A DNA stretch of 64,000 nucleotides from Austropuccinia psidii. Lineage: Eukaryota; Basidiomycota; Pucciniomycetes; Pucciniales; Sphaerophragmiaceae. A program made the position numbers and the translations under genes. Location: positions 47,583,967 through 47,647,966 of the forward strand of contig JALGQZ010000009.1 of the NCBI GenBank assembly GCA_023105745.1. Reading direction: 5' to 3'. The notes beneath the pieces are model-generated. The model did no database searches, was not told where the DNA came from, and worked only from the letters and a program-made list of their open reading frames with translations. Within the stretch, counting starts at the first letter, position 1; each line of letters opens with the position of its first letter. Shown in pieces: positions 1 to 64,000 of the stretch.

Positions 1-362
1 AGTGAATTATTCTTTAAAAACCAAAATCCTTGAAGAATGAATCAATTATGAATCTTGATGTGAATAACGTGTATGAATATCTTGATGAAAAATTTGAAAA
101 TCAAAGAAAATCAAGATGACGCCTGAATTATGAATGAAATGGAAATTGATGATTTGAAAAAGATTTTAAAAGAATAACAAAAATAAGAATGGGTAAGCTT
201 TCAATTTTCAAAATGAAGAATGAGTGAAGGAAAATTGAGAGGTGACAATGAATCATTAAGTTCATAAGCGTAAAAGAATCATAATTTCGATGAAATGAGT
301 GAATGAAATTATAAAGAAAGAATGAACAGAATGAAAAAGAAATTATGAGTTAATTAACATAA
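1..362 (-). mobile_element. 5' leader of chromovirus G (partial)
   Basis: On the minus strand this is the untranslated leader that follows the 5' LTR of an element whose body lies off the left window edge. It is rich in GAATGA/AATGAAA units and no ORF is supported. The first bases after the LTR (minus strand, TTATGTTAATTAACT, 348-362) form the candidate primer-binding site. They match the corresponding site of element D except at two central positions. Confidence 0.7.
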
Positions 363-1821
363 TGTCACAGGGGCTCTTGGACAGAAATACAAGAGTGGCC
401 TGGCACTCAGCAATCAGGGAACTCACTTGGAAGACTCCAAAGGGATAAAGAACAAAAATAATAAGAATGAATTCCTCTAAAAGATATGCAGGTACAAGAT
501 GAGATGCAAAAGAGGAAAGGGAAGCCAAATGGCCAAAGAGCCAACCAAGTAAGTCCTTAATCACTGTTTCAACCTGCCAAAAATGAATAATGGAATTAGT
601 AAGGATATGACCACCAAATATCCATTGACAGGCGAAGAAAGAGAAAGAGAAAAAGTGCTAAATGACTGACTTAATAATATCAGTATTTGCTTAACTAAAA
701 TGAAAAGAAAATAAAGATAAAATAAAACCAAGGTATATTAATTAACTGGGGAAAAACCCCCCTGGGTGGAAAGGGTAGCCAGTATATGTGAAAAGTTGGG
801 AGCTTGAGTTCTTCAGGCTGAAAACTGATCTGTATTGATCCTTGAGGCTGTATTGATTGTTTTGGGAATTGATACAGCTGGCTAATATTGAAATTGAATT
901 GGGTTGAATGAACTTCCCATGCTTGAAAGTGAAATACAGTTCTTGATGGATCCAGACTGTATTGAAATGAATGTGGTTGCCAAGATGGATTGAGTGGAGC
1001 TTTGACACTTGACAACTTCTTCTGGCACTTCCTCTTGAATACATTTTTGAGAATGAATTGACAGTATTCCCTTGGAAGGAATACTTGGAGTGAGAATAAC
1101 CAATGACTGCTTGATGGCGTCATTGGTCTTTGACGCTGAAACACTCGCTCTTGAGCCTTGATGATTCCTCTGAATGATTGGGTGCCTTGATGATGTGATG
1201 AGATGTTGGAATGTTGAAATGACCATTTGATATTTCCACCATTGAATTGCTATTGAAAAAAGATGCACAATGATATATAACATCATTTATGGCATATTGG
1301 TTGATTGGCAAGAAGATTACATCCAAAGGTCTTGAGATGGAAAGGCAGAGGGGAAAGGATGGATGTGATGGCTTCAGAGCTTGGAAAGGTGTTTCTGGGC
1401 CCTTTGGGGTTTTTGGCCACTTTTGGGTTCTGAGCCAAAAACTGGCCCAAAAGGCGGAAAAGTGTCTTTTGGACACTTTGCGTCAAAGTGCGCAAAAGTG
1501 CGCAAATGCACAAAATGCGCAAAAGTGCGCAAATGCGCATTATGGGCCCAAATGGCCAAAAACAGCCATTTGGGCCATTTCCCCTGGTTTTGAGGGAAAT
1601 GACCAGAAATACCCATTTGGGCATAAATTGCCGCTATGGGTTCTGGATTGAGGTGAAGGGCCATGAAGGCCCCAAAAACACAAATGGCCATGAATGTTCC
1701 ATAAGGTGATGATGTGTCCATATTGGCCACTGGTGATGGATATGTCCAATTGGCCATAAAAGAACTATGGCTTGATATGCCATATGGGGATCCAAGGAGG
1801 TGAATTGCCATGGTTGTGACA
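363..1821 (-). repeat. 5' LTR of chromovirus G
   Basis: This 1459-bp LTR starts on the minus strand with TGTCACAACCATGG and ends AAGAGCCCCTGTGACA. The same termini recur in the LTR at 9213-10682 (start) and in elements D, E and F (end). The transcript-start motif AGTTAATTAATATA lies near 738-751 and pairs with the leader at 348-362. A run of GCAAAAGTGCGCAAATGC units (about 1490-1550) is a local tandem repeat. No TSD is readable because the other end is outside the window; the right flank is an older LTR fragment. Confidence 0.8.
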
Positions 1822-2563
1822 GAAAAATAAGCTAAAACAAGCCCTTTTTTGGTCCAAAACAGGATTCAATTATACCATAATTGGCTTTTCTGTTGTAAGA
1901 GTGTTTTTCACTACTGAAAAGAGCAAATTTTACTATTGGAGTAAGCAAATTAGTGAGTATAAAAGAATGTCTTCTTTGCCCCACTTTTCTCTTCATGGTA
2001 GAATCTTTTCCTTCTATAGTTAGCTTAAACACTGTTAAAACAATCAATAAAAGACTCCAATCACCATGTTTTAATCATTTTAAGCCTTGTAACCACGTAA
2101 AAAAAACCTTATACTCATTTTCACCCTTGAATCACCACAAAAGTGAATTAAAGGATTGTTCATCACTGTGAAATTTGTCACTTTGTTTCCAATTTCACTC
2201 TGGTAACTTTTGGGCATTTTTATCTTTAATTTTATTTTCATAGAATCTGTTTTTTTATTAATTTTCTGCTGTTTTTGTATCAATTTTCTGCTGTTTTTTT
2301 CTGAATTAATTCCAACAGAAATTACTTTTTTAGCCATTAATATCTCTTGTAGAGTTTTTTTGGACAAATTTTTATTGTGGTTAAAACAATAAATCTTTAT
2401 ATAATTATTGTTTTATACTAACAAAGTTAAAAAAAATAATTTGGTTTGTTTTATTTTAAAACTCCTAAAATTTACTATTTTCAATTAAATTTTATCTTAT
2501 ACAAATTTTGAGGACAGGAAAAGTACTTGATTTTTAATTGGAGTTTCATATGCACACCTTAAA
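1822..2563 (+). repeat. 3' part of a lineage-1 LTR
   Basis: This matches the last ~740 bp of the complete solo LTR at 14017-15857 (opposite orientation) and of the one at 33544-37539. Shared markers are GAGGACAGGAAAAGTACTTG and the terminal CACACCTTAAA (CCTTACA in better copies). Its 5' part is missing, replaced by the LTR of G, so G probably inserted into it. No coding capacity is seen. Confidence 0.75.
1958..1965 (+). promoter_or_regulatory. TATA box in LTR fragment
   Basis: TATAAAAG followed by GAATGTCTTCTTTGCCCCAC is conserved at the same place in the other two copies of this LTR (14636-14643 minus; 36913-36920 plus). It is a likely core promoter of the family. Confidence 0.5.
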
Positions 2564-3239
2564 CACTTACTAACCTAAATTTACAAAATAAAATATAAAA
2601 ATATGGTTAAATTCAATGAGATAAACTATATAAAGCAACAGCTTCATGTGGAAGATTTTATAATTCATTAATTTCAAAAAAAAATCTTTATAAGAATCCA
2701 ATAAAATGGAAGAACTTTGACACTTATTAATGAAATAAGTGTCATGATTTAAATTAAAGTGAGAATTAAATTATGGTTAATTTTCCATAAATTTAAAATA
2801 CTAATTGAAATTATTTCTATAAATGCATTTTTCATTCTCAGAATAATTTTCACAATGACTGAAATGTACCAATTTTTGAACATAATTTCCTTTTTTTGTT
2901 TTTTAAAACCACTGATTTAATAAAAAATAAATTCTTTATCATAGCCACTATGCACTGAGCCCAGTAATACTTTTTGATAACTACAACAATACTTTCCAAA
3001 ATTATTATATAGTGTATCTTCTTGTATTGTGCCTTGATTCCAGCTATTCAAAAAAAATCCCTCATTATTATTTAAAAGATTTACATGAAACTGTTAGTTT
3101 ACCTGTATGTAGAGGAACTTTTTCTTGCAGAAACAGAAGATGTCAAAATATATTTTTCAAATTTCCAAAAGCCTTCTCCAATAAAGCTCCAATATATATG
3201 TAATTTAATTTTGATTTAATCATAATTAAAATTAAAAAT
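2564..3239. other. AT-rich stretch without recognised gene
   Basis: This stretch is very AT-rich with homopolymer runs and stops in all frames. It directly follows the LTR fragment and precedes the transposase relic. The distal, decayed end of that transposase may reach into it, but no motif could be placed. Confidence 0.4.
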
Positions 3240-3940
3240 CAATTACCTTGTAGATTAATGAATTTTATTGCATCACACTTAATATTAATCTTGGTTATTT
3301 GTTGATCATATGATAATTGGAAACATTGATTAATATCCCAAATTACCAATGATTTAGCAATATGAAGGGAATTGGGCCACTCCATTGATGTGAACTTGGC
3401 CAATCTGTTATTTAATAAACACTTGACTATCATGAACTGAGGTGGTTAGTCCACCATACAGCTTCATGTATCAATTAGATAAGATAGTAAAAAATTTTAA
3501 ATATAAAAAGATTTACCCACATTGAAAAAATTCCAATGAACATCAATGATACATTGAAATACAATCAAATGACATACCTTCCAATTCACAAAAGCATTCC
3601 ATTGATCATTTTGTGGTAGGATCCATCAATTTCACCAGTTATTTGGTTTTATTCTTGTCTTTTTCTTAAAATTTCATTTATTGTAGAACATTTCTCTATA
3701 TTATCTGCAGTAGGGAAGCTACATTAAATTTTAAAAATTGGGAATATAAAATTTAAAAAAATAAATAACTAAGATAGAAAACTTACATGATTTTCAAATC
3801 ATGAAATGCAACCAAAATTTCTTGAAACACTGGCTGTGAGGCTTTTAAAATGTTAAATAGATTCCTCACCATCTCATAAGAGATCCCATGACCCATGTTA
3901 TACAACATTACGCCTACCTTTTCTTCAATAGTTAAACCCT
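3240..3940 (-). pseudogene. PIF/Harbinger-type transposase relic
   Basis: Several minus-strand blocks in order resemble a PIF/Harbinger DDE transposase. At 3786-3940 an HTH-like block reads LTIEEKVGVMLYNMGHGISY followed by VFQEILVAFHDLK. Around 3580-3640 is IDGSYHKMING, in the position of the first catalytic Asp. At 3401-3465 GGLTTSVHDSQVFIK matches the usual G.VHDS.VF block with the second Asp. Stop codons and frame changes separate the blocks, and no third acidic residue, terminal inverted repeats or TA-rich duplication could be placed. Introns may explain some breaks (TATGTAG precedes the first block). The family call is by motif memory only; a profile search would decide it. Confidence 0.5.
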
Positions 3941-5530
3941 ACATATTTTGTTGAAAAGAGTTGGGTATATAGTTCATTAATAAAAAAATTAAACAAAATA
4001 AGTTCAATGAAACAATTTTCATTTTATAAATCTTCTTTGTCCCAAAGATTACAATGCCTTCCTCATCTTATAGCATTTTTGTGACAATACCTCATTTTTT
4101 TGTACCATTTCAGATGAAATTACAAGGCCACTTCCAAGCTTGTCATTATATATATAATATGAAGATTATCCATTGTGAATGTTGAAAAAAAAACACCAAA
4201 AAAACAAAAAAAAATTAAAAATGGAGAATTCTAATGTCGTTTTGGCATGGTTATTAAAAAACTGAAAATAAATTTGCCAGAGTAGATTATAAACATTAAA
4301 TGAAATTGAAATAATTTTTGATTTTTTTGACTTTATTTTTAATTAATAATAGTTGTGTGTTTTTTGGAAATCAATTGCAAAATTCATTTCAAAACTCAAA
4401 CATAAATGGTGCCTTAAGCATTTGTTGAAAGGTGATATGAAGTGCAATTACATTCTTAGTGACCTATCTGTTCTCTTAGCCCCTTATTTTCGAAAGGTAA
4501 GCCACAAGTTCTATTTTGTCAGGTTTTTGAGGAGGCCATTTATGTTTGATCAATCATAAATCCAATAATCATAAAAATTGAGGTTGAGGATGCCTTTGTA
4601 AATTTTGGGAAGATTGAAGAGATTAATTTTCAGATACAAATTTTATGATTCCCTGGCATCTTGTGAAATTTTGTCATCTCTCCCCCTGTGTATGCCTATA
4701 GACATCTAAAGAATCATGTAAGCCCTTGGGTTTAGCAGACCTTCTCAAGTGGCCATTGTCATAGCCTTTCTCCACAAATGGTAGTAAGTGACTTTCAAAC
4801 ATTGCTCGCGGCCTACATGAAAGACTGTAATCTTTGTGTTACTACTGGGATGACCAAAATATCATATTAGTCCTCTGCGCTCAGCAGCAACCCCAGAAAA
4901 TTGCCGTGGGGCTTTATTTTAAACAACAGGACTATGAGTTTTGATCATTCACAAGTGCTGGTGAGTTGGAGGCATGTTTATAACAGTATTTAACGTTTGA
5001 CAGCCTCAAATTTTTAGTTAATGGCTACAATTGCTTTTCATTCAACGCTATCCTGAATTTCCAGTTTCCAATTTATTGCAAGAGTTGATAAACCAAACCT
5101 GATTTGATTTGGTAAATTGGGGCTAGGGCTCAACACATCCTCCAGTACGTAATTAAGTGTTATACCAACCGCACGCGACAAAGAGAATATTGATTTTGAA
5201 ACTGATAGAGATGAAGAAAACCAGATGCCCCATGGTTGATTAAAATAAATTTCAAGACGTCAAAAAGCAGCGTAAACATAAACCTCGAGCCTTGATGTTT
5301 ACTTGATGTATACCCTCATAAAACCCTGAGTACTTTGTTGCTTTCAGTTGAGTTTAAAAAAACCCTGACCTATGAGGTACATTTTGTCAATGCAAATCAG
5401 CAAGGTCACTTTTTAGATGAAGCCAGTTGTAGGCTTGTGAGAGAACAATAAACAAAAATGAAAAATGACCTTGTTGTGTTTTGAAGCGGTTTAGCATAAA
5501 AAATTATATGAATGAAAAGTATTGGAAGAC
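3941..5530. other. Intergenic, no supported gene
   Basis: Only short chance ORFs occur on both strands (longest about 68 codons). The left part is AT-rich and may hold the decayed 5' half of the transposase. The right part (about 4700-5530) is closer to average composition and includes the 3' flank of the Ap4A phosphorylase gene. No LTR, tRNA or tandem repeat was seen. Confidence 0.4.
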
Positions 5531-6960
5531 TTATTCATTAGAGCAAGAATCAATACACTTTTCTAGGATAGGAAAGGTCACTCCGGCCAAAATTTGATCG
5601 ATGCCCATCTGCATAAGTTCATCTAACTGATTTTGATCCTTGACCAGTATCATTCCTGCACCAACCCCTAAGCTATTGATAGAGATTTTGCTTGATCCAA
5701 AATTTTCTTGTGACCTGGGGACTAGCAGCATATAACTGTGAGTCATTACAAAATTGTAAGACAATTCCCGCAAGACGCTGGTATCTTTGTTGGACATGTG
5801 ACGTAAATGAAGAATCATTAGGTCAAGTAAGGTCATAAATCGACGACCTAACTCCATCTCCATGGAATCACTGGAGGCCGATTTCGAGGAGAGTCGAGAC
5901 TTGGGAAGAAGAACAGCGAAATGAGTGAAAGACAAGCTAGGAAAGCTAAAAGCGTCATCTGGCTCCACAAAAACAAAATGAGAATGAATTATGATGGAAA
6001 AAAGCAACATGTAAAAAGTACTATCTAACCTTCTCTTTCTGGCGAACAACTTGTGATCAAATCCCCAAATGGATTTTGGCTTTTCTCAACTGGCAAAAAT
6101 TGGAAACTGATCTTCTAAATTAACCGGAGAAACCTTCATTTGAAGAGCTCCAATCAAAATTCAAACGCACTGTTTATGAGGCTGACTGTTCAACAGCAAC
6201 GGAAGATAAAGTAGCCACGACACGAGGCAAGATATTAGAAATCAATATGAAACAGGTTGAATATTATAGTTAATTCAAGACGTCTCACGAAGCACCGCTC
6301 TCTGGACCACAATTGTAGAAGGCGATCCAATCATTCTCCGGTTCAGTTGCGTACGCCTGTTTAAGGATGGCATCAAGGGCGAAGAGATCCATGGGGCTAG
6401 GAGGAAGCATCTGTGACTGAAACGCTAAGATCCAATGTCGTAAGTGAAGCTTCCATAACAAAAGGAATACTAACCAAAGCTTTTAAATTCACCCTTGGTA
6501 ACCAAAAGAAAATGGCGTGGCACTACACAATACTTGTTAAGCAAAACTGCGTAGGACTCATCCTCATCTTTGGATAAACTTTCGTCAATCGCCCAGTCAC
6601 AAACAAACAGTTCTCGAACATAAGGTGGCGCAAAAGGGTCGCGGCACTTTTGATCTTGGGGACGAGTCGGTTTTGTGGCTAAAGAAGGAGCGTATCTGAC
6701 TTGAAACTTGGTGGCATTCAGGCAGCGAGCGAATAGGAAATGACACCGGAGAAAACGAAAAGCTTGGTCGTATCAGCTTGTTTGAGCATCCGCCAGACAA
6801 GGGATCTATTGAGCTCATCCAAGGCGGAGACCGAAACACTTACTTTTTGACCTGAAGCTGAAGTGAGACTTCTTTGCTCCGAGTTGATGAAAAGCAACGC
6901 CTGAGCTTTAAGTGCATCATCAAATTTAGATTTCAACAGATTTATGAAGTTGACGGCCAT
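5531..6960 (-). CDS. APA2: Ap4A phosphorylase (ATP adenylyltransferase), six exons
   Basis: Predicted 328 aa, close to the ~325 aa of yeast Apa1/Apa2. Exons on the minus strand: 6844-6960, 6493-6706, 6289-6424, 6171-6185, 6030-6106 and 5531-5958. Every intron has GT...AG ends and joins in frame. The enzyme splits diadenosine tetraphosphate with phosphate into ATP and ADP in nucleotide salvage. Visible family blocks are KFDDALKAQALLFINSE near the N-terminus, FQVRYAPSLATKP (exon 2), the active-site stretch NCGPESGASQPHKHFQFLPV (exons 3-5, with the HxHxQ motif), and the C-terminal ISINSLGVGAGMILVK. The start is the ATG at 6960, since the N-terminal helix follows at once. Exon 4 is only 15 nt. 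It lies 615 bp downstream of the VAM7-like gene, same strand. The function call is strong; exact splice sites rest on reading-frame and motif fit. Confidence 0.88.
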
Positions 6961-7574
6961 GACGATGCACTAATTTTGCTAAAAATTTCCACGATCTTGC
7001 ACAACCACGTCGTGGGCGTCTCCGTCTTCTCGTCGAAATCATTTGAGACGGCTGTCACAGCCTCATAGGGCTAGCTGTCACAAGTTGTCACTTTTCCATG
7101 CCCTCGAGGAGTCAGGCAGGCCTGGCTAAGACCAAACAAGGCTGGAGGATAGCCATTGCCGCTGAGTCAAACCCAGACAGAAACCAGTACTTGCCAAACC
7201 AAGCGAATAAAATGAAGTCATTGGAAGATAAGATGAATCATAATCTTTGGACAGGAGGTAAAAAGGGTATTAAAAGCTTTGATACATTGCATAAAAGTAA
7301 AACTCAATCTAGAAAAATCACCATAGAGTACAATATGATCTAGGAAGTTACAACCCACTAGGAATAAGCTTTGGGACTCTTTCGGTCTAAAAGAAAACGC
7401 AAAATGATGAGTGATTGGTGAGCTCCAAGATAAAAGTGATGAACACGTCGAAAGGTAGACTTGTAGTAATTTGGTATTGTAGAGTTCACAGGCTTAAATT
7501 AAAAGTCTTAATTGATGGACAATATATGGAAAACGTGAGGCGGAGAAAACAGCATGAATGTCGCAGGGAGCATG
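6961..7574. other. Intergenic between VAM7-like and APA2-like genes
   Basis: This holds the promoter of the phosphorylase and the 3' flank of the SNARE gene. No further ORF looks real: the 81-codon plus-strand frame at 7098-7343 has no recognisable domain. There is no transposon sequence here, unlike almost everywhere else in the window. Confidence 0.5.
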
Positions 7575-8842
7575 TTAGCTCAAAACATCAATTTTTTTCT
7601 TAGCGTCCTTTAGCTTTCGAGATGCTGAATCCAGATCGCTATTCAGTTCATCCAAAACTTCGTTTTGTTCAGCTAATTCTTGATTAATCATCATGCCAAT
7701 CTGTTTCTGACGCAACAAAATTTGTGTGAGTGCTTTGAGTTTTGCCTCTTGATTCGTTCCAATCACTTCATGGAGCTGATGATCAACCAACTGTCGATTA
7801 TCAAGTTGTCTGGTCTCGTTAGTTTCTTCAACGGGCACGTCTTGATTTTGCAAGCTAGCAGAACCAAGTACCCTGGTAGTGGGGCGTGTGTTTCCAAGCA
7901 ATTCAGCCCGATTTCGGGCATGAGCGTCAGAGAATTGGACTCCATGCGCAAGCCGCATTCCTGCGTTGATTTGGGGCAAGATAGTTAATTTTCCCAACCG
8001 CTCACAATCATCTTGTAGACTGGAGACTAGGCTGAGTCTTCTTGAGATTTCGCCTTCTGTTAAGACTGTAGCTTCCTTTGATGCAGGTTTGGAGAATTGC
8101 TCTAGACTGTTGGCTAGACCACCCAATCGAGTGTTTAGCGTTGCGAGGGTGCGTTTAACATCAAGACTGATGCGGTTGATATGGGCAAGAGTAGATGAGG
8201 TGGAATCAGGAGTTTGGTTTTGAAGAATTTCATCACGCCGGGAGAGCATATCGCGAAGTTCCCGTACGCTAGCTCGAATCTCATTGTGTTCGATGAGCCA
8301 ACTTTGAGATGTGAAGGGGTTATCTGGGAGTTGAGTTGAGCTGTTTTTCTTGCTTGGTGATGAGCAGCTGAGATCAACAGTCTGAAGCTCTAAAAACTCG
8401 ACCACGGCACGGCAGCGGCCGGTCTGATTTTTGAGCTCCTTATGAACCAGAATAGTCTTTATCCATCTTTCAAGCGCGGCTTGTCTCTCGGCAACTTTGG
8501 CAGGTTGCGTAAGCAAGTTATTCGCACCAGTAAGGTAGCTTATGAGGCCGGTTGATTTGGGCGGTAAAGGAGGAAGCCATCGACGACTAGTCTCTGGACC
8601 AAGCTCTGCTTTGAGATCATTGTATAAGCATTCAAACTCTGAGTAGCGCCGTCTGATTTCGTAAGACTTGAATTTGGTGCCAATCTCTATAGTATACTAT
8701 CCAAGGAAAAAATGGATTCTGAGGTTGATGAGTGCTACGGAGACGTAAGAAGGCCATACCTTACCTGAATATAGGGCTTTGAAGACTTTTGATCCGGCTT
8801 TATGACTTGAAATGATCTGATTGAAATTGATTGAACTTCCAT
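7575..8842 (-). CDS. VAM7: PX-domain Qc-SNARE, VAM7-like
   Basis: Predicted 399 aa from two exons, 8765-8842 and 7575-8696. The 68-nt intron runs from GTAAGG to GGATAG and joins PYIQ to YTIEIG. The N-terminal PX domain (about residues 5-125) shows SIRSFQVIKP, RRRYSEFECLYNDL, the proline-rich LPPLPPKSTG loop and AALERWIKTILVHKEL. The C-terminal SNARE helix (about 345-395) carries RQKQIGMMINQELAEQNEVL, with the Q typical of Qc-SNAREs. There is no transmembrane segment, as expected for VAM7, which is held on vacuolar membranes by PI3P binding through PX and by the HOPS/SNARE complex during vacuole fusion. The middle is a coiled, low-conservation linker. The start ATG at 8842 gives the canonical short leader. 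A syntaxin-8-like or other PX-SNARE identity is less likely. Confidence 0.87.
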
Positions 8843-9212
8843 TTGAGGGATTTCGAAAAGTAATAATTGGTAGAAGAGAGCCAGGGCGGATGACCTTCAA
8901 GGAGTGGGCTTTATTTTTACCTCACACGCAGTTGGTGTGTCCGCAGCGGGAAATTCCGCACTTCAAATTACTTATGACACATTCAAGCCAAGCAACTTAA
9001 TAATCTCCAATAAATGGCTAATTTGTCAAATATTCATCTTTTTTTTATTTTAAAAAAATCTAGCTCAAAATATAAATTCCAGAGATGAAACTTGAAATGA
9101 GCTAACTAGTTTATGTACTATGATTTTGCTTAAACAATTCATTAATAAAAAGCTGTATATAAATATACAATAATTAAAAAAAATTCTAGGACAATATTTT
9201 ATTGATAGAATT
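8843..9212. other. Upstream region of VAM7-like gene up to a retrotransposon
   Basis: This 370-bp promoter region ends abruptly at the outer edge of an LTR at 9213. It contains a GC-richer patch (about 8930-8960) near the gene and AT-rich sequence next to the LTR. No uORF or clear TATA box is assigned. Confidence 0.45.
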
Positions 9213-10682
9213 TGTCATAGGGGCTCTTGCGGAAAACAAGAGTGGCCTGGAAACTCAGTAATCAGGGAACTCACTTGGAAGACTCCAAAGGAATAAAGAA
9301 ATAAAATGAAAGAATAAATTTCCCTAAGAAGATATGCCAGTACAAGATGAGATGCAATAAAAGAAAGAAGCCAAATGGCACAAGAGCCAGCTAGTAAGTC
9401 CTTCATCACTTTTTCAACCTGCCAGAAAGAGTAATGAAATTAGTAAGGATATGACCACCAATATCCACTGACAGGCAAAGAAAGAGAAGGTGCTAAATGA
9501 CTGACTTAATAATATCAGTATTCACTTAGCAAATGAAAGAGAAATAAAGATAATAAAAAATCAAAGTATAAAAAATAACTGGTGGAAAAAAAACCCAGGG
9601 TTGAAAAAGGGCTGGTATATGTAAAAAGTTGAGAGCTTGAGTTCTTCAGGCTGAAAACTGATCTGTATTGAACCTTGAGGCTTTATTGACTGTTTTGGAA
9701 AGAATACAGCTTGCCATAATTGAGAATGAACTGAGTTGAATGATCTTCCCAGTGACTGAAAATGAAATACAGGCCTCCATGGAGAGTGACTGTATTGAGA
9801 TGTTTTTGTTTCCAAGGTGGATTGTTGGAGCATTGACACTTGACAACTTGATTTGGAACTAACTTTTCAATTACCCCTTGAGAATGAACTACCAGTATTC
9901 CCTTGGGGGAATACTGTAAATATGAAAATGTCCAATGATGCCTTGATGGTGTAATTGGTCTTTTGAGAATAAAACACTTTCACTTGAGCCTTGATGAATC
10001 CTCTGGATGACATAATGAGATGTTGGAATTATTAGATAACCTTCTGATAATGGCACCATGGGATTTCTGGTGAAAAAATATTGATAATGATGTATAACAC
10101 CATTTATGGCACTTTTGGTTATTGAAAGGAAAAAGTCACCAAATGTCTTTGAAAAAGATGGCAAGGGGACTTATGATGAAAGCTGGAGTTTGAGTGGCTG
10201 CAGGCCTGGCAATGGTGTTTTGGCCAAAACAAGCCTGAAGGGCTTTAAAACTGTATTTTTGCAAAGTGTTCAAAATGTGCAAAACTTGCATTTAAGCCCC
10301 AAATGGCCTCATAGAGCCATTTGGCATATTTCCCATAGTACAAGGGAAAATTCCCCATTATGGATAAATGCACCAAAAGGTGCAAAATGCAGAAAACTGT
10401 ATTTAAAGCTGCAAAAGAATACTCCAGGCTTTTGGGATATATTTCCCCTGTTGACTGGGAAATGCCCAAAAGTGCCCAGAGGCAGAAAATGGCCAAATAT
10501 TTTCTGATAAAGTTGAAGGGGACAAGTTGGCCCAAGCTGATTAAATGGCCATAAAGGGCCATAAAAGTGAAAATGGAAAATCTGGCCAAAGATTGATGGA
10601 TATGGCCGAATTGCCATAGAATGGATATGGCATTGATATGCCATAGAAGGGTCCAAGGGGGTATTTATACATGGTTGTGACA
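9213..10682 (-). repeat. 3' LTR of chromovirus C1
   Basis: On the minus strand it starts TGTCACAACCATG and ends GAGCCCCTATGACA (1470 bp). It is the same family as 363-1821, including the conserved CTCTTGT, CCTTTGGAGTCTTCC and TCACTTAGC stretches. On the minus strand it is preceded by a purine-rich tract (AAGGTAGGAAGTAC, 10683-10696), which makes it the 3' LTR. Its outer end lies 370 bp upstream of the VAM7-like start codon. Confidence 0.82.
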
Positions 10683-11540
10683 GTACTTCCTACCTTGAAT
10701 GGTGAGCTCATGAGCACCAAAAAATGGTAGAGCCTGTTGTGGATAATTGGAAAGGGTTTTGAGGTAGGGATGAAAGAGGAGTAATTAAGAGAAAAAATTG
10801 AAATTTATATTAAAATTTTGGCATATGATGTGGGGCTTTCTTGATCTTCTTCTGAATTTGGCTTCATGATTTATGGTGAATTTTTTGTGAAATGAGTGTG
10901 CTTTAAGAAATGAAATATAATTAAAATGAATGAAATGAAATGGAAAATAAAAAATTAAAATTAGAAAAGATGATTTGAGCAGGCTTAAATCTTCATCATG
11001 AAATTGATACTTGTATTGGAATTGGCCAAGGCACCTGAAAGACAAAATTGATTCCAGGTGCTCACAGAGTGGCCAAGTTGATTTTTTGAAATATTGTAGA
11101 CCCCTCAGGGAAGTGCAGACCAGGAGAGGAACTTACTTTTGGTAATTAACACTCCCGCAAGTGCTATAAAAGGAAATTAAACTTTCTGAAGGAAGGTATT
11201 GAAAGTATAAATAATTGGAAAGGAATGATCCATTTTACCAAGCAAAAATGGCTGCAAAGATTTGAATTGATGTAAAAACCTTGACCAGAGTCCTATGTCA
11301 AGAAAATTGAAAACTGCTCACAGAATGGCCAAGGTGATTCTTGCAAAAAAGGGTAGAATACCTCTAAAGGTGAGTACCAGAAGTAATAATTATGTTTGGT
11401 AATTCCTCTCCCCACCAAGCACCATAAAAGATAAAGCTCTTGAAGGATTTGGTCCTGGCTTGTCAGGGTACAAATAATGAAAATCTTTGACAAGTTCAGG
11501 GCAATTATTTGGGTTTTCAGATGGTTCCCAAGTGGATCTT
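10683..11540 (-). pseudogene. 3' end of chromovirus C1 pol with untranslated tail
   Basis: From 11540 down to about 11390 the minus strand encodes a chromodomain tail (STWEPSENPNNCPELVKDFH, then LYPDKPGPNPS) matching the C-terminus of D pol. Downstream are two copies of a block containing ATGGTGCTTGGTGGGGAG-like sequence and a splice-donor-like motif (about 11090-11175 and 11340-11430), as in D and E. The coding part is cut at 11540 by the LTR of element A. The rest of C1 pol is not adjacent on the other side of A; the flank at 33228 is a diverged second copy. Confidence 0.75.
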
Positions 11541-13567
11541 TGTAAGGTTTGACTATGAAACAATAAGTAAAAATTACTAATTTATTACTTATTGTACTCT
11601 GAATGTCCTTATGAATTGAATAAATAAGATTAAAAATATAATAATAATGAATAATTATTATTATTATGGCATAAAATAATTATATTATTAAATAAATATA
11701 ATAATATAATTTATATTATGAAAATATAATATAATAAATAAATATATTAATATAAGATAATTAATATATTTAAAAAGCTCTTTATTATTGTTACCAACAA
11801 ATAATAAAGGTGTAAAAAATTGCTTTTTATTAATAAGAAACAATTAATAACTATAATATTACTAATATTAAAGTTATGAATTAATATAAATACTATTTAT
11901 ATTAATTAAAGAATTATTAAGAGAGTAATAATAGAGAAATTATTATAATAAGAGAAAATAACCTACTTTTAACACTTAATATAATAATTTTGAAATATTT
12001 TACACCAAAAAATATAAATACAACTTTTTCAAATTGTATTTACAATAAAAATAAAGAAAATTACAAATTATTCTGGATTTTTACGTGGAAATGAGTTTTT
12101 AGAGAGATTTTTAACAAAAACAATTAAATAAATGATTTAATCACATCAAAATAGATGATTATAACAAGGTGGTCTTTGGTCTTTAATAATATAATAGTTT
12201 TATATATAAAGAATAAAGAAATTACCTTTGATTTAATTGATTTAATGTTTTTGATGCGTCTGAGGGGAAAATAGAGTAAAAAGAGCTCTATTTATAGTAA
12301 ATACCTCCCTCCTAGAGTCCAAAAGGCTTCTAGTAGACGTGTACTGATCATATCCACTGGAATTGATCAATATTTTAAGGCTTGGAGATGATTACATCAT
12401 TATCAAACCATATTACATCATTATTACACCATTATTTAGAGTTATCACTATAACTCTAAAGTTGATGACATCAGAGGCTTGGCAGAACCCCAAATTTCGT
12501 GGATTCTATTAGTTTTAATCATAAACCAATAGTATTCACCAATTTTATCACTCTTAAGACTGTTAAACTTAAATTAGGGTTACTGTGAGTGATCATAACT
12601 GCTCAAATTAAGCTCAAACTTTGATTCTCAATACCTTTTAAGATTTACACGCTACAGCAATTCAGAGAGTGAATTCTGGTAGCCTGGCATAACCTTATTA
12701 TGCTGCCAAGAGCTTTTCATTACATCATCAAAACTCTAATTTTGATGATTTTTCTTGTAACTCATCTTTTCTGTCGAAATTCAATATTTTAAACTTCAAA
12801 CCTTGATTTCAGGGGGTTATACCCTGAATTTAATAATAAAAATTACATCATTCTTCACGAATGAACTAGTAGAATTCAACTGTATACTTTTTTATAAGTT
12901 TGGACCACTTTCACAACAAAGTGGTCAACAGCTCTGTTGATTTTTATCAATATTTGATCATAGGTTTTAACCTTGTTTATAATTTGTAAAATAAAGTTCA
13001 TATCTGTTTTCCTACAGTAATTACGTGGTAACTTTATTTTTGGTTCATCATTCTATCATGTATAGTTTAGGAGATATTAGCTATGATCCTTGAATATATG
13101 CGTTGACCAAAAAAGTGCATATATTCAGGTTAATTCCTTAAGTATTGACTTTGGAAATTAGCTTATTAATTGTTTTATGTGTGGACTTTCGTGGGGAATC
13201 CACTGGTACAGTTTATTTCACATGTTGTTTCATTATTTCCTGAGATAAATAAGGTTTTCTGGTTTTTATAAGGTATTATACCTTATAATTCATTAAATAT
13301 TGACTTTACAGATATACCATAAAAATGGTATATGTGTATTTTTCCATGAGGAATCCAATGGTATAATTTATTTTACATGTTGATTCATTGGTCTTTAAGT
13401 TAAACCAATTTTTGTACCAATTTATGGTATTTTTTGTATATTTAAGTAATTATTTTTAATGTATAATTATTCTAAGTAATTTTAATATAATTATATTAAA
13501 GGTATAATTATTCTTGGTCTTTTTTTGTGACCTTATTGGGTATGTGGTCATATCTCAAAGGCTCACA
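11541..13567 (-). repeat. 3' LTR of element A
   Basis: Minus-strand termini are TGTGAGCC and CCTTACA. It is a 2027-bp direct repeat of 31201-33227. It is very AT-rich in its plus-strand left part, with ATAATAATTATT runs at about 11620-11760. Confidence 0.92.
12288..12296 (-). promoter_or_regulatory. TATA box in element A LTR
   Basis: TATAAATAG followed by AGCTCTTTTTACTC is kept in all three LTRs of this family (31948-31956 minus; 41845-41853 plus). It is the likely core promoter. Confidence 0.55.
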
Positions 13568-13579
13568 TTCCCTACCACC
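13568..13579 (-). other. Polypurine tract of element A
   Basis: Minus-strand GGTGGTAGGGAA directly precedes the 3' LTR start TGTGAGCC. This is the position and composition expected of the plus-strand primer site. Confidence 0.6.
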
Positions 13580-13686
13580 AAAAAAGATTGTACCACAATC
13601 TGATATGTGTGATTAGGGTATCATCCACTGTCCTACCTCTTCATTAGACTTTTATCAGTCTTGAAGCTCAATAATGCTTGATTTTG

Positions 13687-14016
13687 TTATTCTTTAGGTT
13701 TTCTTTCATGTCTAAACCTTCTTAGTAGTTTATCAGCATTTGTTATATCTTTCTCAAGTAGCCATTCATCTTCTTGAGTTGAATTTCTATACCTTACAAG
13801 GTATTCCCTTTCTTTTTTGTTTCTTGTCCTTCTTTCTTTAAGGACTTTTACTATTTTATTTTCCTCTCCTTCTTCCAAGGGGGGAATCTCAAGTGGGGGT
13901 TTATTTCTTAGTGGAAATAACTCCTTGTCGCTTGAACTGTAAGGTTTTATCAGACTTACAGGGAAAGTTGGGTGTTTGTTCATTAATTCACCTGTGAGTT
14001 CTAATTGCACAGCATT
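13687..14016 (-). CDS. Element A pol C-terminus, chromodomain-like (split by solo LTR)
   Basis: On the minus strand this is the continuation of pol beyond the solo LTR inserted at 14017-15857. The frame resumes exactly after the duplicated GCATT. It encodes a region after the integrase (FPVSLIKPYSSS), then a chromodomain-like fold, EREYLVRYRNSTQEDEWLLE, that keeps the aromatic positions and the W near the end. The equivalent in element B is at 48171-48650. It ends at 13687 with a basic tail. The upstream stub 15863-16006 links it to the main pol frame. Confidence 0.75.
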   Translation of the reverse strand, partial: NAVQLELTGELMNKHPTFPVSLIKPYSSSDKELFPLRNKPPLEIPPLEEGEENKIVKVLKERRTRNKKEREYLVRYRNSTQEDEWLLEKDITNADKLLRRFRHERKPKE

Positions 14017-15857
14017 TGTAAGGTGTGGATATGAAACTTTGATAAAAAATCAAGTACTTTTCCTGTCCTCAAAATTTGTATAAGGTAAAATTCAATTAAA
14101 AATAGTAAGAAATATTATTTTTAAGACAAAACACGCCAATTTTATTGTTTATAACTTTATTAGTATAAAACAATAATATTATAAAAATTTATTGTTTTAC
14201 CAACAATAAAAATTTATCCAAAAAATACTCTACAAGAGATATTTTAAGGCTACAAAAGAAATTTCTTCAAGAGCAATTTCAATTGGAATTAATTGAGCAA
14301 AGAACTGCAAGCAATTAATTAAAGAACAGAGTCTTTAAAAAGAATATTAAAGAGAAAACACGCCCAAAAGTGACCAGAGTGAATTTGGAAACAAAGTGAC
14401 AAAGTTAACAGTGATGAAAGATGCTTTAATTCACTTATGGGGTGGTTCAGGGGTAAAAATGATTATAAGAGTTACAAACAGTGATTATAATGATTTTTTT
14501 TCACGTGGTTAAAAAGTTAAAAATGATTTAAAAAGGGTGGTTGGAATCTTTTATTGATTGGTTTAACAGTTTTAAACTAATTAATAAAAGGAAAAGATTC
14601 TAACATGAAGAGAAAAGTGGGACAAAGGAGACATTCTTTTATAGCCATCAATTCTCTTACTCCAAAAGTAAAATTTACTCTTGTCAGTCGTGAAAAACAG
14701 TCTGACAACAGAAAAGCCAATTATGGCATCATTGAACCTTGGTTTAGACCAAAAAAGGGCTGGTTTAAGCCATTTTTAGCCATTTTTAGCCATTTTAGAC
14801 CCTTAAATCAGCCATTACTATAGCAATACCAGGCCTAGAGCCTTCAAAACACGTCAGAATGTGTGTCAGAGGCGTAGAAACCAGTTAAAACTGTTTTTAT
14901 TATGATTGTTTTATCTTAAGGGTAGTTTTACCCTCTTGGCAACAGCTAAAACTACCCCAGTTGGTATCAAAACCTCATCATCAATTGAGTTCACAGACCC
15001 TGTAACTCAATTCCAGGCCAAAAGTGATGAACTTTTGCGTGAATTTTGACATCTCACGCCTGTCAGCAAGGAATTTGGGGGTCTAGCTCCCCCTTAGAGC
15101 TGGAGTTCCTTTTCCCCCCCAAATTTAATCTTTCCAATTTATTTTTCCTTTAATTCCTCATCATGTATTATACTTATAATTTATATATGTGATTCAATTC
15201 AATTGTACAGTACAATACAGTAATAATTGATACCTCATATGTAAATCAAAGTTCACTTATGTAATACACGCGCACATTTTGACATTTCAATTGAATTCAA
15301 TTGAAAATACTTCAATTCCTCATAACTTCTAAACTAAACACAACACCTCAATTTTAACACAAAAATTGATGGTTAACACCACATGTGGTGTGAATTAAAT
15401 TAAGGTTTTGAGGATTTTCAACTTTTGTATTGAAAATACTAAAAACTTAATTTAAGCTTATTTAGAGTTGAGTTACAAGAATTTCACTCAGAGGTGACCC
15501 CACCTGATTTTTTATGAGGAATCCAATGGTGAAATAAATTTTATGTGTTTATTTATTGGATAAAAAGTTATGATAATTTTTATATAACTTTTTTCCAAAT
15601 TTATTTATTTTTTCACAATTTTGTTAAAATTTTATTTTTACTTAATTTTTTCAAGTATAAAAGTAATTTTATACTTACAAAATTTAATGTATTTTTTATT
15701 TTTAAATTGTAATTAATTTTTTATTTTTAATATAATTTTATATTTATATTTTGATTTTTATTTTAATAATATAAATAAATTTATTTTATTTATATTAATA
15801 TGTTATTTTTTATATTTGTGGTCTTTTGGGTATATGAAATTACCTCTAAGGCTCACA
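14017..15857 (-). mobile_element. Solo LTR inserted in element A pol
   Basis: This is an 1841-bp LTR with minus-strand termini TGTGAGCC and CCTTACA, flanked by the direct repeat GCATT at 14012-14016 and 15858-15862. No internal region is present, so it is a solo LTR left by LTR-LTR recombination. The pol reading frame continues from one side to the other once one GCATT is removed, which proves the order of events. Its TATA box (TATAAAAG) is at 14636-14643 on the minus strand. Confidence 0.95.
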
Positions 15858-15862
15858 GCATT

Positions 15863-16006
15863 GGGTCCATGAAGTGCTCTTATCATAAATGGTCCTGCAA
15901 AGGAATCTTTCAATTTCTTTGGGCCTTTTATGTTATTGAAATTAAGGGTTGATACTAAGACCAAGTCTCCTATTTTGAAATCAGGTGGCTTATGACTTTT
16001 ATCCCA
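15863..16006 (-). pseudogene. Element A pol linker after a nonsense codon
   Basis: Directly after the TAA at 16007 the same frame stays open and encodes KSHKPPDFKIGDLVLVSTLN and following residues, the typical post-integrase stretch. The stop is thus a point lesion (a CAA to TAA change fits) rather than the natural end of pol. The frame runs up to the solo LTR insertion. Confidence 0.75.
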
Positions 16007-19000
16007 TTATTCTTTTGCATATTTAAAAGAGTCTTGCATACATCTGTTTGCATGGTGTCTTCCCTTGTCAAGCATTATCTTGAAGCTGCTTGCTGTTGGA
16101 TGTATATCCACTAAGTCCTTTTTGAGGGTATCATAAGGAAGTCTTGGATTACAACCTTTCTCTAGAATTGCTGGTGTTTTGCCAGTAGAAGAATGGATTG
16201 ATGTCTTATATGCCAGTTCAAGTGCTGGTATTAGTGTACACCAATCATGGGTAAAACCATCAGAATCTTTGAATTCTAGCCCATAAGCACACAATCTTCT
16301 GATCATATCCTCCAGGGTTTGTATCATTCTTTCTGCTAAACCATCAGTTTGAGGATGATAAGCTGTTGAGAATGATACCTTTGTCCCAAAAAAGTTATGG
16401 AGATTTGTCCATAGTGCTGAAGTAAACTTTGGGTCTCTGTCACTTATAATATTTTGGAATAAGCCTGTGTGGCTAATGACTTTATTCCATATCATTATGA
16501 CTGTATCCATAGCTGTGTCATCTTTATGACATGGTAAGAACATGGGAGTTTTGCTGTATCTGTCAACTAACACTAGGCATGCATTATAACTCCTGTCTCC
16601 TCCTGGAGGTAAAGCTGTTACCCAATCCATATGAACTATTTCCCATGGGGATTTTGGTTCTTGGATTTGGATCATCATTCCAAATTTCTTTCCTGTGGCT
16701 CTGTTGGCTTTTTGACATCTGTCACAGGTTTGGCAGTACTCTGCAACATCTTTCTTCCAATTTGGCCACCAAGAGCAGGTTTTCACCCTCTCTAGTGTCC
16801 TATCTTCTGAGAGATGTCCAGATGCAACACTATCATGACACTCATGTAGAATAGTGCTTATTAGTGTTCTGTCTGTTAAGGCCATAACACATGTGTGTTT
16901 TGTTCTATGGTAAAGGATTCCATCAAGGAGGTGGAATCTTCCTTCATCATATGCCTTTTTCCATATTTCATCTAGTTTTGATGAAAGTGATGGATCTTTG
17001 CAGTCTTTCATTAGAAGTTGGCTTAGGATATGGCAATTTTTGTCTGTCTTATAGCTTTCTTTAACTTGGTTGAAGAATTCTGTGCCAATTTCTGTAACAC
17101 ATATTCCTTCTATATGGTGCTCTTCTTGTGGTACCCATGCTGAATTGTCAGGGGTATTTGCTAGAGCCCATCTGCTGAGACCATCTGCATTTTTATGAAT
17201 ATTTCCAGATTTATGAACAATAGTCATATTTCCTCTATATTCTTGGATAGAAATTTGCCATCTCAGCATATGTCTATTTGGAGTCTTCATATTTAATAGT
17301 GATTTCACAGCATTACAGTCTGAGATTACATCAAATACTGTGCCATCCAAATAATAATGCAGTTTTTCCAAAGCCCACACTAGGCATAAGCATTCCATTT
17401 GGCTTGCTCCATACCTTGCTTTTGTTGGCTTTATTTGCCTTGAAATGAAACAAATTGGTCCTTCCACTGGTTTATCATTGATAATTTGTGTTTGGTGAAG
17501 TGCAGCACCTAATCCTTCTCCACAAGCATCAATGTACAGTTTGAAGGGTAGTTTCCAATCTGGCATTAGAAGAAATGGGGCATTTGTTAAGGAATTTTTC
17601 AATTCTTCATATGCCTTGACTCTTTCTTCTGTCATCTCATAGACTGTTTGTTGGTCACATAGCTTATACAAGGATTTAGCAATCTTTGCAAAGTCCTTTA
17701 AATGCTGTCTATAGTAACCAGCAAATCCTAGAAATGATTGCATTTCTTTTTTGGTTTGAGGCATTGGTTTAAGTAGTACTGCTGCTACTTTATTTTTGTC
17801 TATGCCTAGACTAAGTCCAGATACCACATGTCCTAGTGCTTTTAATTCACTATATGCAAAATGACACTTTTTCAAGGAAATCTTCATATTCACTTGGACT
17901 ATTTTCTGTAGTACCCTTTCTAGTCTTGTAAGGTGATTTTCCCAAGTTTCTGAGCAAACTATAATATCATCAATATAGATAATTAACCATCCTTCTGATA
18001 ATTCTTCAGGAAATATGGTATTCATCATTCTTTGATAATGGGAAGGTGCATTTTTTATCCCAAATGGCGTTCTTAAGTATTCAAAAATTCCACAATGGAC
18101 TATTATTCTTAGTAGTTTCTTGGCATTTTCTGTTAAGACATTTTGATGAAAACCCTTAAGAGCATCCATAGCTGTGATGAACTTAGCTTGTGACAATTGG
18201 GTCAATGTCTCATGGATTCTGGGTATTGGATATCTGTCTGGAATGGTATAGGTATTCAGGGCTCTGAAGTCTCCTACCATCCTTGATTTTCCATTATGCC
18301 AAGTTATAATGACAGGTGTAGTAACTTCTACTTGTTCATTATGTCCAACCTTTCTTAATACTCCAAGGTCCATTAATTCTTTAATGTGCACCTCTAAGGC
18401 TTCTCTAGCTCTTGGACTGGCTGGATAAGCAGGTCTTCTTAATAAAGGTGGGTAAGGCTTTTCTACATTAAGAATTATATCCACTTCATGTCCAATTATG
18501 GCACCTAGTGGCTCTTTGTCAGTTGCAAAGGCATTTTTATACTTAAATAAGAGGTCAATCAATTTTTCTTTCATTTTTTCTGTTAATTCTTGATTGAATT
18601 CTGCCTCTTTAAGTTGTTCAGATATAAAAAGTTCCTTTTCTGGAAATTTTTCTTCCTTCTTAATAACTGTGATTTGTTTTTTGTTATTTAAGAAGCCAAA
18701 ATTTTGTCTTTTGTTATCTCCTATGGTAAAATATCTATCTTTTTGGTTGGAGATATCTATACCATAGATTGATAAGTAGTCATTCCCAAGTATGAAATGA
18801 TTACTAGTACAGTTGTCCATTACTACAAACTCTACTTTAATTCTGACACATTGTGAGGGATGAGGAAAAATTAGTGTTAAATCAATTATTCCAAGGGGCT
18901 TCATGCTCTCACTTGCACTACTAAATTTGACACCTTGTATTGGCATAAGTTTTTCTTGCCATTTTGGGACAATGGTTTTTAAATAGCTTTTGCCAACACA

Positions 19001-19129
19001 AGTGCAATATGCTCCTGTATCCAAGTTAACTTTTCCTTCTTGGTTATCAACCATAACAATACTTATACTTGATTTTCCAGCTGTATATCCCATTCCTCTT
19101 GCAGGTTTGGGTTCTATACATTTTGGCAT
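16007..19129 (-). CDS. pol: Element A pol: protease, RT, RNase H, integrase
   Basis: This is an open 1040-aa frame. Domains in order: aspartic protease with LDTGAYC (about residue 37); reverse transcriptase with [18 protein letters not shown] and YIDDIIV (about 385); RNase H with [14 protein letters not shown] (about 530) and DGLSRW; integrase with an HHCC zinc motif ([11 protein letters not shown], about 800) and the catalytic triad in [16 protein letters not shown] and [13 protein letters not shown] (about 830-935). It overlaps the gag frame by 83 nt in the +1 phase, so it would need a +1 frameshift or processing. It ends at a TAA that looks secondary. The GAG zinc knuckle lies just upstream. 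Confidence 0.93.
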
Positions 19130-20693
19130 CTTGCATGTTTGTCAGGTTTGTGTCAGATGTTCCAACTTGTGGTAAGTTTGAATTAACATCCAGTACTTCA
19201 TAAATTATATCAATATTATTAATTTGTGCATTAATTATATTGATTTCATCACTTTCAGAGCTTTCTGACTCTTCTGTCTCTTTTTCAGAGTCAGATTCCT
19301 CTTCTTTGTCATTGTGGCTTTCTGTTTCCACAATTTCATTAATCTTTGCTTTTTTAAGACAATTATTGGCTAAGTGTCCAATACCTCCACATTTATGGCA
19401 TTTTCTTTGCTCATTATTGTTGGATGTATTGGGCTTAAAGGATTCTTTTGATTTATCTTTTTTGATAAATGGTTTATTTGGGCTTTTAATGTCCAATTTT
19501 TTCCAAGTCCTGCCAATTTTTGTTCTTGTCACTATATCTTTTAGTGCATTTATATACTCTTCTGTGGAGCATGGTTCTATACACCTGCTTCTTAGGGCAT
19601 GTTCTAGTTCCCCTCCACATTTTTTAAGTATTTTCATATGCACCATCTTCTGTGACATTTCTGAGTACAGTGCATTGAGCTTTTCAACTTGTTTTAAGAA
19701 CCAAGTTAAAGGTTTGTCTTTCTCTAGGTCAAAGAAAGAGTTTTCAGATGCATTTTCTATCTTATGCCTCCAGGCATCATTTGCCCACTTGGTGATTATT
19801 TCTTGTTTCCACCAAGACCAGGTATTTTTACCATTTGTTTGTCTTATGCCATAATACCATCTTTTTGCAGATTTCTCAAACAGTGAATGTAATCTTGCAG
19901 TGATTAATTCATCTGGTATGGCATAGTCTTCTTGTAACATGTCAATTGTTTTAATAAATGACATGTGGTCCTATTCACCTTCTCCTGTGAATGTTGGCCA
20001 TTCTTTTAATTGAGGTGCTTCTTTCATTAAGACTTGGTTATTATCTTGGTGACTCAAGTCTGTTATGAAAGGATTTGACAATTCCTCTTTTGTTTTAACA
20101 GGGCTTCTTATATGAGAAAATGGTGTTGATAACTTTGGCATATTTAAATTAGCCTCATTAATTTTATCCATTTTTTCAGTGATAAGCCTTATTTCACTTT
20201 GAATATCATCTTTTAGATGCATTCTTGCTTCATCACTTTTTTCCACATGGTCCAAAAGTAATTTTTGGTGTGATGAAGTCTTTTCTTCAAATTTTTCTAC
20301 AGAAATACTTAATTTATTTAATTTTTCTGTAAGATTGTCAATACTCACATCATAATTGATTGTCAAAGTCTTGTCTTTGATATCTTTTATGTATTTATAC
20401 AATTCTTGTTGTCCTTGTATTAATTTTTGAGTATTGTCAATTAAATTCTTTGGTTTATTATTTTCAACAATAAACTTGATGTTGTAAATTTCTTTCTTGT
20501 TTCGCACAACAATTTTTGTTAAAGAAGATAAATTGTTATTTATTTCTTGTAGTGATAATAAAATATCTTTAATTTCTTTTAGAGGTAATATACTATTTTT
20601 AATTTCTGTTAAAGTATTTACAACATCTTTGGACAAGGTTATTTCTTTGGGAAATGAGGTTGTCTCATTCTTTTCTCTTCCTTGTCCTTGAAT
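19047..20693 (-). pseudogene. gag: Element A gag with one in-frame stop
   Basis: The minus-strand frame runs from about 20693 to 19047 with a single in-frame TAG at 19971-19973. The N-terminal part (20636-19974) is Lys/Glu-rich and coiled-coil-like (repeated ILSL.EI..NL spacing). The second part has the capsid-like ITARLHSLFEKSAKRWYYG and a CCHC zinc knuckle, CHKCGGIGHLANNC. An acidic Ser/Glu stretch follows before the pol overlap. At the stop, element B has GEYDHM where A reads GE-stop-DHM, so a Tyr codon mutated to TAG is the simplest explanation. Confidence 0.8.
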
Positions 20694-23600
20694 TCAATCA
20701 AGGTTCTGGCCATGTTGAAAACATTGTCCATGGCATCCTTTTGGATTCTTGGGATTCTGTAGCTTGGGGAATATGGTTTCCTCCAATGCTTTTTCTTGTT
20801 CTTCCCTTCTTGGGGCTTGCTGGTAGAAGCTACTGGGGCTTCTTCCTTGGTTGCCTCCTGTCACATGGTGGAATGTGATCTACAACTTGCCAGTATTAAT
20901 TGGTCTTTCAACCGGTTTAATAGCCTTTTTGGCAAGAGCTCCCTTTGCTGAGGTCTGCCAGACAGCATTGTGACAATAAACCGGTTACCAACGTCATGGG
21001 TTCGATTCCGGCTGGAGACAAGGAGGGGTCTCAATCAAACAGCCAGGAATTGCTGGGTTTTCCGCTCAATTGGCATACAAGGGTTCCGCCCCTTGGGGGT
21101 TCCTTGTAGGCTCCTGTTGTGACTAATGTAACTCCATGAGGGTCACATGGGTAATACCATCAGTTACATGCACTTCGGGACGCAGTGCTCTAAACCCAGG
21201 GGTACTGTCACATGGTGGAATGTGATCTACAACTTGCCAGTATTAATTGGTCTTTCAACCGGTTTAATAGCCTTTTCGGCAAGAGCTCCCTTTGCTGAGG
21301 TCTGCCAGACAGCATTGTGACAGTGGACTTTTCCCCAGTTAATTAATTTAGTTTATTTATTATTTTATGAATATTCTTATCCTTATTTTGGGTATTATAT
21401 TTATTTAATATTAAGTTAGTCTTTGCTTTTTTCTCTCTTCGCCTGTACAGTATGAGTTGGGTGGCCATATCCTTATTAACCCTTCTCTTTCCATTCTGAC
21501 AGGTTGAAACAGTGGACTTGGACTTGTTTGTGGTTGGCTCTTCTATTATTTATTCTTATTCTTTTTTGTTGCTGCTTCTTATATTCATTCTTTTAGTAAT
21601 TCATCTTTAACACTCTTAAGTGTATCCTTTCTTACCATATCCTTGAGCCCTCCATAAGTGAGTCCCAGTTTACTGAGTGCCAGGCCCTCTTCACTTCGAA
21701 GAGCCCCTGTGACATTAAATTAATTAACTCATATTTGATTCTTCTTTTCATTCATTTATATTCATTCCTCTCATTCATCAATTATGATCTCTCTTATGAT
21801 TTAATGATCTTAATGATTATGATTTTTCTCTCTCATCAATTTTCATCTCATTCATTTCATTCTTATGAAAATTGATTCTTTTTCTTTCTTAATCATTGCT
21901 GATCATTTCATCACTTCATTTTATTTTTATCAATCAAATTTTTTCTGTGTTCTTATTCAGGTTTTATCTAGGAATTATTGATTGGTTTAATTGATTGGAT
22001 TATTCATTGGGATTCATTTGGGTTATTGATTCAGGATTTATTGGATTTATTGACTTTGAACTCTCAAGATATTGATTGATCCTCAAGAATTGATTTGATT
22101 ATTGATTTGATTTGACTCATCAAGACATTGAACTGATTTCTGAAGATTTTGAACTGATTGATTGATTCCTCAAGACTTGATTTCATATTGAAGACATTTA
22201 TTGATTGATTATTGATTGAATATTGATTGATTATTGATTTCCTCAAGATTATGAATATTTGATTTGGATTGATTTTGACTGATTGAATTGATTTGACTGT
22301 TGATTGAATTTGATTCCTCAAGATTTGAATTGATTCCTCAAGATTCATCAAGATTTATTGTGATTGATTTGGCCAAATTTGATTATTCTTCTTAATACCA
22401 TCAAGTTATTTTAATTCCTTTCATAATGCCAGTTCAGCATAGTCCCCCAGCCAAGAATACTAGATCCCAAAGAATTCAAGCTGTTCTCACTCCCACAGCA
22501 AGGGCTCCTCTTGACCGCACACCATCAGTTCATCAACTGAGTGCAAATTTGGACAGAGGACCACCAATGGAAGGAGCAGCACCCTCAAGAAGAGGTGGAA
22601 TGAAATCTAGAAGATCAAGATCTTTCTCTGGACTTTTGGGTGGCTACCCTGGCATGTCTGAAGGTGCAAGAGCAAGACAAGGGGAAGTTGAAGATGAAGA
22701 GGGGGAAGAGTCTGTGGAAGAGGAAGATTCTGGGGAAACTGAAGTGGCAGATGCCTTGGCAAATGCTCCAGAGGTGCCTCAGGGTTCTAATCTAGCCCTT
22801 TCTAGTCAACCTCTTGTCTCTCAAACTGATCCAAGTCTCCTCAAGATGATGGAGCAGATGACTCAATTCATGGGGCAACTCACTCAAGCAGTTGCTCCCA
22901 GGGACAATTCCAAAGCCCCTGCTTTCAAGACTCCATCCATGAAGGCACCTGATTCTTTTGATGGTACTCAAGCTCATAAGTTGAGAGGATTTATCCAATC
23001 CTGTCAACTAATTTTCCATAATGATCCAGCAAACTTCTTCTCTGGCAGGAAGAAGGTTTTGTACTAAACTTCTTTTCTTACTGGTAGAGCTGGCAAGTGG
23101 ATTGAACCTTACCTCTCAAATATTTCCAATGAAGACCCTTCCTACCTCCTCAATAATTGGCCATTGTTTGAATCTCAATTATTCACTCTGTTTGGTGACC
23201 CCAATGAAGTCAGGAAAGCTGAACAAGAGTTGGACAATTTGAGGATGAAGGAAAGTGGTCATGTTTCCTTGTACATTGCAGATTTCAGAAGCTTGATGTC
23301 AAGAATTGGAAACTGGGGGGAAAGAGCTTATATCCATGTTTACAGAAGAGGATTGGCATCAAGATTATTGGATCAGTTGGCTTCACACCCTGGAACTTTT
23401 GATACTCTTCAAGAACTTATGGATGTCACTTTAGAATTAGACACAAGATTTCATGAGAGACAAAAAGAAAAGAAGCCTCCTGTCAATGGATCCAATCAAT
23501 CTAGACCTCCTCAAAACTCATTTTCAAAGAGGCCTCATCAGAAGAAGAATAAGAAGGGCAAGCAATTTCAGCCTTCAAAGGACAAGCCTCACTCTGCTCT

Positions 23601-26600
23601 CCTCAATAAGGACAATAAGTTAATTGGTTCTGAAAAGGAGAGGAGGATTCAAGAGTGGTTGTGTACTTATTGTGGTGGCAAGCACCCAATTGAAAAATGC
23701 TTCAAGAGACCTCAGAACAAGCCTGGGTCATCATCAAGAGGCTTCCCTAGCAAGCAGGGAAAAGCCTGAGTGGGAATCATGATGTGTTCAATGGTTCTCA
23801 CTTATTTCCTTCAAGAGCACAATTGTGCACTCTGAATACTAGTGTCAAGAAATCTTTAAAGTTTCTTATTTTCTCTTCTGTCTCTGATATTTTTTATAGT
23901 ATTCTCATTGATTCTGGTGCTACAAACTCTTTTATTGCAAAGAATTTTGTTCTAAACTACTCATTGACTATGTCAGAGCTCCCTGAAAAGATTCCTCTTT
24001 TCATTTTGGATTCTAATGAATCCCCTGCCTTGTTCATCACCCATTATACCAAGTGGGTAGTTGACTTGCCTTCTTTCCCAAGCTTTGAGTGGGACTTCTT
24101 TATCATAGATTCACCCAAGGGAGAAGACCTGATATTGGGCTATGATTTCCTTTACCATTTTAATCCCATTATTGATTGGAAAAATGGATTGATCACCTAT
24201 GATTCTAATCATAAGGATTCTAGTGGTATTATTCCTTCTACTAGTAATGACTTTGCCACTGCTGTCAAAAGTGTTGCTCTGGTTGGTGAACTTAAGACAC
24301 CTTCCCTTCCTTCTTCTGTCCATATCCCTTCCATTATTCCCTCTCAGTCATTACTTCCATTAAGAGATGAAGTCTTCAAAGAGATAAAGGATGTTGGAGA
24401 AGATGTAGCCATATCTTCACTTCATCTCTTTCAAGGGGATATGGACCTTCCTCCCTTGTCTTTTCATGCATCCCTGGAGGAGCAGTGGGATGAGGAGGAA
24501 GAGCCAGAAGAAATTGAAACTGTGTTGAAGGTTGTTCCTCCTGCTTATCACCATTATTTGGATGTATTCTCCAAGGTGAAAGCAGAGAAACTTCCTCCAC
24601 ACCGTGCCTGTGATCACCATATCGAATTGGAGGGTCTTCTACCTCCAATTGGTGTTATCTACTCATTATCAAATCAAGAGTCAGAAACACTGCGGGCCTA
24701 CATTTCAGAGAATGTAGAGAAAGGTTTCATTAGACCAAGCTCCTCTTCAACAGGAGCACCTGTCCTTTTTGTCAAGAAAAAGGATGGAGGTCTTTGTTTG
24801 TGTGTTGACTACCGCAAACTCAATGCTGTCACTAGGAAGAACAGATACCCTGTTCCTCCTATGAACCAGCTCCTTACCATATTCAACGGTTCCACTATCT
24901 TCTCCAAGATAGATTTGCGTGGTGCATATAACCTTCTGAGAATCAAAGAGGGGGATGAGCACTTAACTGCCTTTAGAACCAAATATGGCAGTTATGAGTA
25001 TTTGGTCATGCCATTTGGTTTGACCAATGCTCCTGCTTCTTTCCAAAATCTAGTAAATGATATCTTTGCAGATTTTTTGGATGTGTTTGTTGTGGTTTAT
25101 CTTGATGATATTATGGTCTTTTCCAGTTCTGAGGAGGAACATGTCAAACATGTGGCCTCTGTCCTCCAAAGACTGAGGGACAATAATCTGTTTGCCAAAG
25201 CCTCCAAGTGTGTATTCCATGCCTCAAGTGTGGAATACTTGGGCTATGTTGTTTCAAGTGATGGCCTCAAGATGGATTCTTCAAAAGTTCAGCAAATCCT
25301 CAATTGGCCTCAGCCCAAAAACATCAAGGCTCTTCAATCCTTTCTTGGCTTTGCCAATTTTTATCGTTGTTTTATTAAAAATTATTCCAAGAAAATCACT
25401 TCTCTCACTTCCCTTCTCAAAAAAGATTCTCCTTTCATCTTCAATGAGGAAGCTCTTAGTCAGTTTCAAGCACTCAAAGAAGCTTTCACCTCTGCTCCTA
25501 TCTTATCTCATTTCAATCCATCTCTACCTACTATTGTAGAGACTGATGCTTCTGATTATGCATTGGGCGTCGTACTGAGTCAGGTGAATGACTCTGGAAA
25601 GCATCCCATTGCATTTGATAGTCGCAAGCTCTTACCAGCTGAACTCAACTATGAAATTCATGACAAGGAACTCCTTGGCATAGTTTGGGCTCTCAAGCAC
25701 TGGAGGGCATTTCTTCTTTCTCTTTCAAATCCTTTTGAGGTCTTGACAGACCACTCTTCCTTGCAGTTTTTCATGTCTTCCAAAGTTCTTACTCGTCGTC
25801 AGGCCCGTTGGGCTGAATTTCTCTCAGAATTTCATTTCACTATCACTTACCGCCCAGGCAGGCTGGCCACTTTGCCAGATGCCTTGTCACGTCGGGACGA
25901 CGTGTACCCAGAGAGGGGGGTGGACTTCATCAGCAAGAATCCTCATAATTTTCATCAAATACTTAAGCAAGATGGAATTCAAGAGTCAAGATTCTTCTCA
26001 ATCAAAGTGGAAATTTTCTCAGATTTAGTGGACAAGATTCAAAAAGAAGTATGGCAAGACAAAGACTATAAAGAAATACTCAAGCAACTAGCAAGAGGTG
26101 AATCAGTTCCAGATTATTCTCTTGAACCTCAAGCCAAGTTATTATTATTCAAAGATAGAGTGGTAATTCCAAGCAATGAAGAACTTCAACTCAATATTCT
26201 TCAAAAGCGTCATGACTCACCATTGGCTGGCCATCCTGGCCAGGAGATGACCCTCAAGCTCATCAAGAGGGATTTGTATTGGGCTGGCATGAATCAATTC
26301 ATCAAGGACTATGTGTCCTCATGTCAGCAATGTTCAAGAAACAAGAACATTCATCACAAGAAGTTTGGATTACTCAAGCCTCTTTCAATTCTGTCTGGTC
26401 CTTGGAATTCATTATCAATGGACTTCATCACTCAATTGCCACTGTCAAAAAACTTTGATTCAATTTTAGTAGTTTTGGACAGATTCTCAAAAATGGCGAT
26501 CTTCATTCCAACTTATGGCACAATCACTGCTCTGGATTTAGCTCAAATCTTCATTAGTCATGTATTTTCCAAGCATGGACTTCCAGTCAGTATTGTCAGT

Positions 26601-29600
26601 GATAGAGGATCCTTATTTGTTTCATCATTTTGGACTCAATTGTGTCAGAAGCACAAGATATCAAGAGATCTTTCAACTGCTTTTTACCCTGAAACAGATG
26701 GACAGACAGAGAGGGTAAATCAGATACTAGAACAGTACCTTCGGATGTATGTCAGCTATCATCAAGATGACTGGTACACCTGGCTCCCTCTGGCTGAATT
26801 TGCCTATAATAATGCAGAACACTCATCAACCAAGCAATCACCTTTCTTCACCATTTATGGAAGAAATCCCAGCTTTGACTCAATCCATATTTCTCAAGAC
26901 TCACCTGCTGGAAAGTTATCAACAAAACTCCAATCAGTACAGCAAGTTGTCAAAGAAGAATTAGAGTCAGCAATAAGGAGATTCAAGAAGTATGCAGATA
27001 GAAATAGGGCAATTCCACCTGATTTCCAACCTGGGGACAAAGTATGGCTGGCTTCCAAGAACATCAAGACAACAAGACCCACCAAGAAATTATCAGAAAG
27101 ATGGTTAGGACCCTTTGAAGTTCTGAAGAAGATTGGCAGCCATGCATATCACCTCAAGTTGCCTCAGCAATGGAAGACAGTTCACCCTGTATTCCATGTG
27201 TCCTTATTAGAACCAGTCAAGCATTCAACTATCCCAAATCGTCACCAATTGCCGCCACCACCAGTTTTAGTGGAGGAGCAAGAAGAATGGGAAGTGGCTC
27301 AGGTTCTGGACTCAAAACTCAAAAGAGGTAAATTATGGTATCTTGTAGAGTGGAAAGGATTCAGTGAAGACCCAGAAAGAACCACTTGGGAACCATCTTC
27401 CAACCTTACCAACTCACCAGACCTTGTCAAGGATTTCCATTCATTGTATCCAGACAAGCCTGGTCCAAATACCTCAAGAGTTTGATTTTATGGTGCTTGG
27501 TGGGGAGAAGAAGTTATGAAAGTAAGTTCCTCTCCTGGCATGCACCTTTAAGGGGGTATTCTACCCATATGTTGTTGTAAGCATCACCTTGGCCACTTTG
27601 TGAGCACTTGTCATTTCTTTGGACAGGTTCAGGAAGCATACAACATCAATACCCTCCATTTGGACCTTATCAAGATATGGCCCAATGTTTTCTTGTTTAT
27701 TTTTTATTTTTTATTTCTTTCTCTATTTATCATTTCATTTTATGCCAATCATCATAATTCAAGACATTCATAACTTCAAGTCAATTACGGCAATTCAAAT
27801 CCAGAAGTCATTTATGGCAATTCTTTCCAATTTTATGGTGCTTGGTGGGGAGTGGAAGTTATGAAAGTAAGTTCCATCTCCTGGTATGCATCCCTGAGGG
27901 TTCTACTTCTTGTAAAACATCACCTTGGCCACTCTGTGAGCATCAAAATGCTTGGTTTTCATTTTTCAGACACTTATTGGCCAAAATCAAGCAACTCACC
28001 ACAAGAAGGACCAACCATCAGGATTTTTTCTTTACTCTCATTTTCTCTTATTCTTTTATCTTTCTTTCTTTCTTTACTTGTATCATTTTCTTTCTTTTAT
28101 TTCTTTAAAGCAGCAGAATCCCCTCCCCAAATCACGTATTGGGAGGTGCTTTTATTATTTTAATCAGTTTTTCTTATCTCATTTATTAGTTATTATAGGA
28201 GCATGAATAGGAGTCAAACCAACCGTAAACAGGAACAAGACACTGGTTTTCACTCGACCCAAAGCGTCAAGTCCACGTCAAGTTAAAAGTTTGACCTCAA
28301 GGGAATTGGGCCACAAGTCAATCATGGCCCCCCTCAAAACCTCTCAAAGTCAAGGTCCAAGGCCCCTTTGGGGGCTGGAGTCAGCATGGGGGGCCTCCCC
28401 TGCAAGTTTGGGGGAGGCCAAGTTTTGGTGGTCCTGGACCCCACCAATGGGTCCAGGCCATAAAAGTGAATTTATTGTTTTTGGGCCATTTTAGGTCCCA
28501 TGACCCCCTTGGGTCACCAGCAAATTTGGGCCCAAGGGGTCCATTAACCCCCACGGACCGCGGACCGCAGACCATGGCCCACGGACCGCGGCGTACAGAC
28601 CGCAGCCCACGGCCCGCGGACCCTAAGACCTCAAATACTTCAAAAGGCCAAAAAGGGCCAGAAAGTTGCAAAATCCAAAGAAAAGGCCAAAATTGGCCAT
28701 GAACCAAAATCACCTCAAAAACACCCAGGACCCAAGAAAAGGCCAGAATTGGCCATGAACCACATTTCACCCCAAAGACACCAAGGATCCAAAAGAGGCC
28801 CAAAATGGCCATAAATTCAAGGATCCTCAAGATCCTCCATAGAGAAGGCACCAGCCCAAAATCACTATAAGGGCTGGTTGAGGCATTTTGAAGGCCATTG
28901 GGGACAAGACCCCTGAATTCTTGTCACCATCATTTTCCTTGATTGGGCTGGCCAGATGAGTACACTTCATATACTCATCTGGCACCATTTTTTGAGCACA
29001 AGAGCTCAGTGGCCATCATTTTGGGATACAACCCAAGGCCACGCCCCAAGGACGTCAGTTATTGAAATCAGAAGAACAGTTTGAAGTGGGGTATTTACTC
29101 AAAGTTAAAGAAGGGGGGAATGAATTTAATTGACAAGAGAAGAGATGGAGAAGGATTTCGAGATTATGGTCAAAAGAAAACTTTTCAAAGAATTGTGTGG
29201 GGTAGTGAAATGCCACTCAACAGTGGCAGGGTATTATGGTGTTCAGGAGCCCACCAGTTTCAAGAGGGGGATACTGTAACAACCACTCATCAGGGGTAAG
29301 GGTATTCATTCATACACCCACTCAAACACCCCAAATCAGCAGATCCAGCATTTGTATCAGCATTCAATGTCAGCAACCTTCATTCTGAACATGAATACAG
29401 CTTGGTGCCTCAATACAGCCTGTCAATACCTGTACAGGCTGGATTCACCCAATACAGTTTCAATACACCAATAAGGAACTGTATGATCACTCAAATACAC
29501 CACACCTCTTGTACAGGTTCTGTACAGCCGTACAGGACCTGTATTGGCCAGACTCAATTCAATCATCAAATATTCTCATGAAAATTCTTCCTCTGGATCA

Positions 29601-30494
29601 GGGCTGGTGATTCTCACATATACCAGCCCCTCTTTCTCCCCCCTGGGGACTTTTCCCCAGTTAATTAATTTAGTTTATTTATTATTTTATGAATATTCTT
29701 ATCCTTATTTTGGGTATTATATTTATTTAATATTAAGTTAGTCTTTGCTTTTTTCTCTCTTCGCCTGTACAGTATGAGTTGGGTGGCCATATCCTTATTA
29801 ACCCTTCTCTTTCCATTCTGACAGGTTGAAACAGTGGACTTGGACTTGTTTGTGGTTGGCTCTTCTATTCTTTATTCTTATTCTTTTTTGTTGCTGCTTC
29901 TTATATTCATTCTTTTAGTAATTCATCTTTAACACTCTTAAGTGTATCCTTTCTTACCATATCCTTGAGCCCTCCATAAGTGAGTCCCAGTTTACTGAGT
30001 GCCAGGCCCTCTTCACTTCGAAGAGCCCCTGTGAAACCTCCCTCTTTTTGGCATGGTAGTCCTTGATTTTTTTGATTTGAGGTTTGGATGACAGTGGATT
30101 CCATCCATTGGAGTATTTCACTATCTCCTCCTCTTTGAGGAACTTTTTCAGGATGTGCCAGGAGTTCATCACTCCTTGGTGTATTTGAGGCAACATTTCC
30201 CAATCTTTGTCCTTGTACACTGTGCAATACTGCTTGTACTGGCTCATGTAGATGTCTATTTGAGCCCTCTGAATGTGATTTGTACCTGTTTGAGTTACTC
30301 ATACTTAGTTCTAATTCAGGCTCAGATATCATGGGCATTTGTGGGACTTGCCTTTGGGATAAGGCACTTCCTTGTGTGGATTCTGTTCCACTGGGGATAT
30401 TGCCCTTTCTTTTCCCTTTTGAGGGATCAGTTCTACCTCTGAGTCCAGCTCCATCTGATTGGATGGAGTATTGGGAACCTCTTCTGGTAGTCAT
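20694..30494 (-). CDS. Element A ORF1 (gag N-terminal region), split by element D
   Basis: Two pieces, 30037-30494 and 20694-20853, join in frame once one copy of the duplicated GGAGG (minus strand) is dropped; 205 codons. The start is the ATG at 30494 (MTTRRGSQYSIQSDGAG). The product is Ser/Gln/Arg-rich and low in hydrophobics, with no recognisable domain. It ends at TGA 20694-20696 but the same frame continues into gag. The frame one base over (DAMDNVFNMARTLIEFKDK) also looks protein-like at the 3' end, so a small indel may have displaced the frame. Upstream in-frame sequence (to 30779) includes a possible 70-nt intron from GTGAGC to TACCAG. Confidence 0.6.
20859..20975 (+). repeat. Left terminal repeat of TRIM
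   Basis: 117 bp, TG...CA bounded. Its outer edge abuts the CCTCC that is also found at the far right end of element D. Confidence 0.85.
21206..21322 (+). repeat. Right terminal repeat of TRIM
   Basis: Near-identical to 20859-20975. It joins directly to GTGGACTTTTCCCC, the interior of the D LTR (GGGGACTTTTCCCC in the 3' copy). Confidence 0.85.
21323..21714 (+). repeat. Element D 5' LTR, truncated at its left
   Basis: This corresponds to the last ~390 bp of the 3' LTR (29642-30036). The first ~366 bp, which in the 3' copy contain the TATA-like CATATA, are missing and their place is taken by the TRIM. AGTTAATTAATTTA (21337-21350) marks the predicted transcript start. It ends CCCCTGTGACA. Confidence 0.85.
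21715..21729 (+). other. Self-priming primer-binding site of D
   Basis: TTAAATTAATTAACT lies immediately after the LTR. Bases 21716-21729 are the exact complement of AGTTAATTAATTTA at 21337-21350 in the LTR. This matches the Tf1/sushi mechanism, in which the 5' end of the transcript folds back to prime minus-strand synthesis. No tRNA-type TGG site is present. Confidence 0.7.
21730..22425 (+). other. Long leader of D with GATTGATT repeats
   Basis: Non-coding, about 700 bp. From about 21960 to 22380 it is made of imperfect TTGATTGATT and CTCAAGATT units. It leads to the gag ATG at 22426. The leader of G (1-362) is also low-complexity. Confidence 0.65.
22426..23769 (+). pseudogene. gag: Element D gag with one in-frame TAA
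   Basis: The ATG at 22426 opens a 448-codon frame with a single TAA at 23065-23067 in the capsid region. The frame is otherwise open to TGA 23767-23769. Features: basic, Arg-rich N-terminus; acidic stretch (about residues 85-105); a capsid-like region (WIEPYLSNISNEDPSYLLNN) typical of chromovirus Gag; Lys-rich tail; and a C-terminal zinc knuckle, CTYCGGKHPIEKC (CX2CX4HX4C). The following pol is in the -1 frame. The TAA is most simply a fresh nonsense mutation in a young copy. Confidence 0.85.
23757..23763 (+). promoter_or_regulatory. Candidate -1 frameshift heptamer between gag and pol
   Basis: G GGA AAA GCC TGA: an X XXY YYZ slippery heptamer in the correct gag phase, 3 nt before the gag stop. 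The -1 frame is open from here straight into pol (SLSGNHDVF...). No downstream pseudoknot was modelled. Confidence 0.6.
23764..27485 (+). CDS. pol: Element D pol: protease, RT, RNase H, integrase, chromodomain
   Basis: Uninterrupted frame of about 1240 aa, entered by -1 shift from gag; there is no convincing ATG near its start. Protease: LIDSGATNSFIA. Reverse transcriptase: CVDYRKLNAVTRKNRYPVPP and VVYLDDIMVFS (about 25090-25120). RNase H: ETDASDYALGVVLSQ, DKELLGIVWALKHW and TDHSSLQFF. Integrase: HDSPLAGHPGQ and SCQQCSRNK zinc residues, then the D, D, E triad in MDFITQLP, VSDRGSLF and DGQTERVNQ (about 26420-26720). C-terminal chromodomain (about 27290-27440): EWEVAQVLDSKLKRGKLWYL, then VEWKGFSEDPERTTWEP, with all cage aromatics. 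It looks fully functional and is the best pol in the window. Confidence 0.95.
27484..27905 (+). repeat. Duplicated post-pol block with splice-donor-like core (D)
   Basis: A ~75-bp block starting TTATGGTGCTTGGTGGGGAG and containing ATGAAAGTAAGTTCC occurs at about 27484-27558 and again at 27830-27905. The same pair exists in E (56023-56097 and 56388-56462), and in F and C1. Each copy holds AAAGTAAGT, a consensus 5' splice-site core. Confidence 0.7.
28197..28320 (+). other. Scar of the antisense gene in D
   Basis: In E and F this position holds an antisense Zn(II)2Cys6 gene of about 1.27 kb. D keeps only the sequence around its 3' end (plus-strand CTCGACCCAAAGCGTCAA, 28253-28270) joined to the sequence around its 5' end (GTCCACGTCAAG, then TTTGACCTCAAG). 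The junction lies at a TCAA that occurs at both breakpoints in E. Confidence 0.7.
28549..28623. repeat. GC-rich palindromic array in D
   Basis: Imperfect tandem units of CCCACGGACCGCGG type with CCGCGG palindromes, in an otherwise AT-rich element. Matching arrays are at 58337-58424 (E) and a short remnant at 59955-59976 (F). In E and F the array sits upstream of the antisense gene's start. Confidence 0.75.
29262..29274 (+). other. Polypurine tract of D
   Basis: AAGAGGGGGATAC lies directly before the 3' LTR start TGTAACAACC. It is identical in E (to 59018) and in F (minus, from 52712). Confidence 0.75.
29275..30036 (+). repeat. 3' LTR of element D
   Basis: 762 bp, starting TGTAACAACCACTC. 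It carries tandem CAATACAGCCTGTCAATACC-like pieces (about 29410-29540), the TATA-like CATATA (29617-29622) and AGTTAATTAATTTA (29659-29672) about 40 nt downstream. It ends CCCCTGTGAAA next to CCTCC. Confidence 0.9.
29617..29622 (+). promoter_or_regulatory. TATA-like element of chromovirus LTR
   Basis: TCACATATAC lies about 40 nt before the predicted transcript start and is kept in the LTRs of G (minus, near 783-793) and E (near 59355-59365). It is absent from the 5' LTR of D because of the TRIM replacement. Confidence 0.45.
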
Positions 30495-31182
30495 AATTAA
30501 AAAATAAGAGTATTTTAGAATAAAATTCTTTTTATGGCAATTATAAAAGAGGTGCTCACCTTCAGAGTCTTGAATGGTGGGTCCTGGAAAGTCTAATTTC
30601 TTAGCTTTCTTTCTTTTGGTGATAACTGGTGTTGGAGAACTTTGACAAGTTTCTTCCACCAACCTCTCAATAGTAGCTTGGTTGTCTTCTGTTGGGTTAT
30701 CTTCAAACACTAAAAAATAAATAAATATAAGTCTTTTTATAAGAAGTGTTATTTTTGGCAAGATATGGCAATTTTCCACATAGAAATTGCTTTTATATCT
30801 TTGAAAAATTGAAATAAATAAAGAAATGAATAAAAATGAATAAAAATAACTTTTTTTATTGGTTTTTAATATTTTTTAATATTTTTTATTTTTAAAGAAT
30901 AAAATAAAAAATGAATATGATTCTTATAAAATTAAATTATAATAAAATTATTTTTAATTTATAAAATATCTCTTTTAATCACTAGAGTCACTCAAAGAAA
31001 GTTCTTGCAAGTCTAAGGATGTGAAAAACCACGTGTAAGACAGTACAATTGCTTTCCAAATGCCTCAATAGTTTTTAAAATCAATAAAATATAAAATTAT
31101 TATATAATTTTATGATTATAAATATAATTTATTATTGGATAAACCCAATTAGAATCTTTTTAAAGGTCTTTTAAGTAAATAT
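30495..31182 (-). other. 5' leader of element A
   Basis: AT-rich leader between the primer site and ORF1. It contains an ORF extension (30495-30779, with VFEDNPTEDNQATIERLVEE) that may be a separate exon, given an AG before it (TTTTTAGTGTTTGAAG) and GTGAGC after it. The rest shows no coding signal. Confidence 0.45.
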
Positions 31183-31200
31183 CACGGCCAGGCCCCCAAA
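31183..31200 (-). other. Primer-binding site of element A
   Basis: Minus-strand TTTGGGGGCCTGGCCGTG directly follows the 5' LTR end CCTTACA. Element B has TTTTGGGGGCCTTGTTGTG in the same place (39858-39876). The TGGGGGCC core looks tRNA-type (the MLV/tRNA-Pro site also begins TGGGGGC), but the tRNA is not identified. Confidence 0.55.
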
Positions 31201-33227
31201 TGTAAGGTTTGACTATGAAACAATAAGTAAAAATTACTAATTTATTACTTATTGTACTCTGAATGTCCTTATGAATTGAATAAATAAGATTAAAAATATA
31301 ATAATAATGAATAATTATTATTATTATGGCGTAAAATAATTATATTATTAAATAAATATAATAATATAATTTATATTATGAAAATATAATATAATAAATA
31401 AATATATTAATGTAAAATAATTAATATATTTAAAAAGCTCTTTATTATTGTTACCAACAAATAATAAAGGCGTAAAAAATTGCTTTTTATTAATAAAAAA
31501 CAATTAATAACTATAATATTACTAATATTAAAGTTATGAATTAATATAAATACTATTTATATTAATTAAAGAATTATTAAGAGAGTAATAATAGAGAAAT
31601 TATTATAATAAGAGAAAATAACCTACTTTTAACACTTAATATAATAATTTTGAAATATTTTACACCAAAAAATATAAATACAACTTTTTCAAATTGTATT
31701 TACAATAAAAATAAAGAAAATTACAAATTATTCTGGATTTTTACGTGGAAATGAGTTATTAGAGAGATTTTTAACAAAAACAATTAAATAAATGATTTAA
31801 TCACGTCAAAATAGATGATTATAGCAAGGTGGTCTTTGGTCTTTAATAATATAATACCTTTATATATAAAGAATAAAGAAATTACCTTTGATTTAATTGA
31901 TTTAATGTTTTTGATGCGTCTGAGGGGAAAATAGAGTAAAAAGAGCTCTATTTATAGTAAATACCTCCCTCCTAGAGTCCAACAGGCTTCTAGTAGACGT
32001 GTACTGATCATATCCACTGGAATTGATCAATATTTTAAGGTTTGAGGGTGATTACATCATGATCAAACCATATTACATCATTATTACACCATTATTTAGA
32101 GTTATCACTATAACTCTAAGTTTGATGACATCAGAGGCTTGGCAGAACCCCAAATTTCGTGGATTTTATTAGTTTTAATCATAAACTAATAGTATTCACC
32201 AATTTTATCACTCTTATGACTGTTAAACTTAATTTAAGGTTACAATAGGTGATCATAACTGCTCAATTTAAGCTCAAACTTTGATCTTGAATAACTTTTA
32301 AGATTTACACGCTACAGCAATTCAGAGAGTGAATTCTGATAGCCTGGCATAACCGTATTATGCTGCCAAGAGCCTTTCATTACATCATCAAAACTCTAAT
32401 TTTGATGATTTTTCTTGTAACTCATCTTTTCTGTCGAAATTCAATATTTTAAACTTCAAACCTTGATTTCAGGGGGTTATACCCTGAATTTAATAATAAA
32501 AATTACATAATTCTTCATGAATGAGCTAGTAGAATCCAACTGTATACTTTTTTTTAAGTTTGGACTACTTTCACAACAAAGTGGTCAACAGCTCTGTTGA
32601 TTTTTATCAATATTTCATCATAGGTTTTAACCTTGTTTATAATTTGTAAGAAAAAGTTCATATTTGTGTTTTTACAGTAATTACGTGGTAACTTTATTTT
32701 TGGTTCATCATTCTATCATGTATAGTTTAGGAGATATTAGCTATGATCCTTGAATATATGCGTTGACCAAAAAAGTGCATATATTCAGGTTAATTCCTTA
32801 AGTATTGACTTTGGAAATTAGCTTATTAATTGTTTTATGTGGGTATTTTCGTGGGGAACCCACTGGTACAATATATTTCACATGTTGTTTCATTAGTTCC
32901 TGAGATAAATAAGGTTTTCTGGTTTCTATAAGGTATTATACCTTATAATTCGTTAAATATTGACTTTACAGATATACCATAAAAATGGTATATGTGTATT
33001 TTTCCATGAGGAATCCAATGGTATAATTTATTTTACATGTTGATTCATTGGTTTTTAAGTTAAACCAATTTTTGTACCAATTTATGGTATTTTTTGTATA
33101 TTTAAGTAATTATTTTTAATGTATAATTATTCTAAGTAATTTTAATATAATTATATTAAAGGTATAATTATTCTTAGTCTTTTTTTGTGAACTTATTGGG
33201 TATGTGTTCATATCTCAAAGGCTCACA
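31201..33227 (-). repeat. 5' LTR of element A
   Basis: 2027 bp, near-identical to 11541-13567. Minus-strand TATA box TATAAATAG at 31948-31956. Its outer edge (33227) joins a chromodomain fragment of C2 with no duplication shared with 11536-11540. Confidence 0.92.
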
Positions 33228-33543
33228 CTATCCAACCAAGCACCATAAAAGATAAATCTCTTGAAGGATTTGGTCCTGGATTTTCAGGGTACAAATACTG
33301 AAAATCCTTGACAAGTTCAGGGAAATTCTTCAGGTTTTCAGATGGTTCCCAAGTGGATCTTTGTGAGTCTTTACTGAAACATTTCAATTCCACCCAATAC
33401 CATAATCTTCCTCTCTTGATCTTAGAATCAGGTATTTGAGAGACTTTCTATTCCTCTTCTTCTTCAATAATTATTGGAGGTGGAGGATCTTGATGCCAAT
33501 TTGGGATTGTTGATTTATTGACTGGTTCTGAGAGGGAGATATG
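33228..33543 (-). pseudogene. C2 pol C-terminus, chromodomain
   Basis: The minus strand reads SLSEPVNKSTIPNWHQDPPP, then an acidic run, an in-frame TAG, and GRLWYWVELKCFSKDSQRST, a chromodomain like that of D. It is joined through the ATATG duplication to the pol part at 37545. The last bases before 33228 have diverged from the C1 copy at 11390-11540, with several substitutions over ~125 bp. Confidence 0.75.
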
Positions 33544-34661
33544 TGTGAGCCTTAGAGGTATTTTCATATACCCAAAAGACTAAAAATAACAAAATAAGAT
33601 ACCAATATAAATAAAATGAATTTATTTATATTATCAAAATAAACATTAAAATATAAATACCAATTTATATACAAAAATAAAAGCTTAATTATAATTTAAA
33701 ATAAAAATTACATTAGCTTTTAAAATTATGAAAATACATTTTTACTTGAAAAAATTAAGTAAAAATGAATTTTTAATAAAATTAATGAAGTTGAAATATT
33801 TTTGGTAAAAAGTTACATAAAATATATTATAACTTTTTATCCAATGATTAAACATAAGAAAATTATTTCACCATTGGATTCCTCATAAAAAATAAGGTGG
33901 GGTCACCTCTAGGTAAAATTTCTGTAACTCAACTCTAAATAAGCTTAAATTACGTCTTTAGTATTCTCTGTACAAAAGTTAAAAAGCCTCAAAACTTTAA
34001 TTTAATTCACACCAAATGTGGTTTTAACCATCAATCTTTGAGTTAAAATTGAGGTGTTTTGTGTAGTCTAGAAGTTATGTGTAATGGAAGTATTTCCAAT
34101 TGAAATGTCAAAATGTGCACATGTATTACATAAGTGAACTGTAATTTACATATGACATATCAATTATTACATTTGTGTACTGTAAAAACTCAATTGAATT
34201 GCATGTGTAAATTACAAGTGTATTACATGATGAGGAATTAAAGAAAAAATAAATTGGAAAGATTAATTTTGGGGGGGGAAGGAACTCTAGCTCTAAGGAG
34301 GAGCCAGACCCCCAAGATCCTTGCTAACAGGCATGGGATGTCAAAATTCATTGAAACACTCATCACTTTTGGCCTGGAATTGAGTCACAGGGTCTCTGTC
34401 TCAATTGATGATGAGGTTTTGATACCAACCAGGGCAGTTTTAACTGTGGCCAAGAGGGTAAAACTAGCCTTCAGTTAAAAAAATCTTAGTAAAAACAGTT
34501 TTAACTGGTTTCTACGTCTCTTACACACATTCTGACGTGTTTTGAAAGCTCTATATCAGGTACCACTATAGTAATGGCTGATTTAAGGGTCTAAAATGGC
34601 TAAAAACAGCCCTTTTTTGGTTTAAACCAGGGTTCAATGATGCCATAATTGGCTGTTCTGT

Positions 34662-36843
34662 TGTGAGCCTGTGAGGTATATATAACATACCCATAAGGCC
34701 ACAAAGGACTTATACACAGTTAAATTTGTATTCAACAGACTTTTTAATTGAATTCAAAATAAAAAATAACAAAAAATAAGTATATCTTTTTTTTTGGATA
34801 AACAAAGTTATAAATATTATGACATTTTGGATTCTACACCAAAAATTACCTAGTGTACACCCATAGGGTGTTATACCCAAAAATACTTATTTCTTATTTT
34901 ATTGGAAGACTTAAGAAACTCACAGTACTAATGTAACTTTTTTAACATTTTTTAAAAATTGTTAAATTTAAGCTTAAATAAGCTTAAATTTAAAGTTGAA
35001 TAAGGTTTATTCAAACTTACCAAGATTTTAGTTAAAATTGAGGTGTTGTGTATATTTACTGAATTGGCTAAGGATTTGCCATACAGGATGTAAATCCTGC
35101 ATGGGCTCAATTTAAAAGGGTTTAAGGCCATAGTATGGCTTTAAATAAATAAAAGGGCAAAATCCATGCAAAAAGGTGGGACAAAGGAAAAAGACCAAAC
35201 AGAGCTGGGGTACCCAACTTTTTGGATCTGCAAGGATTCAATTAAGGTTTTCCACCTGTATTGGAGGATTTGCAACCTTATTTAAACTTTAAGATTAGAC
35301 TTTGATCCAACCTTAAAGTTTAAACTGGTTTTATCCCAAATTGGACAGGAATTTCAAGCTGCCACAGGGTAAATCCCAATATGCAGGCTTGAAATTAAGG
35401 TTTTATGAACTGTCAAAACTTAATTAAGATTAAAAAGCTTAAATAAGCTCAAAGCTTTAAGGTTACAAGCATTAAAACCTTATCAAAAGTTAAGGTTTAG
35501 TGTGTATTGCTATTTTACATGGAAAAATAGCAATAACTTCAAAAATTCATTAAAAATCCAATTCTCAATGGATTTGTTTGAAAGATTCACAAATATTACA
35601 ACTTAATATCATCTATGTATAAATTAAATTTTAAGTATCTTTTATAAATAAATTTCCGGGGTAATTAGCCTGAAAATTGACTCTTTTAATTAAGCTCAAA
35701 GAAAATTATAATTTCTTTGAAAATGAATCAAAAAACGAGTTTAAGAGATTTCTGCTGGAAACTCTATTTTTAAGTTATTCATGTGATGAAGTTTAATATA
35801 AATAAACTTATTTCATATTAAAACTGAAAATAATTAGTTTAAATGCGGATTGAAGTTACTTGGAGTTAAGAATAACACTGGTAACTTTAAATTGGAGTTA
35901 AAAATAAGTTACCTTAAGTTAAGAACTTTATTTTTAAGCATGGATTTTCAGTTTTGACCTGAGAACACCCTCTATATTCATTATGAATCATGAGAGCTTC
36001 TCTGTAGACATAAAAAGAGTCTTTTCATCACTATTTTTGTCCATAATCATTAATCAATCCAATCAAACTAGAAATTTAAACAGGTAAAGTTTTATTATTT
36101 ATAAAATCTTATTATTGAAAGTAATTCTTAAGCATTTTATTCTATATCAATTTTAAATTAAAGAATTTAAATCATAGAATTCAGATTATTGTTGTAATAA
36201 TCAATAATATATTTTATATTATGAAATTATCATCTTAAATCTCTTTTAAATCCACAAATTCCTCTTAAAAACTCTTTAATAATAATTTTGATCATAAGAA
36301 GTTGTTTTATCATTTAAATGATTGATTTTTGACGTGTTTTTAACTTATAATACTCTTTTAATATAATAACTGTTGTATTTGACTTGTTGTATTAATTTAT
36401 ATTATCAGTAAGTTTTTCTCTAAAATTATATATTTTTTTATCTATTATTAGTTTTTTTATATACAATTTTTTCTATAAGAATTATTTCTGCACAGTGTGT
36501 GTTTCAATTCTTTTGTGTATAATATTTATATTATTCATAAGTGGTTAAATATTTCTATTTTCCATGTGTAATTCTCTCATTAAGAGCTTAACACTTCTTA
36601 TTGTTATAATTGTCAGTGGCTATTACAATAAAAAAATAATTATAATCCATTATAATTATTATATTTTTTTATTATTATATTTTATAATAAGAATTAAATT
36701 TATATTTTTATATAATTATTTCTGATAATTATATTTAGATTTGTGGTTATAATATTTTATTATAATATATTTTTCTACTGAGGACAGTCATAGTACTCTT
36801 GATATTGTTACTATTATCAAGAGTTTCATAGACAAACCTTACA
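34662..36843 (+). mobile_element. Solo LTR nested in the solo LTR
   Basis: 2182 bp, TGTGAGCCTGTGAGG to AAACCTTACA, flanked by TCTGT at 34657-34661 and 36844-36848. It is a distinct subfamily of the TGTGAGCC type. No internal region or ORF. This makes it a third-level insertion (C2, then LTR, then LTR). Confidence 0.93.
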
Positions 36844-36912
36844 TCTGTTGTCAGAGTGTTTTCCACCACTGACAAGAGTAAAGTTTACTTTTGGAGTAAG
36901 GAAATTGATGGC

Positions 36913-36920
36913 TATAAAAG
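36913..36920 (+). promoter_or_regulatory. TATA box in LTR 33544-37539
   Basis: TATAAAAGAATGTCTTCTTTGCCCC, in the same position as at 1958 and 14636 (minus); it lies in the half of the LTR right of the nested copy. Confidence 0.5.
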
Positions 36921-38430
36921 AATGTCTTCTTTGCCCCACTTTTGTCTTCATGTTAGAATCTTTTCCTTTTATAATTAGGCTAAACACTGTTAAACCAATC
37001 AATAAAATATTCCAACAACCTTATTTATATAATTTTAAACCTTTTAATCACGTGAAAAAATTATTATAATCATTGTTTGTAACTCTTATAATCATTTTTA
37101 CCCCTTGAACCACCCCATAAGTGAATTAAAGCATTTTTCATCACTGTTAACTTTGTCACTTTGTTTCCAAATTCACTCTGGTCACTTTTTGGTGTGTTTT
37201 GTCTTTAAATATCTTTTTTAAAGAATCTGCTCTTTAATCAATTTCTTGCAGTTCTTTGCTCAATTAATTCCAATTGAGCCTGCTCTCAAGGAAATTTCTT
37301 TTGTAGCCTTAAATATCTCTTGTAGAGTATTTTAGGATAAATTTTTATTGTTGGTAAAACAATAAATCTTTATAATATTATTTTTTTTATACTTAAAAAG
37401 TTAAAAACAATGAAATTGGCATGTTTTCTCTTAAAAATACTATTTCATACCTTTTCTTAATCTTTTTTTACCTTATACAAATTTTGAGGACAGGAAAAGT
37501 ACTTGATTTTTGATCAAAGTTTCATATCCACACCTTAAAATATGGAAGACTGGGTGGATGGATTTCAATTGATATGGGAGCTGGAGGTAGTAGGAATTAG
37601 TACTTACTTTCTTCAAGATTGCAAAAGGACCCAACCATCTTTCTGAAAGTTTTTTGGTGGGTCTAGTTGATTGGATTCTCTTGGAGGAAAGCCAGACCAT
37701 GTTACCAGGATTGAAAAAAGGTGGACTTTCTCCACTTTAATCAGCAAAACTCTTAAAATGTTTATGGAAACTTCAAGTTATCTCTTGACATATTGTTTTA
37801 CTGATTGGATTTTTGATGATAACTTTCCAGCAGGAGTGTCTTGAGTAATGTGAACTGAGTCGAATTGTGGATCTCTTCCATCAACAGTTAAAAACAGATA
37901 TTATTTTGTTGAAAAGTGGTCAGAGGTATTGTAAGCAAGCTCAGAAAGAGGGAGCCAGGTGTGCCAATCACATTGATAATAACTGACATCCATCCAAAGG
38001 TAATGATATAGTATATGATTTACACCCTCTGTCTGTCCATCAGTTTAAGGATGATAAGCAGTTAAAGATCTCTTGAAATCTTGCACTTCTGACAAAGGTT
38101 GGTCCAAAAAGCAGAAAAAAAAACAGAACCTCTATAAATGACACTCCTTGAAGGAAGGCAATCCTTTGAGAAAATATTCTTGATGAATAAATGGGCCAAA
38201 TCTTTTCAAGTGATTGAAGAAATTGATAGAATGAATATTTACATTTTTGAGAATCTGTCCACTATGGCAAGAATTGATTCAAAATAACTGGACAGTGGCA
38301 ATTTAGTGATGAAGTCAATTGAGAGAAAATTACAAGGACCATTGGGAATTGGAAGAGGCTTTAGTAGTCCAGAATTCTTGTGATGAATTTTCTTTTTTCT
38401 TGAGCACTTTTGACAAGATGAAACATAACC

Positions 38431-39857
38431 TGTCAGCCTGTGACTCAAAACCAGAGCAAAAGCATGACAGCCAAATACCATAAATCAATGGTATAGCCAA
38501 GATACTACCAAAAAAATGGAGCTGAGCCAAATCAACTCAGGAGGTATCAAAAGAAAGAGGAAACTTACCCCTTTACAAATCTACAAGTCCCATCATCATA
38601 GGACAAAGAATAAAAAAGTTATTCCTGATCAAAGTTGTTGCTGAGCATAAACCTTAATTTTCACCTCTCATTTGAAATACAGAGGAAGAGACTCAACCCC
38701 ATCAAATGGGAATTCAAAATGGATCTCTGAGGCAGGGATACCCAATGGTACTACTCCAACTGAGCCAGCACCAGTATTACTGAAGTTATGGCCAAAATCA
38801 GACCAAATAAGGGTGAACAAAATATTCACCTCTCATCTAGCTCCTACAGTTTTAGCATGAGGTACCTAAAGTGGGGTATTTTTGGAAATAGCACAATCAA
38901 GGATATCTGATGGTGCCATCCATTTTCCCATATCTCTACTAGAACAAAAGATATGGAGCAAACAGGCTCCATACAGTTTTTGGATAAATCATAAATGTGT
39001 ATAAGAAAACTTGTACATGGAATAACTTTGCCATATTTAATGATAGCTATACCAAATGAGGTACCATTGTGTAGAACACATCTAGGGCTTCTCAATAAGC
39101 CAATTTTGAGCTTGATATCTCAAAAACTGACAAAGGTATGGCAGTTATAAGCTTAAAATCCCACAGTTTGGTCAATACAGTCTTCTAGTCGGATAATATC
39201 CCATAACCATGATAATGAGGTGTAAAACAGAGAAAGAAGCATGTTTATACTTCAATACTGGGGTCCCATACAGGTTATGTACAGCATTTTACATGTAATA
39301 CATGTCAGAATCAGGCTGTGTGGTCCCCAGATGAAAATGTTCACCCTGTATTGATGAAAACTGCCCAGATGTGGTTTCAAAACCACATCTGAGCCTAATA
39401 CAGGCTATAAAGACCTTTGAAAAACTACATGCCTGTCCTAGAGAGTGAAAAATCTTCACTTCCTCTACGTGAAAAGGTCTAACAGCCTTTTCAGTCCATT
39501 TCAGGATAAAAGGAGGCCTTTTCACTGCCAGCACTGCCAGGAAAGGAATCCTCATCCTGCTCTTAAATTCCTATGTAGTACAGCTGTCAAAAACAGTTAT
39601 GATCTTGGAAAATAACCATGTCATACTTTAAACTCAAGCATTGTAGCTCTTATTGTAGTAATCCAACTGGTAAGACTGCACCCAGGGCTTTCAGCAGCGC
39701 TCACCACCACTATATCATTATAGTAAAGCCCTTATTATCTTATTTTAAACCCTTATTACAATCAACAAACATTTTTATTGCCATTTTTACCATGTCAAAG
39801 TCATAGTTAATGCCTGTAAATACAATTATACACCTTTATCATAGACTCAGCCTGACA
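38431..39857 (+). repeat. 5' LTR of element B
   Basis: 1427 bp, TGTCAGCCTGTGACTC to CTCAGCCTGACA. It contains a perfect 11-bp inverted repeat, AGATGTGGTTT-CA-AAACCACATCT (about 39367-39390), kept in the 3' copy (about 49608-49631). Confidence 0.88.
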
Positions 39858-39876
39858 TTTTGGGGGCCTTGTTGTG
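39858..39876 (+). other. Primer-binding site of element B
   Basis: TTTTGGGGGCCTTGTTGTG directly follows the 5' LTR; compare 31183-31200 in A. Confidence 0.55.
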
Positions 39877-40611
39877 TTTGTTCTAACTTTTGAACCTTAT
39901 AAGTGAGTTTTTTCTCTTATTTTCTTCATTATGACACATTGTTTTATCTTTTTAGGCATAATTGTTTCATAAAAACTTTATATAATATAAATATTATATA
40001 TATTTTTACAGTGTTATATGTCATATACCACCATTGTTTATATTTTTGAATCATATTGTTGTGTGGTTGATTACAATTTAATCATCACAAGACCCTTATT
40101 TTTGGTGTGTTTTACATATAAAACGACTTTAAAGCCATTAATAAAGTCCTTTTTTTAATTAAATAAAGACACCTCTTAGTGTAAAACCAACAGTTGAGGC
40201 CTGGTTGGATGTATTGTTAATTCAATTAACCTCTTACATACCACTTTTAGCAGATTATACTTGCTAATTACAAGTCAATCTGTGAGATACTGGCATACAA
40301 ACAGTGTACCAGATATCTGTAAGCTTTATTTCTGATGTGAAATTGTGATTTCAACTACACTATCATTATACAAGGGCATATTGTAGTGACATACAAGCCC
40401 AGACGCCATTCTTAGACGTGCAAACAGAATCTTAAGAAGTCTTAACTGAAATTAAGCCCTCTTCTTCCTGTTTGATTTAGTGGAAGAAAACTACATACCA
40501 CTTGAGACCCAGTCAAAGGCCAACACACCAGTGACACCCTCAGAGCCAGAGGGTAGCAAGGGAAAGGGAAAGAGGCACAGTGAAGGCCTGATTACAGAAA
40601 AAAAGTGGACA
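39877..40611 (+). other. Leader of element B and start of its ORF1
   Basis: AT-rich leader. From about 40480 a coding-like Glu/Lys/Pro-rich stretch (EENYIPLETQSKANTPVTP) begins after TGATTTAG, a possible splice acceptor, mirroring the A leader exon. It is cut by the solo LTR at 40617. Confidence 0.4.
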
Positions 40612-40616
40612 CCCAT

Positions 40617-42583
40617 TGTGAACCTTTGAGATATGACCACATACCCAAAAAGGTCACAAGAAATATTTAAATGAATTATACCTTGAAATAATTACCTTAA
40701 AACTACAAAACTTCCATAAATAGGCATGAAATTTGGTTTAACTTAAAAGCCAATGAATAAACATGTGAAATGAATTACACCATTGAATTCCTCATGGTAA
40801 AATACACATATACCATTTTTACAGCACATCTGTAAAGTCAATATTTAATGAGTTATACGTAATAACACCTTATAAAAAACATGAATCCTTAATTATTTCA
40901 AATACCAAAGAAACAAAATGTGAAATAAATTGTACCCTTGGATTACCTGTACCATTCTACACATAAAACAATTAAGAAGCTAATATCCAAAGTCATTACT
41001 TAAGGAGTTAAGCTGAATATATGCACCTTTTTGGTCAATGCATATATTCAAGGATTTTAATTGATATCTTTTGAAATATACATGATAGAGTGATAAAACA
41101 AAAATAAAGTCACCACGTAATTACTTTAGGAACACAGAAATGAACTTTCTTTCATAATATATAAACAAGTTTGAAAACTGTAATGATTGATTGATTATAA
41201 TCAATAGAGCTGTTGACCACTTTGTTGTGAAAGTGGTCAAAACTTAAAGAATGTAGACAGTCAGATTCTACTGGTTCATTCGTGAAGAATGATGTATCTT
41301 TTATTACAATATTCAAGGTATAGCCCCTTGAAATCATGGTTTGAAGCTTAAAATATTAGATTTTGACAGAAAAGATGAGTTACCAGAAAAATCATCAAAA
41401 ATAGAGTTTTGATGATATAATGAAATGCTCTTGAAAGTGTGATAAGGACATTACAAGCTATCAGAATCCACTCTCAGAACAGCTCTAGCGTGTATAGCCC
41501 AAAAGGTATTAATGATAAAAGTTTAAGCTCCAATTTGATCATTTAAGATCACTCACTGTAATCTTATTTTAAGTTTAACAGTCATATAAGTGATACAACT
41601 GGTGAATACTATTAGAATATGATTAATACTAATAAAATCCACAAAGTTTAGGCTTCTTCCAAGCCTATGATGTCATCAAACTTAGAGTTATAGTGATAAC
41701 TCTAAATAATGGCATAACTATGAGGTAAGATGGTTTGTTCATGATGTAATCATCCCAGAACCTTGAAATATTGATCAATTCTAGTAGAAAGAATCGGTAC
41801 ACGTCTACTATAAGCCTGCTGGACTCTAGGAGGGAGGTATTTACTATAAATAGAGCTCTTTTTACTCTGTTTTCCGCTCAGACCCTTACAAAACACTAAA
41901 ATATTTAAATCAAAAGGTAATTTCTTTATTCCTTATGTATAAAACTCTCATATTATTAGAGACCAAAGATAATATTATTATAATCACCATCTTTGATGTG
42001 ATTATTATATTTATTTAACTGTTTTGTTTAAAATTCTCTTAAAAACCTCAATTCCACATAAAATCAGGAATATTTATAATTTCTCTTAAGCTTTACTGTA
42101 AATACAATTTAAAAAGGTTGTATTTACATTTTTTTGGTGTGAAATTAATACAAATTATTATCTTAAGTATTAAAAGTAGGTTATTTCTTATTATAATAAT
42201 TTTTGCTCTATTATTACTTTGAATAATTTTATAATTAATATAAATAGTATTTATATTAATACATAACTTAAATATTAGTAATATTATTGTTATTAATTTT
42301 TTTTATTAATGAAAAACAATTTTTTACGCATTTGTTATTTGTTGGTAACAATAATAAAGTGATTTTAAATATATTAATATATTTATTTATTATATTATTT
42401 TTCATAATATAAACTATATTATTATATTTATTCAACAATATCATTATTTTTACGTCATAATTATGGCAATTATTCATTATTACAATTATTTTCATCTTAT
42501 TTGATTCATTTATAAGGACATTCATAGTACAATAAGTAAAATATTAGTAATTTTTACTTATTGTTTCATAGTCAAACCTTACA
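40617..42583 (+). mobile_element. Solo LTR in the 5' part of element B
   Basis: 1967 bp of the element A LTR type, TGTGAACCTTTGAG to AAACCTTACA, with CCCAT at 40612-40616 and 42584-42588. TATA box TATAAATAG at 41845-41853. It is visibly diverged from the A LTRs. Confidence 0.93.
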
Positions 42584-42588
42584 CCCAT

Positions 42589-43916
42589 TGCCACTCAGAG
42601 GAATAGAAAACCACAAAACTCTGCTTCAATACAAGGTAAACCAACCTTAACCACTTGTACAGGGAAAATTAACACAATTAAACCAGTTGTAACCTCTAAA
42701 GGTAAATTGCCGCAATCAGCAGACAAAACATTTGTACAAGGCACAGTCAAAGGTAAATACCCTAAGAACTTAAAGTATTTGACTGCTTGCAAACACTGAT
42801 ATGTCACCTCTACACCTCAGAAGCCTTGGCTTCCAAAGGAACCAACCAGAAGACAGAGAAGACTTGTCCAGAACCAGAAGACCTGGAAGAGGAAACCTTG
42901 TACACAGTGGTGGATGGCAAGACACTGAGGGAAATCATACCCACCCTTTCATTTGCTTTCCAATTAAACAAGAAACTCAAACCAGAGGACTGGAAAGATA
43001 TGGATCAAGTTCTTCAGCTCCACCAACTCCTCAAAGATTTATTTTGATTGAGCATGGACAACAAGAGTTTTAACCTGGCATCCCACTGGGAAGAACTTGG
43101 AGCAAGTTGCCAGAAGATTTGTCTCAAAGAGATAGACTTCAAAGACCTTATGGTAATCACCAAAGGTTGGAATACCACCAGGGAGTTCAGACTCCTGGAG
43201 GTGAGGGCAAGCAGGATAAGGGAGAATCAAGCCACTATCCAAGCTATAGAAGAACAGCTGACCCAGACAGGGCATACTCAGATTCCTTCAGGCTCCCAAG
43301 GAGCAGGCCAAATAAGCTCTCCAGTGGCTTCACACCATTCAGAAACCAACAGATAAGTGTCCAAGAGTCACCATTCTTCACAATCCCAGGAAGTTTCTAG
43401 GAGAAGACAAGGATACAAGGGCAAAAGCAAGACCACCTTCAGCCAGAGGAAGAGAGAGTCAGACCCAATGATCCAGAAGCTGTTGGATTTGGTGAAAGAA
43501 GTGCACAAGAACCAGACGTAGCTGTACATAAATCTGGAATAAGTAGTCCCCTTAATAGAAATATTAACCCCACTTAGATTGAACATAATGTTTTCACACC
43601 TGAGAGTAACCTAAAGAGTGATGCACTGTGGTTACAAATGTGCCAATACACTGAGAAAACTCAAAAGCAGTTTGCAGAACTTGAAGCAAGCCATGAGAGG
43701 ATGAGAATATTGACAGCCTCCATGGACAAAATAGTTAAAAGCCTTTAAGAAGGACATGCTCAATTGAGCAAAGCCTCTGAAGAAACCCACAAAAGGCTGA
43801 ATCTAGTCTTTGAAGAGCAACACCACAGAAAAAGGGACAGGGATTGTCTGGATCAAGACATATACAAACTGCTTAATGTCTACCATAGCATAAACCCCTA
43901 GCCACAAGGCCATGCT
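42589..43916 (+). pseudogene. Element B ORF1 / gag N-terminal region, decayed
   Basis: Short overlapping frames (42787-43047, 43048-43356 and others) share a Gln/Ser/Glu-rich composition with ORF1 of A (compare KGWNTTREFRLLEVRASRIR). No domain is recognised. Stops and frame changes are frequent, and the intervening part up to 43916 is probably the coiled-coil section. Confidence 0.5.
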
Positions 43917-44830
43917 ATGGATAATCCATATCACCCAGATGACCTCAAACCAGATGCCATGTTGATGAATAAGGCAAGATCTCCATCACAATACCAGGAT
44001 GGAGATAATATGTCTTATTCAGAAAATGAAGCCTTGAAACAGCTTCCTGAGGCCTCAAGCTGGCCAAAATTCTCTGAGACTGGAGAATATGATCATATGG
44101 AACTCATTGATTACATTGATGGACTCTTCAGTGATGTACCAAGCAGGCAAAACTACTGGATTACTGCTAGAATTAATACATCATTTAAAGGACATGCTAG
44201 TATATGGTACACAGAAATGAAAGAAATCCATGGCAGAAGAAACTGGCCATGGTGGAAGAGTCAAATCATCCAAAAGTAAAGCAATGGTACTTGGATATGG
44301 CAAAAGACCATGTCATTTGAAAATGAGATATAATCTGTGGACAAAGATACATACGAGTGGTGTCTCAGACAGTCTAAAAGAATTAAAACTATTGGCCCTC
44401 AAATGAACATTCAGATGAGGAATCACAAACTCCTGACATAAATGCCAGGAGAACTAGAGCATTCAGTGAAATGCAGATGCAACCACAATTGCACTCTAGA
44501 TGGCATTGCAAATACCTTACAAGATGTAAGGAAAAGAACTAATATAGGGAAATACACCCCATATAAAAGCAGTGGTTTCAAAAAAAACAACATTTCAGGG
44601 TGGAGTTTAAAGACAAACCCAGAGAAAGGGTGGAAGAAGTGGCAAAGAAGAAAAATTCTTGTCACAACTGTGGTTCAACAGAATACTATTCCAGCAACTG
44701 TCCAAAGGCAAAGAAAAAAGTCTATGCCATTGAGAAAGTCCCAGAGGAGGAATCCCCAAAAGAGGATTCTGAATCAGACTTTTTGGGGGATGCCATCAGA
44801 GAAAAATCTGATGATGACCAAGACCCATGA
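43917..44830 (+). pseudogene. gag: Element B gag, decayed
   Basis: 43917-44279 encodes the capsid-like block (SSWPKFSETGEYDHMELIDY, ITARINTSFKGHASIWYTEM) homologous to A gag; it stops at TAA 44277-44279. 44600-44830 holds the nucleocapsid region, where the knuckle reads CHNCGSTEYYSSNC: the zinc-binding His is replaced by Tyr. An acidic Ser/Glu tail follows, as in A. Confidence 0.75.
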
Positions 44831-44926
44831 GAAGAATTCCTAGTGGAATACGAAGAGGAAACCCTACTAGAAATCCAAGACATACATTGAGAAGCAGGAA
44901 TTCCACAAGAGACTGCCAACAAAAAC

Positions 44927-47900
44927 TTGTGCAAACACACACAAGATGCACAAACATTCCTGGTTACACCAACCAAACAAGTAGCATACATACATGGTAC
45001 AGCCCCAAAAATGACTGTTTGTATTGACAATGCTCAACATTCATTGATCATTGAGAGTGGAGCACACTGCTCCATAGTGGCCAGAAATTATCTGGACAGC
45101 CACTTCCCAAACTGGGAGAACTAGCCCTTTCCCACCAAGGCAAAGAACTTCAAGAGTGCATCAGGGAAGATGCCTTCAATTGGGACAATTATCAAAGAGA
45201 TAATCATACCCCATAGGACAGGTAACATCAGACTTAAACCAGAGTTTTTTGTACTTGATGATGCCCACATCCAAGGGTTTTTGCTGGGAACAAATTGCCA
45301 GAGGATGGAGGGCATATATATTCACAATAGTAAAAACAGGCACATTACAATTGGTAACAACAAATAAAAGAGATTTTCACTTGATATATACCAAATATCT
45401 ACCCAAGATCCTCTTGAAGAGCTACTGAATGAATTCAGAGAGGGACAGTTTAGAACTACCCTCACCAGTTAACAGAAACTAAGTTTACTGAAAATGCTGA
45501 GAAAGAATAGACCAGCATTTGCCATTGGTGAATAACAATTAGGCAAGATTAGAGGCCATGATATAGAACTGTATCTGGATGTGGAAAGACCTTATCCACC
45601 CATGCTCAGGAGACCTCTTTACCCAGCAAGCCTGGAAACCTCAAAAGAAATTGAAAAACATATAAATGAACTCCTGGACATGGATGTCATCAGAAAGATT
45701 GGACACAATGAAATAATGGAAATTACCACTCTTTTCTGGTCACCTGACATGATGGAAAGTCTAGGATTTGTGGAGATTTCAGAGATCTGAATAACTACAC
45801 CAAAGCTGACAGGTACCCTATACCCAGGATACCTCATGCCTTAGACAAACTGGCAAAAGCCAAATACATAGCCAAAATGGATTGTATGAAAGGCTTCCAC
45901 CATAATGGAGTTAAACAAAACTCCATGAAATTAATAAGAATCATATGCCATATGGGCATATATGAGTACACCAGGATGCCATTTGGCATCAAGAATGCAC
46001 CAGCCCACTTCCAAAGAATGATGGACACCTAATTTCAAGAAGAAATATTGGAAGGCCCAATGGTAGTATATATTGATGACATCATTATATACTCAAAGAC
46101 ATGGGAAGACCATTTGCAGTACATAGACAGAGTACTAAGTAAATGCACACCCATAAATCTGAAAGTTTCACTTAAAAAGTGCAATTTTGGCCAACAAGAG
46201 CTACTAGCTCTAGGACATAAAGTCTCAGTAATGAGTCTGGCACTTGAGCAGAGAAAAGTAGCAGCAGTAATGCAAAAACCAGGAACAAAAAGCATCAAAA
46301 AGATGCAATCCTTGCTTGGGTTTGCTAGCTACTATTGAAGCCACATCAAAAGGTTTTCCCACATAACTAATAGTTTATACAAGTTATGTTCAAAAGATGT
46401 AGGTTTTGAAATTAAGAAGGAAAGAAGGGATGCACATGAGAGGATTAAACATGAACTCACAAATGCACCTGTGCTCATCTTGCCTGATTTTGAGCTACCA
46501 TTCAAGTTATACATAGATGCAGCATGCAGCCAAGGCTTGGGAGCAGCCCTCCACCAGAGACAAATTGTGGATGCTGAACCAAGAGAGGGAGTAATATTAC
46601 GTCTGTAGGAAATTGAAAGATTCAGAAGCCAGGTATGGGGACACCCAGACTGAATTTCTATGCTTAGTCTGGGCTCTAGAGAAACTCCATTATTATTTGG
46701 AGGGTGCAGTCTTTGAAGTCTACACTGATTGCATAGCTTTGAAGTCTTTACTGAACATGAAGACTACCAATAGACACATGCTGAGGTGGCAAATAGCTAT
46801 CCAGGAGTATAGAGGGAATGTGACCATCATATACAAAGAAGGTAAAATTAATACCAATGCAGATGGCCTCAGCAGATGGCCATTGGATAATATCAAAAGA
46901 AACCCAGCTTATGACCCTGAAGTAGCAGCTAAAATTGCTATCCATTTCATGGAAATAGACAGGAAGAAAAACCTCAGATTTTCTGAATGGGCATCAGGAA
47001 GTGGTACCCTAGACAGTGGAAACACCAATTCAGAGGGAGAAGAAACTACCATATTGGGAATAAGCTGCTCAGAACTGCATAATTAATTCTTCAATACAGT
47101 GTGGAAGAAATATTTCAAACACAAACAGTGTGGAATATTGTTGCAACTCCTTCAACAAAAGTACAGGAGCCCAGAGCTGGAATCCCAGTTAGAGGAACCC
47201 TGGTTGAGGGAATATAAGGACAACAAATATTTCCTTATAGATGGCCTGCTCTACCAAAGAGAAACGCACGCTAGTGCACTCACAATAATAGACAGAGACC
47301 ATATATTTTTGATCCTGCAGGAATGCCAAGACTGCCCCTATATGGGACACATGAGTGAAGACAGGACCAAAGAAAGGGTAGCAAGCACTTCTTGGTGGCC
47401 CAAATGGGAACAAGATTTGAGTGAATACATGAACACTCATGAAAGATGCCAAAAGGAAAATAGAAAACATGGGAAGAAGTATGGGTTACTTTAACGCATA
47501 GAAGAACACAAACACCCATGGGAAACCATCAACATGGACTGGGTTACAGGACTTGTCCCAGGAGGCAAAGAAAACTTCAATGCCTACTTAATCATAGTTG
47601 ATAGGTTCAGCAAGAGTATGAGGTGCCTACCATGTCACAAGGAGGAAACAGCCATGGATACTGCTCTGTTATTCTGGAACATTATCATATCTACCTATGG
47701 AGTCCCTAAGATCATCATCAGTGATAGGGACCCAAATTTTACATCTGAATTTTGGACAAACTTGTATGAAATTCTTGGCACCAAGCTTGCATTTTCGACA
47801 GATTACCATCCACAAACAGATGGATTCGCTGAAAGGATGATACAGACATTGGAGGACATCCTTAGAAGATTCTGTGCCTATGGCATGGAGTATAAGGACC

Positions 47901-48650
47901 TTGAAGGTTACACCCATGACTGGGTTACCCTTCTACCAGCAGTCCAACTGGCTTATAATACAAGTCAGCACTCTACCACAGGAAAAAAAATTGCACTGGT
48001 AGAGAAAGGGTAGAATTCCCTATTGCCTGTGGATCAGTTGAAGAAAAATCTTCTGACAATCCACCCCACAGAAACGATCTCCATGAAATGTGGAAGAGGG
48101 ATTGGGACACAGCTGCCAAATGCATAGCTGAGGCAAAATAATATAATAAACAGAAGGGGAAAAAACACACATGGAACCTGACTTTAAAGAAGGGGACCAA
48201 GTGTTAGTATCTACACTGAACTTTAATAATCTCAAAGGACCTAAGAAAATGAGAGACTCATTTGTAGGGCCCTTCACTATAATTAAATTGATTGGGAAAA
48301 ATGCAGCGGAAGTCAAACTTAGAGAAAGATTTTCTAGGAAACACCCAGTCTTTCCAGTGAGTTTAGTCAAGACATACTTCCAGATAGAGGAGGATAAATT
48401 CCCCTCCAGGAAGAAGAACCCCACCCCACCAGAAATAGTGGAAGTGGAGGACTCCCCTGGACCTGTGAAGAAAATTATCAAGGCCAGGAAGATCAGACTC
48501 AATGGTAAGGATCAGAGACAGTACTTAGTCAGATTCAAGAACCAGACAGCAGACAAAGACAAGTGGTTGGCAGAATATGCCATACCAGATGCAAAACTTC
48601 ATCTAAGGAGATTAAGGGCCTCTAGGAGCAGTGCACAGCTTCACCAGTGA
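44927..48650 (+). pseudogene. pol: Element B pol, decayed
   Basis: Fragments in order: protease with IIESGAHCSIV (about 45050), where the catalytic Asp of D-[ST]-G is Glu; reverse transcriptase 45581-46338 with VVYIDDIIIYS; RNase H 46550-47086 with [20 protein letters not shown] and [10 protein letters not shown]; integrase 47099-48013 with [39 protein letters not shown] and [14 protein letters not shown]-terminal part 48171-48650 with FKEGDQVLVSTLNFNN and a chromodomain-like RQYLVRFKNQTADKDKWLAE. At least six stops or shifts separate them. The domain order and residues are those of A pol. Confidence 0.85.
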
Positions 48651-48663
48651 TGAGCCTTTTTTT

Positions 48664-48672
48664 GAGGGAGGG
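48664..48672 (+). other. Polypurine tract of element B
   Basis: GAGGGAGGG lies 2 nt before the 3' LTR. Confidence 0.55.
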
Positions 48673-48674
48673 TA

Positions 48675-50069
48675 TTCCAGCCTGTGAATCAAAACCAGAG
48701 CACAAGCATGACAACCAAATACCATAAATCAATGGTATAGCCACAATACCACCAAAACATGGAGCTGAGCCAAATCAGATCAAAAGGTATCAAAAGAACA
48801 AGGAATTCACTACTTTTCAAATATACAAGTCCCATTATCATAGGACAAAGAATAACAAAGTTACTCTTGCTCAAAGTTGTTGCTGAGCATAAACCTCAAT
48901 TTTCACCTCTCATCTGAAATACAGAGGAAGAGGCTTAACCCCATAAAATGGGTATCCAAAAATAAAGCTCTAATTCAGGGCTACCCAATGGTACTACTCA
49001 AACTGAGCTAGCACTAGTATTACTGAAGGTATGGCCAAAATCAGGCAAAATAAGGGTGAACAAAATATTCACCTACCATCTAACTTCTACAGTTTTAGCA
49101 TGAGATACCTCAAGTGGGGTCTTTTTGAGAAGAGAACAATCAGGGCTATCTGATGGTGCCATTCATTTTTACATATCTCAACTGGAACAAAAGATATGGA
49201 GCAAACAAGCTCCATACAGTTTTTGGATAAATCATAAATGTGTATAAGAAAGCTTGTACATGGAATAACATTGCCATACTTAATGATAGCCATACCAAAT
49301 GAGTTACCATTGTGTAGAACACATCCAGGGCTTCTCAATAAACCAATTTGGAGCTTGATATCTCAAAAACCAACTACATTATGGCAGTTTTAAGCTCAAA
49401 TTCCCGCAGTTTGGTCAATACAGCCTTATAGTGGAATAATACCCATAGCCATGATTATGAGGTGTCAAACAGACAAAGAAGGATGTTTATACTTCAATAC
49501 TGGGATCCCATACAGGGCCTGTGCAGCATTCTATGGATAATACTCGTCAGAATCAGGCTATGTGGTCCCCAGATGAAATTCTTCACCCTATTGGTCAAAA
49601 CTGCTCAGATGTGGTTTCAAAACCACATCTGAGCCCAATAAAAGCTATGAAAGCCTGTCCTAGAGAGTGAAAAATCTTCACTTCCTCTACGTGAAAAGGT
49701 CTAGCAGCCTTTTCACTCCATTTCAGTATAAAAGGAGGCCTTTTCACTCTCAGGAAAGGAATCCTCATCCTGCTCTTAAATCCATACGTAATAAAACTGT
49801 CAAAAACAGTTATAATCTTGGAAAATAACCAGGTTATACCTTAAATATAAGTATTGTAGCTCTTATTGTAGTAATCCAACTGGTAAGACTGCACCCAGGG
49901 CTTTGAGAAGTGCTCCAACCACTATATAATTATAGTAAAGCCCTGATTATCTTATTTTAAACCCTTATTACAATCAAAGAATCTTCTTTTCTCCATTTTC
50001 ACCATGTAACAGTCATAGTTAAGGCCTGTAAATACAATTATACACCTTTATCATAGACTCAGTCTGACA
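48675..50069 (+). repeat. 3' LTR of element B
   Basis: 1395 bp, homologous to 38431-39857 with small indels. Its first bases are TTCCAGCC instead of TGTCAGCC, and it ends CTCAGTCTGACA before TAACC. Confidence 0.88.
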
Positions 50070-51867
50070 TAACCCTTGATAAGTTGAGTGATTCCAGAGC
50101 AGGAGAAATCCTGCTTGAAAAGCTTGAGAGTCCTCTCTTGGCCACTATGGCCACCTAGAGGAGAGTCATTATAATTTTGAAGTATTCAAAGCTGAATTGG
50201 GGGGTCATTTGGGACAACCACCCAATCCTTGAAGAGAAAGATTTGGCAAAAGGAATCAAGAGAATAATCTTGCACAAATTTTGAAGGATAATTATGTATT
50301 GAAAATCTTTCAATAATGCCTTCTGAATGAATTCAATTACCTTTGAAAATGATTCTGCCTTTACCACAAAGAACTTTGAGGCTTGAATATTATCTTGCTT
50401 GATTATTTACTGATAATTCATTTGATTCTTGCTGATGAAATACTACCCTTTCTGGGTAAATGTTGTCCTGATGTGAAAATGCATCTTGGAGGGTTTTCAG
50501 GTGAGTAGGAAATTGAGAAGTGAAACTTTGAAATGACTTCAGCCCATAAGGCTTGACAGCAAGTGAGGATATTTGATGACATGAAGTATTGAAGAGAAGA
50601 GTTATTGGTGAGAAATTCAAAAGGAGAAGAAAGGGAAAGAAGAAAAGCTCTCCAACACTTGAGAGCCCATACTATGCCAAGGAGTTCCTTTTCATGCATC
50701 TCATAATTGATATCTTCTGGAAGAAGCTTGCAGCTATCAAATGCAATGGGATGTTTTCCTGAGTCAGAAAACTGACTAAGTACAGAACCCAAGGCATAAT
50801 CTGATGCATCAGTCTCAACAATGGTGGGTGGAGAAGGATTGGGGAAGTGGTGAAAGCCTCTTTGAGTTGATGAAGCTGTCTAAGAGCTTCCTCATTGAGG
50901 GGGAAACTTCAATCTTTCCTTAAAAATTTTGTAAGTGAACTAATAGTCTTTGAGTAATTCTTGACAAAATGGCAGTAGAAGTTTGCAAAACCAAGAAATG
51001 ATTGAAGAGCGGTTTCTTGGAGGAGTCAAATTGGGAATTTTTTGGACTTTTTCTTTATCCATATTGAGGCCTTCAGAAGAAACAACAAAACCTAAATATT
51101 CCACACTTGAGACATGGAAAAGGCACATGGATGCCTTAGCAAAAAAGATTATTTTCTCTGAGTATAGAAAGAACAGTGGAAACATGAGTGAAATTTTCTT
51201 CCTCAGAATTAGAAATAAACAGAATATCATCTAGAAAAACAGCTACATAGACATCTAGAAGATCAGAGAAAATGTAATTTACAAGAGTTTTAAAAGATGA
51301 AGGAACATTGGTGTGCCCAAATGGCATGACCAAGTAGTAATAATTGCCATATTTAGTTCTAAATTCTGTCAAATGCTCATCACCTTCCTGAATTCTGATT
51401 AGGTTATATGAACAATGTAAATAAATATTGGAGAAGATAGAAGAGGCATTAAAAAAAGTGAGAAGCTGGTTCACAGGACAAACAGGAAATTTTTTCTTCC
51501 TGGTGACAGCATTGAGTTTGCAGTAATAAACACACAAAGGGAGGACACAATATTTCTTTTTGACAAAAATGACAGGTGCTCCTTCTGAAGAGGAGCTTGG
51601 CCATATTAAACCTTTCTCTACATTCTCTAAAATGTAGGCCCCAAGTTTATCTGACTCTTGATTTGATAAAGCGTAGACCACCCCAGCTGGAGGTAGAGAC
51701 CCCTGCAGCTTGATTTGATGATCACAGGTGTGGCAGGGAGGACATTTCTCTGCTTTCACCTTGTAGAAAAAATTCAAATAATGGTGATAAGAAGAACGTA
51801 CAATGTTCATCACATTCTCAATTTCTTCTGGCCCTTCCTCTTAATCCTACAACTCCTCCGGGGAGTC

Positions 51868-52275
51868 TGTTGCAACCATGGCAATTCACCCTCTTGGACC
51901 TCCATATGGAATATCCATGGCATATCCATAAAAATTGGCCATTTTATCTTTACTGGAATTTTCTGGCCATTTCACTATCTGGAGGAAACTTGGTCCCTTC
52001 ATCATCATCAGGCCTTTAATGGGCAGTCTTTGCATTTGGAACTCTTAGATATTTTCCAGTCAACAGGGACAATACAGCCCAAAATCTTGTATTTGGCTTT
52101 TTAAGCTCTAGATACAGTTTTGTGCATTTTGCTTTATCCATCCTTTTTATGCCATTTCTCCATGTATTATGGGAAATATGCCCAAATGGGCATATAAGGC
52201 AAATTTAGGCTTAATTTCCAGTTTTGCAAATTTTGTGCACTTTTGTGAATTTCTGTGCATTTTGCACCAATACAG
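51868..52275 (+). repeat. 5' part of a chromovirus LTR (G/C1 type)
   Basis: Starts TGTTGCAACCATGGCAATTC, like the LTRs of G and C1 but in plus orientation, and breaks C2 pol at its left edge. It is cut at 52276 by the 3' LTR of element F, so F probably inserted into it; its remainder would lie beyond F. Confidence 0.7.
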
Positions 52276-52711
52276 TGTCACAGGGGCTCTTCTAAGTGAG
52301 GAGGGCCTGGCACTCAGTAAACAGGGACTCACTTATGGAGGGTTCAATGATATGATCAAGAGGAATACACTTAAGAGTGTAATAAGATGAATTACTAAGA
52401 AAAGAAATATAAGGCAAGCAGAAAAAAAAGAATAAGAGTAAGAAATGAAAGAGCCAACCACAAACAAGTCCAAGTCCACTGTTTCAACCTGTCAGAATGG
52501 AAAGAGAAGGGTTAATAAGGATATGGCCACCCAACTCATCCTGTACAAGCCAAGACTAACTTAATATTAAATAAATATAATACCCAAAAATAAGGATAAG
52601 CAAGGAAGATTTCTGAAGCTGAATTTTGATACACCCAGTGGATTTGCTGGTTTAAGGTGTTTGAGTGGGTGTATCAATGAATACCCTTACCCCTGATGAG
52701 TGGTTGTTACA
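52276..52711 (-). repeat. 3' LTR of element F (internally deleted)
   Basis: Minus-strand start TGTAACAACCACTCATCAGG and end AAGAGCCCCTGTGACA are as in D and E, but it is only 436 bp against about 750. The central part with the CAATACAG repeats and transcript start is missing. The polypurine tract (GAGGGGGATAC, minus) follows at 52712. Confidence 0.82.
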
Positions 52712-53144
52712 GTATCCCCCTCTTGAAACTGGTGGGCTCCTGAACACCATAATAGCCTTCCACTGTTGAGTGGCATATCATTATCCCCACATTTTTTTCA
52801 GAAACTTTCCCTTTAATTTTATTTTCCTCTTGACCATTATCTTGAAAATAGCTTTTCAATTCTATCCTTCCAAATTAATTTCAGGTCCCCCTTCTTTAAC
52901 TTGAGTAAGTCTTCCACTTTGAAATATGCCTTCTTTTATTCTTTTGATTCAATAAGTCCTTCTTTTTGGGGTATGGCCTTGGGTTGTATCCCAAAGTGAT
53001 GGCCACTGAGCTCTTCTGCTCAAAGAAAATGATGCAAAATGAGTATATCAATGTATACTCATATGAAAAGGGCCAACCTGATGTTGGGCCCTTCCTTGCC
53101 TTGACTGAAATTGTCTTGAAAAGAATCTTCATGGGGTCTTTTCC
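52712..53144 (-). other. Tail of element F between E and the 3' LTR
   Basis: On the minus strand this matches the D tail upstream of its 3' LTR (28910-29274). The 3'-most sequence before E is GGGGTCT-TTTCC. It joins 59765 onwards across E. No coding capacity is expected. Confidence 0.75.
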
Positions 53145-53285
53145 TGTAACAACCATCCATCTGGGGTAAGGGTATTCATTGATACACCCACTCAAACACC
53201 TCAAATCAGAAAATCCAGTATCTGCATCAGCATTCAGCTTCAGAAATCTTCATTCTGGAACATGCATACAGTTTGGTACATCAAT
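53145..53285 (+). repeat. Truncated 5' LTR of element E
   Basis: TGTAACAACCATCC through GGTACATCAAT matches 59019-59158. The sequence then switches to pol at ACAGGAGCACC. ACAG occurs at the break in both parents. Confidence 0.8.
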
Positions 53286-56023
53286 TGACAGGAGCACCTG
53301 TCCTTTTGGTCAAGAAAAAGGATGGAGGTCTTCGTTTGTGTGTTGACTACCACAAACTCAATGCTGTCACTAGGAAGAACAGATACCCTGTCCCTCCTAT
53401 GAACCAGCTCCTTACCATATTCAACAGTTCCACTATCTTCTCCAAGATAGATTTGCGTGGTGCATATAACCTTTTGAGAATCAAAGAGGGGGATGAGCAC
53501 TTAACTGCCTTCAGAACCAAGTATGGTAGTTATGAGTATTTGGTCATGCCATTTGGTTTTACCAATGCTCCTGCTTCGTTCCAGAATCTTGTAAATGATA
53601 TATTTGCAGATTTCTTGGATGTGTTTTTTGTGGTTTATCTAGATGATATTATGGTATTCTCAAATTCTGAGGAAGAACATGTCAAACATGTGACCTCTGT
53701 CCTCCAAAGACTCAGAGAAAATAATTTATTTGCCAAAGCCTCCAAGTGTGTATTCCATGCCTCAAGTGTGGAATACTTGGGCTATGTGGTTTCAAGTGAT
53801 GGCCTCAAGATGGATTTTTCAAAAGTTCAGAAAATCCTCAATTGGCCTCAGCCCAAAAACATCGAGGCCCTTCAATCTTTTCTTGGCTTTGCCAATTTTT
53901 ATTGTTGTTTCATTAAAAATTATTCCAAAAAAATCACTTCTCTCACTTCCCTTCTCAAAAGAGATTCTCCCTTTATCTTCAATGAGGAAGCTCTTAGTCA
54001 GTTTCAAGCACTCAAAGAAGCTTTCACCTCTGCTCCTATCTTATCCCATTTCAATCCATCTCTACCTACTATTGTAGAGACTGATGCTTCTGATTATGCA
54101 TTGGGCGCCGTACTGAGTCAGGTGAATGACTCAGGAAAGCATCCCATTGCATTTGATAGTTGCAAGCTCTTACCAGCTGAACTCAACTATGAAATTCATG
54201 ACAAGGAACTCCTTGGCATAGTTTGGGCTCTCAAGCGCTGGAGAGCATTTCTTCTTTCTCTTTCCAATTCTTTTGAGGTCTTGACAGACCACTCTTCCTT
54301 GCAGTACTTCATGTCTTCCAAAGCTCTTACTCGTCGTCAGGCCCGTTGGGCTGAATTTCTCTCAGAATTTCACTTCACTATCACTTACCGCCCAGGCAGG
54401 CTGGCCACTTTACCAGATGCCTTGTCACGTCGGGATGATGTGTACCCAGAGAGGGGGGTGGACTTCATCAGCAAGAATCCTCAGAATTTTCATCAAGTAC
54501 TTAAGCAAGATGGAATTCAAGAGTCAAGATTCTTCTCAATCAAAGTGGAGATTTTCTCAGATTTAGTAGAAAAGATCCAAAAAGAAGTATGGCAAGACAA
54601 AGACTATAAAGAAATACTCAAGCAACTAGCAAGAGGTGAATCAGTTCCAGATTATTCTCTTGAACCTCAAGCCAAGTTATTATTATTCAAAGATAGAGTC
54701 GTACTCCCAAGCAATGAAGAACTTCAACTCAATATTCTTCAAAAGCGTCATGACTCACCATTGGCTGGCCATCCTGGCCAGGAGAAGACCCTCAAGCTCA
54801 TCAAGAGGGATTTTCATTGGGCTGGCATGAATCAATTCAACAAGGACTATGTGTCCTCATGTCAGCAATGTTCAAGAAACAAGAACATTCATCAAAAGAA
54901 GTTTGGATTACTCAAGCCTCTTTCAATTCCATCTGGTCCTTGGAATTAATTATCAATGGAATTCATCACTCAATTGCCACCGTCAAACAGCTTTGATTCA
55001 ATTTTAGTAGTTGTGGACAGATTTTCAAAAATGGCAATCTTCATTCCAGCTTATGGAACAATCACTGCCCTGGACTTAGCTCAAATCTTCATTAGTCATG
55101 TATTTTCCAAGCATGGACTTCCAGTCAGTATTGTCAGTGATAGAGGATCCTTATTTGTTTCATCATTTTGGACTCAATTGTGTTAGCAGCTCAAGATATC
55201 AAGAGATCTTTCAACTGCCTTTCACCCTGAAACAGATGGACAGACAGAGAGGGTAAATCAGATAATAGAACAGTACCTTTGGATGTATGTCAGCTATCAT
55301 CAAGATGACTGGTACACCTGGCTCCCTCTGGCTGAATTTGCCTATAATAATGCAGAACATTCATCAACCAAGCAATCACCTTTTTTCACCATTTATGGAA
55401 GAAATCCCAGCTTTGACTCAATCCATATTTCTCAAGACTCACCTGCTGGAAAGTTATCAACAAAACTCCAATCAGTACAGCAAGTTGTCAAAGAAGAATC
55501 AGAGTCAGAAATAAGGAGATTCAAGAAGTATGCAGATAGAAATAGGGCAATTCCACCTGATTTCCAACCTGGAGACAAAGTATGGCTAGCTTCCAAGAAC
55601 ATCAAGACAACAAAACCCACCAAGAAGTTATCAGAAAGATGGTTGGGACCTTTTGAAGTTCTGAAGAAGATTGGCAGTCATGCATATCACCTCAAGTCAC
55701 CTCAGCAATGGAAGACAGTTCACCCTGTATTCCATGTTTCCTTATTAGAACCAGTCAAGCATTCAACTATCCCAAATCGTCATCAATTGCCGCCACCACC
55801 AGTTTTAGTGGAGGAGCTAGAAGAATGGGAAGTGGCTCAGGTTCTGGACTCAAAACTCAAAAGAGGTAAATTATGGTATCTTGTATAGTGGAAAGGATTC
55901 AGTGAAGACCCAGAAAGAACCACTTGGGAACCAGCTTCAAACCTTACCAACTCACCAGATCTTGTCAAGGACTTCCATTCATTGTATCCAGAAAAGCCTG
56001 GCCCAAATACCTCAAGAGTTTGA
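53285..56023 (+). pseudogene. pol: Element E pol (RT to chromodomain) with three stops
   Basis: It begins inside the reverse transcriptase (GAPVLLVKKKDGGLRLCVDY) and runs colinear with D pol to its natural TGA at 56021-56023, without frameshift. In-frame stops: TAA after GPWN (54947-54949), TAG after FWTQLC (about 55184-55186) and TAG after LWYLV in the chromodomain (55886-55888). YLDD, RNase H, the integrase triad and chromodomain residues are otherwise preserved. It is very close to D in sequence, so both belong to one recently active family. Confidence 0.9.
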
Positions 56024-56465
56024 TTTATGGTGCTTGGTGGGGAGAAGAAGTTATGAAAGTAAGTTCCTCTCCTGGCATGCACCTTTAAGGGGGTATTCTA
56101 CCCATATGTTGTTGTAAGAATCACCTTGGCCACTTTGTGGGCACTTGTCAGTTCTTTGGACAGGTTCAGGAAGCATACAACACCAATACTCTCCGATTTG
56201 GACCTTATCAAGATATGGCCAAATGTTCTTTCTTTAATTTTCCTTCCTTTCCCTTTTATTTATCATTCCATTTATGACAATCATAATAATTCAAGACATT
56301 CATTACTTCAAGTCATTTATGGCAATTATTTTCAGAAGTCATTTATGGCAATTCATCTCAGAAGCCATTTATGGCAATTCTTTTCAATTTTATGGTGCTT
56401 GGTGGGGAGTGGAAGTTATGAAAGTAAGTTCCATCTCCTGGTATGCATCCCTGAGGATTCTACTT
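56023..56465 (+). repeat. Duplicated post-pol block with splice-donor-like core (E)
   Basis: Two copies of the TTATGGTGCTTGGTGGGGAG...GAAAGTAAGTTCC block, 365 bp apart, as in D. Between them are three tandem TCATTTATGGCAATT units (about 56315-56385). Confidence 0.7.
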
Positions 56466-56787
56466 CTTGTACAACATTACCTTGGCCACTCTGTGAGAAT
56501 CAAATGCTTGGTATTCATTTTTGGACACTTTTGGCCAGAATCAAGCAACTCACCACACAAAGGACCAACCATCAGGATTTTTCTTTATTTATTTCTTTAC
56601 TCTCAATTTCTCTTATTCTTTTTTTTTCTTTCTTTATTTACTTGTATAATTTTCTTTCTTTTATTTCTTTAAAGCAGCTGCATCCCCTCCCAAATCATGT
56701 ATTGGGAGGTTCCATTAGTTTTCATTTTTTAGTATTTATAAGAGTGGGGATAGAAGTCCAACCAAACACAAACAAGAAAAAGGAAAA

Positions 56788-58064
56788 CTAGTTATCTCTA
56801 CCCAAATCATCAAAAGCTCTCTGGAAATCATTTATCAACTCATCTTCATACCAGGCAAATTTTGCAGCCATCTCTTCACAAGCAGTACCTGGAATAGTCC
56901 TGTCATTGGCATACATAATCACCTCTCTGCTATTCCTATCAACCCTCCTGAACAATATGGCCCCAGCATCTTGACTTTCACTAGCTGCGTTGGGATCTTC
57001 TCTGGTAACCCGGATAGGCCAACGTTCTCTTCTTTGAAAAACTTGAGCGGCAGGAAACGGCAAAGGGGACAATCCATCTCTTCTTCTGCTGGAGCTGGCC
57101 ACAGGTTGGAGTTGACAGGAGGTGTTTATGGGTGAGTTTCTGGACTGTTTAACTGGTGATGGTCTTACTGCTAGATTCAAGGCAGGCCTGGCGGTGTGGG
57201 AAGTAGTTGGTGAAGGAGGAGGAAGGGTTGTAGGAATGGAAGCAAGCATTGGTTGGAAGGTTCTTGGAGTGCTGGGAATAACTTGACTTTGGAATCTAGT
57301 GTTGGCAAGAGGTTGAGAAGAGGAATTGCTGGATGGATGGCCACTTGAATGAGGAATAACTTGAACTTCTTCACCATCCAACTCATCACTTCCTTCAGCC
57401 TCTGGATCTGTTGGGGAATCAACAATTCTTCTTAGTTTCTTCACTACTTTCACCACTCCATCAGCATTGGTCCTTGAGATTGGGATTTCTGAGCTGTAGT
57501 GTATGGGCCTACCACCAATTGGAATGGACCCTCCAACATTAGTCCACCTGGCCACATCCCTCTGCCTAGAACCAGTCACTAAATCAGAATATCAGAACCA
57601 ATTCAATCAAAATATGCAAATCACTCACATTGAGAAAATCCAGAAGTTGCATCAGGGGTAGGTTCCTGCCCATAAGGCCCATCTTTCCTGCTCCATAAGT
57701 GTCTCCTGACCTGGGACAAAGTTGATCCAGTACGACGACATGGCTTCTTCCCAAAAAAGCAAAAGTGGCATTTTGACAATTGAGGATTGTAATGTTGAAA
57801 GCATTCCTTACCCCTGGCCAAACATTCAGTACAGGAAGGATCAAGAACTTCAACTGCTCTGAACCCATCATAGGTTTGGGAGGGGTCAAAATGGCCAGAA
57901 GACGCCATGGAAGGGGAGGACAATTGACTGAAGACGCCAGAACCATGAAGAACAGACGGTGGCGGTGCAGAAGGAGAAGATTTAGTGAGCTCAGTCAGTT
58001 TGGAACTCATAACTGAAGAATATGCAAGCAGAAGATTCAAGACGTCAGAATCAATCCACTCCAT
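56788..58064 (-). CDS. Antisense Zn(II)2Cys6 protein encoded in element E
   Basis: Predicted 408 aa in two exons, 57629-58064 and 56788-57578. The 50-nt intron runs from GTGAGTG to GATTTAG and fuses the frames exactly. It lies on the strand opposite to the retrotransposon, between pol and the 3' LTR. Residues 78-109 show Cys at 78, 81, 88, 99, 102 and 109: CX2CX6CX10CX2CX6C, the spacing of fungal GAL4-type binuclear zinc clusters, with basic residues inside (LARGKE, FGKKP). The middle is Pro/Ser/Thr-rich with an acidic patch (DPEAEGSDELDGEE, about 190). The C-terminus has a conserved block, EVIMYANDRTIPGTACEEMA. A second copy exists in F. Transcription factor activity is inferred from the cluster only; the targets and role are unknown. 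I do not recognise a named family. Confidence 0.8.
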
Positions 58065-58336
58065 ATTAATAAAAAGAATTTGACCTCAAGGAAATGGGGG
58101 CCATAACTCAATTATGCCCCCCCTCAAAGCCTCTAAGGTGAAGGTTCATACCCCTTTGGGGCTGAACTCATCACCCAGGGCCTCCCCTGCAACTTTGGGG
58201 AGGCCAGGATCTTGATGGTCCTGGACCCCATCAATGGGTCCAGGCCATGTATGGTGAAAGTTATATTTGGGCCATTTCTGGGCCCCTTGGTCACCCTGGG
58301 TTCCCAGAAAATTTGGGCCCAGGGGGCCTCCAATAA

Positions 58337-58424
58337 CCCCCACGGACCACAGACCGCGGCGTACGGTCCACAGACCACGGACCACGGCGTACGGTCCACA
58401 GCCCACGGCCCACGGACCGTAGGA
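58337..58424. repeat. GC-rich palindromic array upstream of the antisense gene (E)
   Basis: Imperfect repeats of CCACGGACC, CGCGGCGTACGGTCCACAG and similar, about 273 bp upstream of the antisense ATG. It contains inverted CGGACC/GGTCCG half-sites. Its position suits a promoter or binding array for that gene, which is inference. Confidence 0.7.
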
Positions 58425-59018
58425 CCCCAAAGACGCAAAAGCGCCAAATATGGCCAAAAATCAAAAAAAAATACCCAAGTTCACCAAAACAACCAAAAGG
58501 CCCAAAAGGCCCAAAAGGCCATAAAAATCAAGAGGTATCAAGATTTCATCAGGGGAGAGGCCACAGCCCAAAAGCACTTTGGAGGGCTGTTTGAGGCCAT
58601 TTCCATGGACAATGGGGACAAGACCCCTGGAGGAAAATTTTTCAAGATTTCATTGGATTAGGCCTTGCCCAATGAGTACACTTCATATACTCATTGGGCA
58701 TCATTTTTTGAGCACAAGAGCTCAATGGCCCGTATTCTGGGATATATCCCAAGGCCACATCCCAAGGGCATGGTTGATTGAATCAGTAGAAAAGAAATGC
58801 ATATTTTGAAGTGGAATACTTACTCAAACTTGGAAAAAAGGGGGGAATCAATTGAATTTGACAGAGAAGGAGTGAAGAAGGATTTTCAGGATAATGGCCA
58901 AGAGGAAAAGAAAATTAAAAAGAAAATTCTTGAAAAAATGTGGGGATATCGAGATGCCACTCAACAGTGGCAGGGTATTATGGTGTTCAGGAGCCCACCA
59001 GTTTCAAGAGGGGGATAC

Positions 59019-59764
59019 TGTAACAACCATCCATCAGGGGTAAGGGTATTCATTGATAAACCCACTCAAACACCTCAAATCAGCAAATGCAGTATCTGCA
59101 TCAGTATTCAGTTTCAGCAATCTTCATTCTGAAACATGCATACAGTTTGGTACATCAATACAGCCTGTCAATACCTGTACAGGTTGGATTCACCCAATAC
59201 AGTTTCAATACACCAGTATGAAACTGTATGATCACTCAAATACACCACACCTCTTGTACAGGCTCTGTACAGCTGTACAGGACCTGTATTGGCCAGACTC
59301 AATTCAATCATCAATTATTCTCATGAAAATTCTTCCTCTGGATTGGGGCTGGTGATTCTCACATATACCAGCCCCTCTTTCTCCCCCCTGGGGACTTTTC
59401 CCCAGTTAATTAATTTAGTTTATTTATTATTTTATAATTATTCTTATGCTTATTTTGTTTATTATAATTATTTAATTTTAAGTTAGTCTTTGCATTTCTT
59501 TCTTTGCCTGTACAGTATGAGTTGGGTGGCCATATCCTTATTAACCCTTCTCTTTCCATTATGACTGGTTGAAACATTGGACTTGGACTTGTTTGTGGTT
59601 GGCTCTTCTATTTCTTATTCTTATTTCTTTGTTGCTGCATTTCTCATATCTTTTATCATAGTAATCCATTCCTTACACTCTTAAGTGTCATTAATCTTTC
59701 CATATCCTTGAGCCCTCCATAAGTGAGTCCCAGGCCCTCTTCACTTCGAAGAGCCCCTGTGACA
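59019..59764 (+). repeat. 3' LTR of element E
   Basis: 746 bp, TGTAACAACCATCC to CCCCTGTGACA, preceded by GAGGGGGATAC. It contains AGTTAATTAATTTA at about 59404-59417. Confidence 0.9.
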
Positions 59765-59954
59765 TGTCCCCATTTACCTTGGAAATACCTCCCCTGGCCT
59801 TACCATAGCTATTTTGGGCCTTGGCCCTTGCTAGGATACTTCCTGATCAAATTGATTTTATGGCCATTTGGGCTTTTTTTGGGTCTTGGGGTGAAAATGG
59901 CAGAAAATTGATATATGGCCATTTTTGGCCTATTCAAAGTTCCGGTGTCATATG

Positions 59955-59976
59955 CCATGGTCCGCGGTCCGTGGGG
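59955..59976. repeat. Remnant GC-rich palindrome in F
   Basis: CCATGGTCCGCGGTCCGTGG: one or two units of the array seen in D and E. It lies 258 bp upstream of the antisense start position, nearly the same distance as in E. Confidence 0.6.
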
Positions 59977-60233
59977 GCTATTGGAGGCCTCCAGGACCAA
60001 AATGGACCCCTTGGGACCATAAATTGGCCCATGGCCCCAAATTTCACCTACATGGCCTGGATTAATTGAGAGGTCCCAGGACCATCAGTATCCTGGCCTC
60101 CCCAAAGTTTCAGGGGAGGTTCTGGGTGATGAATTCAGCCCCAAAGGGGTCTTGAATCTTCACTTTTGAGGTTTTGAGGGGGGGCCATAATTGAGTTATG
60201 GCCCCCCTTTCCTTGGGGCCATAGTTTTTTTAC

Positions 60234-61447
60234 TTGAAGTGGACTGATTCTGACATATTGAATCTTCTTCTTGCATATTTCTTAGTCATTAGTTCCAAAC
60301 TGACTGCCTCACTGAATATTCTCCTTCTGTTCTTTGTGGTTCTGGCGTCCTAAATCAATTGGATTCACCTTCCATGGCTTCTTCTGGACATTTCAATCCC
60401 TCCCAAACTTATGATGGTTAGAAGGCAGTTGAAGTTCTTGATCCTGCTTGTACTGAATGTTTGGCCAAGGGTAAGGATTGTTTTCTACATTACACTCCCC
60501 AATCTTCAAAGTGCCACTATTGTTTCATTGGAAATAAGCCATGTCATTGTACTGGGGTGCAAGCTTCAAATGTCAGGAGGTATTTATAGAGTAGAAAAGA
60601 TAGTCCTTTTGGAAACGAGTTTCCAGTTTCTGAGGCACCCACTCCTGATGGAACTTCAGGGTTTTCTAATTGTTAGTAATTTGAGTAATTTGATTGAGTT
60701 TAGTACTGATATTCTTGATTTAGTGACTGGTTCTAGGGAGGTGGACCCATTCCAGTTGGTGGTAGGCCAAGATACTCAAGCTCAGAAGTCCCAATCTCCA
60801 GAATCAACACTGACGGTGTAGTGAAGAGAATAAGAAGAATTTCTGATTCCCCACCTGATCCAGATGCTGAAGGCAGTGATGAATTGGATGGTGAAGAAGT
60901 TGAAGTTGTTCCTCATTCAGTTGGCCATCCATCCAGCACTTCCTCTTCTCAGCCTCTTGCCAACAGATTCCATAGTCACATAGCTCCCAGTACTCCCAGA
61001 ACTTTCCAACCTACTCTTGCTGCCATTCCTACTTCCCTTCCTCCTGCTTCACCAAATACTTCCCATGCCAGGCCCTCCTTGAATCAAGCAGTAAAACCAT
61101 CACCCATAACCACCTCTCAACATCTCCAACCTGTGAGCAGTTTCAGCAGAGGAAGAGATGGGTTTTCTCCTTTACTGTTTCCTGCCGCTCAAGTATCTCA
61201 AAGAAGAGATTGCTGGCCTATCCAAGTTACCAGAGAATATCTAAACACAGCAAGTGAAAACAAGGAAACTGTGGCCAGGTTGTTCAGGAGAGTTGATAAA
61301 AATAGTAGGGAGGTGATCATGTATGCAAATGATAGAACTATTCCAGGGACTGCTTCTGAAGAGATGGCTGCAAGCTTTGCCTGGTATGAAGATGAGTTGA
61401 TAAATGAGCTTCATAGAACCTTTGATGATTTGGTTAGAGATAACTAG
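60234..61447 (+). pseudogene. Antisense Zn(II)2Cys6 gene of F, decayed
   Basis: Homologue of the 408-aa gene in E, again opposite to its host element. The ATG is TTG (60234-60236), exon 1 has in-frame stops (for example after SQTYDG, 60418-60420), and exon 2 has lost a few bases near its start so the first codons shift frame. The intron is kept (60672-60723, GTTAGT to TTTAG). The six zinc-cluster cysteines are all kept (CTECLAKGKDC, CHYCFIGNKPC). From 60821 to 61447 the frame is fully open and close to E (MYANDRTIPGTASEEMA). Confidence 0.8.
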
Positions 61448-62142
61448 TTTCCTTGTCTTTTTTTGTGGTTGGTTTGACTTCTATCCCCACTCTCATAACT
61501 ACTAAAAATGAAAAAATAAATGGAACCTCCCAATACATGATTTGGGAGGGGATGCTGCTGCTTTAAAGAAATGAAAGAATAACAAAATTATTCAAGTAAA
61601 GAAAAAGGCAAAAGAGAGTAAAGAAACAGAAATAAAGAAATTCCTGATGGTTTGTCTTTTTTATAGTGAGCTGCTTGATTTTGGCCAAGAATGTCTGAAA
61701 ATGGAAACCAAGCATTTGATGCTCACAGAGTGGCCAAAGTAATGTTTTACAAGAAGTAGCAGCCTCAGGGATGCATACCAGGAGATGGAACTTACCTTCA
61801 TAACGCCCACTCCCCACCAAGCACCATAAAATGAAAGCAAATAGCCATAAACCTTGCAGTAATGAATGTCTTGAATAATGATGATTGGCATAGATTGAGG
61901 TATACTGATAAAGAGAAAAGAAAAGAAAAAAGAAAGAAGAGATTGGGCCATATCTTGATAAGGTCCAAATCAGAGGGTATTGATGTTTAATGCTTCCCGA
62001 ATCTGTCCAAATAATTGAAAAGTGCTCACAAAGTAGCCAAGGTGATTCTTACAATAAAATTTGAGTAGAATACCCCCTTAAAGGTGAATTCCAGGAGAGG
62101 AACTTACTTTCATAACTTCTTCTCCCCACCAAGCGCCATCAA

Positions 62143-64000
62143 TCAAACTCTTGAGGCATTTGGACCAGGCTTACCAGGATACAATGAGTGGAAATCCTTG
62201 ACAAAGTATGGTGAGTTGGTAAGGTTGAAAGCTGGTTCCCAAATTGTTCTTTCTGGTTCTTCACTGAATACTTTCCACTCTACAAGATACCATAATTTAC
62301 CTCTCTTGAGTTTGGAGTCCAGAACCTGAGCCACTTCCCATTCTTCTTGCTCCTCCACTAGAACTAGTGGTGGTGGCAATTGATGGTGATTTGGGAGAGT
62401 TGATTGCTTAACTGGTTCTAATAAGGACACATGGAATACAGGGTGAACTTACTTCCATTGTTGAGGCAACTTGAGGTGGTATGCACGACTTCCAATGTTC
62501 TTAATGACTTCAAATGGTCACAGCCATCTTTCTGAAAGATTATTTGTGGGTCTTGTAGTCTTGATGTTTTGGGAAGCTAGCCATACCTTATCCCCAGGTT
62601 GGAAATGAGGTGGAATTGCTCTATTTCTATCTACATACTTCTTGAACCTCCTTATTGCTGACTATAATTAGTCTTTGAAAACTTGCTGTACTGATTGGAG
62701 CTTTGTTGATAACTTTCCAGCAGGTGAGTCTTGAGAAACATGGATTGACTGAAAGCTGGGATTTCTTCCATAAATGGTGAAAAAAGGTGATTGCTTTGTT
62801 GATGAATTTTCTGCATTATTATAGGCAAATTCAGCAAGAGGGAGCCAGGTGTGCCAGTCATCTTGATGGTAACTGACATACATCCAAAGATACTGTTCTA
62901 GAATCTGATTTACCTTCTCTGTCTGTCCATCTGTTTCAAGATCTCTTGATATCTTGAGCTGCTAACATAATTGAGTCCAAAATGATCAAACAAATAAAGA
63001 GCATCTATCACTAACAATACTAACTGGAAGTCCAGGTTTGGAAAAGACATTGCTAATGAAGATTTGAGCTAATTCCATAAGCTGGAATGAATATTTCCAT
63101 TTTTGAGAATCTGTCTACAACCACTAGAATTGAATCAAAATTGTTGGACAGTGGCAAGTGAGTTGATCATAAAGTCCATTGATAATGAACTCCAACGACC
63201 AGACGGAATTGAAAGAGGCTTGAGTAATCCAAACTTCTTATGATTAATGTTCTTGTTTCTTGAACATTGTTGGCATGAGGACACATAGTTGTTAATGAAT
63301 TGATTCATTCCATCCCAATGAAAATCCCTCTTGATGAGCTTGAGGGTCTTGCCCTGGCCAGGATGGCCAGCCAATGGTGAGTCATGACGCTTTTGAAGAA
63401 TATTGAGGTGGATTTCTTCATTTCTTGGGATTACCACTCTATCTTTGAATAGTAATAACTTGGCTTGAGGTTCAAGAGAATAATCTGGAGCTGATTCAAC
63501 TCTTGGTAGTTGCTTGAGTATTTCTTTATAATCATTGTCTTGCCATACTTCTTTTTGAATCTTGTCAACTAAATCTGAGAATATTTCCACTTTGATTGAG
63601 AAGAATCTTGCCTCTTGAATTCCATCTTGCTTGATTACTTGACGAAAATTTTGAGGATTCTTGCTGATGAAGTCCACCCCCCTCTATGGGTACACGTCGT
63701 CCGGACGTGACAAGGCATCTGGTAAAGTGGCCAGCCTGCCAGGGCGGTAAGTGATGGTGAAATGAAACTCAGAAATAAATTCAGCCCAACGGGCCTGACA
63801 ACAAGTAAGAACTTTAGAAGACATGAAATACTGGAAGGAAGAGTGGTCTGTCAAGACCTCAAAAAGATTGGAAAGAGAAAGAAGGAAAGTTCTTCAGAGC
63901 TTGATAGCCCAAACTATGCCAAGGAGGTCCTTGTCATGAACTTCATATTTGAGCTCAGCTGGGAGCAGCTTGAAACTATCAAATGAAATGGGATGTTTTC
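62143..64000 (-). pseudogene. pol: Element F pol (RNase H to chromodomain), decayed
   Basis: From the window end: RNase H (about 63700-64000, containing the minus-strand reading of DALSR), the connection region 63135-63677 (FISKNPQNFRQVIKQDGI, then integrase zinc region HDSPLAGHPGQGKTLKLIKR and SCQQCSRNK), the integrase core with a frameshift after DFM, 62668-62883 ([20 protein letters not shown]), and the C-terminal chromodomain 62143-62430 ending GPNASRV-stop. Stops or shifts occur about 63135, 62990, 62667 and 62440. Confidence 0.85.

What the first reader, a model, noticed from the sequence alone, without database searches (positions are those of the whole stretch)
56788..58064. Retrotransposon-borne antisense gene for a Zn(II)2Cys6 protein
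Seen: an intact, spliced 408-aa ORF on the opposite strand of a chromovirus, between pol and the 3' LTR, with a CX2CX6CX10CX2CX6C cluster; a decayed homologue sits at the same place in element F. Known: GAL4-type clusters of this spacing are fungal DNA-binding domains; antisense ORFs occur in some plant Tat/Ogre-type elements and retroviruses, but a fungal zinc-cluster regulator carried antisense by a Ty3/gypsy element is not one I know. Inference: it may regulate the element's own transcription or host genes, or have been captured from the host.
Basis: partly seen in the sequence, partly recalled or inferred. Interest (0 to 1): 0.92.

Follow-up and report, generated by a model that had tools for sequence, protein, structure and literature searches.

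The report
Antisense zinc-cluster gene in retrotransposon
A very abundant retrotransposon family in what is most likely the myrtle rust fungus carries, on its opposite strand, a gene kept by natural selection whose protein is predicted to bind DNA and would regulate the element itself, which makes an old puzzle (what such backward genes do) testable.

Summary
An open antisense gene (predicted 50-nt intron) lies between pol and the 3' LTR of a chromovirus copy; the conserved start is Met19, so the protein is 390 aa, not 408. The genome (1.015 Gb) is most likely Austropuccinia psidii. A 24-nt pattern at the gene's start occurs 2,834 times (reversed control 0). Of 40 flanked copies, 33 have pol and LTR on the expected sides. 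dN/dS is 0.31 overall and falls from 1.02 to 0.25 with divergence; pol behaves alike. The CX2CX6CX10CX2CX6C motif is the most constrained part (0.14), but Pfam, PDB and AlphaFold2 give no support for a Zn2Cys6 fold. Between gene and LTR sits a 7-bp-phased CGG array, rich in CpG in young copies of an otherwise CpG-poor element. A third lineage lost the gene by internal deletion (at least two forms), yet one junction alone occurs 282 times and its array is kept. Best reading: an element-encoded regulator acting on the array, usable in trans. Expression and DNA binding are untested. Precedents exist: Boty brtn in Botrytis and antisense ORFs of plant elements; hence a new variant of a known kind.

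The parts
57629..58010 (-). antisense gene, exon 1 from the conserved start Met19
57579..57628 (-). predicted intron (GTGAGT...CTGAT...TTTAG)
   Evidence: GT and AG both present in 54 of 58 copies, CTGAT in 53 of 58
56788..57578 (-). antisense gene, exon 2 with stop codon
58011..58064 (-). upstream in-frame stretch from Met1, probably not translated
   Evidence: Met1 is ATG in 20 of 58 copies
57738..57833 (-). zinc-cluster-like motif CX2CX6CX10CX2CX6C (codons 78-109 from Met1)
   Evidence: each Cys kept in 50-54 of 58, dN/dS 0.14
58065..59018 (.). spacer between antisense gene and 3' LTR, candidate site of the antisense promoter (inferred)
   Evidence: type-specific divergence
58340..58418 (.). 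heptamer array, CGG at steps of 7 or 14 bp (periods 7 and 28)
59006..59018 (+). polypurine-tract-like sequence before the LTR
   Evidence: read from sequence; label recalled
59019..59765 (+). 3' LTR of the carrier copy (end approximate)
53288..56021 (+). pol remnant of the carrier copy, frame broken; RT, RNase H and integrase zinc-binding domains matched, chromodomain zone by alignment to E1
60260..61447 (+). decayed homologue of the antisense gene in inverted element F (start approximate)
23751..27485 (+). pol of the gene-less element E1 with chromodomain
   Evidence: Pfam PF00385 E 2.8e-10
28240..28290 (+). E1 deletion junction: the antisense gene is missing here
28510..28640 (.). CGG heptamer array kept in E1

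Best explanation
An antisense gene with a predicted intron, carried by a Ty3 chromovirus family and held by purifying selection, is predicted to make a protein that has a conserved six-cysteine cluster, likely binds DNA, and likely acts on the element's own CGG-repeat array between the gene and the 3' LTR to keep the element active. Shown: position, strand, copy number, selection on the protein sequence, conserved cysteines and splice signals, the phased array, and the gene-less derivatives. Inferred: the protein is made; zinc binding; nuclear action; binding to the array; a positive effect, either transcriptional or against CpG-methylation silencing, that gene-less copies with the same array can borrow in trans. 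The antisense orientation would also explain why an intron can persist in an element that passes through RNA: splicing of the sense genomic RNA does not see it.
For: 2,834 places match the gene's start pattern (3 mismatches allowed), reversed control 0. 33 of 40 flanked copies have pol C-terminus and LTR on the expected sides, 5 pol only, 2 LTR only, 0 neither. dN/dS in the true frame 0.31 over 1,431 pairs of 54 copies (4 of 58 dropped), 1.02, 0.63, 0.41, 0.31, 0.25 with rising dS; shifted frames 1.26 and 1.12; CpG-masked 0.28-0.31. Pol control 0.43 with 1.00, 0.57, 0.34. Zinc core 0.14, C-terminus 0.21, middle 0.45. The two densest CGG/CCG stretches of the 64-kb window are this array and that of E1, 10-11 per 100 bp against a mean of 0.23; CGG steps of 7 bp. 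Array CpG observed/expected 0.57-1.17 in 7 gene-bearing copies picked for rich arrays, against 0.02-0.08 in the rest of the spacer. Net synonymous divergence between types A and B is 0.234 in the gene but 0.039 in pol and raised in the spacer, so gene and spacer behave as one module. Gene-less lineage: junction in 282 places, reversed control 0, pol of E1 up to 98.6% identical to gene-bearing type A, 2-8 CGG in the densest 130 bp of 13 of 13 copies read.
Against: No RNA or protein data. No profile or fold support for Zn2Cys6: Pfam none, PDB sequences none relevant, AlphaFold2 mean pLDDT 39.6 and 48.3, Foldseek 0 matches. CGG as a target is taken from the Zn2Cys6 literature, not tested. The gene is dispensable in cis, as the 282 gene-less junctions show. 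The array is poor in most other copies: median 3 CGG/CCG in 41 gene-bearing spacers, 11 of 41 with 5 or more. Picking the densest 130 bp inflates the CpG ratio: in 118 control chunks the median was 2 CpG and ratio 0.36, single ratios reached 3.61, and spots such as 5767, 6629, 8139 and 25773 (inside E1's pol) reached 8-10 CpG against 12-14 in the two arrays. Gene and pol distances correlate only weakly (Spearman 0.13). The array lies about 600 bp from the 3' LTR and far from the 5' LTR promoter, so self-regulation of the antisense gene is as good a target.
Confidence: 0.4

Rival explanations
1. The protein is a self-limiting repressor that the element carries to restrain its own copy number; lineages that lost it were released and amplified.
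For: One gene-less junction occurs 282 times, and a second deletion form was found in 7 of 10 further copies read; cluster proteins can repress (recalled).
Against: Selection on element-borne repressors is hard to sustain, yet the gene stays under selection; gene-bearing copies also moved recently (gene copies 98.4-99.6% identical on different contigs).
Confidence: 0.2
2. An accessory protein of the replication cycle (nuclear entry, RNA handling, integration-site tethering), with the CGG array unrelated.
For: Plant antisense products such as Grande GENE23 are nuclear and such roles have been proposed (passages); basic and acidic stretches by eye and a constrained C-terminus.
Against: Does not explain the phased array or why gene and spacer diverge as one module.
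Confidence: 0.22
3. A host transcription factor captured recently, acting on host genes.
For: An intron is predicted; spacing of a fungal cluster.
Against: 40 of 40 flanked copies are in element context; the 120 listed of 643 protein hits are all A. psidii hypothetical proteins; among proteins of 429-1365 aa only 4 hits at E up to 10, all A. psidii, with a capped set of 7,988 candidates scored; stops accrue in the gene about as in pol after insertion, 69 of 14,554 against 47 of 8,034 codons, so no sign of host-level selection.
Confidence: 0.08
4. The antisense transcript, not the protein, matters (double-stranded RNA control).
For: Antisense transcription over the 3' part of the genomic RNA would give dsRNA; proposed for plant elements (passage).
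Against: Selection acts on amino acids, and distinct indels are multiples of three in 11 of 24 cases in the exons against 10 of 43, 9 of 85 and 5 of 18 in spacer, downstream part and pol.
Confidence: 0.06
5. Chance open frame.
For: Antisense frames can stay open through codon bias.
Against: 1.49 premature stops per copy in the true frame (57 copies, 22 with none) against 11-34 in the other five frames; dN/dS.
Confidence: 0.01

Closest known systems
Boty-like elements with antisense gene brtn (Botrytis cinerea)
   Same: fungal LTR element with chromodomain gag-pol and an additional antisense gene between pol and 3' LTR (passages; original paper not held)
   Different: brtn could not be read or compared; no six-Cys cluster, phased array or selection analysis is described in the passages seen; ascomycete
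Antisense aORFs of plant Retand, Grande, RIRE2 elements
   Same: antisense gene between pol and 3' LTR, DNA binding predicted for the TRP28 domain, tandem repeats in the same region in about half of the Retand elements studied (passages)
   Different: plant elements (Retand is non-chromovirus), unrelated domain, no zinc cluster in the passages seen
VANC anti-silencing proteins of Arabidopsis VANDAL transposons
   Same: element-encoded protein whose targets are short motifs, often in tandem repeats, in the element; protein and targets evolve together (passages)
   Different: DNA transposon (recalled); binding and loss of methylation shown by experiment; here neither is tested
HBZ of HTLV-1
   Same: antisense gene of a retroelement with a nuclear product (background passage); spliced bZIP regulator at the 3' end (recalled)
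   Different: bZIP (recalled), infectious retrovirus; antisense promoter inside the 3' LTR (passage)
Fungal Zn2Cys6 transcription factors (Gal4, Pho7)
   Same: cysteine spacing fits the published criterion CX2CX6CX5-16CX2CX6-8C (abstract)
   Different: no profile match and no fold support

Membership tests
Zn2Cys6 (PF00172) | CX2CX6CX5-16CX2CX6-8C spacing | tested here: met
   all six Cys in 34 of 58 copies, five in 15, four in 6, three in 3
Zn2Cys6 (PF00172) | match to the family profile | tested here: not met
   no Zn_clus hit listed at E up to 10 for the window protein, 45 database proteins or 19 cluster fragments; so not filed as a member
Zn2Cys6 (PF00172) | binuclear cluster fold | tested here: inconclusive
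   low-confidence models, no Foldseek match
Zn2Cys6 (PF00172) | binds CGG-containing DNA | not testable with these tools
   CGG array present; binding needs an assay
antisense aORF of LTR elements (aORF-3R) | ORF between pol and 3' LTR on the opposite strand | tested here: met
   33 of 40 with both flanks, 5 pol only, 2 LTR only
antisense aORF of LTR elements (aORF-3R) | conserved like other element proteins | tested here: met
   dN/dS as in pol
antisense aORF of LTR elements (aORF-3R) | present in most copies of the family | tested here: inconclusive
   2,834 start matches (3 mismatches) against 601 type-C spacer matches (2 mismatches); the total number of elements was not counted
antisense aORF of LTR elements (aORF-3R) | transcribed from an own antisense promoter | not tested
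   no RNA data at hand
Ty3 chromovirus | RT, RNase H, integrase and chromodomain in pol | tested here: met
   Pfam on E1 pol
VANC-like anti-silencing | tandem target motifs in the element, co-diverging with the protein | tested here: inconclusive
   array and module-wise divergence seen; pairing of protein type and array type not shown
VANC-like anti-silencing | loss of DNA methylation at targets | not testable with these tools

The most novel reading that the evidence does not exclude
A fungal retrotransposon has its own sequence-specific counter-silencing system: an antisense-encoded zinc-cluster protein binds a 7-bp-phased CGG array that stays rich in CpG inside an otherwise CpG-poor element, protein and array form exchangeable specificity types on a shared pol backbone, and gene-less elements that keep the array live off the protein made by others.
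Probability: 0.2. Interest if true: 0.88.

Novelty: new variant of a known kind. Interest (0 to 1): 0.72.

Why it matters
Antisense genes between pol and the 3' LTR have been known in plants and one fungal family for years without a settled function (passages). Here a family with thousands of copies offers open genes, natural deletion lineages, exchangeable types and a candidate target sequence in the same element, in a species whose young transposons are thought to be silenced by CpG methylation (passages). That makes the question what such genes do directly testable with public RNA and methylation data, and it bears on how a rust genome reached one gigabase.

Tried and rejected
Chance ORF, host-captured gene and RNA-only function were weighed and rejected (see rivals). 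Full-length and fragment AlphaFold2 models were too poor to use. The PDB profile search gave four weak hits (E 0.087 and above), three of them to an acidic stretch of pICln. A search limited to proteins of 429-1365 aa gave 4 hits, all A. psidii, with a capped candidate set; relatives in other rusts could be hidden below the 120 listed of 643, so absence elsewhere is not shown. Tree congruence of gene and pol was expected but is weak (Spearman 0.13, 32 of 1000 permutations as high), which led to the module finding. My first reading that the E1 deletion was the only form had to be changed after 10 further copies of its spacer type all lacked the gene, 7 of them with longer remnants of both ends; the forms are nested, so one may derive from the other. 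One script printed 0.49 premature stops per copy because it took off a stop codon that was not in the count; one search gives 1.49. A genome-wide count of the array, a search for host PF00172 proteins and a count at the gene's 3' end did not complete. No paper on an antisense zinc-cluster gene in a Gypsy element showed up in the listings (0 papers); the library lacks most subscription journals, and the brtn paper itself was not held.

Full report
WHERE IT IS. The window is G000:C9:47583967-47647966 of a genome of 1.015 Gb in 84 contigs. The 120 listed protein relatives, of 643, are all hypothetical proteins of Austropuccinia psidii MF-1, whose genome is just over 1 Gb and over 90% transposons, mostly Gypsy (abstract and passages, PMC8063080). 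The species is therefore inferred, with high confidence.

THE GENE. On the minus strand, 58064-57629 and 57578-56788 join over a 50-nt GTGAGT...TTTAG intron to 408 codons. In 58 aligned copies (56 loci, chosen by similarity to this protein, plus the window copy and element F) both splice dinucleotides are present in 54; intron length is 50-52 nt in 55 and 27 nt in 3. Database proteins of A. psidii read across the same junction, e.g. P0001, 390 aa. Met1 is ATG in 20 of 58, Met19 in 53 of 58, so translation most likely begins at 58010. The window copy lacks 18 nt in frame that 55 of the 57 others have. Nine of 58 copies show neither a premature stop nor a frame-breaking exon indel (counted from the table, start and splice sites not considered).

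THE CARRIER. The window copy is a rearranged chromovirus: an LTR-start fragment at 53144-53285 is joined to mid-pol at 53288, and pol is broken. Element F, inverted, holds a decayed homologue. Element E1 (21325-30034; 388 bp of its LTRs 99.7% identical) has a 1,244-aa open pol with chromodomain, one stop in the gag stretch, and no antisense gene.

CONTEXT AND NUMBER. Of 40 copies with flanks, 33 have the pol C-terminus downstream and an LTR upstream of the gene, both in opposite orientation; 5 have pol only, 2 LTR only, none neither. A 24-nt pattern at the gene's start with up to 3 mismatches occurs 2,834 times, its reversed control 0 times.

SELECTION. For 54 copies (4 of 58 dropped as too damaged) dN/dS is 0.31; it is 1.02 at dS below 0.05 (10 pairs) and 0.63, 0.41, 0.31, 0.25 in higher bins; masking CpG columns changes little. 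Shifted frames give 1.26 and 1.12; opposite-strand frames 1.11, 1.15 and 0.41, the last being the frame that shares third positions and holds on average 14.6 stops per copy. The true frame has 1.49 premature stops per copy, 22 of 57 copies none. Pol C-terminus of 39 copies: 0.43, with 1.00, 0.57, 0.34. This is the pattern of a gene selected while elements replicate and neutral after insertion. Stops after insertion are about as common in the gene as in pol (69 of 14,554 against 47 of 8,034 codons in 38 copies; stop-accessible changes 0.038 and 0.064), which speaks against host-level upkeep. By region, dN/dS is 0.14 in the cysteine core, 0.21 in the C-terminus, 0.36 N-terminal, 0.37 in the Pro/Ser-rich part, 0.45 in the middle. 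Distinct exon indels are multiples of three in 11 of 24 cases, against 10 of 43 in part of the spacer, 9 of 85 downstream and 5 of 18 in pol.

THE CLUSTER. CX2CX6CX10CX2CX6C meets the spacing rule used for Candida (abstract of PMC2447501); 0 of 200,000 shuffles have the stricter pattern used. All six Cys are kept in 34 of 58 copies, five in 15, four in 6, three in 3. Against membership: no Pfam Zn_clus match listed, no relevant PDB relative, models with mean pLDDT 39.6 and 48.3, no Foldseek match for the fragment model. I therefore call it zinc-cluster-like. Around it lie a basic stretch, an acidic stretch (SDELDGEE), a Pro/Ser-rich part and a constrained C-terminus; the first three are readings by eye.

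THE ARRAY. At 58340-58418 the spacer holds a heptamer array, CGG at 7- or 14-bp steps. It and the E1 array are the densest CGG/CCG stretches of the window (10-11 per 100 bp, mean 0.23). In 7 gene-bearing copies picked for rich arrays the array's CpG ratio is 0.57-1.17 against 0.02-0.08 in the rest of the spacer, 0.14-0.29 in the gene and 0.00-0.14 in pol. The choice of the densest 130 bp inflates this: in 118 control chunks the median was 2 CpG and ratio 0.36, the largest count 10 CpG and the largest ratio 3.61, while the arrays of the window copy and E1 have 12-14 CpG. Most other copies have few triplets left: median 3 CGG/CCG, 11 of 41 spacers with 5 or more. Typical Zn2Cys6 factors bind pairs of CGG (passage, PMC5559640). 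Binding here is inference. A. psidii methylates CpG in young transposons (passages, PMC12774611), so an array that keeps CpG is of interest, but tandem turnover could also regenerate it.

TYPES AND LOSS. Gene-bearing copies fall into types A and B (split at 92% identity to the window copy). Net synonymous divergence between them is 0.234 in the gene but 0.039 in pol (9 and 21 copies); along the element net divergence is 0.022-0.111 in the gene, 0.020-0.106 in the spacer, 0.003-0.023 in pol and 0.009-0.039 in the first LTR part (31 copies; 10 of 41 left out beforehand for odd flanks). Gene and pol distances correlate weakly (Spearman 0.13). Gene and spacer thus seem to travel as a module over a shared pol. 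E1 belongs to a third spacer type, C (74% to A, 73% to B, 95% within; 13 copies), although its pol is up to 98.6% identical to type A. Its deletion junction occurs 282 times, reversed control 0; 42 matches of 90-100% identity were scored, of 1,436 candidates. A type-C spacer pattern occurs 601 times. Ten of those places that were not in the listed part were read: none has the gene; 2 of 10 (L069, L075) turned out to have the E1 junction within 3 mismatches, 7 keep about 54 nt of the gene's 3' end and the stretch around its start (scores 67-75 for the latter against at most 34 in 600 shuffles; 37-41 against 32 for the 3' end), and 1 (L077) fits neither form. For E1, L069, L075 and L077 the remnant scores alone do not exceed shuffles; E1's link to the gene's last codons rests on the longer alignment that runs into them. 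So the gene was lost by internal deletion, in at least two forms that may be nested. E1 and 12 of 12 relatives with its junction have the array, long or short (2-8 CGG).

HOW IT LIKELY WORKS. The protein is predicted to enter the nucleus, bind the array and favour expression of the element or shield it from CpG methylation; gene-less elements with the array could use it in trans. The steps after selection on the protein are inference. The main rivals are a self-repressor whose loss released type C, and a replication accessory unrelated to the array.

KNOWN RELATIVES. Antisense genes at this place are on record in Botrytis Boty (brtn), known to me only through passages of PMC7264820, PMC8365987 and PMC4227169, and in plant Grande, RIRE2 and Retand, where DNA binding and regulation are proposed (passages of PMC7264820 and PMC11963269). 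VANC proteins show that an element can encode a sequence-specific anti-silencing factor with tandem targets (passages of PMC5735166). New here, as far as the listings seen go, are the six-Cys cluster, the phased array, the exchange of modules and the successful gene-less lineage.

Noticed in passing
window 20858-21322: Two 118-bp repeats (99%) 347 bp apart, starting TGTCACATGG and ending TGTGACA, with a tRNA-like GGTTCGATTCC stretch between them, sit where E1's 5' LTR should begin: perhaps a very small LTR element built on a tRNA-like core (ARAGORN finds no tRNA).
   Followed up: no
L001, L003, L004: Three close relatives of the window copy share a shortened 27-nt intron that still begins GTGAGT and ends TTTAG; whether it can be spliced is unclear, yet this form was copied.
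   Followed up: partly
G000:C11:18706492-18707321: The gene-less junction region lies there in three tandem copies about 290 bp apart.
   Followed up: no
L048 and L056 (G000:C17, 77 kb apart): Two copies of the gene are 100% identical, perhaps a segmental duplication.
   Followed up: no
L044, L045, L048, L056: A shared 23-nt frame-breaking deletion, probably near the end of exon 1, in otherwise similar copies; it may have spread with the element.
   Followed up: no
window 7575-8696, minus strand: Open frame with a PX-domain-like start (recalled, not searched), with CpG-rich spots inside, probably an ordinary host gene.
   Followed up: no
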